Source: Thermosipho japonicus
GTDB lineage: Bacteria > Thermotogota > Thermotogae > Thermotogales > Fervidobacteriaceae
Length of the DNA: 64,000 nt
Direction: 5' to 3'
Assembly (NCBI RefSeq): GCF_014201655.1
Contig: NZ_JACHEX010000002.1
Span: forward strand, 124,001 to 188,000
The notes beneath the pieces were generated by a model that did no database searches, was not told the origin of the DNA, and saw nothing but the letters and a program-made list of their open reading frames with translations. Positions 1-64,000 of the stretch are shown here, one piece after another. Numbering within the stretch: the stretch's first letter is position 1; the number at the start of each line of letters is the position of its first letter. Made by a program: the position numbers and the translations under genes.

Positions 1-74
1 GCATATGGTTCAAAATCAAAAGAAAAAGCTAAAGATGCAAGTATAACTAACAAGAAAAAGTATAACTTTTTCAT
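1..74 (-). CDS. Exported protein of unknown function, N-terminal fragment
   Basis: An ATG at 74 opens a reading frame that runs off the left edge of the window. It is preceded on the minus strand by a strong ribosome site (GGGGGA about 7 bases upstream). The 24 visible residues form a clear Sec signal peptide: MKKLYFF, a hydrophobic LLVILASLAFS core, then the start of the mature protein. It lies 4 bases after the stop of the gene ending at 79, so it is probably the next gene of the same operon. Nothing about its function can be seen. Confidence 0.75.
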   Translation of the reverse strand, partial: MKKLYFFLLVILASLAFSFDFEPY

Positions 75-78
75 AAAA

Positions 79-759
79 TCATCCCCCTATATCATTCTTT
101 AACTGCTGAATTTTTTCTGTATCAATATAAATCCTTTCAAATGTACTATCTCCAACTGTTATACTCAAAGGGCGTTTGGTTAGTGTTGGAATATCTTTAA
201 TTCTTACACTGAAATTACCAAGAGAATAAATTAATTTAGCAATTGAAGGAGCATTTAAAGTAGTCTCAGGCCTTAATTCTTTTAAAATCGAATTCAATTT
301 AAAGAAATCGAATATTTTTAATCCTCTTTCACTCAATACATTAAATAAATCATCAAAAGTACTTGCATTTATATTGAGCTTTTTTGCAGCACTTGCAATC
401 TTGCCAGAGTCAACTACTACATAATATTTATAATTTGAATTTACATTGAACATTTCACCAAGTATTTTTAAAGCAAGTATTGGACTTGAAAAACTAATTT
501 CCTGTTTTTTTTCTGGATCAAATGTGTGATTTTTTATCTTTAAAATATTGACTGTTCTTTTTGAACCATTGACAATAACATAAAAACCTTCTTCATTAGA
601 CTTGTCAATGAACAAATATTGACTTACATAAGAAAGATTAAACTCTTCGTTATTTTTAACGGAGTAAATTTTCCAAAAAAATGCTCCTGTAATCCCTGTT
701 ATTATAACCAAAGTAAGCACTATCCAAATCCATCCGGTATTTCTTCTCCTTCTTCTCAT
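79..759 (-). CDS. Membrane-anchored envelope protein of unknown function (possible LytR-C-like domain)
   Basis: The 226-residue protein begins with a basic stretch (MRRRRRNTGW) and one transmembrane helix at about residues 10-30, so the remaining roughly 195 residues should face the outside of the cytoplasmic membrane. The start overlaps the end of the yqeK-like gene by 4 bases, which suggests translational coupling. The outer part has two alpha/beta-looking segments. The region around residues 110-160 (a VVDSGKIASAAKKLNI stretch, then a leucine-rich one) faintly resembles the C-terminal domain of LytR-type cell wall proteins, but the catalytic LCP domain is absent. I do not recognise a specific family, so the LytR link is weak inference. 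Confidence 0.7.
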   Translation of the reverse strand: MRRRRRNTGWIWIVLTLVIITGITGAFFWKIYSVKNNEEFNLSYVSQYLFIDKSNEEGFYVIVNGSKRTVNILKIKNHTFDPEKKQEISFSSPILALKILGEMFNVNSNYKYYVVVDSGKIASAAKKLNINASTFDDLFNVLSERGLKIFDFFKLNSILKELRPETTLNAPSIAKLIYSLGNFSVRIKDIPTLTKRPLSITVGDSTFERIYIDTEKIQQLKNDIGG

Positions 760-1340
760 ATTGAACCTCCCTTTCTCTTCCTTATCAATTCATTCCAGGA
801 TTCTATACTTTCTTTTAAAATAAATAAATTCCTCTCAATAGCATAAATTAACTTGTTTCTAAGAACCTCAAAATACCCCATTTCAATATCCTTAAATGCT
901 ATTTCTCTTAATTTATTAACATTTGGATAGTTTCTTGTCTCTTCCAATGAATCAGCTAAAAATAAAAGTTTTCCATATATTCCAAAATTCTTATAACCAG
1001 ATGTATGATATCTAACCGCATCTAAAAGTTCTTCATCTTCAACATTAAATCTAAATCTTAAAAATTCAGCAGCCAGTTTTCCATGAAGCAATATTGGATG
1101 TAATTTTTCTTCATCAGTTAAAATCAAATTATACCCTCTTGCAAGTTTTAAAAGTTTTTCTTGATTGATATCTCTAAAAATATCATGTGCATATCCAATA
1201 AATTCTGCAATATTCCCATCTAACCCATGAACTCTTGCAAGGGTTTTTGCAAACTTTGCTGTTCCTTCAACATGTAAAAGCCTATCTTTGCTAACAAGCA
1301 AACTTACTACATTCTTTATTTCATCTATATCTACTATCAA
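756..1340 (-). CDS. yqeK: HD-domain phosphohydrolase, YqeK family (probable diadenosine tetraphosphatase)
   Basis: The protein has 194 residues and a single HD domain. Visible metal-binding positions are the histidine of HVEGTAKFA near residue 24, the HD of YAHDIFRD near residue 52, and a downstream HTSGYKNFG motif near 112. YqeK family members hydrolyse symmetric dinucleoside tetraphosphates such as Ap4A to two ADP. The length fits the family. It overlaps the DUF503 gene upstream by 4 bases and its downstream neighbour by 4 bases. In many bacteria yqeK lies beside rsfS and nadD; neither is here. Confidence 0.85.
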   Translation of the reverse strand: MIVDIDEIKNVVSLLVSKDRLLHVEGTAKFAKTLARVHGLDGNIAEFIGYAHDIFRDINQEKLLKLARGYNLILTDEEKLHPILLHGKLAAEFLRFRFNVEDEELLDAVRYHTSGYKNFGIYGKLLFLADSLEETRNYPNVNKLREIAFKDIEMGYFEVLRNKLIYAIERNLFILKESIESWNELIRKRKGGSI

Positions 1341-1615
1341 TCATACACCTCCTTGTAGACATTTTCAACTGTATAATACCTTTCAATATACTCAACAATA
1401 CTTTCAATACTTTTATATATTTGAGATTTATTTATACTTACCAAAGAAACACCCAACGTAATAAAATCTTTTGAATCCTGGTCAGCAATTTCTACAACAG
1501 AAATATTAAAATTACTTCTTAAATCATTTATTAGTCTTTTAACAATTGATCTTTTCTCTTTTAAAGATTTAATACCAAATATTCGTAAAGTAATCTCCAA
1601 ATAACTAGCAGGCAT
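1337..1615 (-). CDS. DUF503 family protein (YlxP-like)
   Basis: This is a small alpha/beta protein of 92 residues starting MPASYLEITLRIFGIKSLKEK. The KSLKEKRSIVKRL segment and the later VVEIADQD segment are typical of DUF503/YlxP proteins, which are often found near ribosome-associated genes and whose function is not established. An in-frame start 51 bases further upstream exists, but it would lie inside hslV and lacks a ribosome site. The chosen ATG at 1615 has GAGGAG eight bases upstream, formed by the last codons of hslV. Confidence 0.8.
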   Translation of the reverse strand: MPASYLEITLRIFGIKSLKEKRSIVKRLINDLRSNFNISVVEIADQDSKDFITLGVSLVSINKSQIYKSIESIVEYIERYYTVENVYKEVYD

Positions 1616-1616
1616 C

Positions 1617-2147
1617 TTATAACTCCTCAATTGTAAAGTTATCATTCGTATATATACATATTTCACTTGCTATTTTAATTGCTTCAAGTGCTATCTCTTT
1701 TGCACTTAAATCTGTATGCCTTAAAAGCGCCTTTCCTGCTGCAATAGCATATGGAGAACCTGAACCAATTGAAGCAATATCATCTTCTGGCTGAATCACT
1801 TCACCTGTTCCTGAAACTATAAAAGTGTATTTTTTATCCGCTACAAGAAGCATTGCCTCCAATCTTCTTAAGACTCTATCAGTTCTCCAATCTTTTGCAA
1901 GTTCTACAGCTGCTTTTAATAAATTTCCTCCCCATTCTCTGTATTTTGCCTCAAATCTATCAAAAAGGGCCATTGCATCTGCAACAGAACCGGCAAACCC
2001 TGCAAGAACATTACCATCCCCCATCTTTCTAACTTTTTTTGCATTTCCCTTTAAAATAGTATTACCATATGTAACTTGCCCATCAGAAATCATGACAACT
2101 GAATCATTCCTTCTAACACATACCACAGTAGTCGAACGCCATTTCAC
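1617..2147 (-). CDS. hslV: ATP-dependent protease subunit HslV (ClpQ)
   Basis: HslV is the proteasome-like peptidase of the HslUV (ClpYQ) complex. The 176-residue protein has the N-terminal TT doublet (residues 6-7 after a short propeptide) that supplies the catalytic threonine, followed by the conserved [27 protein letters not shown] and [15 protein letters not shown] blocks, so it looks fully functional. The length is normal. Its ATPase partner hslU is not adjacent on either side: tsaC lies upstream and the DUF503 gene downstream, whereas hslV and hslU are usually neighbours. Confidence 0.95.
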
Positions 2148-3157
2148 AATTCCACCTCCACACTTGCCTTTTTTAACCTATTCATGACTGATAATAATAT
2201 TCCTTTTTCTTCAAAAGTCTCTATAAAAGCAACATTGAAATTAGACCTATCAAATTCTCTCAACACTTTAAACAAATTTTGAGCAATTGAATAAGGCTCA
2301 GATAATTTTCCAAGTATCATTATACGATTATCAGGATAAAATTTTTTATGTTCTTCAGGACATATAAAAACACCATTTTCACTTATTGCTTTCTTTATAA
2401 CTTTCTCTCTTTGAACTTTATTGTACCTATACACTGGTTTTTCTGGTGCATAATGCCTATATTTCATACCAGGAGCTTTTGGATTATCAACAGAACTTGC
2501 ATCAATTACAAACTGTGGAATTTCAACTTTTCCAAAAATCGATTCAAGTTGCTCTATTGTTATAGGTCCAGGTCTTAATATAATAGGGATTTCAGATGTT
2601 AGATCAATAATTGTAGACTCAAGTCCGAATTCTGAACTTCCAGCATCAATAATAAAATCAATTTTCCCGAAAAGATCTTCAATAACTGCTTGAGAATCCG
2701 TAGGACTTGGCTTTCCTGATAAATTTGCACTCGGAGCAGCTATAGGACCAGCACATTTACATAATTTTCTTGCAACAGGATGTGCAGGAATTCGAACTCC
2801 AACTGTTTTGAGCCCGGCCGTAACATTTTTTGGAAGGTTTACCTTCTGTTTCAATACAAATGTAACAGGCCCTGGAGTTAACTTATTTATCGCTTCAAAA
2901 TATTTTTCATCTACCTCTGCAATCTCTAAAAGTTTTTCAAAGCTATCTACATGAACTATTAATGGATTATCCTTTGCCCTACCTTTAACTTTAAAAATGT
3001 TGTCAACAGCCTTTTCTTTAAACGCACTTGCCCCAAGACCATAAACAGTTTCTGTAGGAAACGCAACAAGTCCGCCACTTTTTATAACATTACATGCTTC
3101 TATTAAATCCTTTTCATTAAAATCTAATGGATCAATTTTCAATATCTTTGTTTTCAC
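2144..3157 (-). CDS. tsaC: Threonylcarbamoyl-AMP synthase (Sua5/TsaC, long form)
   Basis: This enzyme makes threonylcarbamoyl-adenylate from threonine, bicarbonate and ATP for the t6A37 modification of ANN-decoding tRNAs. The YrdC domain (about residues 10-205) shows [31 protein letters not shown] and [14 protein letters not shown] linker and a C-terminal Sua5 domain (about 225-335) follow, making this the long form. The start taken is a GTG at 3157 with GGAGGAG six bases upstream. A longer frame to 3181 has no ribosome site. It overlaps the end of the phospholipase D-like gene and touches hslV. Confidence 0.92.
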
Positions 3158-4004
3158 CGTATCTCCTCCAAAGATAATCAAAAACCTTCAAATAGTTACT
3201 TAAAAACTGTTTTGAAATATATGCCATTTCAAAATTTTTTGTCAGACCATTTACTGTGATATTAGCCGACCCTAAAAAAACGGAATTATCCACTATCACA
3301 AACTTATGATGCAACATTTTATCTCTTACAATAACAATATTTCTAATAGGATATTTCTTTAAAATTGAGTTATCAAACCATTTATCAGTAATTATTTTTA
3401 CTTCAATTCCACGGGATTCTTTATACTTCAAAAGCGCAAAAACTTTCTTATTAGTAAGCGCGTACACACAAACATAGATTCTTTTCTTAGCACTTTGAAT
3501 GAACTCTAAAAGCTTTGATTCTACATCATTATAGCCCACAACAAAAAAATTTTTACATCCAGATACTCTTCCATCATTCCATAAATTTAAAAATAAATTC
3601 TTAAAATTTTCTACCTTATCTTTCTCAAATACAACTATATCATTGTAGCCTTCAAAAAGTCCACTATCTGTAAAATTTGCTGAGCCAAAAATTACACCAT
3701 TGTCATTCACCATGAATTTTGCGTGATGAAGAGATTTTTCATAATCTTTTAAAACTTTACATTTTAAATCCTTATTTGAAACCTCTAATATAACCCTAAC
3801 ATCCAATCCTTTTTCACTTAATCTATTTATCGCTTCAACAACATAATAATTATCCAAACTGTACGAAGATACATAAAGAAACTTGTTAGAATTATTTATA
3901 AAATCAACTACAACATCAGTCAAATCAACAAATTCAGTGAAATAAACATTAGCTGAAAATACTACTAAAGAAAGGAAAATAATTAAAATGCTACTTATTT
4001 TCAT
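3132..4004 (-). CDS. Exported phospholipase D-like protein with two HKD motifs
   Basis: The 290-residue protein has an N-terminal signal peptide or anchor (MKISSILIIFLSLVVFSANVY) and two PLD-superfamily repeats. Each contains a complete motif: HHAKFMVND followed by FGSANFTDSG near residue 115, and HHKFVIVD followed by LGSANITVNG near residue 230. The family covers phospholipases, nucleases and phosphatidyltransferases; at this short length with no extra membrane helices, a bacterial PLD-type nuclease or phosphodiesterase acting outside the membrane is the likelier reading. The ATG at 4004 overlaps the lepA stop by 14 bases and has a GGAG site. Confidence 0.8.
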   Translation of the reverse strand: MKISSILIIFLSLVVFSANVYFTEFVDLTDVVVDFINNSNKFLYVSSYSLDNYYVVEAINRLSEKGLDVRVILEVSNKDLKCKVLKDYEKSLHHAKFMVNDNGVIFGSANFTDSGLFEGYNDIVVFEKDKVENFKNLFLNLWNDGRVSGCKNFFVVGYNDVESKLLEFIQSAKKRIYVCVYALTNKKVFALLKYKESRGIEVKIITDKWFDNSILKKYPIRNIVIVRDKMLHHKFVIVDNSVFLGSANITVNGLTKNFEMAYISKQFLSNYLKVFDYLWRRYGENKDIEN

Positions 4005-5802
4005 CTTCTCCAACCTTTAATAATGCTAAAAATGCTTCTTGAGGTATAGAAACATTTCCAATCTCACGCAATTTCTTCTTTCCTTCTTTTTGTTTTTGGA
4101 GCAGTTTCATCTTTCTTGTAACATCTCCACCATAACATTTTGCAAGAACATCCTTCCTAAGAGCTTTAATTGTAGAACGTGCTATAATTCTGCCTCCAGC
4201 TTTTGCCTGAATTGGAATTTCAAATTGATGCTGTGGAATAAGCTCTGCCAATTTATCAACTAACTTTCTTGCCATAGAATACGCTTTATCTTTATGAGCA
4301 ATTATAGAAAGAGCCTCAACCGGTTCTTTATTTACCAATATACTAACCTTAACCAGATCACTTTTTCTATATCCAATAAACTCATAATCCATAGATGCAT
4401 ATCCTCTACTCAACGCTTTCATCTTATCAAAGAAATCAAATATTATTTCAGCAAGAGGTACTTCAAAATTCAAAACAACTCTTTCAAAACCAGCATTTTC
4501 AGTACTTATCATTGTTCCACGTTTTTCATTTTGAACAAGATTCATCAATTTTCCAAGATATTCAGGCGGTGTTATAATCGAAAGTTTTACATATGGCTCA
4601 TATACTTCTTGTATAGTTGATTCATCTGGAAACTTTGCAGGATCATTTACTATCAATTCCTCGCCATTCTTCAATAAAACCTTATACTCAACATTTGGAG
4701 CCGTTAATATTACGGTCATTTCAAATTCTCTCTCAAGTCTTTCTTTTACAACATCCATATGCAACAAACCTAAAAAACCACACCTAAAACCAAATCCAAG
4801 TGCTGGTGAATGATCAGGGTAAAAGACAAGAGCCGAATCATTCAATTTTAATTTTTCTAGAGCCTTTCTAAGTTCTTCGTAATATTCTGGAACTCCAGGA
4901 AACATCCCAGCAAAAACCATAGGTTTAACCTCTTTATAACCTTCAAGTGGCTCTTCAACTGGATCGTTTGCATCAGTAATTGTATCACCAATTCTTGCAA
5001 GTGAAACTTCTTTTATACCTGCAATTATATACCCTATATCCCCTGCCTTTAGTTCATCTACAGGTGTCATATCAGGAGTAAATACACCAGTCTCGATAAC
5101 TTCATAACTTTGACCGTTTGAAAACGTCATTATTTTATTTCCAACTGAAACTTTACCATCAAATACTCTAATATAAACTATTACTCCTCTGTATTTATCG
5201 TATTTGGCATCAAATATTAATGCTTTCAATTTTCCGCTCTCATCACCACTTGGTGCAGGAACCTTTTCAATAATATCTTCTAGTAACTCTTCAACACCTA
5301 TTCCTTCTTTCGCACTAATTTTCAAAATCTCAGAGCTTGGTATACCAATTAAATCCTCAATTTCAAGTTCTGTTTCAGCAACGTTGGCATTTGGAAGATC
5401 TATTTTGTTAATGGCCGGAATTATCTCCAAGTTATGCTCCAAGGCTTTGTAGGTGTTAGCAACAGTTTGGGCTTGAACGCCTTGGGATGCATCAACTAGG
5501 AGTATTGCACCTTCAACTGCCGCAAGACTTCTATCTACTTCATACGAAAAATCTACGTGGCCAGGGGTATCAACTATATTTATTTCATACTCTTTTCCAT
5601 CTTTCTTGGATTTGTAAAAAACTCTTAAGGGGTGAGACTTTATAGTGATTCCCCTTTCTCTTTCAATATCCATACTATCTAAAAATTGCTCTCTCATTTT
5701 TCTCTTCTCAATTGCACCCGTTATTTCTAAAATTCTATCCGTCAATGTTGTTTTTCCATGATCTATATGTGCAATAATACTTATATTTCTTACATTCCTC
5801 AA
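3991..5802 (-). CDS. lepA: Elongation factor 4 (LepA), translational GTPase
   Basis: LepA binds ribosomes and influences elongation and 30S assembly under stress. The 603-residue sequence has the GTPase motifs in order: AHIDHGKTTL (G1), RERGITIK (G2), VDTPGHVDF (G3) and NKIDLP (G4), then domain II, the EF-G-like domains, and the LepA-specific C-terminal domain rich in lysine (MKLLQKQKEGKKKL). The length is normal. The frame overlaps murD by 4 bases upstream and the PLD-like gene downstream, so it is part of the long minus-strand operon. Confidence 0.97.
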   Translation of the reverse strand: MRNVRNISIIAHIDHGKTTLTDRILEITGAIEKRKMREQFLDSMDIERERGITIKSHPLRVFYKSKKDGKEYEINIVDTPGHVDFSYEVDRSLAAVEGAILLVDASQGVQAQTVANTYKALEHNLEIIPAINKIDLPNANVAETELEIEDLIGIPSSEILKISAKEGIGVEELLEDIIEKVPAPSGDESGKLKALIFDAKYDKYRGVIVYIRVFDGKVSVGNKIMTFSNGQSYEVIETGVFTPDMTPVDELKAGDIGYIIAGIKEVSLARIGDTITDANDPVEEPLEGYKEVKPMVFAGMFPGVPEYYEELRKALEKLKLNDSALVFYPDHSPALGFGFRCGFLGLLHMDVVKERLEREFEMTVILTAPNVEYKVLLKNGEELIVNDPAKFPDESTIQEVYEPYVKLSIITPPEYLGKLMNLVQNEKRGTMISTENAGFERVVLNFEVPLAEIIFDFFDKMKALSRGYASMDYEFIGYRKSDLVKVSILVNKEPVEALSIIAHKDKAYSMARKLVDKLAELIPQHQFEIPIQAKAGGRIIARSTIKALRKDVLAKCYGGDVTRKMKLLQKQKEGKKKLREIGNVSIPQEAFLALLKVGEDENK

Positions 5803-7070
5803 GATTTTCCCTCCTTTAATTGAAACACCAGCTGCTTAAAATATTCTCCTCTCTCCTCAAAATTTTTAAAGGCATCAAAACTTGCACCTCCTGGGCTTAA
5901 CATAATTACATCGCCAGGGTTCGCTATTCTAAACAATTGATTCACAGCCTCATTTATGCTTGAACATTCCATAAAATTAATCCCATCCAAATATGGCTTT
6001 ACATCTTTTGTAATTGGTCCAACCAAAGCCACAGTTTTTACAGAATTTTTTAGAACTTTTCGTAATAAAGTATAATCTTCATTTTTTCCAATTCCAGCCA
6101 TTATAAGATGCAGCTTTCCATCAAAATTTTCAACTGCCCTTATAACTGCAGCAGCATTAGTTGCCTTTGAGTCATTAAAAAATTTAACTCCATTTATTTC
6201 AGTAACATATTCCATTCTATGTGGTAACTTTTCAAAATCTTCCAAAAAATCTATGTTAAATTCAAATCCTGCAACTTCAACTATAGTCTTTGCGGCCGCT
6301 ACATTTTCAATAGTTTGTTTATACCTTAAATGCTCTGGAAGTTCCTTTATTTCAAAATCATATTTAAATGGAACTTTCTTTGCTTTAACTTTATCAAGAT
6401 TCTTAACTATATATTCATCATTAGGATTGTAAACAAAAAAATCATTCTCATCCTGGGAAAGTGTTATTTTAAATTTTGAATTTATATAGTGATTCATATC
6501 CGGGTGCCAATTTAAATGATTAGGATAAATGTTTAAAATAGAAGATATATTAGGTTTGAATTTATCGGACCAAAATAGTTGAAAACTACTAACTTCTAAG
6601 ACCAAATAATCAGCCCTTAAATCATCATTCAATAATTTTGCTATAGGGATTCCTATATTTCCAGCAAGCAATGTTCTTTTATACTTGTTTAATACATGCT
6701 GAATCATCGATACAGTTGTACTCTTTCCCACCGAACCTGTTACTGCAATAACATACGGAAACCAATTTATTTTTTCAAATTCTTTCAAACAAAAAGAAAT
6801 TTCCGTATCTATCTTTATATTATTTTCCTTTGCCTTCTTGATTATTTCATTTTCAAAATGTATTCCAGGACTAACAAGAATAACATCCGAATCTAATACT
6901 TTTTCAGTATGACCATTTTCTTCAAAATCCACACCAAAAGAATTCAAAAACTCTTTATCAACTTCACTCAATTTTCTTCCTTCACTTACAAAAACACTTT
7001 CTCCTTTTTTTAAAAGATATTTCAAAATTTCTTTATTACTAATTCCAAACCCAAGTAGTGTATATTTCAA
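5799..7070 (-). CDS. murD: UDP-N-acetylmuramoylalanine--D-glutamate ligase
   Basis: MurD adds D-glutamate to UDP-MurNAc-L-Ala in peptidoglycan synthesis. Visible are an N-terminal Rossmann segment (YTLLGFGISN), the ATP loop VTGSVGKSTT, the substrate region HLNWHPDMNHY with the SKFKI lysine usually carbamylated in Mur ligases, and the C-terminal PHRMEYV, NDSKATNAAAV and SPGGASFD blocks. The ATP loop reads GSVGKST rather than the common GTNGKTT, but keeps the GKS/T core. The TTG at 7070 gives MKYTLLGFG and lies 9 bases from GAGG; a TTG at 7076 is too close to it. The gene is separated from other cell-wall genes. Confidence 0.95.
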   Translation of the reverse strand: MKYTLLGFGISNKEILKYLLKKGESVFVSEGRKLSEVDKEFLNSFGVDFEENGHTEKVLDSDVILVSPGIHFENEIIKKAKENNIKIDTEISFCLKEFEKINWFPYVIAVTGSVGKSTTVSMIQHVLNKYKRTLLAGNIGIPIAKLLNDDLRADYLVLEVSSFQLFWSDKFKPNISSILNIYPNHLNWHPDMNHYINSKFKITLSQDENDFFVYNPNDEYIVKNLDKVKAKKVPFKYDFEIKELPEHLRYKQTIENVAAAKTIVEVAGFEFNIDFLEDFEKLPHRMEYVTEINGVKFFNDSKATNAAAVIRAVENFDGKLHLIMAGIGKNEDYTLLRKVLKNSVKTVALVGPITKDVKPYLDGINFMECSSINEAVNQLFRIANPGDVIMLSPGGASFDAFKNFEERGEYFKQLVFQLKEGKS

Positions 7071-7087
7071 AATCAATCACCTCTATC

Positions 7088-8377
7088 TTATTTTAGCACA
7101 TTCAAAAAATTTTTCATTTCATTTATACATATTTCATGAAGTTTTTCTCTCTTTTCATTTTTCTTCATCTTAACGTTTATTAAACCAAAATTTGCATACA
7201 TAGGCTTTAATTCATCAGCTTTTGTAATATAATTGATTAATGCACCCGTCATTGTCTTAGAAGGTAATTTTACAGGTTCCTTTCCACTTAAGATTCTAGA
7301 TATATTTAAACCAACATATATACCACAAGCTGCGGATTCTAAATATCCTTCAACACCTGTAATTTGACCTGCAAAGAATATATTTTTATATTTCTTATGC
7401 CTTAAAAATTCGTCTAAAACTCTTGGTGTATCAATATACGTATTTCTGTGCATAACACCGTATCTTAAAATCTCTGCATTTTCAAGCCCAGGAATGAGTC
7501 TAATTATTCTTTTTTGTTCAGACCATTTCAAACGCGTTTGAAATCCAACAATATTATACATATTTCCTTCTTCATCCTCTTTCCTTAATTGTATAACTGC
7601 ATAAGGAATTTCTCCCGTGTGTGGATTTATTAGTCCAACTGGGCGCAGTGGTCCAAATAATAAAGATTTTTTGCCACTTTTTGCTATCTCTTCAATTGGT
7701 TGGCATCTTTCAAAAAGAAGCTTTCTATCAAAGTCTTTCATTTCAATCATTTCAGCATTAACTAATTCGTTGTAAAACCTTTCATATTCTTCTTTTGTCA
7801 TAGGGCAATTAATATAATCTCCTGTTCCAATACCATATCTGTCCCCTACAAAGCATTTATTAAAATCAATACTATCTCTTGAAATTATTGGTGCAACTGC
7901 ATCAAAAAAGTTTAAAAATCCGCCTGTTAATTTAGAAAGCCATTGTGCGAACTTTCCATCTGTAGTAGGCCCAGTTGCAACTACCCAAATTTCATCCGTG
8001 TCTAGATCTATTTTTTCAACTTCTTTTCTTACTATCTCAACATTTTCAAAACTTTCTAAAACTTTTGTAATACATCGTGAAAATTTTTCTCTATCAACAG
8101 CTAGTGCTTTTCCAGCAGGGACTCTTGTTTTGTATGCACAATTCAAAATTAGTGAATCAAGAAGTTTCATTTCTTCTTTCAATATTCCTTCAGCATTCTT
8201 TAAATTTTCAGACTTTAAAGAATTACTACATACAAGCTCACCAAAAGTCTCCATTTTATGTACTGGTGAGAACTTCACGGGCTTTTGCTCAAAAATTCTA
8301 ACTTTAAATCCTTCTTTCAATAATCTATATGCAACTTCAACACCAGCAAGTCCTGCTCCAACAATATTAACTCTCAA
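7088..8377 (-). CDS. trmFO: tRNA m5U54 methyltransferase TrmFO (folate- and FAD-dependent)
   Basis: TrmFO methylates uridine 54 in the T-loop of tRNA using methylenetetrahydrofolate and FAD. The N-terminus has the dinucleotide-binding motif VGAGLAGVEVAYRL, followed by GELVCSNSLKSENL with the conserved cysteine near residue 50. Further family signatures are RVPAGKALAVDR, FFAGQITGVEGYLESAACG and GALINYIT. The TTG at 8377 is chosen because the GAGGG site lies 8 bases upstream; the GTG at 8386 would overlap that site. The start overlaps the fmt stop by 11 bases. Confidence 0.95.
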   Translation of the reverse strand: MRVNIVGAGLAGVEVAYRLLKEGFKVRIFEQKPVKFSPVHKMETFGELVCSNSLKSENLKNAEGILKEEMKLLDSLILNCAYKTRVPAGKALAVDREKFSRCITKVLESFENVEIVRKEVEKIDLDTDEIWVVATGPTTDGKFAQWLSKLTGGFLNFFDAVAPIISRDSIDFNKCFVGDRYGIGTGDYINCPMTKEEYERFYNELVNAEMIEMKDFDRKLLFERCQPIEEIAKSGKKSLLFGPLRPVGLINPHTGEIPYAVIQLRKEDEEGNMYNIVGFQTRLKWSEQKRIIRLIPGLENAEILRYGVMHRNTYIDTPRVLDEFLRHKKYKNIFFAGQITGVEGYLESAACGIYVGLNISRILSGKEPVKLPSKTMTGALINYITKADELKPMYANFGLINVKMKKNEKREKLHEICINEMKNFLNVLK

Positions 8378-9281
8378 ACTTGTCACCCTCTTTTACAAGC
8401 CCTCCATTTTTTGCATCAAGAAAAGTTATAGGCTTTTTACCTGGAAACTGAATATATTTAATTCCAACAATTCCACCCTTTGCACTAATGAATCCACCTT
8501 CATTATTTATCTTCAACACCTTTCCATATTCTTTTATATTTTCATCTCTTTCAACATAAAAGACCTGGAATAGTTTTACCAACTTTCCTTTCAAAGATAC
8601 TCTCACACCAGGGATAGGATCATACGCTCTGATTTTATTTTTCACAGTTATATAATCAGCAGAAAAATCTAATTCCAAATCTTCTTTTGAAATCTTTGGT
8701 GCATAAGTTGGCTCACCTTCTTGCGGATAAAGATTAGGAGGATAATTATTTAGAAACTCTAGCAATGCCTCTTTTCCAAGACTTAAAAGTTTTTCATACA
8801 AGCTACCAAATGTTTCAAACTCATCAACACTTATTTCTTTCTTCAATGCAATTGGTCCATTATCCATACCCTCACCAATTTTAAAAATAGTAATTCCTGT
8901 CACGCTTTCACCATTTTCTAATGCCCTTTGAATTGGTGCAGCACCTCGGTATTTTGGAAGAAGTGAAGCATGTATATTATAAAAAGGAATTGCATTTAAA
9001 AATGGAGGTTTTAAAAGTTTTCCATAAGCAACTACAATTCCTAAATCTGGCTTAAATCTTTCAATAATAGAAAGTCCCTCGCTTGTAAGTTTTGTCGGCT
9101 GAAAGATAGGAATGTTATACTTTTGTGCAACTTCTTTTACTGGAGTTGGTTGGATCTTTTTACCTCTCCCCTTTGGTTTATCAGGTTGTGAAATAACTGC
9201 TACAACATCAAAATTATTTTTTATTAAAAACTCAAGATGCTCACTTGCAAAAGAAGGGGTTCCTAAAAATAGTATTCTCAT
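8367..9281 (-). CDS. fmt: Methionyl-tRNA formyltransferase
   Basis: Fmt formylates initiator Met-tRNA with 10-formyl-THF. The 304-residue protein shows the N-terminal LFLGTPSFASEHLE segment, SQPDKPKGRGKK, the catalytic-core HASLLPKYRGAAPIQRA with the conserved histidine, ENGESVTGITIFKIGEGMDNGPI, and a C-terminal OB-like domain from about residue 205. The length is typical. It sits between rsmA and trmFO in the minus-strand operon. Confidence 0.96.
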   Translation of the reverse strand: MRILFLGTPSFASEHLEFLIKNNFDVVAVISQPDKPKGRGKKIQPTPVKEVAQKYNIPIFQPTKLTSEGLSIIERFKPDLGIVVAYGKLLKPPFLNAIPFYNIHASLLPKYRGAAPIQRALENGESVTGITIFKIGEGMDNGPIALKKEISVDEFETFGSLYEKLLSLGKEALLEFLNNYPPNLYPQEGEPTYAPKISKEDLELDFSADYITVKNKIRAYDPIPGVRVSLKGKLVKLFQVFYVERDENIKEYGKVLKINNEGGFISAKGGIVGIKYIQFPGKKPITFLDAKNGGLVKEGDKFES

Positions 9282-9309
9282 AACTTACCTCCTTCAATAA
9301 AAAAGGATG

Positions 9310-10095
9310 CTATTTGCACCCTTTATATTTTTCAAAAAGTTTTAAGAAATTATCGTTTGAAAGCTGTTGTGGACGCAATTTTAGATCAAACTCTGAAAAA
9401 CAGTCCAAATTTTTGACAAAACCTTTCAAATTATTCAAAAGAGTTTTTCGCTTTTTTTCAAAACATTTTGATACAAAACTCCAAAATTCTTCTATATTGT
9501 ACTTTTCATAAATTTTTTCCTTACGAGTAAATTTTAATACTACACTATCAACTTGAGGTGGTGGAACAAAATTCCCTTTTGAAACATGTAATACTTTCTC
9601 AATATCTGTAAATGTTTGAACCACAACAGTTAAAAAACTTCTATCCTCACCTGGCTTTGCTAATAATCTATCTCCAACTTCTTTTTGAACCATTAAAACA
9701 GCTGTTGAAAACTTGGAAAAAAGTATTTTTTTTACTATCATTCCCGTTATTGAATATGGTATATTTGAAACAACCTTAAAATTTTCTCCAAGAAGCTTCA
9801 TATCAAATTTTAAAAAATCCTGGTAATAAATTTTAAAATTTTCAAACTCATTAAACCTGTCCAAAATGGGAGTTAATCTTTTGTCTATTTCAACTGCTAC
9901 AACATTTGCTCCTTTTTTAATCAAAAGTTCCGTAATCGTTCCAGCACCGGGACCAATTTCAAGAACAGTTTCACCAGTTTGAATATTTGCATTTTCTATT
10001 ATTTTCTTTGCAATTTCCATATTTGTAAGAAAATTCTGCCCTAGTGACTTTTTTAAGTTTAATTTATATTGCCTTAAATAATCAGCAATTTTCAC
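9310..10095 (-). CDS. rsmA: 16S rRNA (A1518/A1519) dimethyltransferase
   Basis: RsmA/KsgA dimethylates two adjacent adenosines in the 3' terminal hairpin of 16S rRNA late in 30S assembly. Visible are the KKSLGQNFLTN start, SAM motif VLEIGPGAGTITE, acidic VAVEIDKRL, and the catalytic NIPYSITG (an NLPY variant), followed by FVPPPQVDSVVLKF. At 261 residues it is of normal size. It begins with GTG and overlaps the upstream exported-protein gene by 4 bases. Confidence 0.96.
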   Translation of the reverse strand: MKIADYLRQYKLNLKKSLGQNFLTNMEIAKKIIENANIQTGETVLEIGPGAGTITELLIKKGANVVAVEIDKRLTPILDRFNEFENFKIYYQDFLKFDMKLLGENFKVVSNIPYSITGMIVKKILFSKFSTAVLMVQKEVGDRLLAKPGEDRSFLTVVVQTFTDIEKVLHVSKGNFVPPPQVDSVVLKFTRKEKIYEKYNIEEFWSFVSKCFEKKRKTLLNNLKGFVKNLDCFSEFDLKLRPQQLSNDNFLKLFEKYKGCK

Positions 10096-10697
10096 TCTTT
10101 CAACTCCACCTTTACAAAGCCGGGATACTCTAGACTTATTATTTTTCCATTTTCATATTTGATCTTTATACTCTCGTCTTTATACTTTATTTCAAAAATT
10201 TCTCCATTTTTCTTCAAACTCGCTTGTCCAGTTGCAAATTCTGTCTTTGAAGGATTAAAAATTAACTGTGGTACAACAAGCTTAAAATAAGGTATTGGGT
10301 ACTCTAAAAGCCTTTCAATATGTGCCAAAATAAAATTATTATCAAGTATAACAAATTTTCCACCTGAAAGTTTATAACTTGTCTTTGAACCATATCTAGT
10401 CTCATAAACAAAGTTTATTTCATTTCCATCATTTTCCGCCTTTAAAATTCCAGTAAAACTTCCATCAACGGTAAAAGAAGCCACATAATTTTTAAACCAT
10501 AAGCCATCATATACTGTTGTAGCATCAACTGTGTAGACAACTCCATAATCTATCGTGGATATACTTCTATAGGTTTGTGGGTCAACTTTAATCAGCACAG
10601 AAGTCCCGAATGATGTTTCACCAATTTTTATGTTATACACACTTGAAAAAGAAAGTATAAAGATAGATAAAATCAAAAATACGCTTAATCTTCTCAT
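10092..10697 (-). CDS. Exported protein of unknown function
   Basis: The 201-residue protein starts MRRLSVFLILSIFILSFSSV, a Sec signal peptide; the mature part is rich in beta-strand and aromatic residues (VYTVDATTVYDGLWF, YETRYGSKTSYKL, IFEIKYKDESIKIKY). The overall plan resembles the periplasmic lipoprotein-carrier (LolA/LolB-like) fold, but I see no diagnostic motif, so this is only a suggestion. The ATG at 10697 is preferred over the in-frame GTG at 10706 because AGGAG lies 10 bases from the ATG but one base from the GTG. It sits between the GNAT-IspF fusion and rsmA. Confidence 0.75.
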   Translation of the reverse strand: MRRLSVFLILSIFILSFSSVYNIKIGETSFGTSVLIKVDPQTYRSISTIDYGVVYTVDATTVYDGLWFKNYVASFTVDGSFTGILKAENDGNEINFVYETRYGSKTSYKLSGGKFVILDNNFILAHIERLLEYPIPYFKLVVPQLIFNPSKTEFATGQASLKKNGEIFEIKYKDESIKIKYENGKIISLEYPGFVKVELKE

Positions 10698-10710
10698 ACA
10701 ATTCACTCTC

Positions 10711-11709
10711 CTAAATAGATATAATATTGCTTACACACATTGCAGTCATTGCTTTGAGGTTAGTTTCTGGATATACACTATTTCCAGTCTTAAATTTTAT
10801 ACTTACAGGACAATTAATAATCTTTTCTAGATTTTTTGAAATTTCAGCTCTATACTTTCCTAGTCTAAAATCAGTAATTAACACACAGTCAACGCTCTCG
10901 GGGAAAAAACCATTTTCTTTCATGCTCTTTAGAACATTTTCTAAAATGAAAACACTACTTATACCTTTTGGAACATCTTTTTCTGGAAAAAGTTCACCTA
11001 TATCTTTCTTAAGTGAAACACCCACAAAGGAATCTACAATACTATGAATCAAAACATCTGCATCCGAGTGACCATCAAGTCCTATATCTGATTCTATCTC
11101 TATACCACCTAAAATTAATTTTCGATCCTTTTTAATAGGATGGGTATCCCATCCTATTCCACTTGCAATATTCAGCTTCGATTTTTTATGCATTCTAAAT
11201 ATCTTATCATCCAACCCTTTTTCCACAACAAATCCCATTTTTTTATATTTTTCAATCAATTCTTCCGTAACATCCGTCAAAATTCTACTATAATCATGTG
11301 ATATTACAAATCTATATAAAAGCTCATATTCCAAGTAAAAATCTTGTGCAGAAAGAGAAATGATATATACATCATCTACTGAAAAATTCAACAAAATTTG
11401 ACCTATTATAGATGCTAATTTAACACCTGTACCCAAAACTTTCAATCCTAAAATTTTAATCCACTTTTCATATCTATGCCTAAAAGCACTTTTAGAAGCA
11501 TATAGGAGAACACCTAAAATTTTTCCTTCATCACTTTCAATTACAAGTGAATTTTCCATTAAGAAAGGAGGAATATTAAAAAGTATTGCCTTTTTAATTA
11601 TTTCAAAGGCATCTTTTTTAAACAAATAATCAAAGTATTCTTTTTTTTCTTCATATATGAATCTTGCACAATCTATGTAATTGTCTTCGTTAATTTTTGT
11701 AAATTTCAT
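10711..11709 (-). CDS. ispF: Fusion of a GNAT-like domain and IspF (2-C-methyl-D-erythritol 2,4-cyclodiphosphate synthase)
   Basis: The 332-residue protein is about twice the usual IspF length. Residues 178-332 are IspF, the MEP-pathway cyclase releasing CMP: GWDTHPI carries the metal-binding Asp and His, LGGIEIESDIGLDGHSDADVLIHS the third metal ligand, then DIGELFPEKD. The segment that in E. coli reads KATTTE (with Glu135 at the second metal) aligns here with KFKTGN, so a ligand looks replaced. Residues 1-175 look like a GNAT acyltransferase fold (NEDNYIDCARFIYEEK, then a C-terminal YKKMGFVVEKG stretch). The function of that half is unknown. dxs and ispG are also in this window. Confidence 0.85.
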   Translation of the reverse strand: MKFTKINEDNYIDCARFIYEEKKEYFDYLFKKDAFEIIKKAILFNIPPFLMENSLVIESDEGKILGVLLYASKSAFRHRYEKWIKILGLKVLGTGVKLASIIGQILLNFSVDDVYIISLSAQDFYLEYELLYRFVISHDYSRILTDVTEELIEKYKKMGFVVEKGLDDKIFRMHKKSKLNIASGIGWDTHPIKKDRKLILGGIEIESDIGLDGHSDADVLIHSIVDSFVGVSLKKDIGELFPEKDVPKGISSVFILENVLKSMKENGFFPESVDCVLITDFRLGKYRAEISKNLEKIINCPVSIKFKTGNSVYPETNLKAMTAMCVSNIISI

Positions 11710-11721
11710 TTATACACTCTC

Positions 11722-12711
11722 CTATAGTATCTTTAGAAAGTAAAGTATTATAATCAAAAGTCCGGAGAATATCATAGTGGTTATAAAAGCCCAGAAAAGC
11801 TCAGATCCACCAGGAACATTTACATTAGCAGGTTTTACTATTTTTACTTTATGCTCTGAAATTTTTTCTGTATTTTTTTGCTTTTCCCTTAACACATTCT
11901 CATCATATAATAACTTAAATGAAGGACTTACTACAAATTTTCCATAAATTTCATCACCAAGGTCTATTTTACATAAATACAAATATCCCTTCTTTGTAGG
12001 AATCATTTCCTTAGCCAAAATTTTGGCAGGAAATGGTAGGACTTTATTGTCTTCGACAAAATTTTTCGGATATTTTTTTCTTAATTTTTCCTCCAATTTA
12101 TTTATTTCCACAGGAACTACATATATAACATCTCCAACGTCAAACTTAGTAATTGATTCCCCACTTATTGGATCAATAACAGGAAAAAATTCTGGCAATT
12201 TTTCAAGATCAGATCTTTTATACAAGTCACTTATAATTACATCCTCAAAGTCTTCTTTCATATCTAGAACGTTATAAGCCGAATATTCCTCCAGCGTCAA
12301 ACCATCTGCTACTACCTCCAAGTCAGGTTTTGGAGACCATTCTTCAATTAAACCGGTCAAAATAACCTTCAAAAGTTCCATGTCATTTTCCTTTACTGCA
12401 GCCGTAATTTCAATACCTATAGCAATTTTTCCTCTTTTATTAAAGATTGTATTTAAAAATGAATTAAAAGAAATTGTCAAATCTTCAACGACTGATTCTT
12501 TCATCAGTTCATTTTTTAACTTGTTATATTTCTCCTTAAAATCTAAAATATTATCATTTAAGTCTATCTCATCTAATTGCTCAGAAAATCTAAGTGGTAC
12601 CATTAAAAAATCAAAATCTGGAGCATTATTAGCTTTCCCAAAAAGAAAACCAACAAATTCTTCCGCAGTAGCTTTACTTCTTCCTTTTACCTTAACAAAA
12701 TATAGGTCCAT
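11722..12711 (-). CDS. Tail-anchored membrane protein of unknown function (possibly DUF4899)
   Basis: The 329-residue protein is soluble for about 300 residues and ends in one hydrophobic helix (residues about 303-327, ending IIILYFLKIL), with a proline-rich stretch just before it. This is a C-terminal anchor with the bulk in the cytoplasm. I believe proteins of this type are annotated as DUF4899 in Thermotogae, but that is from memory. It lies 12 bases after glgC and 12 before the GNAT-IspF gene on the same strand. No catalytic motif is visible. Confidence 0.7.
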   Translation of the reverse strand: MDLYFVKVKGRSKATAEEFVGFLFGKANNAPDFDFLMVPLRFSEQLDEIDLNDNILDFKEKYNKLKNELMKESVVEDLTISFNSFLNTIFNKRGKIAIGIEITAAVKENDMELLKVILTGLIEEWSPKPDLEVVADGLTLEEYSAYNVLDMKEDFEDVIISDLYKRSDLEKLPEFFPVIDPISGESITKFDVGDVIYVVPVEINKLEEKLRKKYPKNFVEDNKVLPFPAKILAKEMIPTKKGYLYLCKIDLGDEIYGKFVVSPSFKLLYDENVLREKQKNTEKISEHKVKIVKPANVNVPGGSELFWAFITTMIFSGLLIIILYFLKIL

Positions 12712-12723
12712 TCATTAAACCCC

Positions 12724-13962
12724 CTATACATAATCACCTGAACTTAAATTCTTATTTACAATCTTATCAATTCCAACAACACAGTTTTTACCAATTTCAA
12801 CTTTACTTTCAATAATACTATCCATACCAATAACAGTTATTTCTGAATTGTAAACCTTTTTATTTAATTTGCTTTCTGCAAATTCTCCAACTCCAATCTT
12901 TACAAAATCTCCAATTACCACATTTTCAGCAATTATAGCATTTTCAATATAGCAATTTTCACCAATTCTTACATTACTCATTATAACTGAATTTTTGACA
13001 ATTGAACCTTTCCCAATTTCCACACCTTGCGCAAGAACAGAATTTGAAACCGCACCATAAATTTCACATCCTTCACTAATCAGTGAATTTTTAACTTTTG
13101 TACTATCTGCTATGTAAGCAGGTGGCATTTCTTTAGAATGAGTATAAATACGCCAATTTTCATCATGAATGTTAAACGGTGGTATTGGTCTTGTGAGTTC
13201 TAAGTTAGATTCCCAGTATGAATAAATTGTTCCTACATCTTTCCAATAACCATCAAATGGAAATGCAAAAACTCTTTCTGTTTGAATAATCTTTGGAATG
13301 ATATCTTTACCAAAATCATGAGAGCTCTGATCATTTTTCGCATCTTCAATTAATGCTTCTCTTATAAAACTCCACTGGAAAACATAAATTCCTAATGAAG
13401 CAAGTGTTGATTTAGGCTGTTTAGGTTTTTCTTGAAATTCTATTATTCTATTTTCAAGATCAGTAACCATTATACCAAATCTACTAGCTTCGGATAGTGG
13501 AACTTCCATACACGCAACAGTTGCAAGTGCACTTTTAGCTTTATGATAATCAAGTAGTTCATTATAGTCCATTGAGTAGATATGATCTCCTGATAAAATA
13601 ACAACATATTCCGGATTATAATCATCTACAAATTCTATATTCCTATAAACAGCATCTGCTGTACCATTATACCAAACACCCTTTTTTTCAGTATAATAGG
13701 GCTGTAAAATAGTTACTCCTCCATCTTTTCTATCTAAATCCCAAGGTTTACCTATTCCTATATGCTGATTCAAAAGATGTGGTTTATATTGTGTCAAAAC
13801 TCCGATTTTATAAATTCCTGAATTAACACAATTACTTAATGTAAAATCAATAAGTCTATATTTCCCTCCAAATTGAACGGCAGGTTTTGCTATCTTTTCA
13901 GTTAATACTCCAAGTCTTGTACCTTGACCACCAGCTAAAATAAGCGCAACAACATTCTTCAC
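12724..13962 (-). CDS. glgC: Glucose-1-phosphate adenylyltransferase, catalytic subunit
   Basis: GlgC makes ADP-glucose, the glucosyl donor for glycogen. The 412-residue protein has the nucleotide loop [22 protein letters not shown] with the catalytic arginine, then [37 protein letters not shown] and a left-handed beta-helix repeat region ([17 protein letters not shown] and onward) in the last 110 residues. The start is a GTG with GGGG 8 bases upstream. It follows the glgD-like gene by 11 bases, so the two subunits should be made together and probably form a heterotetramer. Confidence 0.96.
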
Positions 13963-13973
13963 GCTATCAACCC

Positions 13974-15089
13974 CTATATTATAGTCCTCTTCTCAAGTAC
14001 TACTAATTCATCTTCTCCAATTATAACTTGACCTTCTCTAACATGGCAATCTTTATCCAGGATAGCATTCTTTACAACAGCACCCTCCTCAATTACAGTA
14101 CCTTGCATAATTATTGAATTTTCTATTTTTGCACCAGCCTTTACAACCGTACCTCTAAACAAAACAGAATTTTTCACACTACCTGAAATAATACTACCAT
14201 CTGCAACTATAGAGTTTACAACTTCTGAATTGGATGTAAATTTTGCAGGTGGAAAATCTTTTAATTTAGTGTACACTTTACCATTTTGATAAAACAATTC
14301 TTCCCTTACATTTCTATCATTAATAATATCCATATTTATTTTGAAATATTCATCAACACCCTTTTTAATATTTCTCCAATATCCCTTAAAATCATATGCA
14401 TAAACATTAAGTTCATCAAGTCGAGGCAATATAACATCTAGTAAAAGATCATTTCCTCCATTAGGCACCGTCGAATATAGCAACTCCATCAAAAGATGCT
14501 TATTGATAAAGTATATCCCCAAAAATGCTCTTCTAGTTGGCGGATTCTTTACTTTTTCATAAAATTTAGTAATTTTCATATTTTCATCTACAATAACACT
14601 TCCATATTGACTTATGTCGTACGTATCATCAAGTTCTTTTGTTATAAGAGTTATATCCGCACCTTTTGAAAAATGATACATATAAAGATCGCTATAATTC
14701 ATTTTGTAAATATGATCTCCAGAGCCTATCAATACATAATCCTCTTCTCCACGTCTTAGTATGGTCATATTTTGAAATATTGCATCTGCAGTACCTTTAT
14801 ACCAATATTCACCAGAAAAACCTATATAAGGTTGCAAAATAAATAAACCACCTTTTTTCCTATCCAAATCCCATTCTTTACCAGAGCCAAGGTGATCCAT
14901 TAAACTTCTAGGGTTATATTGTGTAAGAACTCCCACTTTTATAATTCCAGAATTAACCATGTTACTCAAAGTAAAATCTATTGCTCTATATTTCCCAGCT
15001 ATAGGTAGGGCTGCACTTGCACGTTTGTAAACTAGCTTTCCAAGATTCTCACTTTTTCCTCCTGCAAGAATTAAGCCTAATACTTTCAA
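13974..15089 (-). CDS. glgD: GlgD-like regulatory subunit of glucose-1-phosphate adenylyltransferase
   Basis: The 371-residue protein is a paralogue of the adjacent glgC product (both have [16 protein letters not shown]-type and GDHIYKMNY-type motifs and a C-terminal beta-helix). Its nucleotide loop reads [17 protein letters not shown], lacking the GTR arginine needed for catalysis. This matches GlgD subunits of Firmicutes and Thermotogae, which are non-catalytic but modulate GlgC. It starts with TTG at 15089 after an AGGTGA site and lies 4 bases downstream of deoC. Confidence 0.9.
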
Positions 15090-15093
15090 TATA

Positions 15094-15816
15094 TCACCTA
15101 CCTTTAACTATATCAATTCCAGAACTTGTTCCAATACTATTTGCACCTGCCTTTATCATATTTACTGCATCCTCATATGTTTTTACACCACCAGATGCCT
15201 TGACACCCATACCTTCTCCAACAACCCATCTCATTAAATTTACATCTTCAACCTTTGCTCCAGCTGTTCCAAAACCTGTAGATGTCTTAACAAATGCTGC
15301 GCCTGCCTCTTTAGAAATCACACATGCTGCTACTTTTTCTTCATCAGTCAAATAACATGTTTCAATAATAACCTTAACAGGCACATTGGCAGCTTCAACA
15401 ACAGCCTTAATGTCGTCATAAATATACTCATAATTTTTTTGTTTTAGGTAGCCAATGTGAATTACCATATCAACTTCGTCAGCACCATCTGCAACTGCAA
15501 CTTTCGTTTCTTCTACCTTTGCTTTTGTAGATGTTGCTCCCAACGGAAAACCTATAACTGTAACTAATTTAACATCCGTTCCATCTAATTGTTTTTTAAC
15601 AAGAGGTACAAACGAAGGATTTACACATACACCTCTAAAGTTATATTCTTTTGCTTGCTGACATAACTTCAAAATATCTTCTTCAGTTGCCGTGGCCTTT
15701 AAGTTTGTATGTTCAATGTACTTATTAACATCTCTAACTTCTATGTTCTTTAATTCAAACTTGTAGCTTTCTTTAAACTCTCTAATTTTTTCCTCCACAA
15801 TTTTTTTTATATCCAT
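15094..15816 (-). CDS. deoC: Deoxyribose-phosphate aldolase
   Basis: DeoC splits 2-deoxyribose 5-phosphate into glyceraldehyde 3-phosphate and acetaldehyde for deoxynucleoside salvage. The 240-residue protein shows [47 protein letters not shown] and the Schiff-base lysine in [14 protein letters not shown], then [14 protein letters not shown]. The ATG at 15816 lies 10 bases after GGAG; the upstream in-frame GTG at 15825 is one base from it. Neighbours are smpB upstream and glgD downstream. Confidence 0.95.
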
Positions 15817-15831
15817 ATTCTTCACACTCCT

Positions 15832-16281
15832 TTACCTATTTCTTTTTAAATATTCATTTATTTTTCTATTAATTTCTTTCTTTTTAATATCTTCTCTTTT
15901 ATCATACTTTTTCTTTCCCTTTGCAACAGCGATCTCAACTTTTACTAATCCTCTTGAGTTAAAATAAATCTTTGTAGGTATTATGGTAAGCCCTTGTTCC
16001 TTAACTTTACCAATAAGTCTATGAATCTCCTTTTTGTGAAGTAACAATCTTCTAGGTCTTTCTGGATCATGGTTATTTAAATTGCCATTTCTATATTGTG
16101 GAATATTTAAATTTAAAAGAAAAACCTCTCCATTTTTAATTCGACAAAAGCTGTCTTTAAAATTCGCTCCCGACTCTCTTAAAGATTTAACCTCTGTTCC
16201 CCTAAGTTCAATTCCTGCTTCATATGTTTCCAAAATATTGTAATCTGAATATGCTTTTTTGTTTGTAGCTATTACTTTCAT
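15832..16281 (-). CDS. smpB: SsrA-binding protein SmpB
   Basis: SmpB delivers tmRNA to stalled ribosomes for trans-translation. The 149-residue protein has the OB-fold core ([30 protein letters not shown]), the [16 protein letters not shown] segment, and the basic C-terminal tail ([19 protein letters not shown]) that enters the mRNA channel. The ATG at 16281 is chosen because AGG lies 8 bases upstream; an in-frame GTG at 16290 overlaps the site. It is immediately downstream of gatC. No tmRNA gene was found in the window. Confidence 0.95.
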
Positions 16282-16290
16282 ATACTTCAC

Positions 16291-16587
16291 CTACTTGTGT
16301 ATTCCTGGTACTTTTAGATAATTACCTTCTCTTTCAGGAAAATTCTTCCTTATACTTTCTACATTTTCAAAATTAACAACACCATTTTCCCTAAGAGATG
16401 CACTAGACTCTAGAGGAGTATACATTGGCTCAATACCTTCTGTATCAACATTATTCAATAATTCAAAATAATCAACTATTTTTTGCATTTCATTAATAAA
16501 TTCTTGCTTATTTTCAATTTCCAGTCTTGCTAATTTTGCAATTTCTTCAATCAACTTTTCATCTATTTTCAAGTCAAACACCTCCAT
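16291..16587 (-). CDS. gatC: Asp/Glu-tRNA amidotransferase subunit C
   Basis: GatC is the small subunit of GatCAB, which converts Asp-tRNA(Asn) or Glu-tRNA(Gln) to the amidated form. The 98-residue protein has the KLIEEIAKLARLEI start, the MQKIVDYFELLNNVDTEGIEPMYTP core and the PEREGNYLKVPGI end typical of the family. gatA and gatB are not in the window. It lies 3 bases after csrA and just before smpB. Confidence 0.93.
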   Translation of the reverse strand: MEVFDLKIDEKLIEEIAKLARLEIENKQEFINEMQKIVDYFELLNNVDTEGIEPMYTPLESSASLRENGVVNFENVESIRKNFPEREGNYLKVPGIHK

Positions 16588-16590
16588 GTA

Positions 16591-16812
16591 CTATTTTTTC
16601 TTAAAAAATCCAGGTAAATTCTTTATATCAAATTTTACTGCCTCTTTATTTTCTTTTAAAAGTTCTTCATATAATTCCTTTCTTAAAACCTTAATATCTT
16701 TTGGTGCTTCTATTCCTATCTTTATTTCTCCACCATCTATCTTTAAGATTTTAATTTCTATATCATTACCAATTATTATGCTCTGACCTATTTTTCTTGA
16801 TAAAACAAGCAC
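16591..16812 (-). CDS. csrA: Carbon storage regulator CsrA
   Basis: CsrA is a small RNA-binding dimer that represses translation by covering ribosome sites with GGA motifs. The 73-residue protein starts MLVLSRKIGQSIIIGNDIEIKIL and continues GGEIKIGIEAPKDIKVLRKELYEEL, the canonical fold. It lies 10 bases downstream of fliW, which encodes its protein antagonist. In flagellated bacteria this pair couples flagellin synthesis to secretion; flagellin itself is not in the window. Confidence 0.96.
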   Translation of the reverse strand: MLVLSRKIGQSIIIGNDIEIKILKIDGGEIKIGIEAPKDIKVLRKELYEELLKENKEAVKFDIKNLPGFFKKK

Positions 16813-16822
16813 TTAAATCACC

Positions 16823-17260
16823 TCATTCTTGAAAAGAAAACTCCGAAAGTTTGTGTTTTATTTTATACTTTTCCGTGTCTAAAATGATCTGTTTTCCTTT
16901 TCCTTTTTCCATATTAATAACTATTGGTGCTCTTAAATTTACTGTGGTATCTTCTGGGTGCCCAGATGGTATAGTTAAAATAGCCCATACAGCAACTTTT
17001 TCCTTATCCTCTATCTCAAGCTCTTTTATATCTTCATCAGAAATCTCAATCTCATAATTTTTATCAACAATCCATGGATCAATTATTGGAAGTGAAATAT
17101 TTTTATCCTCAAGAGATACAAGCCAAAGTATTGGCAAAGTATCTTTTAATGAGATCACAGAAAATTTTCTCAAGTGCTCAAAACCAGGAATCCCTTTTTC
17201 AAAAGTTATTATTTCATTTTCATTTATCTCAATTTCCCCTAATCTAGTATTATATTTCAA
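16823..17260 (-). CDS. fliW: Flagellar assembly factor FliW
   Basis: FliW binds and inhibits CsrA, and is released when it binds free flagellin. The 145-residue sequence shows family features: NEIITFEKGIPGFEHLRKFSVI, then LWLVSLEDKNISLPIIDPW, and TIPSGHPEDTTVNLRAPIVIN. It starts at a TTG (17260) seven bases after GAGG. It lies between the esterase gene and csrA; the fliW-csrA order is conserved in many flagellated bacteria. Confidence 0.95.
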   Translation of the reverse strand: MKYNTRLGEIEINENEIITFEKGIPGFEHLRKFSVISLKDTLPILWLVSLEDKNISLPIIDPWIVDKNYEIEISDEDIKELEIEDKEKVAVWAILTIPSGHPEDTTVNLRAPIVINMEKGKGKQIILDTEKYKIKHKLSEFSFQE

Positions 17261-17264
17261 CTTT

Positions 17265-18035
17265 TCACCTCATTTCATACCATTCAAAGATCGTAGAATA
17301 AAATTCTTCAGACCATTCATTATCTTCAAATATTTCGTGATAAGCGCCTTCAAATCTAACTAATTTTTTATTTTCCTTCATAAGCTGTAAATTATTGAAA
17401 AATAAATAGCTACCCTGTGGTGGCGTAACTTTGTCAGCAGTACCAACAAGTATCATAGTCGGTACAGAAATAATCCCCACTTTTTCATGGGCCAATTTTA
17501 CATTTTTTAATAAACTTCTTGCAAGTTTTATACTTATCTTATCATGTACAAGCTCATCACTTATATATTTCTCAACAGCTTCCTCATTCCTGGATAAATC
17601 TTTTGGATCTATTCCATTTCTTAACGTAAGCGCTGGATAAATTATGCTAAATAAATTTAAAAGTAAAAGTTGTGAAAACTTTGGTGAAAGAAATAATGCC
17701 GGAGAAGAAACTACTAAAGATCTGACTCTTTGTAAGTTTTCTTGGGTGTATCTAATTGAAATTAGACCGCCTAAACTGTGGCCAAAGATATGAAACTTTT
17801 CAATGTTATTTTCATTAGTTAGATCATTTATTACAGATATAACCTCTTCAATAGATGTATGTCCCCGCTTTCCTGGACTTTTTCCATGACCAGGAAGGTC
17901 AAAACCAAGAACAGCGTACCCCCTGTCAGCTAAACCATCAATTAATTTTTCATACCTTCCAATATGCTCTCCAAGTCCATGAACTACAACGACCCATCCC
18001 TTTCTAGGTTCACCTTTTTTAATCGAATATATCAA
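17265..18035 (-). CDS. Alpha/beta hydrolase, monoacylglycerol lipase/lysophospholipase type
   Basis: The 256-residue protein is an alpha/beta-hydrolase with the oxyanion region VVVHGLGEHIGRY, the nucleophile elbow FGHSLGGLISIRY (serine near residue 86), an acid in the LVGTADKVTPP segment and the histidine in FEGAYHEIFED. The GLGEH and HGKSPGKRGHTS motifs are characteristic of monoglyceride lipases and lysophospholipases. No signal peptide is present, so it is cytoplasmic. It begins at TTG 18035 and overlaps the RseC-like gene by 4 bases. The substrate is inferred from the family only. Confidence 0.85.
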   Translation of the reverse strand: MIYSIKKGEPRKGWVVVVHGLGEHIGRYEKLIDGLADRGYAVLGFDLPGHGKSPGKRGHTSIEEVISVINDLTNENNIEKFHIFGHSLGGLISIRYTQENLQRVRSLVVSSPALFLSPKFSQLLLLNLFSIIYPALTLRNGIDPKDLSRNEEAVEKYISDELVHDKISIKLARSLLKNVKLAHEKVGIISVPTMILVGTADKVTPPQGSYLFFNNLQLMKENKKLVRFEGAYHEIFEDNEWSEEFYSTIFEWYEMR

Positions 18036-18439
18036 CCTACTCCCCCCTTGTTTACATGTCTAACATCAACTATTTTCGGTTTATATCTTTTATCCCAAAT
18101 TCTAAACACTGCAAAAGCCCCACTCATAAATAAAAGACCTATCAAAAAGCTAAAATAATCAGAAAGTTTTAAATACGTTCCAAGACCTACCCCAAAAACT
18201 AAAAGTATCACTGGAAGTCCGTACAAAATAAAAGCAAGCAAAGCTGGACGATATTTTAAATCTAAAATAACAAAATCTCCAGGAAAATACTCAAATTTAT
18301 TATCTTTTTCCACTTTTAATTGCTCTACAGACTTTACATTACAACTACCTGATATTGCACATGAACCACAAGCACTTGTGTCACGTTCAAGATAAATATA
18401 TTTTTCATCTACTTTTGCTATAGTAAATAATTCTTTCAT
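18032..18439 (-). CDS. RseC/MucC-like membrane protein (SoxR-reducing system family)
   Basis: The 135-residue protein has an N-terminal four-cysteine motif (CGSCAISGSC, residues about 23-33 plus neighbours) and two transmembrane helices at about residues 72-95 and 100-120. This is the arrangement of RseC/MucC proteins, whose family members modulate sigma-E or take part in reducing SoxR. Neither SoxR nor an Rnf complex is nearby, so its partner here is unknown. It lies 9 bases after the fakA-like gene. Confidence 0.8.
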   Translation of the reverse strand: MKELFTIAKVDEKYIYLERDTSACGSCAISGSCNVKSVEQLKVEKDNKFEYFPGDFVILDLKYRPALLAFILYGLPVILLVFGVGLGTYLKLSDYFSFLIGLLFMSGAFAVFRIWDKRYKPKIVDVRHVNKGGVG

Positions 18440-18448
18440 ATTATCACC

Positions 18449-20062
18449 TTATTCAATCAAAATTAAAAATGGATAGTGCGCCTGCCCACCTTCATATGTT
18501 TCAAGTTCTAAATCTGGATATATATTTGAAATAAAGCTTTCAAAAATATCAATTTCTACTGCTGTTGCATCCTTTCCAATTATTGCTGTCACAATTTCCC
18601 TATCTTCAATATCTTCAATTTTTTCAAACGTCTTTTCAAGTGCAATTCTAAAATCCATATCATGTACTGAAAAATCATTATTTAAAAAGATAAGATACTC
18701 ATCTTTCTTTATCTTCTCACCTTTCAATTTTGCATTTCTAACCGCTCTAGTAATAGATATAGTTACAACTTCTAAAATTGCTTCTTTAAAAACTTCAAAC
18801 AATTTTTCTGGTTCTTCATCAGGAATATTCCTAATCAATGCTGCAATACATTCTTGAACATTCTTACTCTCAACAACGTATACAGCTTTATCTTTAACAG
18901 TCTCTGCAACCTGTTTTGCAGCAAGTATAATATTTGAATTGTTTGGAAAAACAAACACATTTTCGGCATTAACACTTTCAACTGCAGCTTTCAAATCGGC
19001 AGTACTTGGATTCATTGTTTGACCGCCAAAAACTATCTGGTCAACCCCTAAATCTTTTAAAATTCTTGAAATCCCTTCACCAGGAGACACAGCTACTATT
19101 CCTATTTTCTTTTTCTCTTGTTCTACTTCTTTTGAAACAAAATGCTCATGTTGCATTTTCATATTATCTATTTTAACTTTCATCAATTCTCCAACTGTTA
19201 AGAACTTTTCTATTACACTTCCAGGGTTATTGGTATGCACATGTAACTTGATTACACTATCTTGAACGAAAAATACTACTGAATCTCCAATTTCATACAA
19301 AAAGTTTCTTAACTCCTCTTCCTTATCAGCTTCTAAAGTCTCATAAGCCTTTATTATCAATTCGGTACAGTATTGAAATTTTAAATCTTCAGGAATTATA
19401 TTGATTTCTTCTACTGGCATTGTTGTAGTTTTTATATTCAAATCTATTTCTTTTTCGCCTTGTATATATTTATAAAACCCTTCAGCAATATAATATAATC
19501 CCTTTGCACCAGCATCAACAACACCTGCTTCCTTTAATTTTTTCAACATACTAGGTGTATCTTTAACTGCCTTATCTAAAACTTCAAGCACTTTTTCAAA
19601 AAATTCTTTAAAATCACTGCTGTCAATTAAATAATCAACATTCTCAGCCAAATACCTTATAGCAGTCAAGATAGTACCCTCTACTGGCTTCATAACTGCA
19701 CCATATGCGACTTCTTTTGCACTTTTAAATGCGTATGCAAAATCTTCTATCGTTATTTCAGTCTTTCCTTTCAAGTAATCTGTAAATCCTCTAAAAATTT
19801 GCGACAAGATTACTCCAGAATTCCCTCGCGCACCCATCAATGTTCCATTTCTTATAGCTTCTATTATCTTATCTGCTCTTTCATCTTCCACACTCTCAAG
19901 ATATTTACAACCTTCCAAAAGTGTTGATGACATATTTGACCCGGTGTCACCATCTGGAACCGGAAAAACATTTAGTGCATTTATCTCGTCTTTATGTTTT
20001 AAAAGATTTTCTGCACCTTTCATAAATAAATATTTCAGCTCTTTGGCTGTTATTTTATCCAA
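18449..20062 (-). CDS. fakA: DAK2-domain kinase, FakA/YloV family
   Basis: The 537-residue protein has an N-terminal DhaL-type ATP-binding domain with the metal-binding PVPDGDTGSNMSSTL motif (near residue 33) and GARGNSGVILSQIFRGF (near 75), a middle domain, and a C-terminal DegV-like domain with HVHTNNPG and GGQTMNPSTADL. FakA phosphorylates fatty acids bound to a DegV-family FakB protein for phospholipid synthesis. No FakB gene is in the window. The Asp23-like gene lies just upstream, as in the yloU-yloV pair of Firmicutes. It starts with TTG. Confidence 0.9.
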   Translation of the reverse strand: MDKITAKELKYLFMKGAENLLKHKDEINALNVFPVPDGDTGSNMSSTLLEGCKYLESVEDERADKIIEAIRNGTLMGARGNSGVILSQIFRGFTDYLKGKTEITIEDFAYAFKSAKEVAYGAVMKPVEGTILTAIRYLAENVDYLIDSSDFKEFFEKVLEVLDKAVKDTPSMLKKLKEAGVVDAGAKGLYYIAEGFYKYIQGEKEIDLNIKTTTMPVEEINIIPEDLKFQYCTELIIKAYETLEADKEEELRNFLYEIGDSVVFFVQDSVIKLHVHTNNPGSVIEKFLTVGELMKVKIDNMKMQHEHFVSKEVEQEKKKIGIVAVSPGEGISRILKDLGVDQIVFGGQTMNPSTADLKAAVESVNAENVFVFPNNSNIILAAKQVAETVKDKAVYVVESKNVQECIAALIRNIPDEEPEKLFEVFKEAILEVVTISITRAVRNAKLKGEKIKKDEYLIFLNNDFSVHDMDFRIALEKTFEKIEDIEDREIVTAIIGKDATAVEIDIFESFISNIYPDLELETYEGGQAHYPFLILIE

Positions 20063-20078
20063 TGTATAACCCTCCTTA

Positions 20079-20408
20079 CTATTTCACGTCTATAACATGG
20101 ACATTTACTTCAACACTTTCACAGCCAGCTAAATTTTGAAGTTTATGTTTCACATTTTCTATAATATTCCTTCCGACCTCTGAAATTTTTGTACCATATT
20201 CCAATTCTACATAAGCATCAACTTTAACGTGTCCAAATTCATCTTCTTGAATCTTAACTCTACTTTCCTCACTACTCAGTAGTTTTGAAAACCAGCTATC
20301 TGAAGAAATACTTACGGGACCGTAAGTTTCTAAAATTGCAAAATATACTAATTTTCTAATTGCATTTAACGTAATATCAAGTTCACCAAGTTCTGTTTGA
20401 ATCTTCAT
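20079..20408 (-). CDS. Asp23/Gls24 family protein (YloU-like)
   Basis: The 109-residue protein has the family pattern: a short N-terminal strand (IQTELGELDITLNAIRKLVYFAILETYG), a central VKVDAYVELEYGTKISEVGRNIIENVKHKL stretch read in parts, and a closing SVEVNVHVIDVK. Members are linked to envelope stress and alkaline response, usually next to the fakA-like kinase as here. The ATG at 20408 follows an AGGAGGA site; the frame upstream to 20429 lies inside dxs and has no support. It overlaps the end of dxs by 26 bases. Confidence 0.88.
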   Translation of the reverse strand: MKIQTELGELDITLNAIRKLVYFAILETYGPVSISSDSWFSKLLSSEESRVKIQEDEFGHVKVDAYVELEYGTKISEVGRNIIENVKHKLQNLAGCESVEVNVHVIDVK

Positions 20409-22224
20409 AATTCTTCCTCCTTTCAACAATACCTTTTATCTGATTTTCAATCCCCTCTTCATCAAGCTTTAGCAGTTTTAAAAGTTCTTTTCTACTTCCA
20501 TGTGGTACAAATCTATCTTCAATTCCTAATATTCTAATCTCTCCATACCTGCTCAGAGACTCTCCAAAACCACCATTTATAACTCCTTCTTCGATGGAAA
20601 AAACTTCCTCGTGATTTTCAAAAACCCAACCTAAAGTTTCCACATCGATTGGTTTTACCGACCTTGCATACACTAAAGTCCATCCATTCCTCTCTGCAAC
20701 GGAAAGTGCTGATTTTGTAGGATATCCAGTTGCAATAATAGCAATATCTTTTCCTTCATTTAAAATTTGCCATTTATCCAGATCAACCAATCTTATTTTA
20801 TCATATAATTCTTCAAATTTCCCAAATTCATAATCACGTGGGTATCTTATTGCAACCGGTCCATCTATATTAAACTTAAAAATAGTATGCATTATATTAA
20901 GCAAATCTTGAATATCCATCGGTGCATAAATCTTCATATTTGGAATCATTTTCAAGTATGCAATATCAAAAACTCCATGATGAGTTGGCCCATCCTCACC
21001 CACTACACCAGCTCTGTCAATTGCAAAAATTACTGGGAGATTCTGGAGAGCTATATCATGAATTATTTGATCAAACCCTCTTTGCAAAAAGGTAGAATAC
21101 ACAGCAAAAACAGGTTTAAAACCCAAAGTAGACATTCCTCCAGCAAATGTGACACACATTTGCTCTGTTATTCCAAGATCAAAAAATCTTTCTGGAAATC
21201 TTTTTGCAAATTCAGTTAAACCCGTTCCACTCTTCATGGCAGCGGTAATTGCCACAACCTTTTCATCTTTTTCTGCAATTTTAGTTAACATTTTACCAAA
21301 TGCTTCACTATACGAAATTATTCCCTTATTTTTTATGAAAACTCCCGATGAAACATCAAATTTACCCGCACTATGAAAACTTTCAGGATCAACTTCTGAA
21401 TTTTCAAAACCTTTACCTTTAACTGTATTAACAGTTAGTATTGTAGGATAATCATAATCTTTAATTCGTCTTAATTCTTCTTCTAGTTCTTTCAAATTAT
21501 GCCCATCAACAGGTCCAAAATGTTTCAACCCAAGCCCCTCAAAGAAATCTTCTCCGCTAATTGAAACCTTTATAGCATCTCTTATCCGTTTCAATTCATT
21601 CTTTAATTCAAAACTCACAGATTTTTTTAAAGTTTTTTTGGTTTCTAAATACACTTTACTTGATCTAAGCTTGTCAAAAAGGTGAGATAGCGCACCTACA
21701 TTTTTTGATATTGACATAGAATTATTATTAACAATTATTTTTATCTTCGAATTTAAAGTCTTAATTTGATTTAATGCCTCAAGTGATTGACCAGAGGTTA
21801 GAGCACCATCACCAATAACTACTACTACATTTGCACTGCTATTATTTAATCGCAATGCCTGCTCAATTCCTAGTGCAGCAGAAATAGCCGTTCCGACATG
21901 CCCTGCACCAAATCTATCAACATGAGATTCAAAAATGTTTGTATATCCACTCAAACCATTAAATCTTCGAATAGTTGAAAACAAACCCCATCTTCCAGTT
22001 AACAACTTGTGAGTGTAAGTTTGATGCCCTGTATCCCAAATAATGAAATCTTCATAGGGGTTGTAAACTCTATAAAGTGCAAGAGTTAGCTCAACCACAC
22101 CTAAGTTTGACGCAAGATGGCCACCATTTTTTGATATGACATCTATAATATATTCTCTTATGTGCTCTGCAAAATTATCTAACTCATCGTAATCCATTCT
22201 TCTTATATAAGAAATATAATCCAC
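20383..22224 (-). CDS. dxs: 1-deoxy-D-xylulose-5-phosphate synthase
   Basis: Dxs condenses pyruvate and glyceraldehyde 3-phosphate in the first step of the MEP isoprenoid pathway, using thiamine diphosphate. The 613-residue protein shows HLASNLGVVELTLALYRV, WDTGHQTYTHKLLTGR, the thiamine motif IGDGALTSGQSLEALNQI with NNNSMSIS, then FFDLGITEQMCVTFAGG and DRAGVVGEDGPTHHGVFD. Length and motifs are complete. The GTG start has GAGG 7 bases upstream. It lies downstream of serS. Confidence 0.97.
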   Translation of the reverse strand: MDYISYIRRMDYDELDNFAEHIREYIIDVISKNGGHLASNLGVVELTLALYRVYNPYEDFIIWDTGHQTYTHKLLTGRWGLFSTIRRFNGLSGYTNIFESHVDRFGAGHVGTAISAALGIEQALRLNNSSANVVVVIGDGALTSGQSLEALNQIKTLNSKIKIIVNNNSMSISKNVGALSHLFDKLRSSKVYLETKKTLKKSVSFELKNELKRIRDAIKVSISGEDFFEGLGLKHFGPVDGHNLKELEEELRRIKDYDYPTILTVNTVKGKGFENSEVDPESFHSAGKFDVSSGVFIKNKGIISYSEAFGKMLTKIAEKDEKVVAITAAMKSGTGLTEFAKRFPERFFDLGITEQMCVTFAGGMSTLGFKPVFAVYSTFLQRGFDQIIHDIALQNLPVIFAIDRAGVVGEDGPTHHGVFDIAYLKMIPNMKIYAPMDIQDLLNIMHTIFKFNIDGPVAIRYPRDYEFGKFEELYDKIRLVDLDKWQILNEGKDIAIIATGYPTKSALSVAERNGWTLVYARSVKPIDVETLGWVFENHEEVFSIEEGVINGGFGESLSRYGEIRILGIEDRFVPHGSRKELLKLLKLDEEGIENQIKGIVERRKNYEDSNRTW

Positions 22225-22250
22225 TTAATCACCTCTTTAATTTGAAAAAA

Positions 22251-23531
22251 TTATCTAACTTCTATTTTCTCAACTCCCATGTAAGGAACTAAAACTTTTG
22301 GAACAGTTATACTTCCATCCTTGTTCTGATAGTTTTCAACAATAGCCACCAAAGTTCTTCCAACGGCAAGTCCAGATCCATTAAGTGCATGTGCATAATG
22401 CAATTTATTGTCACTTCCTCTGTACCTTATATTCGATCTTCTTGTCTGAAAATCTGTAGTGTTACTGCATGAAGAAATTTCCTTGTAGGAATTGTAAGAT
22501 GGAAGCCACACTTCAATATCATAAGTTTTTGCAGAAACAAATCCTAAATCACCACTGCACAAAGAAACAACCCTGTAAGGAAGTTCCAAAAGCTGTAATA
22601 TCCTTTCTGCATCCTGTGTTAATTTTTCAAGATCCTCAAAGGATCTTTCAGGAGTTGTTATCCATACTAGTTCTACCTTATCAAATTGATGTTGTCTAAT
22701 CATTCCACGAACATCTTTTCCATAGCTTCCTGCTTCTCTTCTGTAGCATGCAGAATACGCTGTATATTTTATTGGAAGATCTTTTTCAGAAAGAATTTCT
22801 TGGGCATGAAGTGCCACAAGTGGAACTTCAGCTGTTGGAATTAAAAACATATCATCTTTTTCAATACGATATGCATCTTCTTCAAATTTTGGAAGTTTAC
22901 CAGTCCAAAGCATTGCGTCTCTCTTAACAAGTTGTGGTACCCAAACTTCTGTATATCCATGTTCTCTTGTATGAACATCAAGCATAAATTGAATCAAGGC
23001 TCTCTCAAGTCTTGCTAAATAACTATACAAAACTGTAAACCTTGAACCACTTAATTTTGCACCTCTTTCAAAATCCATCATTGAAAGTTCAGGCCCAAGA
23101 TCCCAATGAGCTTTAGGCTCAAAATCAAACTTTCTAGGCTCTCCCCATCTTCTAATTTCGACATTTTCCGATTCATCTTTTCCAAACGAAACATCTTCTG
23201 ATGGAATATTTGGAATATTCAATGCTAAATTTTGCATTTCTTCTTCTAATTTTTTTTCTTGCTCTTCTATTTTCTTTATCTCTTCTCCTATTTTCTTACT
23301 TTCTTCTATTAATTTACTCGCTTTTTCATTATCTTTTTCAGCCTTTGCTTTTGCAACTAGCTTAGAGAACTCATTCCTCTTTGCTTTCAATTCATTTACC
23401 TTCGCAACAAGTTGTCTCCATTCTTTATCTACATCTAAAATTTTGTCAATAATTTCTGTTTCCATATTTCTTTTCTTTAAAGCATCATAAAATATTTCAG
23501 GACTTTTTCTTAATAATTTAACATCAATCAT
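22251..23531 (-). CDS. serS: Seryl-tRNA synthetase
   Basis: SerS charges tRNA(Ser) and tRNA(Sec). The N-terminal coiled-coil tRNA-binding arm (about residues 28-105, rich in KAK, EES and [10 protein letters not shown]) is followed by the class II core with motif 2 region [28 protein letters not shown] and motif 3 [21 protein letters not shown]. The ATG at 23531 is 8 bases after GAGGAG, which is also the end of mtnA; an in-frame GTG at 23540 is too close. The start lies 6 bases past the mtnA stop. Confidence 0.97.
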
Positions 23532-23536
23532 TTTAA

Positions 23537-24577
23537 TCACTCCTCAAACAACTTTTTTAAATTTTCTTCGTAAGGAGGGTAAACTACGCCTTTTTCCGTT
23601 ATTATTGCAGTTACAAGCTCTGCATCTGTAACATCAAATGCAGGATTAAACACTTTTACCTCATCTGGTGCGATCTGTCTTCCACCGCAATGTGTAACCT
23701 CTGTATGCTTTCTTTCTTCAATAGGAATATCTTTACCAGTTTTTGTATTCAAATCAATTGTACTTGTTGGCGCAGCTACATAAAAAGGAATTCCGTGCCT
23801 TTTTGCCAAAACAGCAACCATATAAGTTCCTATCTTATTTGCAACATCACCATTTGCAGCTACTCTGTCTGCACCAACAATTACTGCGTTTATTTTACCA
23901 AGTTTCATTGACCAACCAGACATATTATCACTTATTAATGTTACATCTATACCGTCCTTCATCAATTCCCAAGCAGTAAGTCTAGCCCCTTGCAAGTATG
24001 GCCTTGTTTCATCAGCAAAAACTTTTATCTTCTTTCCTTGCTCAACAGCCGCTCTTATAACTCCAAGAGCTGTACCATAATCAACCGTTGCAAGTGCACC
24101 TGCATTACAATGAGTTAATACAGTATCTCCATCTTTTAAAAGTTCTGCACCATATCTACCAATTGCCTTATTTACCTCAATATCTTCTTTTGCAATATTC
24201 ATAGCTTCTTCTTCAAGATATTCTAAAACACCTTCTGTTTTTCCATATTTCTTTAACGAATCTTCCATTCTATTTAAAGCCCAAAATAAATTAACCGCTG
24301 TAGGTCTTGTATTTGCTAAAACTTCTTTTACTTCTTCCACTTTTTTAACAAATGCATTAAAATCTTCAACAAACATTTCTCTTGCTCCAAGAACATATCC
24401 AAAAGCTGCAGAAGCACCTATAGCAGGAGCGCCTCTTACAACCATATCTTTTATAGCTACAGCAACTTCCTTATATGACTTGCAACTAACATACTCTTCA
24501 ACAAGTGGTATTTTCCTCTGATCAATTAGAATCAATTCATCTCCCGTCCATTCCATAGTCATAGTTTTTAATTTCAT
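23537..24577 (-). CDS. mtnA: S-methyl-5-thioribose-1-phosphate isomerase
   Basis: MtnA isomerises methylthioribose 1-phosphate to methylthioribulose 1-phosphate in methionine salvage. The 346-residue protein has [37 protein letters not shown] (catalytic cysteine), [38 protein letters not shown] (catalytic aspartate) and AAPTSTIDL. Eukaryotic eIF2B-like and ribose 1,5-bisphosphate isomerase relatives are alternatives, but the motifs match MtnA best. It is the first gene of the long minus-strand run. Confidence 0.94.
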
Positions 24578-24611
24578 ATCAAAACCTCCTTTTCACTTTA
24601 TCTATTATTTA

Positions 24612-24620
24612 ATTATATCA
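24612..24620 (-). promoter_or_regulatory. Extended -10 promoter for the mtnA operon
   Basis: On the minus strand this reads TGATATAAT, an extended -10 element. No good -35 is seen 17 bases upstream (TATTTA). Transcription would start near 24605, giving a leader of about 28 bases with GGAGG just before the mtnA ATG. It is the only promoter-like element upstream of the long minus-strand gene run. Confidence 0.6.
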
Positions 24621-24675
24621 TATCTTAAAATAACTAAATATTTCTAAATAGTAAAATAAAATGTATGTTTTAAAC

Positions 24676-24702
24676 TTTTGATGAAAATAAACAAGATAAA
24701 AT
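24676..24702 (+). promoter_or_regulatory. Possible promoter of the alkaline phosphatase gene
   Basis: TTTTGA at 24676-24681 and TAAAAT at 24697-24702 are separated by 15 bases. The elements are imperfect and the DNA is A+T-rich, so this is a weak call. Transcription from here would give a leader of about 50 bases before the GGGAGGGAG ribosome site and ATG at 24760. Confidence 0.35.
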
Positions 24703-24759
24703 AACAAAGCCCAATCTAGAAAGTTTTTTGCTTAATTTCAAAAAAAGGGAGGGAGCTTT

Positions 24760-26070
24760 ATGAAAAAACTTTTACTTATATTGCTTTTACTAGTCTCTGT
24801 ATTTTCATTTTCTGTAAAAAACGTTATCTACATGATTGGAGATGGTATGGGGATTAACCATGCAATTCTTGCTAGCTATCTTGAAGGAAGACTTCTAGAG
24901 TTTATGAAAACCCAAAATATTGCACTAGTAACTACACATTCTGCAAATAGTAATGTTACGGACTCAGCAGCTGCTGGAACTGCACTTTTTACTGGTTTTA
25001 AAACTAACAACGGAATGATCGGCATATTGCCAGATGGCACGACTGTTCCTACAATTGCGGAAATTGCAGCAAAACACAGTGTAAAAATTGGAATAATAGC
25101 AACATCAAGAATTACTCACGCAACCCCAGGCACAGTGTATGGCCACGTGAATTCAAGAAAGGATGAAAATACTCTTGCAGAACAATTAGTTAACTGCTCT
25201 ATAACAGTTGCGTTTGGTGGCGGCTGGAGACATTTTGTAGCAACTGGCGGAAAAAGAAGTGATGGAAAAGATTTAATTAAATTGGCAAAAGAAAAAGGAT
25301 TTGATTATATTACAACAAAAGAAGAATTACTTAATTACAACGGAAAAAAAGTAATAGGACTTTTCAATTCAAGCCATTTACCAGCGTATACTGATAGGGT
25401 AAATGAACCAACACTTTCTGAGATGACAAAAAAAGCCCTTGAAGTACTGGCAAAAGATAATTCACCTTTCTTTTTAATGATCGAAGGCTCACAAATAGAC
25501 TGGGAAGCACATGGAAATGATCCATACGGTGTTTGGAAAGAAATAATAGAATTTGAAGAAGCATTCAAAGTTGCTATGGAATTTTTAAAACAAAACCCAG
25601 ATACCTTAATTATTGTAACAGCAGATCATGAAACCGGAGGCCTCGGCCTTTCAAGCGGCGGATATTACTTTGATGTTGAAATGATAAGAAAATTTAGTAA
25701 AAACACAGATTTTATATCAAAAGAGTCAAATAAAGACAAAAATAAATTAAAAGAGCTCATTAAAAAATACTATCAATTAGAGTTAACTGATGAAGATTTA
25801 GAGCTTTTCAACTCTCTAGTAAAAGAACAAGGAAATTCATATTATGCATTTTCAAATGTAATAGGAAGATTAGTAAGTAAAAAAGCACACCTTGGTTGGA
25901 CCACATATGATCACACAGGCGCCCCTGTTGCACTATATGCCTTTGGACAAGGTGCCGATAACTTTAAAGGATTAATAGACAACACTGAAATACCAAGAAT
26001 TATTGCAAGGCTTGCAGGATATCCACTTACATTCCCAACCTATCAATTACCAGTATCGGGTAGACATTAA
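24760..26070 (+). CDS. phoA: Exported alkaline phosphatase
   Basis: This phosphomonoesterase should act in the periplasm or outside the cell. The 436-residue protein starts with a Sec signal peptide (MKKLLLILLLLVSVFSFS). The active-site features are the metal ligand in YMIGDGMGINH (Asp28), the nucleophile in VTDSAAAGTALFTG (Ser69), ATPGTVYGHVNSR, IEGSQIDWEAHGND, TADHETGGLGL, and the final zinc histidine in GWTTYDHTGAPV. It is flanked by a weak promoter and a strong terminator, so it is a single-gene unit divergent from the mtnA operon. Confidence 0.94.
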   Translation: MKKLLLILLLLVSVFSFSVKNVIYMIGDGMGINHAILASYLEGRLLEFMKTQNIALVTTHSANSNVTDSAAAGTALFTGFKTNNGMIGILPDGTTVPTIAEIAAKHSVKIGIIATSRITHATPGTVYGHVNSRKDENTLAEQLVNCSITVAFGGGWRHFVATGGKRSDGKDLIKLAKEKGFDYITTKEELLNYNGKKVIGLFNSSHLPAYTDRVNEPTLSEMTKKALEVLAKDNSPFFLMIEGSQIDWEAHGNDPYGVWKEIIEFEEAFKVAMEFLKQNPDTLIIVTADHETGGLGLSSGGYYFDVEMIRKFSKNTDFISKESNKDKNKLKELIKKYYQLELTDEDLELFNSLVKEQGNSYYAFSNVIGRLVSKKAHLGWTTYDHTGAPVALYAFGQGADNFKGLIDNTEIPRIIARLAGYPLTFPTYQLPVSGRH

Positions 26071-26091
26071 TTAAGTAAATGTTAGGTAAAA

Positions 26092-26133
26092 AATAACCCC
26101 CAAGATAATCAAATTTTTGGGGGTTATTTTTTT
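26092..26133. terminator. Bidirectional terminator between phosphatase and foldase genes
   Basis: A 12-base stem, AATAACCCCCAA (26092-26103) pairing with TTGGGGGTTATT (26117-26128), has a 13-base loop and is followed by a T run on the plus strand; the minus strand also has T-rich flanks. It lies between the convergent alkaline phosphatase and foldase genes and can serve both. Confidence 0.92.
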
Positions 26134-26143
26134 CATCTAACTA

Positions 26144-27151
26144 TTAATTTTTCTGTTCTACATCAACTTTATAATAAACCTCAACTGTACTTTCGTTTTT
26201 AAATTTACTAAATTCACTGTCAATAAAGTTGGCCCACAAATTTTTCTTCTTTTCAGACAAAACCACATTTGAAATTTCTTCCTTTACCTCTTCAAATTTT
26301 TTAGATTGCATTGGGATAACTTTTTCTACTTTAAAGATGTAATATTTTTCATCTACATTTATTGGGCCCAACAATGCACCTTGTGGTGCATTCTTTATAT
26401 AGTTCCATAACTTATCTGGGAAAGTAGTATCCTCAGCAATATTTTCATATTTAAAATGAGAAATTCCATATTCACTTGCAACACCATTAAACGTTTCACC
26501 GGAAACTATCTTAGTTTTTGCAGCATTTGCAACTTTTTCATTGTCAAAAGCTATTAAGCTTAGAGTATATTGTGTTGGTGTAGAATACTCATCAATATGC
26601 TTTTGATAGTAATCCTTCAATTCTTCATCAGAAACTGTTGCATCTTTTGTAACCACATTAAAAAGTTTTTCAAGTGATAGATTAACAAGCGTTTCAAAAT
26701 ACATCTTTTCTTTAAAATCTTCTAAAGTTCCCATATTTGCATACTGCAAATACATATCAAATGTTTTTTCATCAATTCCCTGTTGGTTTAAATAGTTTGA
26801 TATTTGTTTGTCGACTACATTTTTTACTTCTTCCTCAGTTGGTCTTGCTCCATATTTTTGGGCAAACTGTACTATTAACAACTTATTTACTAAATCATCT
26901 AAAACTACTCTTTTGTATCTTAATATTACTTTTACACCCTCTTCTGTATTCGATAAAACATTAAAAAACGTTTGATCCACCTGACTTATACCAATCATAA
27001 GTTTTTGCACGTCTGCAGCTCTATTTAATTGTTCAAGCGTAATAGTCTCACCGTTTACAACTGCAACAGTTGATGTTGCTGGAAGTTCCTCGGAAAAAAT
27101 CATCACTGAAAAAACAACCAAAAGTAAAAGTAAAAGTAAAAAACGTTTCAT
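26144..27151 (-). CDS. Exported peptidyl-prolyl isomerase/foldase, SurA/PrsA-like
   Basis: The 335-residue protein has a signal peptide (MKRFLLLLLLLVVFSVMIFS), an N-terminal SurA-like helical chaperone part (VAVVNGETITLEQLNRA and RRVVLDDLVNKLLI-type helices, about residues 28-185), and a parvulin-like rotamase region at about residues 195-290 (YTLSLIAFDNEKVANAAKTKI to PINVDEKYYIFKVEKVIP). The rotamase catalytic residues are not clearly conserved, so it may be mainly a chaperone for exported or outer-envelope proteins. It lies 12 bases after leuS. Confidence 0.82.
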   Translation of the reverse strand: MKRFLLLLLLLVVFSVMIFSEELPATSTVAVVNGETITLEQLNRAADVQKLMIGISQVDQTFFNVLSNTEEGVKVILRYKRVVLDDLVNKLLIVQFAQKYGARPTEEEVKNVVDKQISNYLNQQGIDEKTFDMYLQYANMGTLEDFKEKMYFETLVNLSLEKLFNVVTKDATVSDEELKDYYQKHIDEYSTPTQYTLSLIAFDNEKVANAAKTKIVSGETFNGVASEYGISHFKYENIAEDTTFPDKLWNYIKNAPQGALLGPINVDEKYYIFKVEKVIPMQSKKFEEVKEEISNVVLSEKKKNLWANFIDSEFSKFKNESTVEVYYKVDVEQKN

Positions 27152-27163
27152 ACAATCTCCTCC

Positions 27164-29641
27164 TCATTTTACAACGATATTAAGTAGCTTATTCTTTACA
27201 TAAATAACCTTTACTATTTCTTTTCCCTCTATATATGAAGATACCTTTGGCTCTTTAAAAGCAATCTTTTTTACTGTTTCTTCATCTGCATTAACCTCAA
27301 CGTTTATTTTTCCCCTAACTTTGCCATTTATCTGTATAATTACAGTTACTTCATCAACTTCCAAAGCCTTTTCATCATACTTTGGCCATTCTTCATTTAC
27401 AATTAATGTGTCATTGCCTAGGTCATGCCAAATCTCCTCAGCCATATGTGGAGCAAATGGTGAAAGTATAAGGGCAAGCTTTTCAACCAATTCCCTCAAA
27501 AGAGGTAAATTTAAATCTTTTTCTTCAGTCTTATTCAAATAATCTGAAAAACTGTTGTTTAATTCCATTAATCCTGCAATTGCCGTATTAAATTTAAATC
27601 CACCTTCGATATCTTCCGTTATTTTTTTAATTGATTGATGTAATTTCCTTCTTAAATCCTTTTCTAACTTATTCTTTAATTCTATTCTTTCTGCACTAAC
27701 ATTTTTAATTTTTTCAAGCACGGAATAAATATTATTCCAAAGTCTCTTTAAAAATCTATGGACACCTTCTATTCCTGCATCGCTCCATTCTGCATCTTTT
27801 TCTGGTGGAGCCATAAACAATATGTATGTTCTGAGTGTATCTGCCCCATATTTTTCAATCATGTCATCTGGAGATACTACATTTCCTTTAGATTTACTCA
27901 TCTTCCATCCATCTTTGTAAATCATTCCTTGTGTAAATAGGTTCGTAAATGGCTCATCAAAATCAACATATCCCATATCATGCAAGACTTTAGTTATAAA
28001 TCTTGAATATAAAAGATGCAAAACCGCGTGTTCCACACCACCTATGTATTGATCAACTGGAAGCCAATAGTTAACATCCTTGCTTTCAAAAGGTTTATCT
28101 TCAAGATTTGGATTTACATATCTTAGATAATACCATGAACTATCCACAAACGTATCCATTGTATCAGCTTCTCGCCTTGCAGGGCCACCACATTTTGGAC
28201 ATGTTGTATTCAAAAATTGTTCATCCAATGAAAGTGGTGATTGTCCAGTTGGTAAGAATTCAACATCTTTTGGAAGTTTTACTGGAAGTTGTTCTTCAGG
28301 AACAGCTACTGTACCACATTTTTCACAATAAACAACTGGAATAGGTGCTCCCCAATATCTTTGTCTAGAGATAAGCCAATCCCTCAATTTATATTGAACA
28401 CTTCTTTTTCCAATATTCTTTTCCTCAAGATAATCTATTATTTTTTCAATTGCTTCTTTGCTTGAAATTCCATTAAATGGTCCAGAATTTACCATTATAC
28501 CCTCATCTTCGTATGCTTTTTCTATTTTTTCTACATCTATTGGATTTTCAGGATTGTCAATAACTATCCTTATAGGTATATTGTATTTTTTTGCAAAATC
28601 AAAGTCTCTTTGATCATGTGCAGGCACTGCCATAATTGCTCCTGTTCCATATTCATACAATATATAATTTGCAACATAGATAGGAATTTTTTCTCCAGTA
28701 ACAGGATTTATAGCATATCTTCCCAAGAAAAAGCCTTCCTTTTCGGCTTCCAAGCTTGTTCTTTTAAACCTATCTTCCAAAGAAACCTTTTTCAAAAATT
28801 CTTCTAATTCATTCTTTCTATCCTCAGTTACAAGCGTTTCTACAAGTGGTGATTCTGGAGCAATAGCCATAAAGGTTACTCCCCAGATTGTATCAGGTCT
28901 TGTGGTGAATACTCTAATGCTCATATCAAGACCATCAACTTTAAAATCAATTTCTGCACCTGTGCTTTTTCCTATCCAATTTTTTTGCATTGTCTTTACA
29001 TTCTCAGGCCATCCCTCTAGCTTTTCTAAATCATTTAAAAGCCTTTCGGCATAATCAGTTATCTTAAAGTACCATTGCTCAAGATGTTTTAAAGTAACCT
29101 CTGTACCACATCTTTCACATTTACCATCCACAACTTGCTCATTTGCAAGCACTGTTTGACAGCTTGGACACCAATTAACTGCTGCTTTCTTCTTATATGC
29201 AAGTCCTTTTTCATACATTTTGACAAACAACCATTGAGTCCATTTGTAATAATCTTCTGTACAAGTTGCAATTTCCCTTTTCCAATCATAACTTATTCCT
29301 ATCTTTTTAATTTGGTTCCTTATTGTCTCTATATTCTTAAAAGTCCAAACCTCGGGGTGAATTTTATTTTTAATAGCGGCATTTTCAGCAGGAAGACCAA
29401 ATGCATCGTAACCAAATGGATGTAAAACATTATAACCTTTCATTCTCTTATACCTTGCAACTATATCGCCAATAACATAATTTTTCACGTGGCCAACATG
29501 TAATGTCCCTGAAGGATATGGAAACATTACTAGATCATAAAATTTTGGTTTCTCAGAATATTGGGGTGTTTCAAATACTTTTTTTTCTTCCCATACTTTT
29601 TGCCACTTTTTTTCTATCTGACTTGGAATATATTCTTTCAC
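27164..29641 (-). CDS. leuS: Leucyl-tRNA synthetase
   Basis: LeuS charges tRNA(Leu). The 825-residue class I enzyme shows the HIGH-type signature YPSGTLHVGHVKNY, paired cysteines in NWCPSCQTVLANEQVV and the CERCG zinc element, the editing (CP1) domain with TTRPDTIWGVTFMAI and AVPAHDQRDFDFA, and the KMSKSKGNVVSPD motif near residue 580, then the helical anticodon domain. It begins with GTG after GGAGGGA. No T-box or attenuator fits its roughly 28-base leader. Confidence 0.97.
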   Translation of the reverse strand: MKEYIPSQIEKKWQKVWEEKKVFETPQYSEKPKFYDLVMFPYPSGTLHVGHVKNYVIGDIVARYKRMKGYNVLHPFGYDAFGLPAENAAIKNKIHPEVWTFKNIETIRNQIKKIGISYDWKREIATCTEDYYKWTQWLFVKMYEKGLAYKKKAAVNWCPSCQTVLANEQVVDGKCERCGTEVTLKHLEQWYFKITDYAERLLNDLEKLEGWPENVKTMQKNWIGKSTGAEIDFKVDGLDMSIRVFTTRPDTIWGVTFMAIAPESPLVETLVTEDRKNELEEFLKKVSLEDRFKRTSLEAEKEGFFLGRYAINPVTGEKIPIYVANYILYEYGTGAIMAVPAHDQRDFDFAKKYNIPIRIVIDNPENPIDVEKIEKAYEDEGIMVNSGPFNGISSKEAIEKIIDYLEEKNIGKRSVQYKLRDWLISRQRYWGAPIPVVYCEKCGTVAVPEEQLPVKLPKDVEFLPTGQSPLSLDEQFLNTTCPKCGGPARREADTMDTFVDSSWYYLRYVNPNLEDKPFESKDVNYWLPVDQYIGGVEHAVLHLLYSRFITKVLHDMGYVDFDEPFTNLFTQGMIYKDGWKMSKSKGNVVSPDDMIEKYGADTLRTYILFMAPPEKDAEWSDAGIEGVHRFLKRLWNNIYSVLEKIKNVSAERIELKNKLEKDLRRKLHQSIKKITEDIEGGFKFNTAIAGLMELNNSFSDYLNKTEEKDLNLPLLRELVEKLALILSPFAPHMAEEIWHDLGNDTLIVNEEWPKYDEKALEVDEVTVIIQINGKVRGKINVEVNADEETVKKIAFKEPKVSSYIEGKEIVKVIYVKNKLLNIVVK

Positions 29642-29676
29642 ACAAATCCCTCCTTACTTAATCTTGTTTTATTAAG

Positions 29677-29705
29677 ATTATACTACAAATAGCAATAGTT
29701 AACAA
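29677..29705 (-). promoter_or_regulatory. Promoter of leuS and the foldase gene
   Basis: On the minus strand TTGTTA (29705-29700) and TATAAT (29682-29677) are separated by exactly 17 bases. The expected start near 29670 leaves a leader of about 28 bases before the GTG of leuS. Confidence 0.75.
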
Positions 29706-29714
29706 ATAATGTAG

Positions 29715-29720
29715 TATAAT
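29715..29720 (+). promoter_or_regulatory. -10 element of rsmE
   Basis: TATAAT lies in the right arm of the inverted repeat. No strong -35 is seen; GCAATA falls at the 17-base distance. The expected transcription start, about 29727, is only a few bases before the GTG at 29730 and coincides with the ribosome site GAGG. Confidence 0.6.
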
Positions 29721-29729
29721 CTAATTGAG

Positions 29730-30419
29730 GTGATAAAACTGCCAAATCTATTTTTTGGAATAAAAGAAGATAAATATCTAATTTTCGATGAGCATGAAAC
29801 TGTTCATTTTAAAACAGTTAGAAAAAAAGAAAGTGATATAATTGAATGTACAGACGGAAAAGGATATTACTACAAAGTAAAAATCACACAAATTGGAAAA
29901 AAGAAATCTTTTGGAGAGATTCTCGAGTCTAAATATATAGAAAACAATGAAAAAACTATTCTAAACCTTTTTGCACCAGCGTCAAGATGGGAGCGTCTTA
30001 GATGGCTTATTGAAAAATCTGTAGAACTTGGCGTAGACAATATTTATATAACAAAAACTGCTTTTTCAAATAGAGATTATAAAGATAAAGTAGAAAAAAT
30101 AAATATGGTAATTAGAGACAGTGCAAAACAATGTGTAAGGTTTCATTTTCCAAATGTAGATTTTATTAATTTTAAAAACATTCAAAACTATGCAACCAAA
30201 AATACCTATTTTCTAGATTTTAACGGTCAAAAATTACCAGCCAATATTGCCAGCGATGTTTCAATAATAGTTGGCCCAGAAGGTGGTTTTTCAAAAGAAG
30301 AACTAGACTTTCTGTCTTCAAATTTCAATGCAATACGTTTGGGAAATAAAATTTTGCGTTTTGAAACTGCAGCATTTGTTGCTTTGAGCTATTTTGCAAT
30401 TGCACTCAACAAAATTTAA
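29730..30419 (+). CDS. rsmE: 16S rRNA m3U1498 methyltransferase
   Basis: RsmE methylates U1498 of 16S rRNA and is a SPOUT enzyme with a trefoil knot. The 229-residue protein has LPNLFFGIKEDKYLIFDEHE at its start, RWERLRWLIEKSVELGVD, a VIRDSAKQCVRFHFP segment and the SAM-binding IIVGPEGGFSKEELDFL with RLGNKILRFETAAFVAL. The GTG at 29730 is the conservative start. The GAGG site better serves the CTG at 29739, which would give MPNLFFG, matching the start of Thermotoga RsmE as I remember it (MPHLFYG). Confidence 0.93.
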   Translation: MIKLPNLFFGIKEDKYLIFDEHETVHFKTVRKKESDIIECTDGKGYYYKVKITQIGKKKSFGEILESKYIENNEKTILNLFAPASRWERLRWLIEKSVELGVDNIYITKTAFSNRDYKDKVEKINMVIRDSAKQCVRFHFPNVDFINFKNIQNYATKNTYFLDFNGQKLPANIASDVSIIVGPEGGFSKEELDFLSSNFNAIRLGNKILRFETAAFVALSYFAIALNKI

Positions 30420-30431
30420 AGGGGGGATTTT

Positions 30432-30785
30432 ATGGAAAAAGGCAAAAAGATCATCTCATTTGTAAAATATGAACATGAAATTGAACCTTCATATCGTGAA
30501 AAATTAGCCAACGCCAAAAGAAAATCAGATGTTAGAGAAGTATTTATTAACACATTATTGGAATTACTTTCTTCTATCGACCCTGAATTTAATGAATTTT
30601 CACAAGAAGATATAAAATTTGAAGGTGAACATTACGAATTTTCTAAAAAGTTGGAAGAAAAGTTGGAAAAATTCAAAGATAGTGATTTACATGCAATTAT
30701 TGAAAGAATTTTTGAAGCTGCAAAAAATAGATATTTAAAAATCGAGCACGACGAAAATACTGACTACTTTAATCTAAAGAAATAA
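30432..30785 (+). CDS. Small acidic protein of unknown function
   Basis: The 117-residue soluble protein is rich in lysine and glutamate, with predicted helices (FINTLLELLSSIDPEF and YEFSKKLEEKLEKFKDS) and no signal or membrane segment. It has a good ribosome site (GGGGGG, 6 bases upstream) and lies 12 bases after rsmE, closed by a terminator, so it is a real cotranscribed gene. I do not recognise a family. Confidence 0.75.
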   Translation: MEKGKKIISFVKYEHEIEPSYREKLANAKRKSDVREVFINTLLELLSSIDPEFNEFSQEDIKFEGEHYEFSKKLEEKLEKFKDSDLHAIIERIFEAAKNRYLKIEHDENTDYFNLKK

Positions 30786-30812
30786 AAATGAGCGGCTAAG
30801 CCGCTCATTTTT
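30784..30812. terminator. Bidirectional terminator after the rsmE unit
   Basis: The arms AAAAATGAGCGGC and GCCGCTCATTTTT close on a TAA loop, giving a strong hairpin with T tracts on both strands. It lies between the 117-residue protein gene and the convergent rseP-like gene. Confidence 0.93.
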
Positions 30813-30813
30813 A

Positions 30814-32304
30814 TTAAAAGAACCTGCTAAAATCAGCAAACATAAAATAAAATGCTAAAGCCATCAATATAAAGAATCCTATAGTATGAACTATTGCTTC
30901 AACCTTTCTATTTACTTTTTTCCTAGAAATAATCTCAATCAGAGAAAATACTATCCTTCCACCATCAAGTGCAGGAAGAGGTAATAAATTAAATATTCCC
31001 AGATTAAGGGTAAATAATGCTACCACCGTTAAAATAGTTTCCCATCCCGCTTTTGCTGCTTCACCAACTATAACTGCAATACCTATAGGACCTGCTACTT
31101 GTTCTACACCTTGCCCTGTTGTAAACAATTTTCCAAATGCCTTCCATATAGATATTGCAGCTGAATTACATCTTGCAATTGCAAGCGAGATTGCATCAAA
31201 AAAGTTCTTTGGTTTAATAACATAACTTTCTTGCTTGAAAAATCCAGGTGCTGAAACTATATCTAAAAACTCTTTTTTGTCTAAATTCAAAACAATTTCC
31301 TTTCCATTTCTTGATACAAGTACATTTAAATCATTGCCTAAAGGTACAATTTTTTCTCTTATTTGCTGTCCCCAGATATCTATATACACCTGATTTTCTG
31401 AAAGTTTTAAGGCAGTTATAACATTAACAAGAGAAATATAATCATCAATCTCTCTATTATTCACTTTTAAAAGGATATCTCCTTTTTTAAACGGTTGCAT
31501 ATCTTTTTCAATTACTGGCTTAAAACCAGCATAATAAAAACCAATTGTTGGTCTTTCAGGAACATAAGAATATTGAATTAATACCCCAGAAATTGTATTA
31601 CCAAACTCATCTTCAAGTTCTACAAAAGTACCACTTTCAAGTTTTAAATCAATTCCAACTTTATAACCATTTATTTTTACTATTTTCCCATTTATATCTC
31701 CTTTCACATCATCTAACAAAAAAATGTATTCAGGTGGAGAAATTCTAGGAGGAATTTCTTTTTTAATTATTTCTCCATTTCTTAAAATTTCCATCTTTAC
31801 AACTTTTCCCTTTGATACTGTATTTGTGACTTCATAAGAATCGAATATCCTTTTACCATTGATCTTGTAAATAACATCTCCGGGTTGAAGGCCACACTCT
31901 TGAGCAGGTGAATTTTCTATTACCTTCCCAATTGTTACAGCAGGAACACCCCAATTTAATACTATAGGTATAAAAAGTATATATGCAGCCAAAACAGAGA
32001 ATAAAGGCCCAGCAAATGCTATTAATAGCCTTTGCCATGCTGGTTTTGCATAAAGCCCATCTTCCTCACTTTCATCAAAATCCTCACCCTTTAATCTAAC
32101 GTATCCACCAAAGGGAATTATATTTATCTTCCAGACAGTTTCTCCAAACCTTTTCTTAAAAATAGCTGGTCCAAAACCAATTGAAAATTCAAGGACCGAA
32201 ACCTTAAAAATCTTTGCAAACAAAAAATGTCCAAACTCATGAACTATAACTACAAACATGAAAACCAAAATAAATGAAATAATGGTTATTAAAATACTAC
32301 TCAC
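30814..32304 (-). CDS. rseP: Site-2 intramembrane metalloprotease, RseP/MmpA type
   Basis: The 496-residue membrane protease has the zinc motif VHEFGHFLFAK (residues about 21-31) in the first helix and the second zinc-ligand motif LPALDGGRIVFSLIE near residue 430, with PDZ segments between (GLQPGDVIYKINGKRIFD near 125-145, and QPFKKGDILLKVNNREIDD near 265-285). Relatives cleave anti-sigma factors or signal-peptide remnants. The second PDZ region is longer than usual. The gene overlaps the response-regulator gene by 8 bases. The substrate is unknown here. Confidence 0.92.
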   Translation of the reverse strand: MSSILITIISFILVFMFVVIVHEFGHFLFAKIFKVSVLEFSIGFGPAIFKKRFGETVWKINIIPFGGYVRLKGEDFDESEEDGLYAKPAWQRLLIAFAGPLFSVLAAYILFIPIVLNWGVPAVTIGKVIENSPAQECGLQPGDVIYKINGKRIFDSYEVTNTVSKGKVVKMEILRNGEIIKKEIPPRISPPEYIFLLDDVKGDINGKIVKINGYKVGIDLKLESGTFVELEDEFGNTISGVLIQYSYVPERPTIGFYYAGFKPVIEKDMQPFKKGDILLKVNNREIDDYISLVNVITALKLSENQVYIDIWGQQIREKIVPLGNDLNVLVSRNGKEIVLNLDKKEFLDIVSAPGFFKQESYVIKPKNFFDAISLAIARCNSAAISIWKAFGKLFTTGQGVEQVAGPIGIAVIVGEAAKAGWETILTVVALFTLNLGIFNLLPLPALDGGRIVFSLIEIISRKKVNRKVEAIVHTIGFFILMALAFYFMFADFSRFF

Positions 32305-33691
32305 CTCCGACTACTTGATTTTTACCATTTCTCTTTGCTCTATAAAGTTTTTCATCAGCCATATTTATTAGACCAAGTACTGTTTTTGAAAGGTCACAAC
32401 AAACACCTGCACTAAATGTAACTTTTTCTATTCCAAGTTCTTCTTTCCAGTTGTACTTGTTAACTTTATCCAAAATTCTTTCCATAACCTTTTTTGCATC
32501 AAAGCAGCTTGTTGCAGGAAATATAACTAAAAATTCTTCCCCACCATATCTTCCCAAATAATCGCTTTCACGGAGTCCTTCTTTGATCAATTTTGCAAAT
32601 TGTTTTAAAACTTCATCTCCTTTTACATGCCCATAAGTATCATTTATTTTCTTAAAATCGTCTATATCAATCATTACAACCGAAAGCGGTAAATTTTGCC
32701 TTCTATGCATTTTCAAAAGTTCATTCAATTTTGAAATAATAAACTGTTTATTAAACACTTGTGTTAAATTATCAATTTCAACTTTAATTTTAAAATCTGA
32801 AAAATCATTCAAAATTTTTGAAACTAATCCTAAAGGTTCTAATGCAACATTTAAATATTTTTTGAAATCATTATCCTTTTCGACATTTTCAAACAAAATT
32901 ACTCCTTGCTCAATACCATTATGTTCCAAAACAAAACTTTTTATGTTATTTAGTGACCTCCCATCTTTTGAAAAATTGCCAACATACTTCCATTTTGATG
33001 GAGTTACTGGTTTTTTCAAATTTTCGAAAAGTTTTTCTTTAACATTATCAAGAGAAAATTTTTCATTATTTTTTGAACAGCTATATATTCGCCCTTCAGC
33101 TAAAGTTATTAAAAGAACATGAATTGACCTTGGATCAAAAAAACTAACAACTATATTAAAGAATTTGTTCAAAAGATACTCTTCATCTTCGATATACTGA
33201 AGCAAACCAAAAACTTCCGAAATAATAATTTCATTTCGAAGCCTTTCTTCAAGAAGATCTACTAACTCTCCATATGGTTCTTTTTTAACTTTATAAAATT
33301 CCATAGACCATTCTATCGTATAACCTCTTTCACAAAATTTTTTTAGTTTTTCAATAATTTTCTCCTTATCTAAAGTCTTTTGCAAAAATAAATTTGCACC
33401 ACTTTCTTTTGCCCAAAATGGGTTTATAGACTCATTTTCAGCAGTTAAAATAACTATTCCAACATTTTTAAATTGAGGATATGATCTTATAAACCTAGTC
33501 AAATGTACTCCATTCATATTAGGCATAATATAGTCGGTTATAACTATTTCAGGCATAAATTCAAAAAATTTATTTATAGCTTCCAAACCATCACTTGCAA
33601 CTTTTACTGTACACCCAAAACCTTCAATTATACTTCTTAAGAATTCTCTCCATAACTTACTATCATCAACTATCAATACCTTTTTATTCAT
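32297..33691 (-). CDS. Response regulator with GGDEF diguanylate cyclase domain
   Basis: The 464-residue protein has an N-terminal receiver domain (acidic pair D9-D10, phospho-acceptor Asp53 in VITDYIMPNMNG, and a VILTAENES threonine), a poorly conserved middle region (about 145-300), and a C-terminal GGDEF domain. The active-site loop is GGEEF at residue 383, with an RESD motif at 374-377 spaced exactly as the product-inhibition site. It should make cyclic di-GMP under control of phosphorylation. It lies 10 bases after an HD-GYP gene, suggesting a paired cyclase and phosphodiesterase. Confidence 0.9.
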   Translation of the reverse strand: MNKKVLIVDDSKLWREFLRSIIEGFGCTVKVASDGLEAINKFFEFMPEIVITDYIMPNMNGVHLTRFIRSYPQFKNVGIVILTAENESINPFWAKESGANLFLQKTLDKEKIIEKLKKFCERGYTIEWSMEFYKVKKEPYGELVDLLEERLRNEIIISEVFGLLQYIEDEEYLLNKFFNIVVSFFDPRSIHVLLITLAEGRIYSCSKNNEKFSLDNVKEKLFENLKKPVTPSKWKYVGNFSKDGRSLNNIKSFVLEHNGIEQGVILFENVEKDNDFKKYLNVALEPLGLVSKILNDFSDFKIKVEIDNLTQVFNKQFIISKLNELLKMHRRQNLPLSVVMIDIDDFKKINDTYGHVKGDEVLKQFAKLIKEGLRESDYLGRYGGEEFLVIFPATSCFDAKKVMERILDKVNKYNWKEELGIEKVTFSAGVCCDLSKTVLGLINMADEKLYRAKRNGKNQVVGGE

Positions 33692-33701
33692 AACTTCACC
33701 T

Positions 33702-35375
33702 CTAAATTATATTGTCCCTTAACAATTCTATCAAAATTCCAACAATATTACCATCCAATTTCCCGTTTTCTACATCTTTTCTAAGTAAATTTATCACCTC
33801 ATCTTTTTCATACCCTTTAATCATCAATGTACAACAAACATCCACAGCACTTATTATCCTACTTTCAATAGGTATTTGTTCACATTTTAGCCCTTTAGGA
33901 TAACCTTTTCCATCGCACCTTTCATGATGGTATAAAACTATCTTTGCAATATCTTTAAAACCTTCAAATTTGCTTAATAGTTCATATCCATACTCTACAT
34001 GAGTTTCAATTGATTTTCTTTCTTTTTCTGTTAACCTTCCGGGTTTTTTTAAAATGGCACCATTTACCATTATTTTCCCTATATCATGCAAATATGCAGC
34101 CATATACACTTTTTCCACATCCAGTCCCATCTTTTCAGTTACTATCTTAGAAACACTTGCTACCATTTTAGAATGTTCTTTATTTGATAATTTTTCTTCA
34201 ACCTCTACAAGCATTGTTAAAATTTCCTCAAATAATTTCTCCATTCTCTTTCCATATAATTTTAGATACAAAAAGTTCCCAAATAGTTTTCCAAATATTT
34301 CAGTTGCATATTCTGGTATAACTAGTTTTTCATTTACAAATGAATCCAAACAAATACCACCAAACTTTTCGTTATTAATATAGATCGGAATTATATAAGA
34401 TGATTTTATTTTATCGCTACCTAATTTTTCAAATTCGTCTTTAAATACACTTTTTTTATTTACTTCTTTAAAGATTTTTCCATCAACAAACCCCTCATAC
34501 TTTACTGCAACCACATCATCCTCATCTGTAAAAACTATATTTTTTAAAGCATCAGTATAACCTATTTGCGCATAAAATCTGTACTTTCCACCATCCTTTA
34601 AAATAATACTTCCAGCATTTACATCTGGTATTATAGAAATCAACTTTTTAAGTATTTTATAAGCAATCTCCTCTAAATCTTCTTCTGGAACAATATTAGA
34701 AAGTATGTCGTAAACTGATACAAGTAAATTATTTAATTGTTCAACTTCTTTCCTTAATCTTTCTTCTGAATAAAACATTTCCTGTAGCTCTTTTTCATTG
34801 TCCAATACAACCCTTTGAAGATAATTAAACCTTTCTTTAAGTTCATCTAATTCAGCAATTCTCAATTCTCTATTAACAGTACTAAGTTCAAGATAATTTT
34901 GAAAATGGTCCATAGAAGCTTTAAGAATTTTAAGTCCATCTTCCAGTTCTTTTGCAAATTTTACATAAGAATTTTTTAATCTATAATATATAATCAAAAA
35001 CATCAATAAAAATACTCCAAAAATAATCACAAGTTTAAAAAAACTTGATCTTAAATCTTTGCAAATTACAAAATTATAACCTAAAACCTTTATTGGAACA
35101 CTAACATAGAACAATCTATTTTCCTTGACAGGAGAAAAAAACAGACATTCCTTTTTATTTACTATTAACTTATTTATATAATCTATGACCGACTTACTGC
35201 TATCAAAACTTTTTTCTTCTACCACTGATTTTACAAAATTTGCAAAGTTAACTAGATTGTTTTTTTCAAAATTAAATAGTAAAATTGATATGGCAACAAA
35301 CATCAAGATAAATACTATTAATAAAACATAGAAACATTTTCTAAGTAATAATATTAATTCATCTTTTAACCTCAT
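33702..35375 (-). CDS. Membrane GAF-HD-GYP protein, probable c-di-GMP phosphodiesterase
   Basis: The 557-residue protein has two transmembrane helices (about residues 12-32 and 108-128) around a short outer segment, a coiled coil (about 160-220), a GAF-like domain (about 230-370), and an HD-GYP domain. The HD is at residues 430-431 ([12 protein letters not shown]), and [14 protein letters not shown] at 483 keeps the GYP. HD-GYP enzymes hydrolyse cyclic di-GMP. It precedes the GGDEF response regulator on the same strand. The ATG has GAGGG seven bases upstream. Confidence 0.88.
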
Positions 35376-35396
35376 ATTATCACCCTCTTAACTATT

Positions 35397-35405
35397 ATTC
35401 TATCA
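35397..35405 (-). promoter_or_regulatory. Extended -10 promoter for the HD-GYP/GGDEF/rseP unit
   Basis: On the minus strand this reads TGATAGAAT. It lies about 22 bases before the HD-GYP start codon. The -35 region is weak and overlaps the start of ispG on the other strand. Confidence 0.5.
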
Positions 35406-35420
35406 CAAGGAGGCATTAAA

Positions 35421-36455
35421 ATGACTAAAGAAATAAATATTAAAAATGTTAAAATTGGCGGAAAAAATCCGGTTGTAATACAATCCATGACTAATACAAA
35501 AACAGAAGATATAAAAAACACCTTGCAACAAATTCAAAATTTATACAATGCAGGATGCGAATTAGTTAGAGTTTCAGTCCCCACTTTTGAAGCTGCTAAA
35601 GCTTTAAAAACAATAACCAAAGAATCTCCAATCCCAATTATAGCTGATATACATTTTGACTATAAGCTTGCAATAGAAAGCATTAAAAATGGAGCCAGTA
35701 AAGTTAGAATAAACCCTGGAAATATTGGAAATGATGAAAAAGTAAAAGAAATTATTAAAGTTGCAAAAGATTATAATGTTCCTATAAGAGTAGGTGCAAA
35801 TTCAGGATCCATTCCAAAAGAATTTGAAAAGCTTCCTAAAATTGATGCACTATGCCAAGCAGCACTAAAAGAAGTTAGGTTACTCGAAAAATTTGGCTTT
35901 GAAAACATTGTAATTTCCGTAAAAAGCTCAGATGTTATTGAAACAATAAAAGCATACGAAAAAATTTCAAAAATGACGGATTATCCACTTCATATTGGAG
36001 TTACAGAAGCAGGAACATACGAATGGGCAATTATTAAATCTTCAACTGCTTTGGGATATCTTTTATATAAAGGCATAGGTGATACAATAAGGATTTCCAT
36101 TGCAGGAGATCCTATAAAAGAAGTACTGGCTGCAAAAAAACTTTTAATATCTTTAAATCTCAGAAAAGGAATACAAATAATAGCATGCCCTACTTGCGCT
36201 AGAACCACAATAGATGTTGAAAAATGGGCTAGTATCATTGAAAAAAATTTTTCAAAGGTTGAAAAAAACATAAAAATAGCAGTTCTAGGATGTGTTGTAA
36301 ATGGTATTGGAGAAGGAAAAGATGCTGATATTGGAATTGCAGGAGTTCAAAATGGATTTTTGCTATTCTATAAAGGGAAGATAGTAGGAACTTTCAAAAA
36401 AGAAGAAATTTTTCAAGTTCTAGAAGACTATATTATAAAAGTGGAAGAAGAATAA
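35421..36455 (+). CDS. ispG: 4-hydroxy-3-methylbut-2-enyl diphosphate synthase
   Basis: IspG is the [4Fe-4S] enzyme that opens methylerythritol cyclodiphosphate to HMBPP in the MEP pathway. The 344-residue protein shows [47 protein letters not shown], and cluster cysteines in ACPTCARTT and [10 protein letters not shown]. The length is standard for the short bacterial type. It has an AAGGAGG ribosome site, is a single-gene unit, and its 3' end overlaps the convergent clamp-like gene by 23 bases. Confidence 0.96.
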
Positions 36456-37464
36456 ATCTTCTTTTTTGCATAGTTGATATTATTAAATACTTTTCACCTT
36501 TAAAGAACAATAATGTTTCGCTACCTATTCTATTTAAAGCGCTTCTTAAAAAGTAGGCGTTTGTTGTTGTCTGGAAAATATATTTACTACTAATATCTAT
36601 ATGCCCTCTATATTCCATATTTTCAGAAAAAGCATAAAAATAAAGCCCTTTTTCATTACCAAATATTTTTAGTCTTGAGTATCTTCCAGAAATCATAGCT
36701 CTTCTTAAAAATCGTCTTATACTTTTTAAACTAACCCTTAAAAATTCTTCAGACTTTTCAATTTCATTTTCTAATGGCACAAGATCCAAGTGATCGAGTT
36801 CCTCACCACACACATTAAACAAATAATCTGATGACAAAACCAATTTATTAAGTCCTTCACCAACACTTAATTCTCCACTTTTTATTTCAGACAAAGCCTT
36901 TATCAAATGCCGTGCTGAATAATAAGGAATCCTCCAAGAATATTCCTTACTTTTCTTATCTCTTACAACATAATTAATAATCCTGCCATTTTCTGCTACC
37001 ATTCTTACTTTACTTCCAAAGTAAAAATCCACATAACTTCCTTCTTCCAAGTGACTTGATACAAAGTCTAGATCATTTACAAATACATTTATAGGAATAT
37101 TAATTAATTCTTCATATCTTTCTTCAAAGTTCTTGAAAGAAAAACGTTCTGTCTTTAATTTCAAATTTTCGTCTTTTGCTTTTAATACAACATAATTTCC
37201 ATCAGAATAAATTGAGATGTTACCTGAGAGTTCAAATACAAAAAATTTCAATATATCTAATGGAACAGAAAAAGAAAGAGTTGTCGGACTCATTTCTGAA
37301 ACTTTTGCCTTTAAACTTAGACAGCCATCACTACCATAAAGATTTAAAAATCCGTTTTCATATTTAAATCCAACTATTCTATTTGTTTTTTCAACTGTTC
37401 CTACTGTTTTATCTATTAACTTTAACACTCTTTTTAACTCTTCCACGTTTAAAAATACCCTCAT
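36433..37464 (-). CDS. Divergent DNA polymerase III beta-clamp-like protein
   Basis: The 343-residue protein has the three-domain rhythm of the sliding clamp: an opening [45 protein letters not shown] in domain [17 protein letters not shown] in domain II, and the closing FILLPLL, the counterpart of the typical VMPLRL end. Sequence identity to ordinary clamps looks low, so it is either a fast-evolving DnaN or a second clamp paralogue. No dnaA or recF is nearby. The assignment rests on pattern, not on an alignment. Confidence 0.62.
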
Positions 37465-37513
37465 AAATTCACCTCTATTTAATTCTACATCATTTATTTA
37501 AAAACTCAACAAC

Positions 37514-37542
37514 TTGATTAATCCCCACAAATATGATATAAA
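37514..37542 (+). promoter_or_regulatory. Promoter of the pyrimidine operon
   Basis: TTGATT (37514-37519) and TATAAA (37537-37542) are separated by 17 bases, with TGA directly before the -10 as an extended element. Transcription would begin near 37549, about 26 bases before the leader peptide ATG. Confidence 0.8.
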
Positions 37543-37574
37543 ATTATAAGGTAAGTTCAATGGGGGGTATAAAA

Positions 37575-37628
37575 ATGAAAACTTTCGAACAAAAATTAAA
37601 AATTAATATTTTTCACATAAATCCTTGA
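37575..37628 (+). CDS. 17-residue leader peptide of the pyr operon
   Basis: The short frame encodes MKTFEQKLKINIFHINP and stops with TGA. GGGGGG lies 7 bases upstream as a ribosome site. Its last codons run through a U-rich stretch (AATATTTTT) and the stop codon touches the first base of the terminator stem at 37628. A ribosome near the stop would prevent the hairpin from forming, as in the E. coli pyrBI leader. A longer in-frame start at 37560 is possible but lacks as good a site. That it is translated is inference. Confidence 0.65.
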   Translation: MKTFEQKLKINIFHINP

Positions 37629-37657
37629 AAAAGGGGCTCACTATTGGGCCCCTTTTT
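37628..37657 (+). terminator. Attenuator terminator ahead of pyrC
   Basis: AAAAAGGGGC (37628-37637) pairs with GCCCCTTTTT (37648-37657) around a 10-base loop, followed by CTTT. It lies between the promoter and the first gene, after the leader peptide, so it should stop most transcripts before the operon unless it is prevented from forming. Confidence 0.9.
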
Positions 37658-37674
37658 CTTTAGCTGTGGGGGAG

Positions 37675-38811
37675 GTGAAATTTATTTCGGTAAAAGTGTA
37701 TGATCCTTATCAAAAAAAGCTTTTCTATGAGGAAATTTCTTTGCCAAAAAACATACGTTCTGAGAAATTAGTTGTTGTTCCAACATTTTTTGACTTTCAC
37801 ACCCATGTAAGACTATTAGAAGATCAAGAAGATTATGAATCTTTAAAAAAAGCTTGTATAGCTGGTGGCTTTTCCGAAGTTCTAATTCAACCAAACACAA
37901 AACCAAGGCTAGAAAATAGTAAAGTCCATGAAAAACACAAAAAACTTTCTGAAAATCCATACGTTAGATTCTACAGAACAACGTCATTTTTTGGCTCCCA
38001 AGAACCAAACAACATAGATATTCTATGTTATTCCACTGATGGCATTGAATACAATTACAATGATTTAGTAGAAAATTTTTCAAAGAAAAAACCACACTTT
38101 CTTCTTGACCACAGTCAAATGTTTGAACATCCGGGAATTTTTTACAAAAAAATAGAAAATCTTCCCAAACGGCCAATAACCAATGAAGCTATTGCAGTAG
38201 CTAGAACTATCTTAACAGGGATTGAATTTGGTTTTAAAGATTTTCATATTCAGCACATTTCATCAATTTACACACTGGAAATGATAAAATTTCTAAAAAA
38301 ATATGCAAATATAACCTGTGAAGTAACTCCACACCACCTTTTATTAACAAATGAGCATATCAAAAATTCAAACTTTAAAATCAACCCACCCCTTGCTGAC
38401 CAACAAACAAGAGAATTTTTAATTGAGGCCGTAAAAAACAATGATATAGATATTCTTGCTACTGATCATGCACCACATCCTGACAAAAAAAATGACTTTG
38501 AAAAAGATCCATATGGTACTTCAAATATTGAAATCGCATTTTCTGCGTTTTATACTGCTATTGAAGACCTTATGATAGTAGTTAACAAACTTTGTGACTC
38601 ACCAAGAAGACGATTAAAAATAAAGCCAAAATTTGATTCAGAAAACTTTGTAGTTGTAGATTTAAACCAAGAATTTATAGTTGATAGTACAAAATTTTAC
38701 AGTAAAGGCAAAAATTGCGCTTTTGATGGTATGAAATTAAAAGGTAAAGTTATTGGAGTAAAAATAAATGGAAAATGGGGGTTTTGGGATGGAGAATACT
38801 TACTTGACTAA
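37675..38811 (+). CDS. pyrC: Dihydroorotase
   Basis: PyrC cyclises carbamoyl aspartate to dihydroorotate. Visible metal ligands are FDFHTHVRL near residue 38, HFLLDHSQMFEHP, DFHIQHISS and the ATDHAPHP motif near 268, typical of the amidohydrolase type. The start is uncertain. GTG codons at 37666 and 37675 lack a spaced ribosome site, while the perfect GGAGGTGA at 37671-37678 is placed for an ATT codon at 37684. The coordinate given is the conservative GTG. It is the first gene of pyrCKDFE. Confidence 0.9.
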   Translation: MKFISVKVYDPYQKKLFYEEISLPKNIRSEKLVVVPTFFDFHTHVRLLEDQEDYESLKKACIAGGFSEVLIQPNTKPRLENSKVHEKHKKLSENPYVRFYRTTSFFGSQEPNNIDILCYSTDGIEYNYNDLVENFSKKKPHFLLDHSQMFEHPGIFYKKIENLPKRPITNEAIAVARTILTGIEFGFKDFHIQHISSIYTLEMIKFLKKYANITCEVTPHHLLLTNEHIKNSNFKINPPLADQQTREFLIEAVKNNDIDILATDHAPHPDKKNDFEKDPYGTSNIEIAFSAFYTAIEDLMIVVNKLCDSPRRRLKIKPKFDSENFVVVDLNQEFIVDSTKFYSKGKNCAFDGMKLKGKVIGVKINGKWGFWDGEYLLD

Positions 38812-39436
38812 GAAAGATGTAATTCAAATAAATGAAGATACATTCATAGTTACATTTAATGAAAAATTTAAATTTGATGAGGGCCAATTTATAATGATTC
38901 AAACTCCCTCACTAACAAGAAAACCTTTTATACTTGGAACATGGAAAGGCAACATAGCTGTATCAGTTCAGATAAAAGGAAAAGGAACAAACTATATCGT
39001 CTTTCAAGGAGAAAAGTTTAAAGCACACTTTCCATTAGGTAATAAATTCATACCACCTGCAGGCAAGGGCATAGTTATATCATCTCCAACATGTATTACT
39101 TTAGCAAATCTTTTACATGAAAAATATTCTTGTGATGTACTTATTGGAAGCAAAAGTAAAATAAATTTCGAACTTCCTTTTGAAAGCGTAATTGGAAATG
39201 AAGATTTTTCCAAAAAAATAAAAACATTAAAGACATACGATTGGTACCTTGTAAGTGGTTCAAAACAAATGGAAGAATTTGTTCTTTCAAACATTGAATC
39301 TAAAAATGTTTTTGTGTCGCTTGAAGAATATATGGGATGTGGTATTGGCGCTTGTAAAAGCTGTGCTGTTTTTACAAAAGAGGGTGTAAAGCACGTCTGT
39401 ACAGACGGACCAATATTTAGGAGGGATATACTATGA
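38789..39436 (+). CDS. pyrK: Dihydroorotate dehydrogenase electron-transfer subunit
   Basis: PyrK carries FAD and a [2Fe-2S] cluster and passes electrons from PyrD to NAD. The 215-residue protein has the ferredoxin-reductase-like part (TRKPFILG, IKGKGTNYIVF, FPLGNKFIPPA) and the C-terminal cluster motif in YMGCGIGACKSCAVF with a further cysteine in KHVCTDGPIF. The ATG at 38789 overlaps the pyrC end by 23 bases and follows a G-rich ribosome site; an upstream in-frame GTG/ATG region is less well placed. Confidence 0.93.
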   Translation: MENTYLTKKDVIQINEDTFIVTFNEKFKFDEGQFIMIQTPSLTRKPFILGTWKGNIAVSVQIKGKGTNYIVFQGEKFKAHFPLGNKFIPPAGKGIVISSPTCITLANLLHEKYSCDVLIGSKSKINFELPFESVIGNEDFSKKIKTLKTYDWYLVSGSKQMEEFVLSNIESKNVFVSLEEYMGCGIGACKSCAVFTKEGVKHVCTDGPIFRRDIL

Positions 39437-40251
39437 ATCTAAACCCACCTCTAGTTATAGCTTCTGGACCTGGAGGAAGTGGAGAATATCTAAGACTTAT
39501 AAACCCAAAATATGTAGGTGCATATACACTAAAAACTATAACCTTAAATCCAAAACCAGGAAACAAAACAAAAAGAATGGAAAATTTGGAAAACTATATA
39601 ATTAATAGCATCGGACTTGAAAATCCTGGAATAGAATATGTTATATCAAACATTGACAAATTCGTACTTAAAGAAACAAAAACAATCCTTAGTCTTGGAG
39701 GAGATAGTAAAGATGAATACATAAAAATTGCAGAAAAAATTGCACCGCATGCTAAAAAATTTGAAGCAATTGAATTTAATTTTTCTTGCCCAAATGTAAA
39801 AAAAGGGGGACTTTCAATTCTTTCAGACTTAAATGAATGGCAAGAAATTCTTGAAAATGTTCGAAAAATACTTCCAGATTCATTTTTAATGGCAAAATTA
39901 AGTATTGAAGGAAATTTTGTGGAAATTTTGTCAAGAAAAGTGAAAGAATTTGGATGGAACGGCCTTACACTAATAAACTGTGTAAGAGGTCTTCTAATAA
40001 AAGATGGAAAAATAGTTACAGGAGGACTTTCGGGACCCATTCTAAAACCCATAGCATTGCGAGCAATATATGAAGTTAGAAAAGTCCTAAAAGATATATA
40101 CATAATAGCTTCAGGAGGTATATATACAAAGAAAGATGTAGATGATTTCCTTTTAGTAGGAACAAATGCTATTTCAATAGGAAGCGCATTATTTAAAGAT
40201 CCCCAAGTTGTTGAAGAACTTGGAAAATACTTGAAAGGAGTGAAAAGATGA
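39433..40251 (+). CDS. pyrD: Dihydroorotate dehydrogenase B, catalytic subunit
   Basis: PyrD oxidises dihydroorotate to orotate with FMN and works with PyrK. The 272-residue protein shows the family features VIASGPGGSGEYLRL, GLENPGIEYVI, IEFNFSCPNVKKGGLSI (active-site cysteine region), LTLINCVRGLLI and GGLSGPILKPIALR, then IIASGGIYTKKDVDDFL and NAISIGSALF. It overlaps pyrK by 4 bases (ATGA) and pyrF by 4 bases. Confidence 0.95.
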   Translation: MNLNPPLVIASGPGGSGEYLRLINPKYVGAYTLKTITLNPKPGNKTKRMENLENYIINSIGLENPGIEYVISNIDKFVLKETKTILSLGGDSKDEYIKIAEKIAPHAKKFEAIEFNFSCPNVKKGGLSILSDLNEWQEILENVRKILPDSFLMAKLSIEGNFVEILSRKVKEFGWNGLTLINCVRGLLIKDGKIVTGGLSGPILKPIALRAIYEVRKVLKDIYIIASGGIYTKKDVDDFLLVGTNAISIGSALFKDPQVVEELGKYLKGVKR

Positions 40252-40859
40252 TACCTGTATTGAGCTTAGATATGGAAAACCCCTTGGAATTCATTGATAA
40301 ATATGGAAGTTTTGATGTTGTAAAGGTAGGGCATAACTTGGCTATTTTCGGCAAAAAAATTCTAGATGAATTTGAAAAGAGAAATACCAAAGTAATATTA
40401 GATTTGAAATTTTGTGATATTCCCTCAACAGTTTCTAGATCAATCAAAAGCTGGGATCATCCGGCTATAATAGGTTTTACAGTCCATAGCGCTGCTGGAA
40501 TTGAAAGTGTCAAGGCAGCGCTTGATTCAACAGAAAAAATCATTTTCTCAGTAGTCAAATTAACTTCTCAAGTTGGAGAATTATCAGACTATCTAAAGAC
40601 AATAGAAGAGCTTGAAAACATCAACAGTTCGTTTGTTCTTCCTGGGCGTTGGGCAATAAATTTAAGAAAAAAACTCAGTGGCAAATTTTTAGTTCCAGGC
40701 ATAAGAATGCAAGTCAAAGCAGATGATCAAAAAGATACCATTACATTGGATCAAATAAAAGATATTGCAGACTTTGCAGTTTTAGGTAGAGAAATCTACC
40801 TCAGTGAAAATCCAAAAGAAAAAATCGAAAAAATCAAGGAGGAATTAAAATGGAAATAA
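40248..40859 (+). CDS. pyrF: Orotidine 5'-phosphate decarboxylase
   Basis: PyrF decarboxylates OMP to UMP. The 203-residue protein has [21 protein letters not shown], the catalytic [11 protein letters not shown] segment, [16 protein letters not shown], and [16 protein letters not shown] with the phosphate-binding arginine. It belongs to the short form and follows pyrD with a 4-base overlap; its own stop overlaps pyrE by 10 bases. Confidence 0.95.
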
Positions 40860-41416
40860 AAGAAATCCTTGAAAAAACAGGTGCACTTTTGTCGGGACAT
40901 TTTTTACTTTCATCAGGAAATCACTCCGAAAAATATGTTCAATGCGCAAGGCTCTTCGAGTTTCCTGCATACGGTGATATGGTGGCAAAAATGCTTGCCG
41001 AAAAGATAGAAGAATACAAACCAGATTTAATAATTGGCCCTGCAATGGGTGGAATACATCTTGCATACTCGGTTGCAAAATATCTTAATATTAGAAATAT
41101 CTTTGCTGAAAGAGAAAATGGTATTATGACACTTAGACGTGGATTTAAAATAAATAAAGGCGAACGTGTTGCAATAGTTGAAGATGTAATAACTACAGGT
41201 AAATCAGTAAAAGAAGTAATTGAAATAGTAAAAAATAGTGAAGGTAATCTTTGCTGCATTGGCTCAATCATAAACAGATCTAGCTCAAATTTATTCGATG
41301 TTCCATATGAATATTTAATAAAACTAGAACTCCCAATTTACTCTCCAGATGAATGCCCGCTCTGTAAAAAAAATATTCCACTTGAAAAACCAGGAAGTAG
41401 ATTCATTAAAAAATAA
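40850..41416 (+). CDS. pyrE: Orotate phosphoribosyltransferase
   Basis: PyrE makes OMP from orotate and PRPP. The 188-residue protein shows [52 protein letters not shown] and the PRPP motif [27 protein letters not shown] segment near the C-terminus holds two cysteines; the type with this tail occurs in thermophiles. It is the last gene of the operon, followed by a hairpin. pyrB and carAB are not in the window. Confidence 0.95.
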
Positions 41417-41444
41417 ACAAAGCGTGGCAGATGCCACGCTTTGT
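41417..41444. terminator. Hairpin between the pyr operon and the sugar-binding gene
   Basis: A perfect 12-base stem, ACAAAGCGTGGC with GCCACGCTTTGT, has a 4-base AGAT loop. On the minus strand it is followed by TTGTTTATTTTT, and on the plus strand the T content is poor. It probably ends both the convergent pyr and sugar-binding transcripts, more efficiently the latter. Confidence 0.88.
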
Positions 41445-41464
41445 ACTTTGTGTATTGGACAAAA

Positions 41465-42724
41465 TTACTCTCCGTATTCTTCTGCCAAATATTTCTTAAT
41501 TTGATCATCTGCCGTTTTAATTGCTGTTTCCATATCAACTTTTCCATTTACAAAATCTGAGAACATGTTTCCAACAACATTCCTAATTTCATACCATACT
41601 CCAATTTGTGGATCAAATATTGCATTGTTAATCTGAGAAAGTGGAATCTCTGCAAGAGGATCTGATTTTACATTTTCCTTCCAGATATTTGTTTCAAGAG
41701 CACTCTTTCTTACTGGAATATAACCAGTATTTACTGACCAGAATGCTGTAACATCTGGTGAAATAAGGTATTTCATAAATTCCCAAGCTGCCTTTTTCTC
41801 TTCATCAGTTGCATTTGCAAACATAATAACATCGGTTCCTGCAAATGGAACATTTCTTGTTTTCCAAACTGGTACCGGTGCCCAACCCCAGTTGAATTTA
41901 CCCTTTACAGAGCTTTCAACATATTTTCTTCCTGCAATCGTATCAATGTACATAACAACCTTTTGTTGACCAAATGGATCATTCATGTATCCGCCTTGAT
42001 AATATGCAATACCTTCATCAACTAATTTTCTAACAAAGCTTAAAACATCTCTTGTTTCTTGGCTATCTATATTTGATACCCATTTTCCATTTTCCATCTT
42101 TAAAACAGAACCGCCTCTAAGTGAAAGAAGAATTTGGAACAAGTCTGCAGTTGTTCTAAATCCAAATCCATATTGATCTGGTTTACCATCACCATCAACA
42201 TCTTCTGTTAAAACCTTTGCAGCATAGTAAAGTTCGTTAATTGACTTTGGAACATCAACACCATAAAGTGTTAGAAGATCTGCATTGTAGTATAAAATAT
42301 AAAGACTCTTGTTAAAAGGAACAGCATAAACATCATTACCCCACATACAGTTTTTTCTCAATGGTTCGTATACATCTTCCCATTCCTCTTTTGTAAGACC
42401 TATCTTTGGATCGTTTAAAAAGTCATTTAATTTTTGGACAACACCACTTTGAATTAATTTTGCAGTCCAATTTGAATAAGCTTGTGCAATTGTTGGAAGT
42501 TCTCCAGCTTGTGCACCAGCAAGAAGTTTTTGAGCTAAAGCACCGTAATTTCCAACGTAAATAGCTTCTACTTCAATATCAGGATGTGATTCATTAAATG
42601 AATTTACGATCTGCTCTAATGTTTTTCCATGATTTCCACCCATAGCATGCCAGAATACAACTTTAGTCTTTGCAAACGAGAAAACAACAATAAGTGACAA
42701 CAAAATCACCAGTAGTTTTTTCAT
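41465..42724 (-). CDS. Sugar ABC transporter substrate-binding protein, family 1
   Basis: The 419-residue protein starts with a cleavable signal (MKKLLVILLSLIVVFSFA) without a lipobox cysteine, so it should be free in the periplasm. It has the MalE-type pattern: VVFWHAMGGNHGKTLEQIVNSF, IPTIAQAYSNWTAKL, YAVPFNKSLYILYYNADL and the domain-crossing DVDGDGKPDQYGFGF. It probably binds an oligosaccharide or glycerol-phosphate type ligand; I cannot specify which. No permease or ATPase gene is adjacent, so it is an orphan receptor. It has its own promoter and terminator. Confidence 0.9.
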   Translation of the reverse strand: MKKLLVILLSLIVVFSFAKTKVVFWHAMGGNHGKTLEQIVNSFNESHPDIEVEAIYVGNYGALAQKLLAGAQAGELPTIAQAYSNWTAKLIQSGVVQKLNDFLNDPKIGLTKEEWEDVYEPLRKNCMWGNDVYAVPFNKSLYILYYNADLLTLYGVDVPKSINELYYAAKVLTEDVDGDGKPDQYGFGFRTTADLFQILLSLRGGSVLKMENGKWVSNIDSQETRDVLSFVRKLVDEGIAYYQGGYMNDPFGQQKVVMYIDTIAGRKYVESSVKGKFNWGWAPVPVWKTRNVPFAGTDVIMFANATDEEKKAAWEFMKYLISPDVTAFWSVNTGYIPVRKSALETNIWKENVKSDPLAEIPLSQINNAIFDPQIGVWYEIRNVVGNMFSDFVNGKVDMETAIKTADDQIKKYLAEEYGE

Positions 42725-42811
42725 GAACTTTCCCCTCCTCCATAAGAATTTTCAAAAACAAACATACCTCTTAAACTTTTAACCTTTAATTACATTCTTC
42801 AAGCAACATTT

Positions 42812-42841
42812 ATTATAACACTTTTCAACTTTTCTTTGCAA
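42812..42841 (-). promoter_or_regulatory. Promoter of the sugar-binding protein gene
   Basis: On the minus strand TTGCAA (42841-42836) and TATAAT (42817-42812) are separated by 18 bases, with TGT before the -10 as an extended element. The leader is about 80 bases long and ends with GGAGGGGA before the ATG at 42724. Confidence 0.78.
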
Positions 42842-42875
42842 ATAACTTCTACACTTGTATATTTTTAAAAATCAT

Positions 42876-44948
<2,073 letters not shown>

Positions 44949-44956
44949 TTATTTTA

Positions 44957-44965
44957 ATTATACCA
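44957..44965 (-). promoter_or_regulatory. Extended -10 promoter of the chemoreceptor gene
   Basis: On the minus strand this reads TGGTATAAT. TTTTAA occurs 17 bases upstream as a poor -35. It lies about 50 bases before the start codon. Confidence 0.55.
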
Positions 44966-45013
44966 TAATTAAGTCGGAATTAAAAAGTGAAACTTAATAA
45001 TGAAACAATTTTC

Positions 45014-45022
45014 TGATATAAT
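45014..45022 (+). promoter_or_regulatory. Extended -10 promoter of tex
   Basis: TGATATAAT lies about 25 bases before the TTG start of tex. The expected transcription start, near 45029, is just before the GGAG ribosome site. The -35 position, TTAATA, is weak. Confidence 0.62.
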
Positions 45023-45046
45023 CTTTTTAAAAAGGAGCGTGAAATT

Positions 45047-47074
45047 TTGGAAAAACTAATTTCAAAAAAAATGAATCTAGAAAACTGGCAAGTTAAAAAT
45101 GCAATATTACTTTTAAAAGAAAATACTATTCATTTTGTAGCAAGGTATAGAAAAGACCAAACCGGTGGATTAAACGAAGAACAATTAAGAGAAATACAAA
45201 ACCTACTTCATTACTACGAAAAAGTAGAAAAAGAAAAAAAGAAAATCTTAAAAGCACTTGAAAAAGAAAATAAACTAACAATAGAGTTGAAAAAGAAAAT
45301 AGAAAATTCGTACGATTTTGATGAGCTTGAACAGATATATTTACCGTACAAAAAGAAAAAGAAATCTAAGGCTGATATTGCAATTGAAAATGGCCTTTTA
45401 GAGCTTCACAATAAACTAATAAATAATCCTGAAAGCTTTGAAAAAGAAATTCCAAAATATTTTAGCAAAACCTTTGATACAAAAGATAAAGTAATAGAAG
45501 GTTTGAAAAATATTATTGCCCAAAATTTTTCTCATGATGAAAATATAAGAAAAAGACTGGAATTTTTTATGTTTGAATATGGTTATTTAAAATGTACTAA
45601 AAAAGTTGATTACAAAACAAAATATGACGTCTATGAAAATTTTTCTCAAAAAATTAAAAACCTAAAAGAATACAGTGTACTATCTATAAACAGAGGAGAA
45701 AAAGAAAATATTTTAAAAGTCCAAATTGCACTTGATGATAAATTCAAAAATGAAATATTCAATCTCACAAAGCTTGACCTTAAAAACGAAATTATATTAA
45801 AAGGGCTTGAGATGGGTTGGAAAAAATTATTTGATTCTATAAAAAAAAGAATTAGAAACCAACTTACCCAAAAGGCAGAAAATAGAGCCATTGCAATTTT
45901 CTCAAAAAACCTAAAACAACTATTACTCACACCACCATTAAAAGATAAAAGAATCCTTGCTATAGATCCAGGAAATAAAACTGGATGTAAAATTGCAGTT
46001 CTTGATGAAAATGGAAAATTCCTTGGAAAAGCAATTATTTTTCCAACTCCTCCACACAATGATATTGAAAATTCGGAAAAAATCGTTATAGAATTAATCA
46101 AGAAATTTAATTTAAACCTGATAGTTATAGGTAATGGCACGGCATCCAGAGAAACTCAGAAATTTATAGTAAATACAATCAAAAAATTCAATCTTGATAT
46201 AAAGTACATCTTTGCAAATGAAGCTGGAGCTTCAGTATACTCTGTTTCAAAAATAGCTATTGAAGAATTCCCGGACCTTGACCCTACAATAAGAAGTGCA
46301 ATAAGTATTGGTAGGCGCGTGCAAGACCCACTTTCAGAATTTGTAAAAATAGATCCAAAATCACTTGGTGTAGGACAATACCAGCACGATGTAAATCAAA
46401 AAAAATTGGAAGAAGAACTAAACAACGTTACAAAAGATGTCGTTAATATGGTAGGTGTTAATCTAAACACGGCCTCTGCCAAACTTCTTGAATATGTATC
46501 AGGAATTACACCTTCACTTGCCAAAAAAATAGTAAAATACAGGGAAAAACATGGTAAATTTATAGAAAGAAAGCAATTACTAAACATAGATGGTCTCGGA
46601 GAAAAAACATTTGAACAATGCGCTGGTTTTTTAAGAATAATTGATGGAAAAAATCCACTTGAAAAGAGCAGAATTCACCCTGAACAATATAAAATAGCAA
46701 ATAAAATAATTAGTTTTAATTTAGACAACATTGACATCGAAAAACTTTCCAAAGAATTAAATGTTGGAATATTAACTTTAAAGGACATAATAAATGAGTT
46801 AAAAAATCCCGGGCTAGACCCAAGAGAATCTCTTCCTAAGCCAAAATTATTTGATGATATCTTGACCTTTGAAGATTTAAGAATTGGATTAAAGTTACAA
46901 GGAAAAGTTACAAATATAACAGACTTTGGAGCATTTATTGATATAGGACTCAAAGAATCCGCATTCTTATATAAAAAACTTATAACTAGAGAGCTAAATA
47001 TTAATGATATTGTAGATATTGAAATAATCGATTTAGATCAACAATTAAGGCATATAAAAGTTAAATTAATATGA
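45047..47074 (+). CDS. tex: Tex, RNA-binding transcription accessory protein
   Basis: Tex is a multi-domain nucleic-acid-binding protein tied to transcription. The 675-residue protein has an N-terminal Tex-N helical region (about 1-185), a YqgF-like RNase H fold (ILAIDPGNKTGCKIAVLDENG near 306), helix-hairpin-helix motifs (VNLNTASAKLLEYVSGITPSLAKKIV and RKQLLNIDGLGEKTFEQCAGFL), and a C-terminal S1 RNA-binding domain (GLKLQGKVTNITDFGAFIDIGL). The length is slightly under the usual 720-770. It begins with TTG nine bases after GGAG. Confidence 0.95.
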   Translation: MEKLISKKMNLENWQVKNAILLLKENTIHFVARYRKDQTGGLNEEQLREIQNLLHYYEKVEKEKKKILKALEKENKLTIELKKKIENSYDFDELEQIYLPYKKKKKSKADIAIENGLLELHNKLINNPESFEKEIPKYFSKTFDTKDKVIEGLKNIIAQNFSHDENIRKRLEFFMFEYGYLKCTKKVDYKTKYDVYENFSQKIKNLKEYSVLSINRGEKENILKVQIALDDKFKNEIFNLTKLDLKNEIILKGLEMGWKKLFDSIKKRIRNQLTQKAENRAIAIFSKNLKQLLLTPPLKDKRILAIDPGNKTGCKIAVLDENGKFLGKAIIFPTPPHNDIENSEKIVIELIKKFNLNLIVIGNGTASRETQKFIVNTIKKFNLDIKYIFANEAGASVYSVSKIAIEEFPDLDPTIRSAISIGRRVQDPLSEFVKIDPKSLGVGQYQHDVNQKKLEEELNNVTKDVVNMVGVNLNTASAKLLEYVSGITPSLAKKIVKYREKHGKFIERKQLLNIDGLGEKTFEQCAGFLRIIDGKNPLEKSRIHPEQYKIANKIISFNLDNIDIEKLSKELNVGILTLKDIINELKNPGLDPRESLPKPKLFDDILTFEDLRIGLKLQGKVTNITDFGAFIDIGLKESAFLYKKLITRELNINDIVDIEIIDLDQQLRHIKVKLI

Positions 47075-47080
47075 TATAAT
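47072..47080 (+). promoter_or_regulatory. Extended -10 promoter of cheW
   Basis: TGATATAAT overlaps the last codon of tex. A transcript starting near 47087 would have a short leader with GGAGGTGA before the ATG at 47103. No clear -35 is seen, so cheW may also be read from the tex promoter. Confidence 0.5.
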
Positions 47081-47102
47081 CAAATACAGAGGAGGTGACA
47101 GT

Positions 47103-47558
47103 ATGGAATTAAAAGTTTTAACTTTTGTTTTAGGAGATGAAGAATTTGCTATTGATATTATGAAAGTAGATAGGGTAAAAGAATATGAAAAAACCACTAA
47201 ACTGCCAAATTCCAAAGATTATGTTGAAGGAATCATCAATCTCATGGGTGAAGTTATCCCCATTATTAACCTTCGTAAAAAGTTCATGTTAGAAGATTTC
47301 CAAGATAAGGAAAAATCAAAAATAATAGTTATTAGATTTGAAGAAAATGGTAAAAAGATGGGTTTTCTAGTTGACGATGTAAAAGAAGTTATTACATTAA
47401 GCGGCGATCAAATAGATCAAACGCCAGAATACAGCGGAGTATCTGCTGAATTCTTGCTTGGAATTGCTAAACTTGAAAATAGGATGATTTTAATTTTAGA
47501 TGTTGAAAAAGTACTGAAAAAAGAAGAAAAACTTGCCATTGAAAATATGATCAAATAA
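47103..47558 (+). CDS. cheW: Chemotaxis coupling protein CheW
   Basis: CheW joins chemoreceptors to the kinase CheA. The 151-residue protein has the beta-barrel pattern of the family: TFVLGDEEFAIDIMKVDRVKEYE, YVEGIINLMGEVIPIINLRKKF, GFLVDDVKEVITLSGDQID and LGIAKLENRMILILDVEKVL. It follows tex by 28 bases and overlaps the convergent priA by 8 bases. cheA is not nearby; a chemoreceptor gene lies 2 kb away on the other strand. Confidence 0.94.
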   Translation: MELKVLTFVLGDEEFAIDIMKVDRVKEYEKTTKLPNSKDYVEGIINLMGEVIPIINLRKKFMLEDFQDKEKSKIIVIRFEENGKKMGFLVDDVKEVITLSGDQIDQTPEYSGVSAEFLLGIAKLENRMILILDVEKVLKKEEKLAIENMIK

Positions 47559-49800
47559 AATACAATGATGGTGGATTGACCCTTATACTAACTTTCGCTG
47601 GAAATTTAACCAATATATCGTTTAAAGTTTGATTTACCTTTAGCACTTTATTTGTTTTGATTATATAATGATGTAAATATAAATTTCTTATTTTTGGAAT
47701 AAAAAATTCAGTTGGTCCAAGGATTTGTATATTGTGTTTTTTTAGCTCTTCAACCATTTTCTCTGCATTTTTAAATCCACTTTCCTTTTCATTAGAATAA
47801 ACAACAACTTGAATAATATCAACAAATGGAGGGTAATTGAGAGCCCTCCTCTGTTTTAATTCATAGTCATAATAACCTTCAACGTCTTGTTTAACGGCAT
47901 ATTCTAGTACCAAACTTTCAGGATCATATGTCTGAATTAACGCTTTACCTTTTTCCTTTCTTCCTGAACGACCAACAACTTGTACAATAAGCCTAAACAA
48001 ATTAAGAGCGGAATTATAATCTGGCAAGCTTTGAATCGCATCAATATCAATTACTCCAATTAAATTAACAGTAGGAACATCCAAACCTTTTGTTATCATC
48101 TTTGTTCCTACTAAAATATTAAGTTCTCCATTGTATAGACCCTTCAAAATTTTTTGAAATAATCTATAATCTTGAATAACTTCAGTATCAACTCGCGAAA
48201 TATTTCTTGCAGGAAAAAGATTTTGAATTTCCTTTTCTATTCTTTCAGTTCCGGCGCCCTTTTCTAAAAGCATTATTGAACCACATACTGGGCAAGTCGA
48301 TATAACTTCTGTTTCATAACCACATATATGACATTTCAACTTTTCATTAGATTTATGATAAGTCAAGGCAACTTCACAACTTGGACACTTTACTACGTGA
48401 CCACAATTTGTACACATAATAAGTGAGTAACCCTTTCTCCTTACAAATAACATTACACTCTTTGAATTATCTAATTCGTTTTTTATTTCATCTACAAGTT
48501 TTTTAGAAAGATGATATGTTACTTTTTCCTCTTTCTTCATATTTATAATTTCAACATCAGGAAGATGTGCTCCATATCTCTTTGTTAACTTACAAATTTT
48601 CATATTATTCTCTTTTGCCTTTAAATAATGATCAAGCCTTGGTGTTGCACTTCCAAAAATAACTGGACCAGGGAACTTATCGGCAAGATAATTTATATCG
48701 TACACTACTTCACCATCTTGATAATAACTTTCATCATGCGCTTCATCGACGATTATTAATTCATAATTATGAGGTATAAAAAATGCACTTCTTGTACCAA
48801 CCAAAACATCAATTTGTCCTTTTATGGCCTTTAGCCAAACATCCACCTTTTGACTTTTTGTTAAATAGCTATGATAAACTTCTACTTTCAAATCTGAGAA
48901 TCTAGAATAAATTCTAGAAAGTGTTTGTTCTATTAGTGATACTTCTGGAACAAGATATAAAACTTTTGTATTTAGCCTTTCTATAACTGAAAGATATACT
49001 TCTGTTTTACCACTACCTGTAACACCATGTAACAATACTTTGGACTTACTCTTAACAACCTCTTCAACAGCTTTCTCTTGTTCCTCATTAAGAACAACTT
49101 TTTTAATCTTTTCTGGAATATTCTCATATATTTCAATTAATTTTTTCCTTTTAAGTTGCAAAATTACATCTTTATTAATATCTAAAAGCTCTTTTAATTC
49201 TTTATAAGAAACGATTTTATTTAAGAAAAGATAGTCAATTACTTTTTTCTGCTTCTCTGTCAATCTTTTAGTGCTAACCTCTTTTAAATCTGCTTTTAAC
49301 TCCAAATAAATTTCTTTTCTTGGGGTGGGAACTTTCAATTTAAAATCCTTAAACACAGATATTGTTCCATCTTTTAAAAATTGTTGTAATTTTCTTTCAC
49401 CAAATTTATTTATAAATTCATTCAACGTAAACTCTTCAAAACCATAAAGAGGATTATTAAATTTTACCTTTTCAACAAAGTAATTTTCTATTCCTTTTGG
49501 AAAACATAAATCAAAAAGCTTTCCAACAGGCGTGTTATAATAAAGCGCTGCATCTTTCAAAGCATCAACTAACCAGCTTCTTAAAAAACTCTTCCCATCT
49601 AGCTTTGATTGAAAAACTAATGTATCTTTATCTTTATTGAAACTGTTATTAACTTCCTCCAAAACATATCCTATTGTTTTTTTCCCTTTAAACTTTACTA
49701 TAATTCTTTCTCCTTTTTCCAATGGTATGTTTGATTGACAGTAAAAAGTTTTCTTTAAAGAGGAATTTGACAAAGCTACTTGATATAACAGAAAAATCAC
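47551..49800 (-). CDS. priA: Primosomal replication restart helicase PriA
   Basis: PriA is the helicase that reloads the replisome at stalled forks. The roughly 749-residue protein has the DNA 3'-end-binding N-terminal domain, Walker A in LLHGVTGSGKTEVYL, the DEAH box VDEAHDESY, and the zinc-binding cysteine cluster CTNCGHVVKCPSCE with CHICG and CPVCGS, then VVGRSGRKEKGKALIQT. The frame opens further to 49839, but a -10 element at 49826-49834 rules that out. The GTG at 49800 is the conservative start; GAGG is better spaced for the CTG at 49791, which gives MLYQVAL. Confidence 0.94.
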   Translation of the reverse strand: MIFLLYQVALSNSSLKKTFYCQSNIPLEKGERIIVKFKGKKTIGYVLEEVNNSFNKDKDTLVFQSKLDGKSFLRSWLVDALKDAALYYNTPVGKLFDLCFPKGIENYFVEKVKFNNPLYGFEEFTLNEFINKFGERKLQQFLKDGTISVFKDFKLKVPTPRKEIYLELKADLKEVSTKRLTEKQKKVIDYLFLNKIVSYKELKELLDINKDVILQLKRKKLIEIYENIPEKIKKVVLNEEQEKAVEEVVKSKSKVLLHGVTGSGKTEVYLSVIERLNTKVLYLVPEVSLIEQTLSRIYSRFSDLKVEVYHSYLTKSQKVDVWLKAIKGQIDVLVGTRSAFFIPHNYELIIVDEAHDESYYQDGEVVYDINYLADKFPGPVIFGSATPRLDHYLKAKENNMKICKLTKRYGAHLPDVEIINMKKEEKVTYHLSKKLVDEIKNELDNSKSVMLFVRRKGYSLIMCTNCGHVVKCPSCEVALTYHKSNEKLKCHICGYETEVISTCPVCGSIMLLEKGAGTERIEKEIQNLFPARNISRVDTEVIQDYRLFQKILKGLYNGELNILVGTKMITKGLDVPTVNLIGVIDIDAIQSLPDYNSALNLFRLIVQVVGRSGRKEKGKALIQTYDPESLVLEYAVKQDVEGYYDYELKQRRALNYPPFVDIIQVVVYSNEKESGFKNAEKMVEELKKHNIQILGPTEFFIPKIRNLYLHHYIIKTNKVLKVNQTLNDILVKFPAKVSIRVNPPSLYFI

Positions 49801-49825
49801 CTCATTATTTTTTGATTCTATGTTT

Positions 49826-49834
49826 ATTTTATCA
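49826..49834 (-). promoter_or_regulatory. Extended -10 promoter of priA
   Basis: On the minus strand this reads TGATAAAAT. It lies about 28 bases upstream of the conservative GTG and just downstream of the protease gene's terminator. It supports the shorter priA start. Confidence 0.55.
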
Positions 49835-49838
49835 TACA

Positions 49839-49877
49839 AAAAAAGTGGCTTCTTTAAAAAATGGAAGCCACTTTTTT
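49839..49877 (-). terminator. Terminator of the membrane ClpP-class protease gene
   Basis: The arms AAAAAAGTGGCTTC and GAAGCCACTTTTTT (49864-49877) enclose an 11-base loop; the minus strand continues with a T tract. It separates the protease gene from priA. Confidence 0.9.
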
Positions 49878-49890
49878 ATCAGAAATTATA

Positions 49891-50733
49891 TCACTTTTGA
49901 TTGTCTTTAAACACCCTATAATCAACAGGCACATAATTTACAGAAGGTCTTCTCTTTCCTGATTGTTTATAAAGGCTCATAAGCAAATAAATCTCATTTG
50001 GCATATTCGTAGAAACCTTTAATCCAAGTTCTCTAGCTTTTTCCACTGTAATTGGATAATCATGTGTCCAATAACCGCTTACAAGTTTATCAGCTAACTC
50101 TTCAGCATTTTCTTCATATTTTTCTTTTAAAAGATTAGTTGCGTATTCTTTCATTTGCTTCATTGCTTTTTCTGCTACATCTGCTAAAATTAACGTTTGA
50201 TCATCTATTTCGTTTATATCTTTCTTCTCAACAACAGACAAAATAGAAGCAGCCGGGTATTGTCCAAGCTGTGGATCAATTGGTCCAAGAACTGCATTTT
50301 CATCCATTACAATTTCATCAGCCGCCAAAGCTATTAAAGTCCCACCAGACATGGCATAATGTGGAACAAATACAGTTACTTTCCCTTTATGCTTTTTCAA
50401 AGCATTTGCAATTTGCTCAGCAGCTAATACTAGACCACCTGGAGTATGAATGATTAAATCTATTGGCATATCATTTGGAGTCATCTTAATAGCCCTTATC
50501 AATTCTTCGGAATCTTCTATATCTATATACCTTCGAATAGGAAGACCAAAGAAATTGATAGACTCTTCCCTATGTATCAATGTTATAACTCTACTTCCTC
50601 TTTTTTTCTCAATAGCTCTTATTAACCCATCTCTTGAAGAATGCAAAGACAAACTTTTAAATAATGGTGCAAAACTTGAAATAATCAATACCATCCAAAA
50701 AATTTGAAAAATAATAGTAAATAAATCACCCAT
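49891..50733 (-). CDS. Membrane-bound ClpP-class serine protease (SDH proteinase family, SppA-like)
   Basis: The 280-residue protein has an N-terminal membrane helix (about residues 3-25) and a ClpP/crotonase fold with IIHTPGGLVLAAEQIANAL and the nucleophile in PHYAMSGGTLIALAADEIVMDENAVLGPIDPQLGQYPA (read in parts; serine near residue 126). This matches the SDH (serine dehydrogenase proteinase) family of membrane-attached SppA relatives. They probably cleave membrane or signal peptides; the substrate is unknown. It is a single gene between two terminators. Confidence 0.88.
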   Translation of the reverse strand: MGDLFTIIFQIFWMVLIISSFAPLFKSLSLHSSRDGLIRAIEKKRGSRVITLIHREESINFFGLPIRRYIDIEDSEELIRAIKMTPNDMPIDLIIHTPGGLVLAAEQIANALKKHKGKVTVFVPHYAMSGGTLIALAADEIVMDENAVLGPIDPQLGQYPAASILSVVEKKDINEIDDQTLILADVAEKAMKQMKEYATNLLKEKYEENAEELADKLVSGYWTHDYPITVEKARELGLKVSTNMPNEIYLLMSLYKQSGKRRPSVNYVPVDYRVFKDNQK

Positions 50734-50766
50734 TTTTCACACCTCTTTCAATAATTGTTCTATTCA

Positions 50767-50775
50767 ATTATATCA
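50767..50775 (-). promoter_or_regulatory. Extended -10 promoter of the ClpP-class protease gene
   Basis: On the minus strand this reads TGATATAAT, and lies about 35 bases before the start codon. The -35 region falls within the por terminator stem and is not recognisable. Confidence 0.55.
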
Positions 50776-50776
50776 A

Positions 50777-50805
50777 AAAAAGCAAGGCATGACGCCTTGC
50801 TTTTT
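50777..50805 (-). terminator. Terminator of the por operon
   Basis: AAAAAGCAAGGC (50777-50788) pairs with GCCTTGCTTTTT (50794-50805) around a 5-base loop. It lies just downstream of the porB stop on the minus strand. Confidence 0.92.
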
Positions 50806-50822
50806 ATTACTTTTTCGATAAA

Positions 50823-51803
50823 TTATCTAATTGGTTTATCTTTTGTTGCTTCTTCAAGTGCAAGAAGTCTTTCCCATCTACTTGTTACATATTCTTGCAA
50901 TTCATTAATTATTTCATCTGCATCCGGTCTCTTCAAGAGAGGTCTAAATCTTCCTTGTTTTTCGATAAATTCTCTAACAGGTTTTAATTCTTTTACTTTC
51001 TTTGTTACTCTATATACTCCTCTTTCTACTTCATACAATGGCCAATAACCAGTTTCTACTGCAAGTTTTGAAATCTCAACTGCTTTATCATCATTAACTC
51101 TCCAGAATCTTACACATGGAGACATTGCAGCTATAAAGGATGGGCCATCAAAGTTTAATGCTTTTTCGATTTTTTTGAAGAAATCCATTGGTTCAGAAGT
51201 AGATACTGTTGCAACGTATACATTTTCGTGAGCAGCCATAATTTCTACAATGTTCTTTTTAAGTTGAATTTTACCAGATAATTTTTTACCTACTGGTTGT
51301 GTTGTTGTTTGAGAGCCTGGAGGTGTAGCACCTGATCTCTGATTTCCAGTATTCATATAACCCTCATTATCGTATACTATATAAATAAATTTGTGTCCTC
51401 TCTCAACTGCACCAGAAAGTGATTGAAGACCGATATCGTATGTTCCTCCATCTCCACCAAATGCAAAGAATGCATATTTTTTGTTTGGATCAACAAGTCT
51501 TCCTTTTTTCAAAAGGGCCCTATATGCAGTTTCTACACCACTAACTGTTGCTGCGGCATTTTCAAATGCATTGTGAATATATGGAACATTCCATGCTGTA
51601 TATGGGTAGATTGTAGTTGAAACTTCCATACATCCTGTTGCAAATCCAACAACTGGGGTATAACCAAGTGCTTCTGCTGTCATAAGGGCAAATTTCGCCA
51701 CATTTGGAGCAGCACAACCTGGACAAAGTCTGTGACCGGATGTTATACCAGGGTGTTTATCTGCAAACATTGTTGCAAGTTGCATTATATTTAAAGCCAT
51801 CAA
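50823..51803 (-). CDS. porB: Pyruvate:ferredoxin oxidoreductase beta subunit
   Basis: PorB carries thiamine diphosphate and a [4Fe-4S] cluster in the enzyme that oxidises pyruvate to acetyl-CoA and reduces ferredoxin. The 326-residue protein has cluster cysteines in HRLCPGCAAPNV, GCMEVSTTIYPYTAW, the thiamine motif AFGGDGGTYDIGLQSLSGA and IVYDNEGYMNTGNQRSG. A second methionine at residue 2 is an equally good start. It is the last gene of porCDAB. Confidence 0.96.
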   Translation of the reverse strand: MMALNIMQLATMFADKHPGITSGHRLCPGCAAPNVAKFALMTAEALGYTPVVGFATGCMEVSTTIYPYTAWNVPYIHNAFENAAATVSGVETAYRALLKKGRLVDPNKKYAFFAFGGDGGTYDIGLQSLSGAVERGHKFIYIVYDNEGYMNTGNQRSGATPPGSQTTTQPVGKKLSGKIQLKKNIVEIMAAHENVYVATVSTSEPMDFFKKIEKALNFDGPSFIAAMSPCVRFWRVNDDKAVEISKLAVETGYWPLYEVERGVYRVTKKVKELKPVREFIEKQGRFRPLLKRPDADEIINELQEYVTSRWERLLALEEATKDKPIR

Positions 51804-51813
51804 TTACACCTCC

Positions 51814-53001
51814 TTATTCCCTGAGTCCTAGGTATCTTTCTTCATCAGCTATTAAGTTACCACTAAATGCATCTTCAAATGCTTTTCTAATATGTTCGAT
51901 CTTAATATCTCTTCCACCGAGTCCATAGACATAACTTCCAATTTGTGGCCTTACAGCTACTTCATAAAGTGCACTCTTTACAGCCTCATATAGAGGTGCT
52001 TCTGCACCAAAGGATGCTGCTCTATCTAATACAATAACGCCTTTTCTACCATTTAGCAATTCCTGCAATTCATTCTTTGGAAATGGTCTAAAGATTTGTG
52101 GCTTTACCACTCCTACTTTGTGTCCTTCTTCTCTTAAAAGATCAACAGTATATTTAATCGTTCCTGCCGTTGAACCAAGTGCAATCATTATATACTCTGC
52201 ATCATCAATTTTATATTTATCAAGAAGATCATATTTTCTTCCTGAAATCTTTGCAAATTCTTCTGCAACTTCTTTAAATACTTTTTCAACATGTTTCATT
52301 GCTTCAATTTGTTGCCTTTTGTGTTCAAAATAGTAGTCGTATAGATCTAGTGGACCGTGTGTTACTGGATGCTCTGTATCAAGAAGTGGATACATAACTT
52401 TTGGCTCGCCAACAAATTTTTTTGCAACCTCATCATCTAAAAAGTCTACTACCTCAACACCATGTGAAATTATAAAACCGTCAAAATTTACCATAACTGG
52501 CAATCTAACATCTTCATGCTCAGCAATTCTTATTGCCATTAATGTAAGATCATATGCCTCTTGGGCATTTTCTGCCCAAAGTTGAATCCATCCAGAATCC
52601 CTTTCTGCCATAGCATCACTGTGGTCACAGTGAATGTTTATTGGTCCAGAAAGAGCCCTATTTGCAACAGCCATAACAATTGGAAGTCTTGAAGATGCTG
52701 CTATGTATACAATTTCATGCATCAATGCAAGACCGTTTGCTGCTGTTGCTGTCATTGCACGAGCACCAGCTGCTGCTGCACCAACAACAGCACTCATTGC
52801 ACTGTGTTCACTTTCAACTGGGATCATTTCAGTTTCTACAACACCATCTGCAACATATTGCGCAAAATATTCGACGACAGGTGTTTGAGGAGTAATTGGG
52901 TAAGCTGCAACAACATCAGGATTTATTTGACGCATAGCATTTGCAACTGCTTGCGCGCCAGTAACTGCTTGTCTATTTTTTACTTCTGGCATTTCAGGCA
53001 C
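51814..53001 (-). CDS. porA: Pyruvate:ferredoxin oxidoreductase alpha subunit
   Basis: PorA forms the substrate pocket of the four-subunit enzyme. The 395-residue protein shows TGAQAVANAMRQINPDVVAAYPITPQTPVVEYFAQ, EHSAMSAVVGAAAAGARAMTATAANGL, DSGWIQLWAENAQEAYDLTL and YGLGGRDI, all typical of PorA. It lies 10 bases before porB and 4 bases after porD. The order gamma, delta, alpha, beta matches Thermotoga. Confidence 0.96.
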   Translation of the reverse strand: MPEMPEVKNRQAVTGAQAVANAMRQINPDVVAAYPITPQTPVVEYFAQYVADGVVETEMIPVESEHSAMSAVVGAAAAGARAMTATAANGLALMHEIVYIAASSRLPIVMAVANRALSGPINIHCDHSDAMAERDSGWIQLWAENAQEAYDLTLMAIRIAEHEDVRLPVMVNFDGFIISHGVEVVDFLDDEVAKKFVGEPKVMYPLLDTEHPVTHGPLDLYDYYFEHKRQQIEAMKHVEKVFKEVAEEFAKISGRKYDLLDKYKIDDAEYIMIALGSTAGTIKYTVDLLREEGHKVGVVKPQIFRPFPKNELQELLNGRKGVIVLDRAASFGAEAPLYEAVKSALYEVAVRPQIGSYVYGLGGRDIKIEHIRKAFEDAFSGNLIADEERYLGLRE

Positions 53002-53005
53002 CTCC

Positions 53006-53338
53006 TTAGTCTTGGAATTCCGTTTCAGGTTTCATAACAATTGCTCTTTTTTCTTCAGGAAGGTTATCATTTGTTTTTGGACATACATTTGCACAAAGTC
53101 CGCAACCTTTACAGTAATAATAATTGTATCCTTTCATTTTTGGCTTTCCATCTACAACTTCAATTACAATTGCTTGATCTGGACAGTAAAGCCAACACAT
53201 CATACAGTGAATACAATTTTCTGGTTGGTGAACCGGTCTAATAACTCTCCATGTACCTGTTTGATATTCTTTTGCAGTAGCAGGTTTATCTATAACTCCA
53301 CCAATTGGAATATCTTTCCATCCTTTGAGTTCAGCCAT
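53006..53338 (-). CDS. porD: Pyruvate:ferredoxin oxidoreductase delta subunit (ferredoxin-like)
   Basis: The 110-residue protein carries two [4Fe-4S] clusters: CIHCMMCWLYCPDQAIV and CKGCGLCANVCPKTND. It relays electrons from the PorB active site to external ferredoxin. It overlaps porC by 8 bases. Confidence 0.95.
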   Translation of the reverse strand: MAELKGWKDIPIGGVIDKPATAKEYQTGTWRVIRPVHQPENCIHCMMCWLYCPDQAIVIEVVDGKPKMKGYNYYYCKGCGLCANVCPKTNDNLPEEKRAIVMKPETEFQD

Positions 53339-53906
53339 TGCATTTCACCTCCTCAAATCCACGGCGAAGAGCTCTAACATTTGCTTCTACAATTTCTTCA
53401 GGGAATTTTTTACCAAATGCTTTTCTAATTCTTTGCTCAACACTTTCGAGTGTTATTATTCCTGTAACTTTTGCAATAGCACCTAACATAACAGTATTTG
53501 GAATACCTCTTTTAATTTCTTCAAGTGCAATATCTGTTGCAGCAATTGTACAAACTTTTCCTTTTGCTCCAAGTTTTTGTCTAACTGTTTCAATATCTTT
53601 AACGGTATTTACAATAAATACTGTGTTTTCATCTGTTCCTTCGGTAAGCATTGGTTGTCCAAGCATGGTATCATCAATTATAACTACAACATCTGGATTT
53701 TCAACTGAACTGTGGACCAAAATTGGTTCATCGGCAACACGATTAAAAGCCTTCATTGGCGCTCCCGTTCTTTCTGCACCATATTCTGGGAAAGATTGAA
53801 CGTATTTTCCCATTTCAAGAGCTGCCTCTGCAAGCATCTGGGAGGCACTCTTTGCACCTTGCCCTGCTCTTGCATGCCATCTAATCTCAAAATATTTTGC
53901 GGGCAC
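53331..53906 (-). CDS. porC: Pyruvate:ferredoxin oxidoreductase gamma subunit
   Basis: The 191-residue protein starts MPAKYFEIRWHARAGQGAKSASQMLAEAALEMGKYVQSFPEYGAERTGAPMKAF in overall pattern, characteristic of the gamma domain (GAQG-type motif WHARAGQGAKSA and YGAERTGAP). It begins with GTG after a GGAGG site. It is the first gene of porCDAB; the same subunit type occurs in 2-oxoisovalerate oxidoreductases, but the full set fits pyruvate best. Confidence 0.94.
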   Translation of the reverse strand: MPAKYFEIRWHARAGQGAKSASQMLAEAALEMGKYVQSFPEYGAERTGAPMKAFNRVADEPILVHSSVENPDVVVIIDDTMLGQPMLTEGTDENTVFIVNTVKDIETVRQKLGAKGKVCTIAATDIALEEIKRGIPNTVMLGAIAKVTGIITLESVEQRIRKAFGKKFPEEIVEANVRALRRGFEEVKCNG

Positions 53907-53950
53907 TGTTATCTCCCTCCTTACAAAAAAGATTTTTAAACACTAAAACC

Positions 53951-53956
53951 AGTATA
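53951..53956 (-). promoter_or_regulatory. Possible -10 element of the por operon
   Basis: TATACT on the minus strand lies about 45 bases before the porC GTG. No convincing -35 is seen at 16-18 bases. The remaining roughly 130 bases up to the GH57 gene hold no other recognised feature. Confidence 0.35.
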
Positions 53957-54085
53957 GTTTGTATCTAAATATCAATAATGTGAAAGTATTCCCATGTCTA
54001 TTTTACCACCTAAAAGAATATTCTACAAACGTAAAAAAGTTTCAAATGTGTTTTTGTTCTGTTAACAACTAAAGCATAATTAATT

Positions 54086-55699
54086 TTACTTTTCTGTTTT
54101 CAAATACATTGTATAATCAATATCAGAGAAAATATCATCTGTCCATTCATAATATGAAAGTTTTTTTGTATCTACTTTCCCGCTATTAACCATGTCATAT
54201 AACTCCAAAAAGCGCTTTATATGAGTTTTAGTCCTATTAACAGCATATTCTACACTTGTTCTAGTTGTCATTATAAACGCCCAATCACTTGATTGAGCAA
54301 GCAATAATTCCCTGGCCATTTGATTTAAGGCTCTTCTTATTTCAGGTTTAATTTCATACCTGTTAGGATACTTTTGTGCAAGTTCAGTCATTTTTTCTAC
54401 CATTTCATGAAGGTGTGGATAAATCCAATCGTTAGTTCCATTTAACCACACTTCATTGTATCCATTTGCTCCCCATGTAGAGGTAGCAGGAGTTGCAATC
54501 TGTACTTTTTCTACTATGTCTACAACATCAGAAGCCTTTAATGTTCTTACCAAAGAACTTTTTGAAGCCTGTCGCATAAATTCTTCAAGGAAGATTGGGC
54601 CTTCATACCACCAATGGCCAAAAAGTTCTGCATCAAAAGGAGCAACTATAACTGGTTCAATTCCATTAAACAAGCTAATCAATTTTTTAGATTGTTGCTC
54701 TTTTTTTCTTAAAAAATCCATGGCATGCTCTTTAGCTGCCTGAATTGCTTCATCTATATCGTAAAAATCCTTTTGATTTTGAGGAGTTTGTTTGCTGGTT
54801 ATTTTATGATACTTAATTCCCGTATTCATCCTAACTCCACTTGGATCAATATATGGTTTTATATATTCAAATTCTCTATCAAAGCCTATATCTCTATAAA
54901 ATTCTCTGTACCGTCCATCACCAGGATAACCTATTTCAGCACTCCAAACTTGTTCACTACTTTCTGGATCTCTAGCAAATACAAAGACATTATTTGGAGT
55001 AATTATAGGTCTGTAAACACCATATTTTGGCCTTTCATCAGCATACCAAAAACCGTGAGAATCCACAAAGAAATATTCTATTCCATATTCACTAAGATAC
55101 TTATCAAGTCCAGAAAAATAAGCAGATTCTGCAAGCCATATTCCTCTAGGTTTTCTCCCCATATGTTTCTCATACGTTTTAATTCCTTGTTCAATCTGAG
55201 CTCTAATTGCTTGAGGGTACATTTCCATTAATGGCAGAAAACCATGTGTTGCATTACAAGTTATTATATCCAATCTATCTTTTTCCATGTATTCTTTAAA
55301 TCCGTTCAATATATTCCCACTGTATACATCTTTAAATATATACAATATTTCTTTTAAATCCTCATAATAATACTTTGCCATTTTATGTTTTTTTGGATTT
55401 TCATTTTTTGTTCTTTCTATTTCTTTTCCAGCAAGTTCTATTAACTTTGTCATCCTATTTATGTACTTTTCTTGTAAAGATTTATTTGCTAGCATTTCCA
55501 TCAAAGGGGGAGTAATTGACATTGTTAGATTAAATTTTATTCCTTCTTTTTCAAGTCGCTTAAACATTCTAAGTAGTGGAACATACGTCTCCGTTATAGC
55601 TTCAAACAGCCAATTTTCTTCAAGAAAAAATTTATACTCTGGATGATGAACATATGGCAAATGTGCATGTAAAACAAACACTACATTTCCCTTTGGCAT
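54086..55699 (-). CDS. Glycoside hydrolase family 57, probable 1,4-alpha-glucan branching enzyme
   Basis: The 537-residue protein has the GH57 blocks: VFVLHAHLPYVHHPEY, the HGFLPLM motif in CNATHGFLPLM, the nucleophile region PRGIWLAESAYFSGL (glutamate), the acid in VAPFDAELFGHWWYEGP, and the DUF1957 C-terminal helices with ASTWGANGYNEVWLN-like signatures. GH57 branching enzymes make alpha-1,6 branches in glycogen. The ATG at 55699 is 8 bases after GGGGG. The upstream DUF4912 gene overlaps it. Confidence 0.9.
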   Translation of the reverse strand: MPKGNVVFVLHAHLPYVHHPEYKFFLEENWLFEAITETYVPLLRMFKRLEKEGIKFNLTMSITPPLMEMLANKSLQEKYINRMTKLIELAGKEIERTKNENPKKHKMAKYYYEDLKEILYIFKDVYSGNILNGFKEYMEKDRLDIITCNATHGFLPLMEMYPQAIRAQIEQGIKTYEKHMGRKPRGIWLAESAYFSGLDKYLSEYGIEYFFVDSHGFWYADERPKYGVYRPIITPNNVFVFARDPESSEQVWSAEIGYPGDGRYREFYRDIGFDREFEYIKPYIDPSGVRMNTGIKYHKITSKQTPQNQKDFYDIDEAIQAAKEHAMDFLRKKEQQSKKLISLFNGIEPVIVAPFDAELFGHWWYEGPIFLEEFMRQASKSSLVRTLKASDVVDIVEKVQIATPATSTWGANGYNEVWLNGTNDWIYPHLHEMVEKMTELAQKYPNRYEIKPEIRRALNQMARELLLAQSSDWAFIMTTRTSVEYAVNRTKTHIKRFLELYDMVNSGKVDTKKLSYYEWTDDIFSDIDYTMYLKTEK

Positions 55700-55701
55700 A
55701 A

Positions 55702-56487
55702 TCACATCCCCCTTCCGCTTCTGAGCCTGCTAAAGAGCTGCCAAATAGATTCTTCCTTGGACAAAGGGTTGTTGTTAAAAATAGATCCTGGAATGGTTTC
55801 AACTTCTTTTACTAAAACACCTTCTGAAGGAGTAACTATTTTTCTCTTTTTCCTTATATCCAGCCATCTTTCACGGGTACTTTGACTTGGAGAATTTGGA
55901 GGAGTTTTACAAAGATTGGAACGTATAATTGGGTGAAATTCTCCATCGGGGGATACATATCCTAACTCTGCAAGATAATCTGCATTCGGCATAGGAACAT
56001 TAACATAGTAATTTTTCATTGTTCTTAAATCAACCGAAATTTCAAAGGTTCGATGTGCATTATTACCATTGAAATCTATGAAAGTTACATCATATATTCT
56101 TAATACGGTTCTAAAACCATTTGGAAGATTCATTAAAGATTCACTAGTTTTCTTAGAAAGGTCCCAATAAACATGTAACCAATTTGGATTTACTGGTAAA
56201 ACAACAAGCTTGTTTTTATTGTAACTTTCTGGAAGTTTAATATCCTCTTCTCTCTTAATTTCTTGATCTTCTTTAACATCATTTGCAGAATTTGCCGAAC
56301 TAGGTCTCTGAATTTTCTGAAGTTCTTGCATTTGATTAATGTAGCCTTCTATGAGTTTAATTACTTCTCTTTTTTTCATCATCCTTTTTACCTTTAAACC
56401 CAAAATTCTTGCCTGAGATTTTAACTCCTGAATGGTCGGATTTGAATCTAACCATTTTTTTAACTTTTCTATATTTCCATCAACCAT
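55702..56487 (-). CDS. DUF4912 domain protein next to the GH57 enzyme
   Basis: The 261-residue protein has an N-terminal Rho-N/SAP-like helical domain (about residues 15-52, ELKSQARILGLKVKRMMKKREVI) and a C-terminal DUF4912 domain (about 90-215) with LVVLPVNPNWLHVYWDLS and RTFEISVDLRTMKNYYVN. DUF4912 is a CBM48-like beta-sandwich found next to GH57 branching enzymes, so a glucan-binding or targeting role for the downstream enzyme is likely but inferred. It has a strong promoter. Confidence 0.82.
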   Translation of the reverse strand: MVDGNIEKLKKWLDSNPTIQELKSQARILGLKVKRMMKKREVIKLIEGYINQMQELQKIQRPSSANSANDVKEDQEIKREEDIKLPESYNKNKLVVLPVNPNWLHVYWDLSKKTSESLMNLPNGFRTVLRIYDVTFIDFNGNNAHRTFEISVDLRTMKNYYVNVPMPNADYLAELGYVSPDGEFHPIIRSNLCKTPPNSPSQSTRERWLDIRKKRKIVTPSEGVLVKEVETIPGSIFNNNPLSKEESIWQLFSRLRSGRGM

Positions 56488-56547
56488 CTTACTCCCCCCT
56501 TTTACTAAGAATTTTGTAAACTTTTAGTAAATATTTTTTCAATAAAA

Positions 56548-56576
56548 ATTATAACATTATAAAAGAATGTTGTAAA
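56548..56576 (-). promoter_or_regulatory. Promoter of the DUF4912-GH57 unit
   Basis: On the minus strand TTTACA (56576-56571) and TATAAT (56553-56548) are separated by exactly 17 bases, with TGT before the -10. It is one of the best-formed promoters in the window. The start would be near 56541, leaving a leader of about 50 bases with a G-rich ribosome site. Confidence 0.82.
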
Positions 56577-56641
56577 CTGTTGTATGGAGGAGTAAAAACG
56601 TTATATTTTAGAATATGTTATGATAATATCGTATAAATATG

Positions 56642-57499
56642 CTAAAAAAGCTTATTTTTAATATTATCAATTAATTTTCTTGCAGTCGGAGTAGCAGCAA
56701 TTCCACCCTCACCAGTCTCACGTAAAGATTCAGGAAGACTTTTTCCAACTTTATACATTGCATCAATAACTTCGTCCAATGGAATTACACTTTTTATTCC
56801 TGACATAGCAAGTTCTGCAGAGGAAATTGCCAAATTAACTATATTTCCATTTCTTTTTACACATGGAACTTCTACAAATCCACCTACTGGATCACAAACA
56901 AGTCCCATAAGTGATTTAAGAGCAAGTGCTGCTGCATTACCTGCAACATCAGCAGATTTTATAAAAAAATATGAAAGCCCTGCAGCCGCCATTGCAGCAG
57001 CAGCACCAATTTCTGCTTGACAGCCTCCTGCCGCACCGGAAAGTGTTGCTTTTTTTGCAATAACGTTTCCTACACCACCTGAAACTATAAATGAATTTAA
57101 AAGTTCTTCAAAGCTTGGATTAAACAATTTATACAAGGAATAATATACTCCTGGAATAATTCCCGAGGAACCCGCTGTAGGACACGCAGCTATTCTTCCC
57201 ATTGAAGCGTTACTTTCTGCAATTGAAAGCGCTGTTGTAGTAGCAATATAATTAAACTCGCCCATTAATTTTGGAGAATAATTACTAAATTTAAATGCAT
57301 TTTCCCCGGTAAGACCCGTTAAAGTTTTTTGTTTTTTACCATACTGTTTTTCTGATTCTTCCAAAATTACTTTTAAAATATCCCCTAGCATATTCCTAAG
57401 ATTTACTGGATCTTCACCATTCTCAAGCATTTCAAGCGTTAATATAACCTCATGAAGCTCCATATTTTTTGACATTTCACTTATTTCTTTCCAGGTCAT
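56642..57499 (-). CDS. sdaAA: L-serine dehydratase, alpha subunit
   Basis: This is the iron-sulphur subunit of the two-subunit enzyme deaminating serine to pyruvate and ammonia. The 285-residue protein has cluster cysteines in AACPTAGSSGIIPG, GGCQAEIGAAAAMAAAG and VCDPVGGFVEVPCVKRNG, with a GEGGIAATPTARKL end. The ATG at 57499 overlaps the sdaAB stop as TAATG; the frame upstream to 57526 lies inside sdaAB and lacks a ribosome site. Confidence 0.94.
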   Translation of the reverse strand: MTWKEISEMSKNMELHEVILTLEMLENGEDPVNLRNMLGDILKVILEESEKQYGKKQKTLTGLTGENAFKFSNYSPKLMGEFNYIATTTALSIAESNASMGRIAACPTAGSSGIIPGVYYSLYKLFNPSFEELLNSFIVSGGVGNVIAKKATLSGAAGGCQAEIGAAAAMAAAGLSYFFIKSADVAGNAAALALKSLMGLVCDPVGGFVEVPCVKRNGNIVNLAISSAELAMSGIKSVIPLDEVIDAMYKVGKSLPESLRETGEGGIAATPTARKLIDNIKNKLF

Positions 57500-58146
57500 T
57501 AATAGTCCCTCCCAATAAAATAGCATTCATAAACGTATGGAATTTTTTTAATTTCTTCTAGATTATCAACAGGTTCATCAAGTTCTACAATTGTTAGCGC
57601 TCTCTCAAGCAAGGCATTTATCCTTCTTAAATATAGATTTGCCACATTAACATTTATCGCATCAAGAATTTTCTCAAGTGCCTTTGGAATATCTTTGTTA
57701 ACAATAACAAGTGTATCGTAATCCCATGACAAATCACAGGGGACAGAATCTATATTTGTAATTTTTATATCTCCACCACCTATTGATGAACCCTCTATTT
57801 CATGAACAATACCTTCAACTTCGAACTTTATTCTCACAGTATTTGGATGTACTTCTCCCAAATCTTGAATTTCAAAAGAATACTCAAGACCTCTTTCTTT
57901 TGCAACTTCAAATGCATCTTTTATTCTTGGATCGTCCTGTTTGAATCCCATTATTCCAGCAAGAAGGGCCCTATCCGTTCCATGACCCTTGTATGTTTTT
58001 GAAAAAGAACCATGAAGTAAAAATGTAACTTTATCAGGAGTCTTCCCAACTAATTTATAAGCAAATCTTGAAATTTTTAATGCACCCAAAGTATGAGAAC
58101 TTGATGGCCCTACCATCACTGGACCAAGGATTTTTAACAGGCTCAT
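57499..58146 (-). CDS. sdaAB: L-serine dehydratase, beta subunit
   Basis: The 215-residue protein has the family start LLKILGPVMVGPSSSHTLGALKI, HGSFSKTYKGHGTDRALLAGIMGF and a C-terminal ACT-like part (DTLVIVNKDIPKALEKILDAINVNVANLYLRRI in pattern). The ATG at 58146 is 8 bases after GAGG; earlier in-frame starts at 58152 and 58167 are less well spaced. It is the first gene of the pair. Confidence 0.93.
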   Translation of the reverse strand: MSLLKILGPVMVGPSSSHTLGALKISRFAYKLVGKTPDKVTFLLHGSFSKTYKGHGTDRALLAGIMGFKQDDPRIKDAFEVAKERGLEYSFEIQDLGEVHPNTVRIKFEVEGIVHEIEGSSIGGGDIKITNIDSVPCDLSWDYDTLVIVNKDIPKALEKILDAINVNVANLYLRRINALLERALTIVELDEPVDNLEEIKKIPYVYECYFIGRDY

Positions 58147-58173
58147 ATCCATCACCTCACTTTTCATATCTTG

Positions 58174-58198
58174 ATTTTATCATTTTATATGATAAAAT
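58174..58198. repeat. Inverted repeat between sdaAB and tRNA-Gln, containing both -10 elements
   Basis: ATTTTATCAT (58174-58183) and its exact reverse complement (58189-58198) flank a 5-base spacer. Each arm ends in TAAAAT preceded by TGA. For the plus strand TTGATT (58171-58176) lies 16 bases before TAAAAT (58193-58198), a good tRNA promoter. For the minus strand TTTAAT lies 17 bases before TAAAAT (58179-58174). Both genes can be read from this symmetric site. Confidence 0.8.
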
Positions 58199-58210
58199 TA
58201 AATATGTAAT

Positions 58211-58284
58211 TGGGAGGTCGTCTAATGACAGGACTGCGGACTCTGGATCCGCCAGTGGTGGTTCGAATCCACCCCTCCCAGCCA
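58211..58284 (+). tRNA. tRNA-Gln (anticodon CTG)
   Basis: The acceptor stem TGGGAGG pairs with CCTCCCA, the anticodon stem is GCGGA/TCCGC with loop CTCTGGA (anticodon CTG at 58243-58245), and the T arm is GGTGG-TTCGAAT-CCACC. The discriminator is G and CCA is encoded. The T1 and G73 identity elements fit glutamine. It reads the codon CAG. Confidence 0.95.
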
Positions 58285-58285
58285 G

Positions 58286-58314
58286 AAATTGCCCCTATTA
58301 AGGGGCAATTTTTT
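58286..58314. terminator. Terminator after tRNA-Gln
   Basis: AAATTGCCCC (58286-58295) pairs with GGGGCAATTT (58302-58311) around a 6-base loop, with a T run at 58309-58314. On the other strand it overlaps the end of the GAF-HD-GYP gene (stop at 58298) and can end that transcript too. Confidence 0.92.
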
Positions 58315-59515
58315 CTAGTATTTCAACAAGTTTAATATCAAATTTTCCATTTTCACTGTCTTGCCTTAAAATTTTCAATACTTTTTCTTTTGGCCATGGT
58401 TCTTTATAAGGCCTTTTTGCAGTTAAAGCATCGTAGACATCAGCAATGGCAATTATTCTTCCAAAAAGACTTATTTCACCATTTTTTTTCCCAAAAGGAT
58501 AACCAGATCCATCAAGCCTTTCATGGTGCTCTAAAGCTCCGGAAATAATGTCATAAGTTGTATGCTTTATTTTTTCTAAAATTTCTGCACCCATAATAGT
58601 ATGTGATTGAATAATTTTGTATTCTTCATCTGTTAATTTCCCCTTTTTTAACAACAAGCTGTCTGGAATTCCAATTTTTCCTACATCATGTAAAATTGCA
58701 GAATATTCCAATTGTTCAAGAGTATGTTCAGAAAAACCAAGCTCTTCTCCTATTAACCTTGAGATATACGCTACATTTTTAGAATGCATATGTGTATATT
58801 TATCTCTTTTATCTATCATTGTAGAAAACGCAAGAATTATGTTTTTAAACAGTTTACTAAATCTTTCATGTTCCCATGTGCTTAACAACTTCTTTCCAAT
58901 TAACTTTGCAAATAATTCAACTATCTTTGCATCTCTCTCATTAAAACCTCCTTCTTTATTCAAAACCTCAATTACTCCAACTTTTTCTTGATCTGAATAT
59001 ATTGGTGCACCTACAATATTTTTAGTTTTAAACTTTGAAACCTTATCAACTTTCTTAAAGTGTGGAGCCTTAGAAAGATCGTTAAAGACCATAGCCTTTC
59101 CGCTTTTAAATATTGTTCCAGCAATTGACTCCATTGGGACTGGTATACTTTCTATCTTCCCACTCGCCTTTCCAACAGTAACAAGAAATTGCAAGTGATC
59201 ATCTTTTAAAAGTAACACAGAAGCAGCTTCTGCATCTAAAATATTGCATATACTTTCCTGAATATTTTTTAGCAAAGTAGAAAGTCGCAATGAACTATTA
59301 AGTTTTGCAGCCATAAATGAAACTTTCTCAACATCATTCAATATTTTTAGGCTTTTTTTCTTTGCATGCCTTACAAGCATTTTCAAAATCGAATAGTTAA
59401 TATCTTTCTCTAAAAGATAAAAATCAACGCCATCTATATTAACCTTTATCTTACTTTTTTTTCCAATTATTTCCTTATCAATTATGTACCCAGATACCCA
59501 ATAAGGTGCATACAA
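58298..59515 (-). CDS. GAF-HD-GYP protein, probable c-di-GMP phosphodiesterase
   Basis: The 405-residue soluble protein has a short N-terminal domain (about 1-75), a GAF domain (about 85-220, with GAPIYSDQEKVGVIEVLNKEGGF) and an intact HD-GYP domain: HMHSKNVAYISR, ILHDVGKIGIPD, SHTIMGAEIL, HHERLDGSGYPFGK and ADVYDALTAKRPYK. It should hydrolyse cyclic di-GMP. The TTG at 59515 is seven bases after GGAGG; the frame upstream to 59542 overlaps the FecR gene with no site. It closes the signalling cassette that begins beyond the right edge. Confidence 0.9.
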   Translation of the reverse strand: MYAPYWVSGYIIDKEIIGKKSKIKVNIDGVDFYLLEKDINYSILKMLVRHAKKKSLKILNDVEKVSFMAAKLNSSLRLSTLLKNIQESICNILDAEAASVLLLKDDHLQFLVTVGKASGKIESIPVPMESIAGTIFKSGKAMVFNDLSKAPHFKKVDKVSKFKTKNIVGAPIYSDQEKVGVIEVLNKEGGFNERDAKIVELFAKLIGKKLLSTWEHERFSKLFKNIILAFSTMIDKRDKYTHMHSKNVAYISRLIGEELGFSEHTLEQLEYSAILHDVGKIGIPDSLLLKKGKLTDEEYKIIQSHTIMGAEILEKIKHTTYDIISGALEHHERLDGSGYPFGKKNGEISLFGRIIAIADVYDALTAKRPYKEPWPKEKVLKILRQDSENGKFDIKLVEILEKIAP

Positions 59516-59519
59516 TCTA

Positions 59520-61541
59520 TCACCTCCAAAGATCCACACCAATAATTACATTTTCATTCCACTTTTCCCCATCCCATATAAATATCACTCCTGCTGAGAA
59601 TGATTCTCCAGCTAAAGGATAAATAATTTTCAAATAAGATGTTGTGTCTAAACTGAACAAACTCCCTTCAAATGGTGTTTTATCAAAGTAATATCCAGCT
59701 ATAGACAAACCACTAAAAGTTCCAATTTGAGGAATTGATATCTCAATTTGTCCTTCAAGAGTAGGGCTTGAAAAATTGGTTAAGGTTCCATATAGATATA
59801 ATTTACCCTTAGCAAAACTTGTATCAAAGTCAAAGCCAGAAAGATATCCTGATGAACCTTCACTATCCATAGCCGGTAATTTATTTGCACTCTTTAAATA
59901 AGAGTAGTTATTATTAAAATAGAAAGGTACAAATCCATCTAGGTAATAATATATACCAGCAGTTAAATTGACAAACGAAAAATTGCCATAAAAGCCTGCA
60001 AAACTACCCAAAGAATAGTCATTTAAACCATTTTCCATAGACAATTCTATTCCAAAATCAAAGTTCTTAAAAATTTCCTTTTTCAAAAACAGTGAATATG
60101 CAGATTCAATCGGCGTTGCAGAAATATCTTCTAGGAAAGCTGAACTTGCCTGCGTATCAATAGTAATACCTACACCAATTCTTGATTTTCCAATAAATGG
60201 TAAATCAAATTTTACGCTAGCCTCAGCTAAGAAAATAGAATCAGATGTTAAAAATTCAATTGGATAAATCTTTGAAAGCTCATATGGTAGTCGAGCATAC
60301 AATAAAAATTTATCACTATCATATTTAATATCAAAACTCTTTGAAAATGGGTTGTAATAATTTCTAGTTGTAAATCCAAGTCCAAGCGATTTTGGAAGCA
60401 TATTACCGTATCTAAAATCTATATTAAAAATTTTAAAAGCCAAAGAGTTTAATGTAAGTCCATTGATTATATTTGTACTTGGATCATCTGAAGGAAGTCC
60501 ATAATACAAATTACCTGAAACATCAGTAGAATACGCAGTAAATCCAAGTCCAACTCTTACTAAACCAAAATCAAACTCAGGAGCTATTGAATAAACCATA
60601 TAATAATCATTACCTTTTCTAACAGGTCCAACAGAAACTGGAGGAATGCTCGGTTGTATAGAGGTTGTTTTCTCTTTTTCCTTAACTTCTGCTTTTTGAG
60701 TTGTTGGCTTTTCGGGCATAACTTTAACAAATTCCTCTTCTGGTATATCTATCTTTTTAGGTTTTTCAAACGATTCTAAAGCGTATCCTTCTGTAATCGG
60801 TAAAACCTTTCCATCTGAAAAATAAGCAAATACTCTTCCTTCGTACGTTAATATCTTTCCATTTTCAAAAACAGCAAATCTTGTTCCTCTAACACCCGCA
60901 GTGACACTCTTAGTTTTTATTCTAAACTTTGAAAACTTATTTAAAAGCTTTTGAACTATATTATAACTTTTTCCTTTTTTTAGGTTCATTACTATGTTAA
61001 CTACACCTTTGTCGTATCTAATTCTTTCAAATAATACCTGAGAATTTTCTAGTATTTTTGATACACTACCATCTTCAAACTCTACTTCAACAAAGGAATT
61101 TTCCATTGTTAATATTTCGTCTCCTTCTTCAATTACAGTCTCAGATGTTATCGGATTCCAAAGGTCTCCCTTCTTAACTGCAGCGTGCCCAGAAAAACTT
61201 TTGACCTTTGCAAACGATTTATTTTTCACCTCTTCGCTACTTTTAACAAAGTATATAGTTATCGATGTTGACTCATCCGACGTTTTAAAGGTAATAGTAT
61301 CACTTGCTTCAACTAAAGGAGCAATGTAATAAACATAAGACTCTCCAACAATTCCATCAAATACTATATCGGCCGGTTCAAAACCACCAAGATTAAAATC
61401 AACATATACTGTTTTATCAGAAATCACCTTTAATCCCAACGGACTTCCTACTTCTACAACTGTTGCATCAGGTATAACTGTAAGACTTGCAAAAATTGAA
61501 ATTGAAAATAAAACTATAAGGAGAAAAAGTATTTTTTTCAT
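59520..61541 (-). CDS. Exported FecR-domain protein with beta-rich C-terminal region
   Basis: The 673-residue protein starts with a signal peptide (MKKILFLLIVLFSISIFASL). A FecR domain (about residues 110-255) shows VKSFSGHAAVKKGDLWNPI, ETVIEEGDEILT, VEVEFEDGSVSKI and TAGVRGTRFAVFENG. A lysine/proline linker (about 265-300) follows, then about 370 residues rich in alternating hydrophobic strands, tyrosine and glycine, ending in an aromatic residue pair (DLWR), suggestive of an outer-membrane barrel. The frame continues to 61691, but the GGAGG site fixes the ATG at 61541. Its function is not known. Confidence 0.82.
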   Translation of the reverse strand: MKKILFLLIVLFSISIFASLTVIPDATVVEVGSPLGLKVISDKTVYVDFNLGGFEPADIVFDGIVGESYVYYIAPLVEASDTITFKTSDESTSITIYFVKSSEEVKNKSFAKVKSFSGHAAVKKGDLWNPITSETVIEEGDEILTMENSFVEVEFEDGSVSKILENSQVLFERIRYDKGVVNIVMNLKKGKSYNIVQKLLNKFSKFRIKTKSVTAGVRGTRFAVFENGKILTYEGRVFAYFSDGKVLPITEGYALESFEKPKKIDIPEEEFVKVMPEKPTTQKAEVKEKEKTTSIQPSIPPVSVGPVRKGNDYYMVYSIAPEFDFGLVRVGLGFTAYSTDVSGNLYYGLPSDDPSTNIINGLTLNSLAFKIFNIDFRYGNMLPKSLGLGFTTRNYYNPFSKSFDIKYDSDKFLLYARLPYELSKIYPIEFLTSDSIFLAEASVKFDLPFIGKSRIGVGITIDTQASSAFLEDISATPIESAYSLFLKKEIFKNFDFGIELSMENGLNDYSLGSFAGFYGNFSFVNLTAGIYYYLDGFVPFYFNNNYSYLKSANKLPAMDSEGSSGYLSGFDFDTSFAKGKLYLYGTLTNFSSPTLEGQIEISIPQIGTFSGLSIAGYYFDKTPFEGSLFSLDTTSYLKIIYPLAGESFSAGVIFIWDGEKWNENVIIGVDLWR

Positions 61542-62170
61542 AATAACACCTCCAAAAAAATTATGGTCGATATAATTGAAAGCGCCCAGGAAATTACTTG
61601 ATAACTTTTTAAAAAGTAAAGTGAAAAAAACCCTGTCAATAAAGTATATACTGAATAGACTATGGGACCAAAAATATAAAAAACAGGGCAAAGTCCTCTA
61701 ACAATGTAACCTACAATATCACGCTTATATTCTCTAACATTATTTTTGAGAATAAAAGTGTAAATCCCAAGAAAATAGGCATTAAAAATAGCAGAAATTA
61801 AAATTACAGCAAGTTTATCAGGAATATAAAAAAAGGTTTGAGTTGAAAAAATAGAAGCTAGAAAAAGTGTAAAAATATGCATCAATTGATCTATCAAATA
61901 GTACTTTGGACTCTTAAAAAATGGTTTATTATTATTTTTGTATTTAAAAAAGTCAATAAAAAAATGAGCAAGTGTTACAAAAGAAATTATGTATAGAGAA
62001 TTAACACTAAAGTCTTTTCCTGCAAAAAAAGCAACCTGACTAAAGAAAATTAAAATAATGTGCATCAAAAGAACTTTTAAATTTTTTTGCTTTCTAGATG
62101 CGATAAATTTATTTTGAAGTACATAGTCTCCTACAAGATGTCCAAGAAATAAATGTATAAACCTATCCAT
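61538..62170 (-). CDS. DUF3307 multi-pass membrane protein
   Basis: The 210-residue protein opens MDRFIHLFLGHLVGDYVLQNKF, the hallmark of DUF3307, followed by about five membrane helices. An HFFIDFFKY motif lies in the second third, and several histidines sit near helix ends. DUF3307 proteins resemble the membrane hydrolase-like fold, but no activity is established. It overlaps the gene upstream by 8 bases and the FecR gene by 4 bases. Confidence 0.82.
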   Translation of the reverse strand: MDRFIHLFLGHLVGDYVLQNKFIASRKQKNLKVLLMHIILIFFSQVAFFAGKDFSVNSLYIISFVTLAHFFIDFFKYKNNNKPFFKSPKYYLIDQLMHIFTLFLASIFSTQTFFYIPDKLAVILISAIFNAYFLGIYTFILKNNVREYKRDIVGYIVRGLCPVFYIFGPIVYSVYTLLTGFFSLYFLKSYQVISWALSIISTIIFLEVLL

Positions 62171-63101
62171 TCTTTTTCATCCCCTCAATGAGCTTTTCAT
62201 CATATTTCCCTTGCAAAGCATCAATTGGAGTTTTGTTTTCAACAACTTCCAAAACTATTCCAATAATTTGGGCTAAAAGGGGAACGTCTTTAACTTTTAA
62301 TGGGCCACTTCCATCCTTCTTTTCATGATGATACAAAACTGCTTTTAATATTTGATCAGGAATATCTTCTATCTTACTTAATATTTCATACCCGTATTCC
62401 ACATGTTTATTTAAAATTTCTAAATCTTCTTTACTAAGCTCCTTTTTAGAAAATACATAATCAGGTATACCTATTTTCCCTAAATCATAAATCTTACTTG
62501 CAATCTTTAATATATCTTTTGGAATATTAAATTTTTCACCGAGGTTTATGATCTTATTTTCTATCTCTTTCTGCAATTTTTCATCTACGTTTATTTTCTT
62601 AGTGAGTGCTTTTGATAAAGCCTCTAAAGTACTATATAAAAGTTCAGAAACTCTCATTTTTAATATAAAACCTTCTAGTATTGAAGTTATAGCATCAGAA
62701 ATCGCAAGAAAATTTATAATAAACTCAGAATTTAAATTTCCTTTTAAAATAACAGTTCCAAGGCTACCGGCAGTTTTACTATATATTGGAAAGTAAAATG
62801 TATTATTACTAAATTCAATTTCAAAATTATTTTCATCATATAATACATCATCAAGATCCCATGCTTTTTTCATAGCATTTAGAACATCATTTAAATTGTT
62901 GGAATTTATTATTTTCGAAATTATATTTTCTGAAAATTTTGGATCAAAAATTTCAAAAAAATTTGCAAGAAAATAAAGCGTTTCAGAATCAGGAAGAACA
63001 TCATATATTTCTATAGTATGATTTTTTATGTCAAGTTTTAAAATAACTTTTTTGCCTGCTTTTCCAAAATTGTCTATAACTAAGTTTTTAAATTCAAACA
63101 T
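62163..63101 (-). CDS. Degenerate HD-GYP-like protein
   Basis: The 312-residue soluble protein has an N-terminal region of unknown fold (about 1-150) and a C-terminal HD-GYP-like domain. In place of the HD pair the sequence reads KIYDLGKIGIPD (Tyr-Asp), and where HHERxDGSGYP is expected it reads HHEKKDGSGPLK, so the tyrosine of GYP is gone; the DVYDALT region is replaced by EVVENKT. The fold (VEYGYEILSKI, HHEK) is kept. It is probably an inactive sensor or binding partner. The ATG at 63101 has AAAGGG 8 bases upstream and overlaps the cyclase stop by 8 bases. Confidence 0.8.
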   Translation of the reverse strand: MFEFKNLVIDNFGKAGKKVILKLDIKNHTIEIYDVLPDSETLYFLANFFEIFDPKFSENIISKIINSNNLNDVLNAMKKAWDLDDVLYDENNFEIEFSNNTFYFPIYSKTAGSLGTVILKGNLNSEFIINFLAISDAITSILEGFILKMRVSELLYSTLEALSKALTKKINVDEKLQKEIENKIINLGEKFNIPKDILKIASKIYDLGKIGIPDYVFSKKELSKEDLEILNKHVEYGYEILSKIEDIPDQILKAVLYHHEKKDGSGPLKVKDVPLLAQIIGIVLEVVENKTPIDALQGKYDEKLIEGMKKNG

Positions 63102-64000
63102 TCTTCTCACCCTTTAATTCATATAATTTTAACGGCATACTTTTTCCTTTAACACGATATTCTCCAAGAAAAATAAATTCAAATTTTTCTTTTGCAAGTT
63201 TATAAACACTTTCAGAAACAATTATATTTGCTGGCAGTTCGCGCGTTAAGTGTTCTATCCTTGAGCAAGTATTAACAGTATCTCCTATGCTCGTATAATC
63301 CATTCTAAAAGGTGCTCCAATGTTACCTACAATTGCTGGGCCGAAATGAATTCCTATACCGCTATCCAAATCTATATTATTCTCACTGTTAAATTTTCTT
63401 AATTCTTGTCGCATCTCAAGTGCACATTTTAAAGCCCTTTCAATATCATCCTCAAAACTAATTGGTGCACCAAAAACAGCCATTATGGCATCTCCAACAA
63501 ATTTATCAATTGTCCCGTTGTATTTATTTTTTATTATGTCACTCATTCTGGTTAAATAACTATTTAACAACTCAACTAATTCTTTTGCATCAAGTTTCTC
63601 AGAAAGGCTTGTAAAGCCCTTTATATCTGAAAAAAGTACAACAATATTTCTTGTCTCTCCACCAAGTGTTAACTTTCCACTTTTTATCAAATAATCAGCT
63701 ACATTATCTGGAACATATCTATATAGATATTCTTTGATTTTCTTTTTTTCTTTATTCTCTTGAATAAGATTCTTTGAAATGTTTGTAGTACTTAAAATAA
63801 TACAGGAAACTACCGGAAAAAAGCTATCTAAATATATCTGATTTAAGAATAACATATATGAAACAAGGAAAATTAATGGTACAGAAAGAAGAGCCAAAAT
63901 GTTTATTTTTATATTTTTTGATCTTGAAAACAAAAGAACATAAATAATTGCTAATGTAGTAAATAATAACCTTAACCAAGTTGATGCTCTAATTAAAGTG
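63094..64000 (-). CDS. Membrane class III adenylate/guanylate cyclase, C-terminal part
   Basis: The frame is open to the right edge with no stop or clear start, so the gene is cut there; about 302 residues are visible. It has three hydrophobic helices (RLLFTTLAIIYVLLF, LALLSVPLIFLVSYMLF and SFFPVVSCIIL), a linker, and a cyclase domain with VVLFSDIKGFTSLSE (metal aspartates), FVGDAIMAVFGAP and MDYTSIGDTVNTCSRIE. The helix-linker-cyclase layout is like CHASE2 receptors, whose outer sensor would lie beyond the window. Product (cAMP or cGMP) cannot be told with certainty from sequence. Confidence 0.88.
   Translation of the reverse strand, partial: TLIRASTWLRLLFTTLAIIYVLLFSRSKNIKINILALLSVPLIFLVSYMLFLNQIYLDSFFPVVSCIILSTTNISKNLIQENKEKKKIKEYLYRYVPDNVADYLIKSGKLTLGGETRNIVVLFSDIKGFTSLSEKLDAKELVELLNSYLTRMSDIIKNKYNGTIDKFVGDAIMAVFGAPISFEDDIERALKCALEMRQELRKFNSENNIDLDSGIGIHFGPAIVGNIGAPFRMDYTSIGDTVNTCSRIEHLTRELPANIIVSESVYKLAKEKFEFIFLGEYRVKGKSMPLKLYELKGEKNV

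Follow-up and report, generated by a model that had tools for sequence, protein, structure and literature searches.

Among enterobacteria, a race between ribosome and polymerase that senses nucleotides is a textbook example. For the pyr leader of Thermus ZO5, Van de Casteele et al. reportedly proposed in 1997 that PyrR and a translating ribosome, rather than an antiterminator, prevent the terminator from forming. The E. coli pyrBI leader, which we inspected, carries the 44-codon frame pyrL running through its hairpin and, about 28 nt ahead of the hairpin, a U-rich stretch. In pyrBI the leader gene itself contains the terminator, whereas amino-acid attenuators have theirs more than 20 bp beyond the leader; in an E. 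coli test, termination dropped from about 90% to below 10% once a stop codon had been placed 5 bp from the terminator (PMC4824070). Here we describe the leader of the pyrC operon in Thermosipho japonicus, analysed within a 64,000-nt stretch of the genome (the window). Like that of E. coli pyrBI, it has a leader frame that overlaps an intrinsic terminator before the pyr genes, with a GC-rich stem and a U-tract, and no site for an RNA-binding protein was found in it. We propose that this region is a ribosome-blocked transcription attenuator of pyrCKDFE, paced by the polymerase under the supply of pyrimidine nucleotides, a reading to which we assign a probability of roughly 50%. The parts, their order, their conservation and the lack of a PyrR loop are observed; the blocking is argued by analogy with published work on E. 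coli, and the pyrimidine signal is what we infer.

Promoter, leader frame and terminator ahead of pyrC

The elements of the leader and the operon are as follows, in window coordinates:

37514-37519, plus strand: -35 element TTGATT, read from the sequence; TTGAT and the 17-nt spacing are kept in four of four genomes
37534-37542, plus strand: extended -10 element TGATATAAA, with TATAAA at 37537-37542 and TG at 37534-37535; the block AAATATGATATAA is invariant in four genomes
37562-37567, plus strand: GGGGGG, predicted ribosome site of the leader frame, 6-8 nt before the ATG in four of four genomes; anti-SD pairing of -9.5 to -10.7 kcal/mol
37575-37628, plus strand: 17-codon leader frame MKTFEQKLKINIFHINP, ATG at 37575 and stop TGA at 37626-37628, with 16-18-codon equivalents in three other genomes
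37609-37613, plus strand: U5 run, a possible pause site, in this species and its near-twin only (G000 and G024)
37627-37658, plus strand: terminator hairpin of 14 bp with a loop of 4 and a U-tract at 37653-37661, from folding and conservation
37668-37678, plus strand: ribosome site GGGGGAGGTGA of pyrC, -17.1 kcal/mol with the anti-SD
37684-38811, plus strand: pyrC, dihydroorotase (NF006840, 634 bits), with a probable ATT start at 37684
38768-39436, plus strand: pyrK-like electron-transfer subunit of dihydroorotate dehydrogenase (family search)
39433-40251, plus strand: pyrD (family search)
40248-40859, plus strand: pyrF (TIGR01740)
40850-41416, plus strand: pyrE (TIGR01367)
41417-41444, no strand assigned: hairpin between pyrE and a convergent gene, where the operon probably ends (consensus scan)

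A leader frame and a terminator ahead of pyrC are thus confirmed. An earlier note on this DNA had described a promoter, a 17-codon frame with its own ribosome site and a strong terminator whose stem begins at the leader stop, and all three stand. The promoter elements, TTGATT and an extended -10, are separated by 17 nt and kept in four genomes; GGGGGG, ATG and TGA can all be located, and GGGGGG, an ATG and a stop codon recur in the genus; and the 14-bp hairpin, whose position is likewise kept, has a stability of -22.9 kcal/mol on its own, a 5' base that starts inside the stop codon and a 3' side that merges into U5CU3. The leader as a whole folds at -26.9 kcal/mol compared with a mean of -18.9 for shuffled sequences (z -2.75), and 0 of 200 shuffles folded as well. 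As in pyrBI, an intrinsic terminator lies between the promoter and the first pyr gene, and the frame would, by its position, bring a ribosome onto the stem, the stop codon forming the base of the stem in four genomes. From the promoter spacing, transcription of pyrC would start at about 37549-37550. A consensus scan of the window listed neither the promoter, because its -10 ends in A where the scan requires T, nor the leader hairpin, because the U-run sits within the 14-bp stem.

The gene to the left (36433-37464, minus strand), which has no match to any NCBIfam family, is divergent from pyrC, and the leader hairpin therefore serves the pyrC operon only, while the interval 37465-37683 is shared by two divergent starts. 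A sigma-70-like promoter of the divergent gene (37533-37560, minus strand) overlaps the pyr promoter, with the -10 elements almost superposed.

The SD of pyrC is unusually long. At normal distance from it there is no in-frame NTG codon in any of the four genomes, and G025 lacks one altogether from the preceding stop up to the start region. The start is probably ATT (G000, G024 and G025) or ATA (G023), the only codons that fit the SD. Two other genes in this genome likewise have a strong SD followed by a non-standard start, ATT for a membrane peptidase-like gene (about 32295, minus strand) and CTG for a gene on the plus strand (about 29739), and such starts may be common in this genome and have nothing to do with the switch.

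Two alternative arrangements of the leader were discarded: initiation at the ATG at 37560, by a one-base break of that frame in G024, and a frameshift fusion of leader and pyrC at CCT-TGA, by a relative frame that varies among species (+1, +2, 0). The CCT just before the leader end (37623-37625, with equivalents in L003 and L004) is conserved as nucleotides despite differing codon positions, and could pair weakly with GGGGGG. In a search for conserved structure, the SD region of the leader folded no better than shuffles.

Conservation in the genus and the U-run

Our genus comparison comprises four genomes (G000, G023, G024 and G025), G000 and G024 being nearly identical; a contig search for further Thermosipho genomes returned only the relatives already compared and distant ones, and viral contigs gave distant relatives only. 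All four keep TTGAT-17-TATAAR, the invariant block, a GGGGGG exactly six long with an ATG 6-8 nt later, a 16-18-codon frame and the hairpin, and in each the stem begins with the last bases of the stop codon. The stem pair beside GGGG is A-U in G000 and G024 and U-A in G023 and G025, a compensatory change. The leader peptide drifts: it reads MKTFEQKLKINIFHINP in the two near-twin genomes and MKILFFNKRENKYYIKNT and MYKIYSNKSKYVKNKS in the others, so that position is kept and sequence hardly. In all four genomes the distance from stop to stem is about zero (1-2 nt from the stem or inside it), which fits direct ribosome blocking. When shuffled leaders were given the ATG, the share with a stop at -4 to +1 nt relative to the hairpin was 39%, 5.7% and 2.6% in the three independent species, and the product of these chances is 6e-4. 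The frame statistics are weak on their own because the leaders are short and AT-rich, and the genus alone lends modest support. The earlier note had looked to conservation across Thermosipho and relatives of a short frame with silent substitutions, the U-run and the hairpin: the frame and hairpin are conserved, but the U-run is not, and silent changes are too few, the leader frame having one synonymous change only, between the near-twins.

A U-rich stretch ahead of the terminator is indeed present in this species, as U5 about 18 nt upstream of the hairpin, but in G023 the longest such run is a U4 close to the start, G025 lacks even three U in a row, and a U-rich pause tract before the terminator is not conserved among the four genus genomes. 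The likeness to pyrBI drawn earlier therefore holds for the geometry of leader and terminator but not for a conserved UTP-pause tract, and we do not call the locus a pyrBI-type UTP attenuator. It has been argued that, without a pause, ribosomes seldom catch the polymerase in the first 100 bp (PMC4824070), and this poses a difficulty where the leader is 54 nt long and lacks a pause site. In a toy race model with equal per-base kinetics and assumed rates, low UTP lifts read-through from 0.32-0.42 to 0.88-0.91 in three Thermosipho-like leaders; every leader responds to low UTP and almost as much to low ATP, and UTP specificity is therefore not encoded in an obvious way. Pacing by pyrimidine nucleotides would be our best guess for the signal, at about even odds, with a sensor of general coupling as the main rival.

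PyrR and leaders elsewhere in the Thermotogales

A PyrR gene is present in the genome, its product scoring 229 bits against NF003549 (cut-off 138). The pyrC leader has no RF00515 match and no occurrence of TCCNGNGAGG with up to one mismatch, in agreement with the earlier statement that no PyrR-binding loop is seen there; an Rfam search at low threshold gave nothing beyond sub-threshold matches at the pyrC leader. In the same genome RF00515 matches before purE with 61 bits, above the cut-off, and before a uraA-like permease with 33 bits, below it. At purE the SD of the leader frame is partly sequestered by pairing within the loop ACCUUUAAUUUGGUCCCGUGAGGCCAAAAAGGAG.

This PyrR loop precedes purine genes, purE-purC-purQ-purL (L034 1501-1642; G000:C1:378831-378960 and downstream), as it also does in L031, L032 and L033, and its 3' side covers the SD of a leader frame of 21-31 codons, which runs into or through a terminator. 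At the uraA-like permease (L041 288-368; L051 2480-2540) a PyrR loop lies over the SD, which looks like direct translational repression.

Outside the pyrC leaders of the genus, 18 further leaders could be delimited: 14 of pyrC (four from group g9, one from g7 and nine from g2/g3) and four of purE from the four genus members. We take g9 to be Pseudothermotoga-like and g2/g3 to be Fervidobacterium-like. In 18 of 18 there is a start codon with an SD, and the frame that it opens reaches into the terminator or passes through it. The Pseudothermotoga-like leaders (L011, L012, L013 and L015) have frames of 26-43 codons with SD and terminator present, U4-U5 directly before the stem and no PyrR loop found; three of the four frames run through the hairpin and into the start of pyrC, and the fourth ends in the loop. 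Such an overlap in three of four leaders would also permit translational coupling. The Fervidobacterium-like pyrC frames (L024, L025, L027-L030, L045, L046 and L048) are 68-97 codons long, lie 120-340 nt before pyrC and cross the terminator. Each of the eight g2 frames, at 73-97 codons, stays open to the hairpin in 0.6-3.8% of shuffles and the g3 frame in 25%, chances that are not independent, the species being related. By these comparisons the wider order lends more support to a ribosome-blocked attenuator than the genus does.

In the Fervidobacterium-like pyrC leaders a PyrR loop follows directly after the start codon, and the peptides therefore begin MVNLVQRGQN or similar, encoded by the loop itself. 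These loops rest on the consensus search because an Rfam scan at E<=0.1 missed them, clear as they are. For these leaders and for purE the simplest reading would be a chain of control in which PyrR governs translation of the leader frame, and that translation in turn governs formation of the terminator. Where pyrC comes after pyrB, as in g8 and some other groups, it has no such leader directly before it; in g13 it comes after another gene, and PyrR was not found above the cut-off. The gene that we take as pyrB-pyrI has no leader comparable to that of pyrC. This probable pyrB-pyrI fusion gene (L056, upstream of 1501) has the SD GTGGGGGG right after a hairpin that follows the stop of the previous gene. 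One further pattern match to the pyrC leader in the genome was set aside, as it did not have the hairpin's layout.

The proposed switch, its rivals and known systems

In the attenuator that we propose, the polymerase would start at about 37549 and soon expose GGGGGG-ATG. A fast-loading ribosome would translate the 17 codons and, at the stop, cover the 5' arm of the hairpin, the first bases of which lie within the stop codon; with this arm covered the terminator would be unable to fold and the polymerase would continue into pyrC. A polymerase that outran the ribosome would allow the hairpin to form, and transcription would end near 37655-37661. The likeliest signal would be the pace of the polymerase, set by pyrimidine nucleotides (UTP and/or CTP): a shortage would slow it, the ribosome would catch up and the pyrimidine genes would be read.

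The same ribosome-blocked switch might instead respond to the general state of coupling or to the capacity for translation (through growth rate, ribosome loading or any slow nucleotide), while the enzymes, together with PyrR at other operons, would regulate pyrimidine supply. Neither a nucleotide-specific tract nor the leader peptide is conserved and the toy race reacts nearly equally to low ATP, all of which would suit such a sensor; we nevertheless consider it rather unlikely, given that the operon is pyrimidine-specific and that the same architecture stands ahead of pyrC in several genera. It is more doubtful that the hairpin is a weak intrinsic terminator damping expression behind a leader frame of no regulatory use: although 39% of shuffles given the ATG reach the stop position of this species, four genomes share the frame, its SD and the position of its stop, and the frames of all the other leaders compared enter the terminator. 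Less probable again is control of the pyrC leader by PyrR through a non-standard site. PyrR is encoded, and both at purE in this genome and at Fervidobacterium-like pyrC its loops overlap the start of the leader frame, but neither the RF00515 search nor that for its consensus, at one mismatch or fewer, found a site in the pyrC leader.

The earlier note had also raised the pairing of GGGGGG with the CCCC of the terminator arm. In favour of a role as an antiterminator strand, or as a site of slippage, the run is kept in all four genomes, and its duplex with the 3' arm reaches -11.2 to -13.2 kcal/mol. The local hairpin is stronger here (-22.9 kcal/mol) and its arms are adjacent, although in G025 the two are close (-12.1 versus -13.2 kcal/mol). 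For slippage with repeated addition of G, its place is about 12-14 nt downstream of the start predicted from the promoter and not at it, whereas in pyrG-type control the G run is at the transcription start. Both roles seem very improbable, and the simplest role for GGGGGG is that of the leader's ribosome site because it pairs with the anti-SD, has a normal spacing to the ATG and has counterparts in the window, where 6 of 52 frames have GGGGG near their start. A leader peptide ahead of a biosynthetic operon could finally suggest a classical amino-acid attenuator, in which the ribosome stalls at scarce codons. This we find scarcely credible: the frame has no run of codons for a single amino acid, as had been remarked before, its codon content differs among relatives, no stable upstream structure offers an antiterminator hairpin to compete with the terminator, and the stop touches the terminator, at a distance of about zero rather than more than 20 bp.

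A broader and more tentative idea is that leader frame and terminator form a conserved Thermotogales actuator with exchangeable sensors, namely a PyrR loop covering the leader start at Fervidobacterium-like pyrC and Thermosipho-like purE and a PyrR-free polymerase pace at Thermosipho-like and Pseudothermotoga-like pyrC. One genome would then use both, the sensor having been swapped without rebuilding the switch. If true, conserved leader frames in deep-branching thermophiles would mean that the principle known from enterobacteria occurs widely, sometimes joined to PyrR control and sometimes traded for it. PyrR-gated and PyrR-free leaders within one genome would be natural pairs for studying transcription-translation coupling at high temperature.

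Set beside known systems, the pyrC leader looks like a variant of the ribosome-blocked pyr attenuator; the pyrBI reading is partly supported, being right on the class of device and weaker on the signal. With E. coli pyrBI it would share a ribosome whose position decides termination, but its 17 codons end at the hairpin base, its U-tract is not conserved and its first gene is pyrC, not pyrB. It would resemble the PyrR-binding leaders of RF00515 in controlling pyr genes through a leader terminator, without the binding loop. The Pseudothermotoga-like pyrC leaders are alike in SD, leader frame, terminator and the lack of a detected PyrR loop, and differ in their longer frames, three of four crossing the hairpin into the pyrC start, and in the U4-U5 before the stem. 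With the Thermus ZO5 model the locus has in common a thermophile's pyr operon and a proposed blocking of the terminator by the ribosome; the PyrR loop is absent from Thermosipho-like pyrC, and it is the Fervidobacterium-like pyrC leaders and those of purE that fit that model better.
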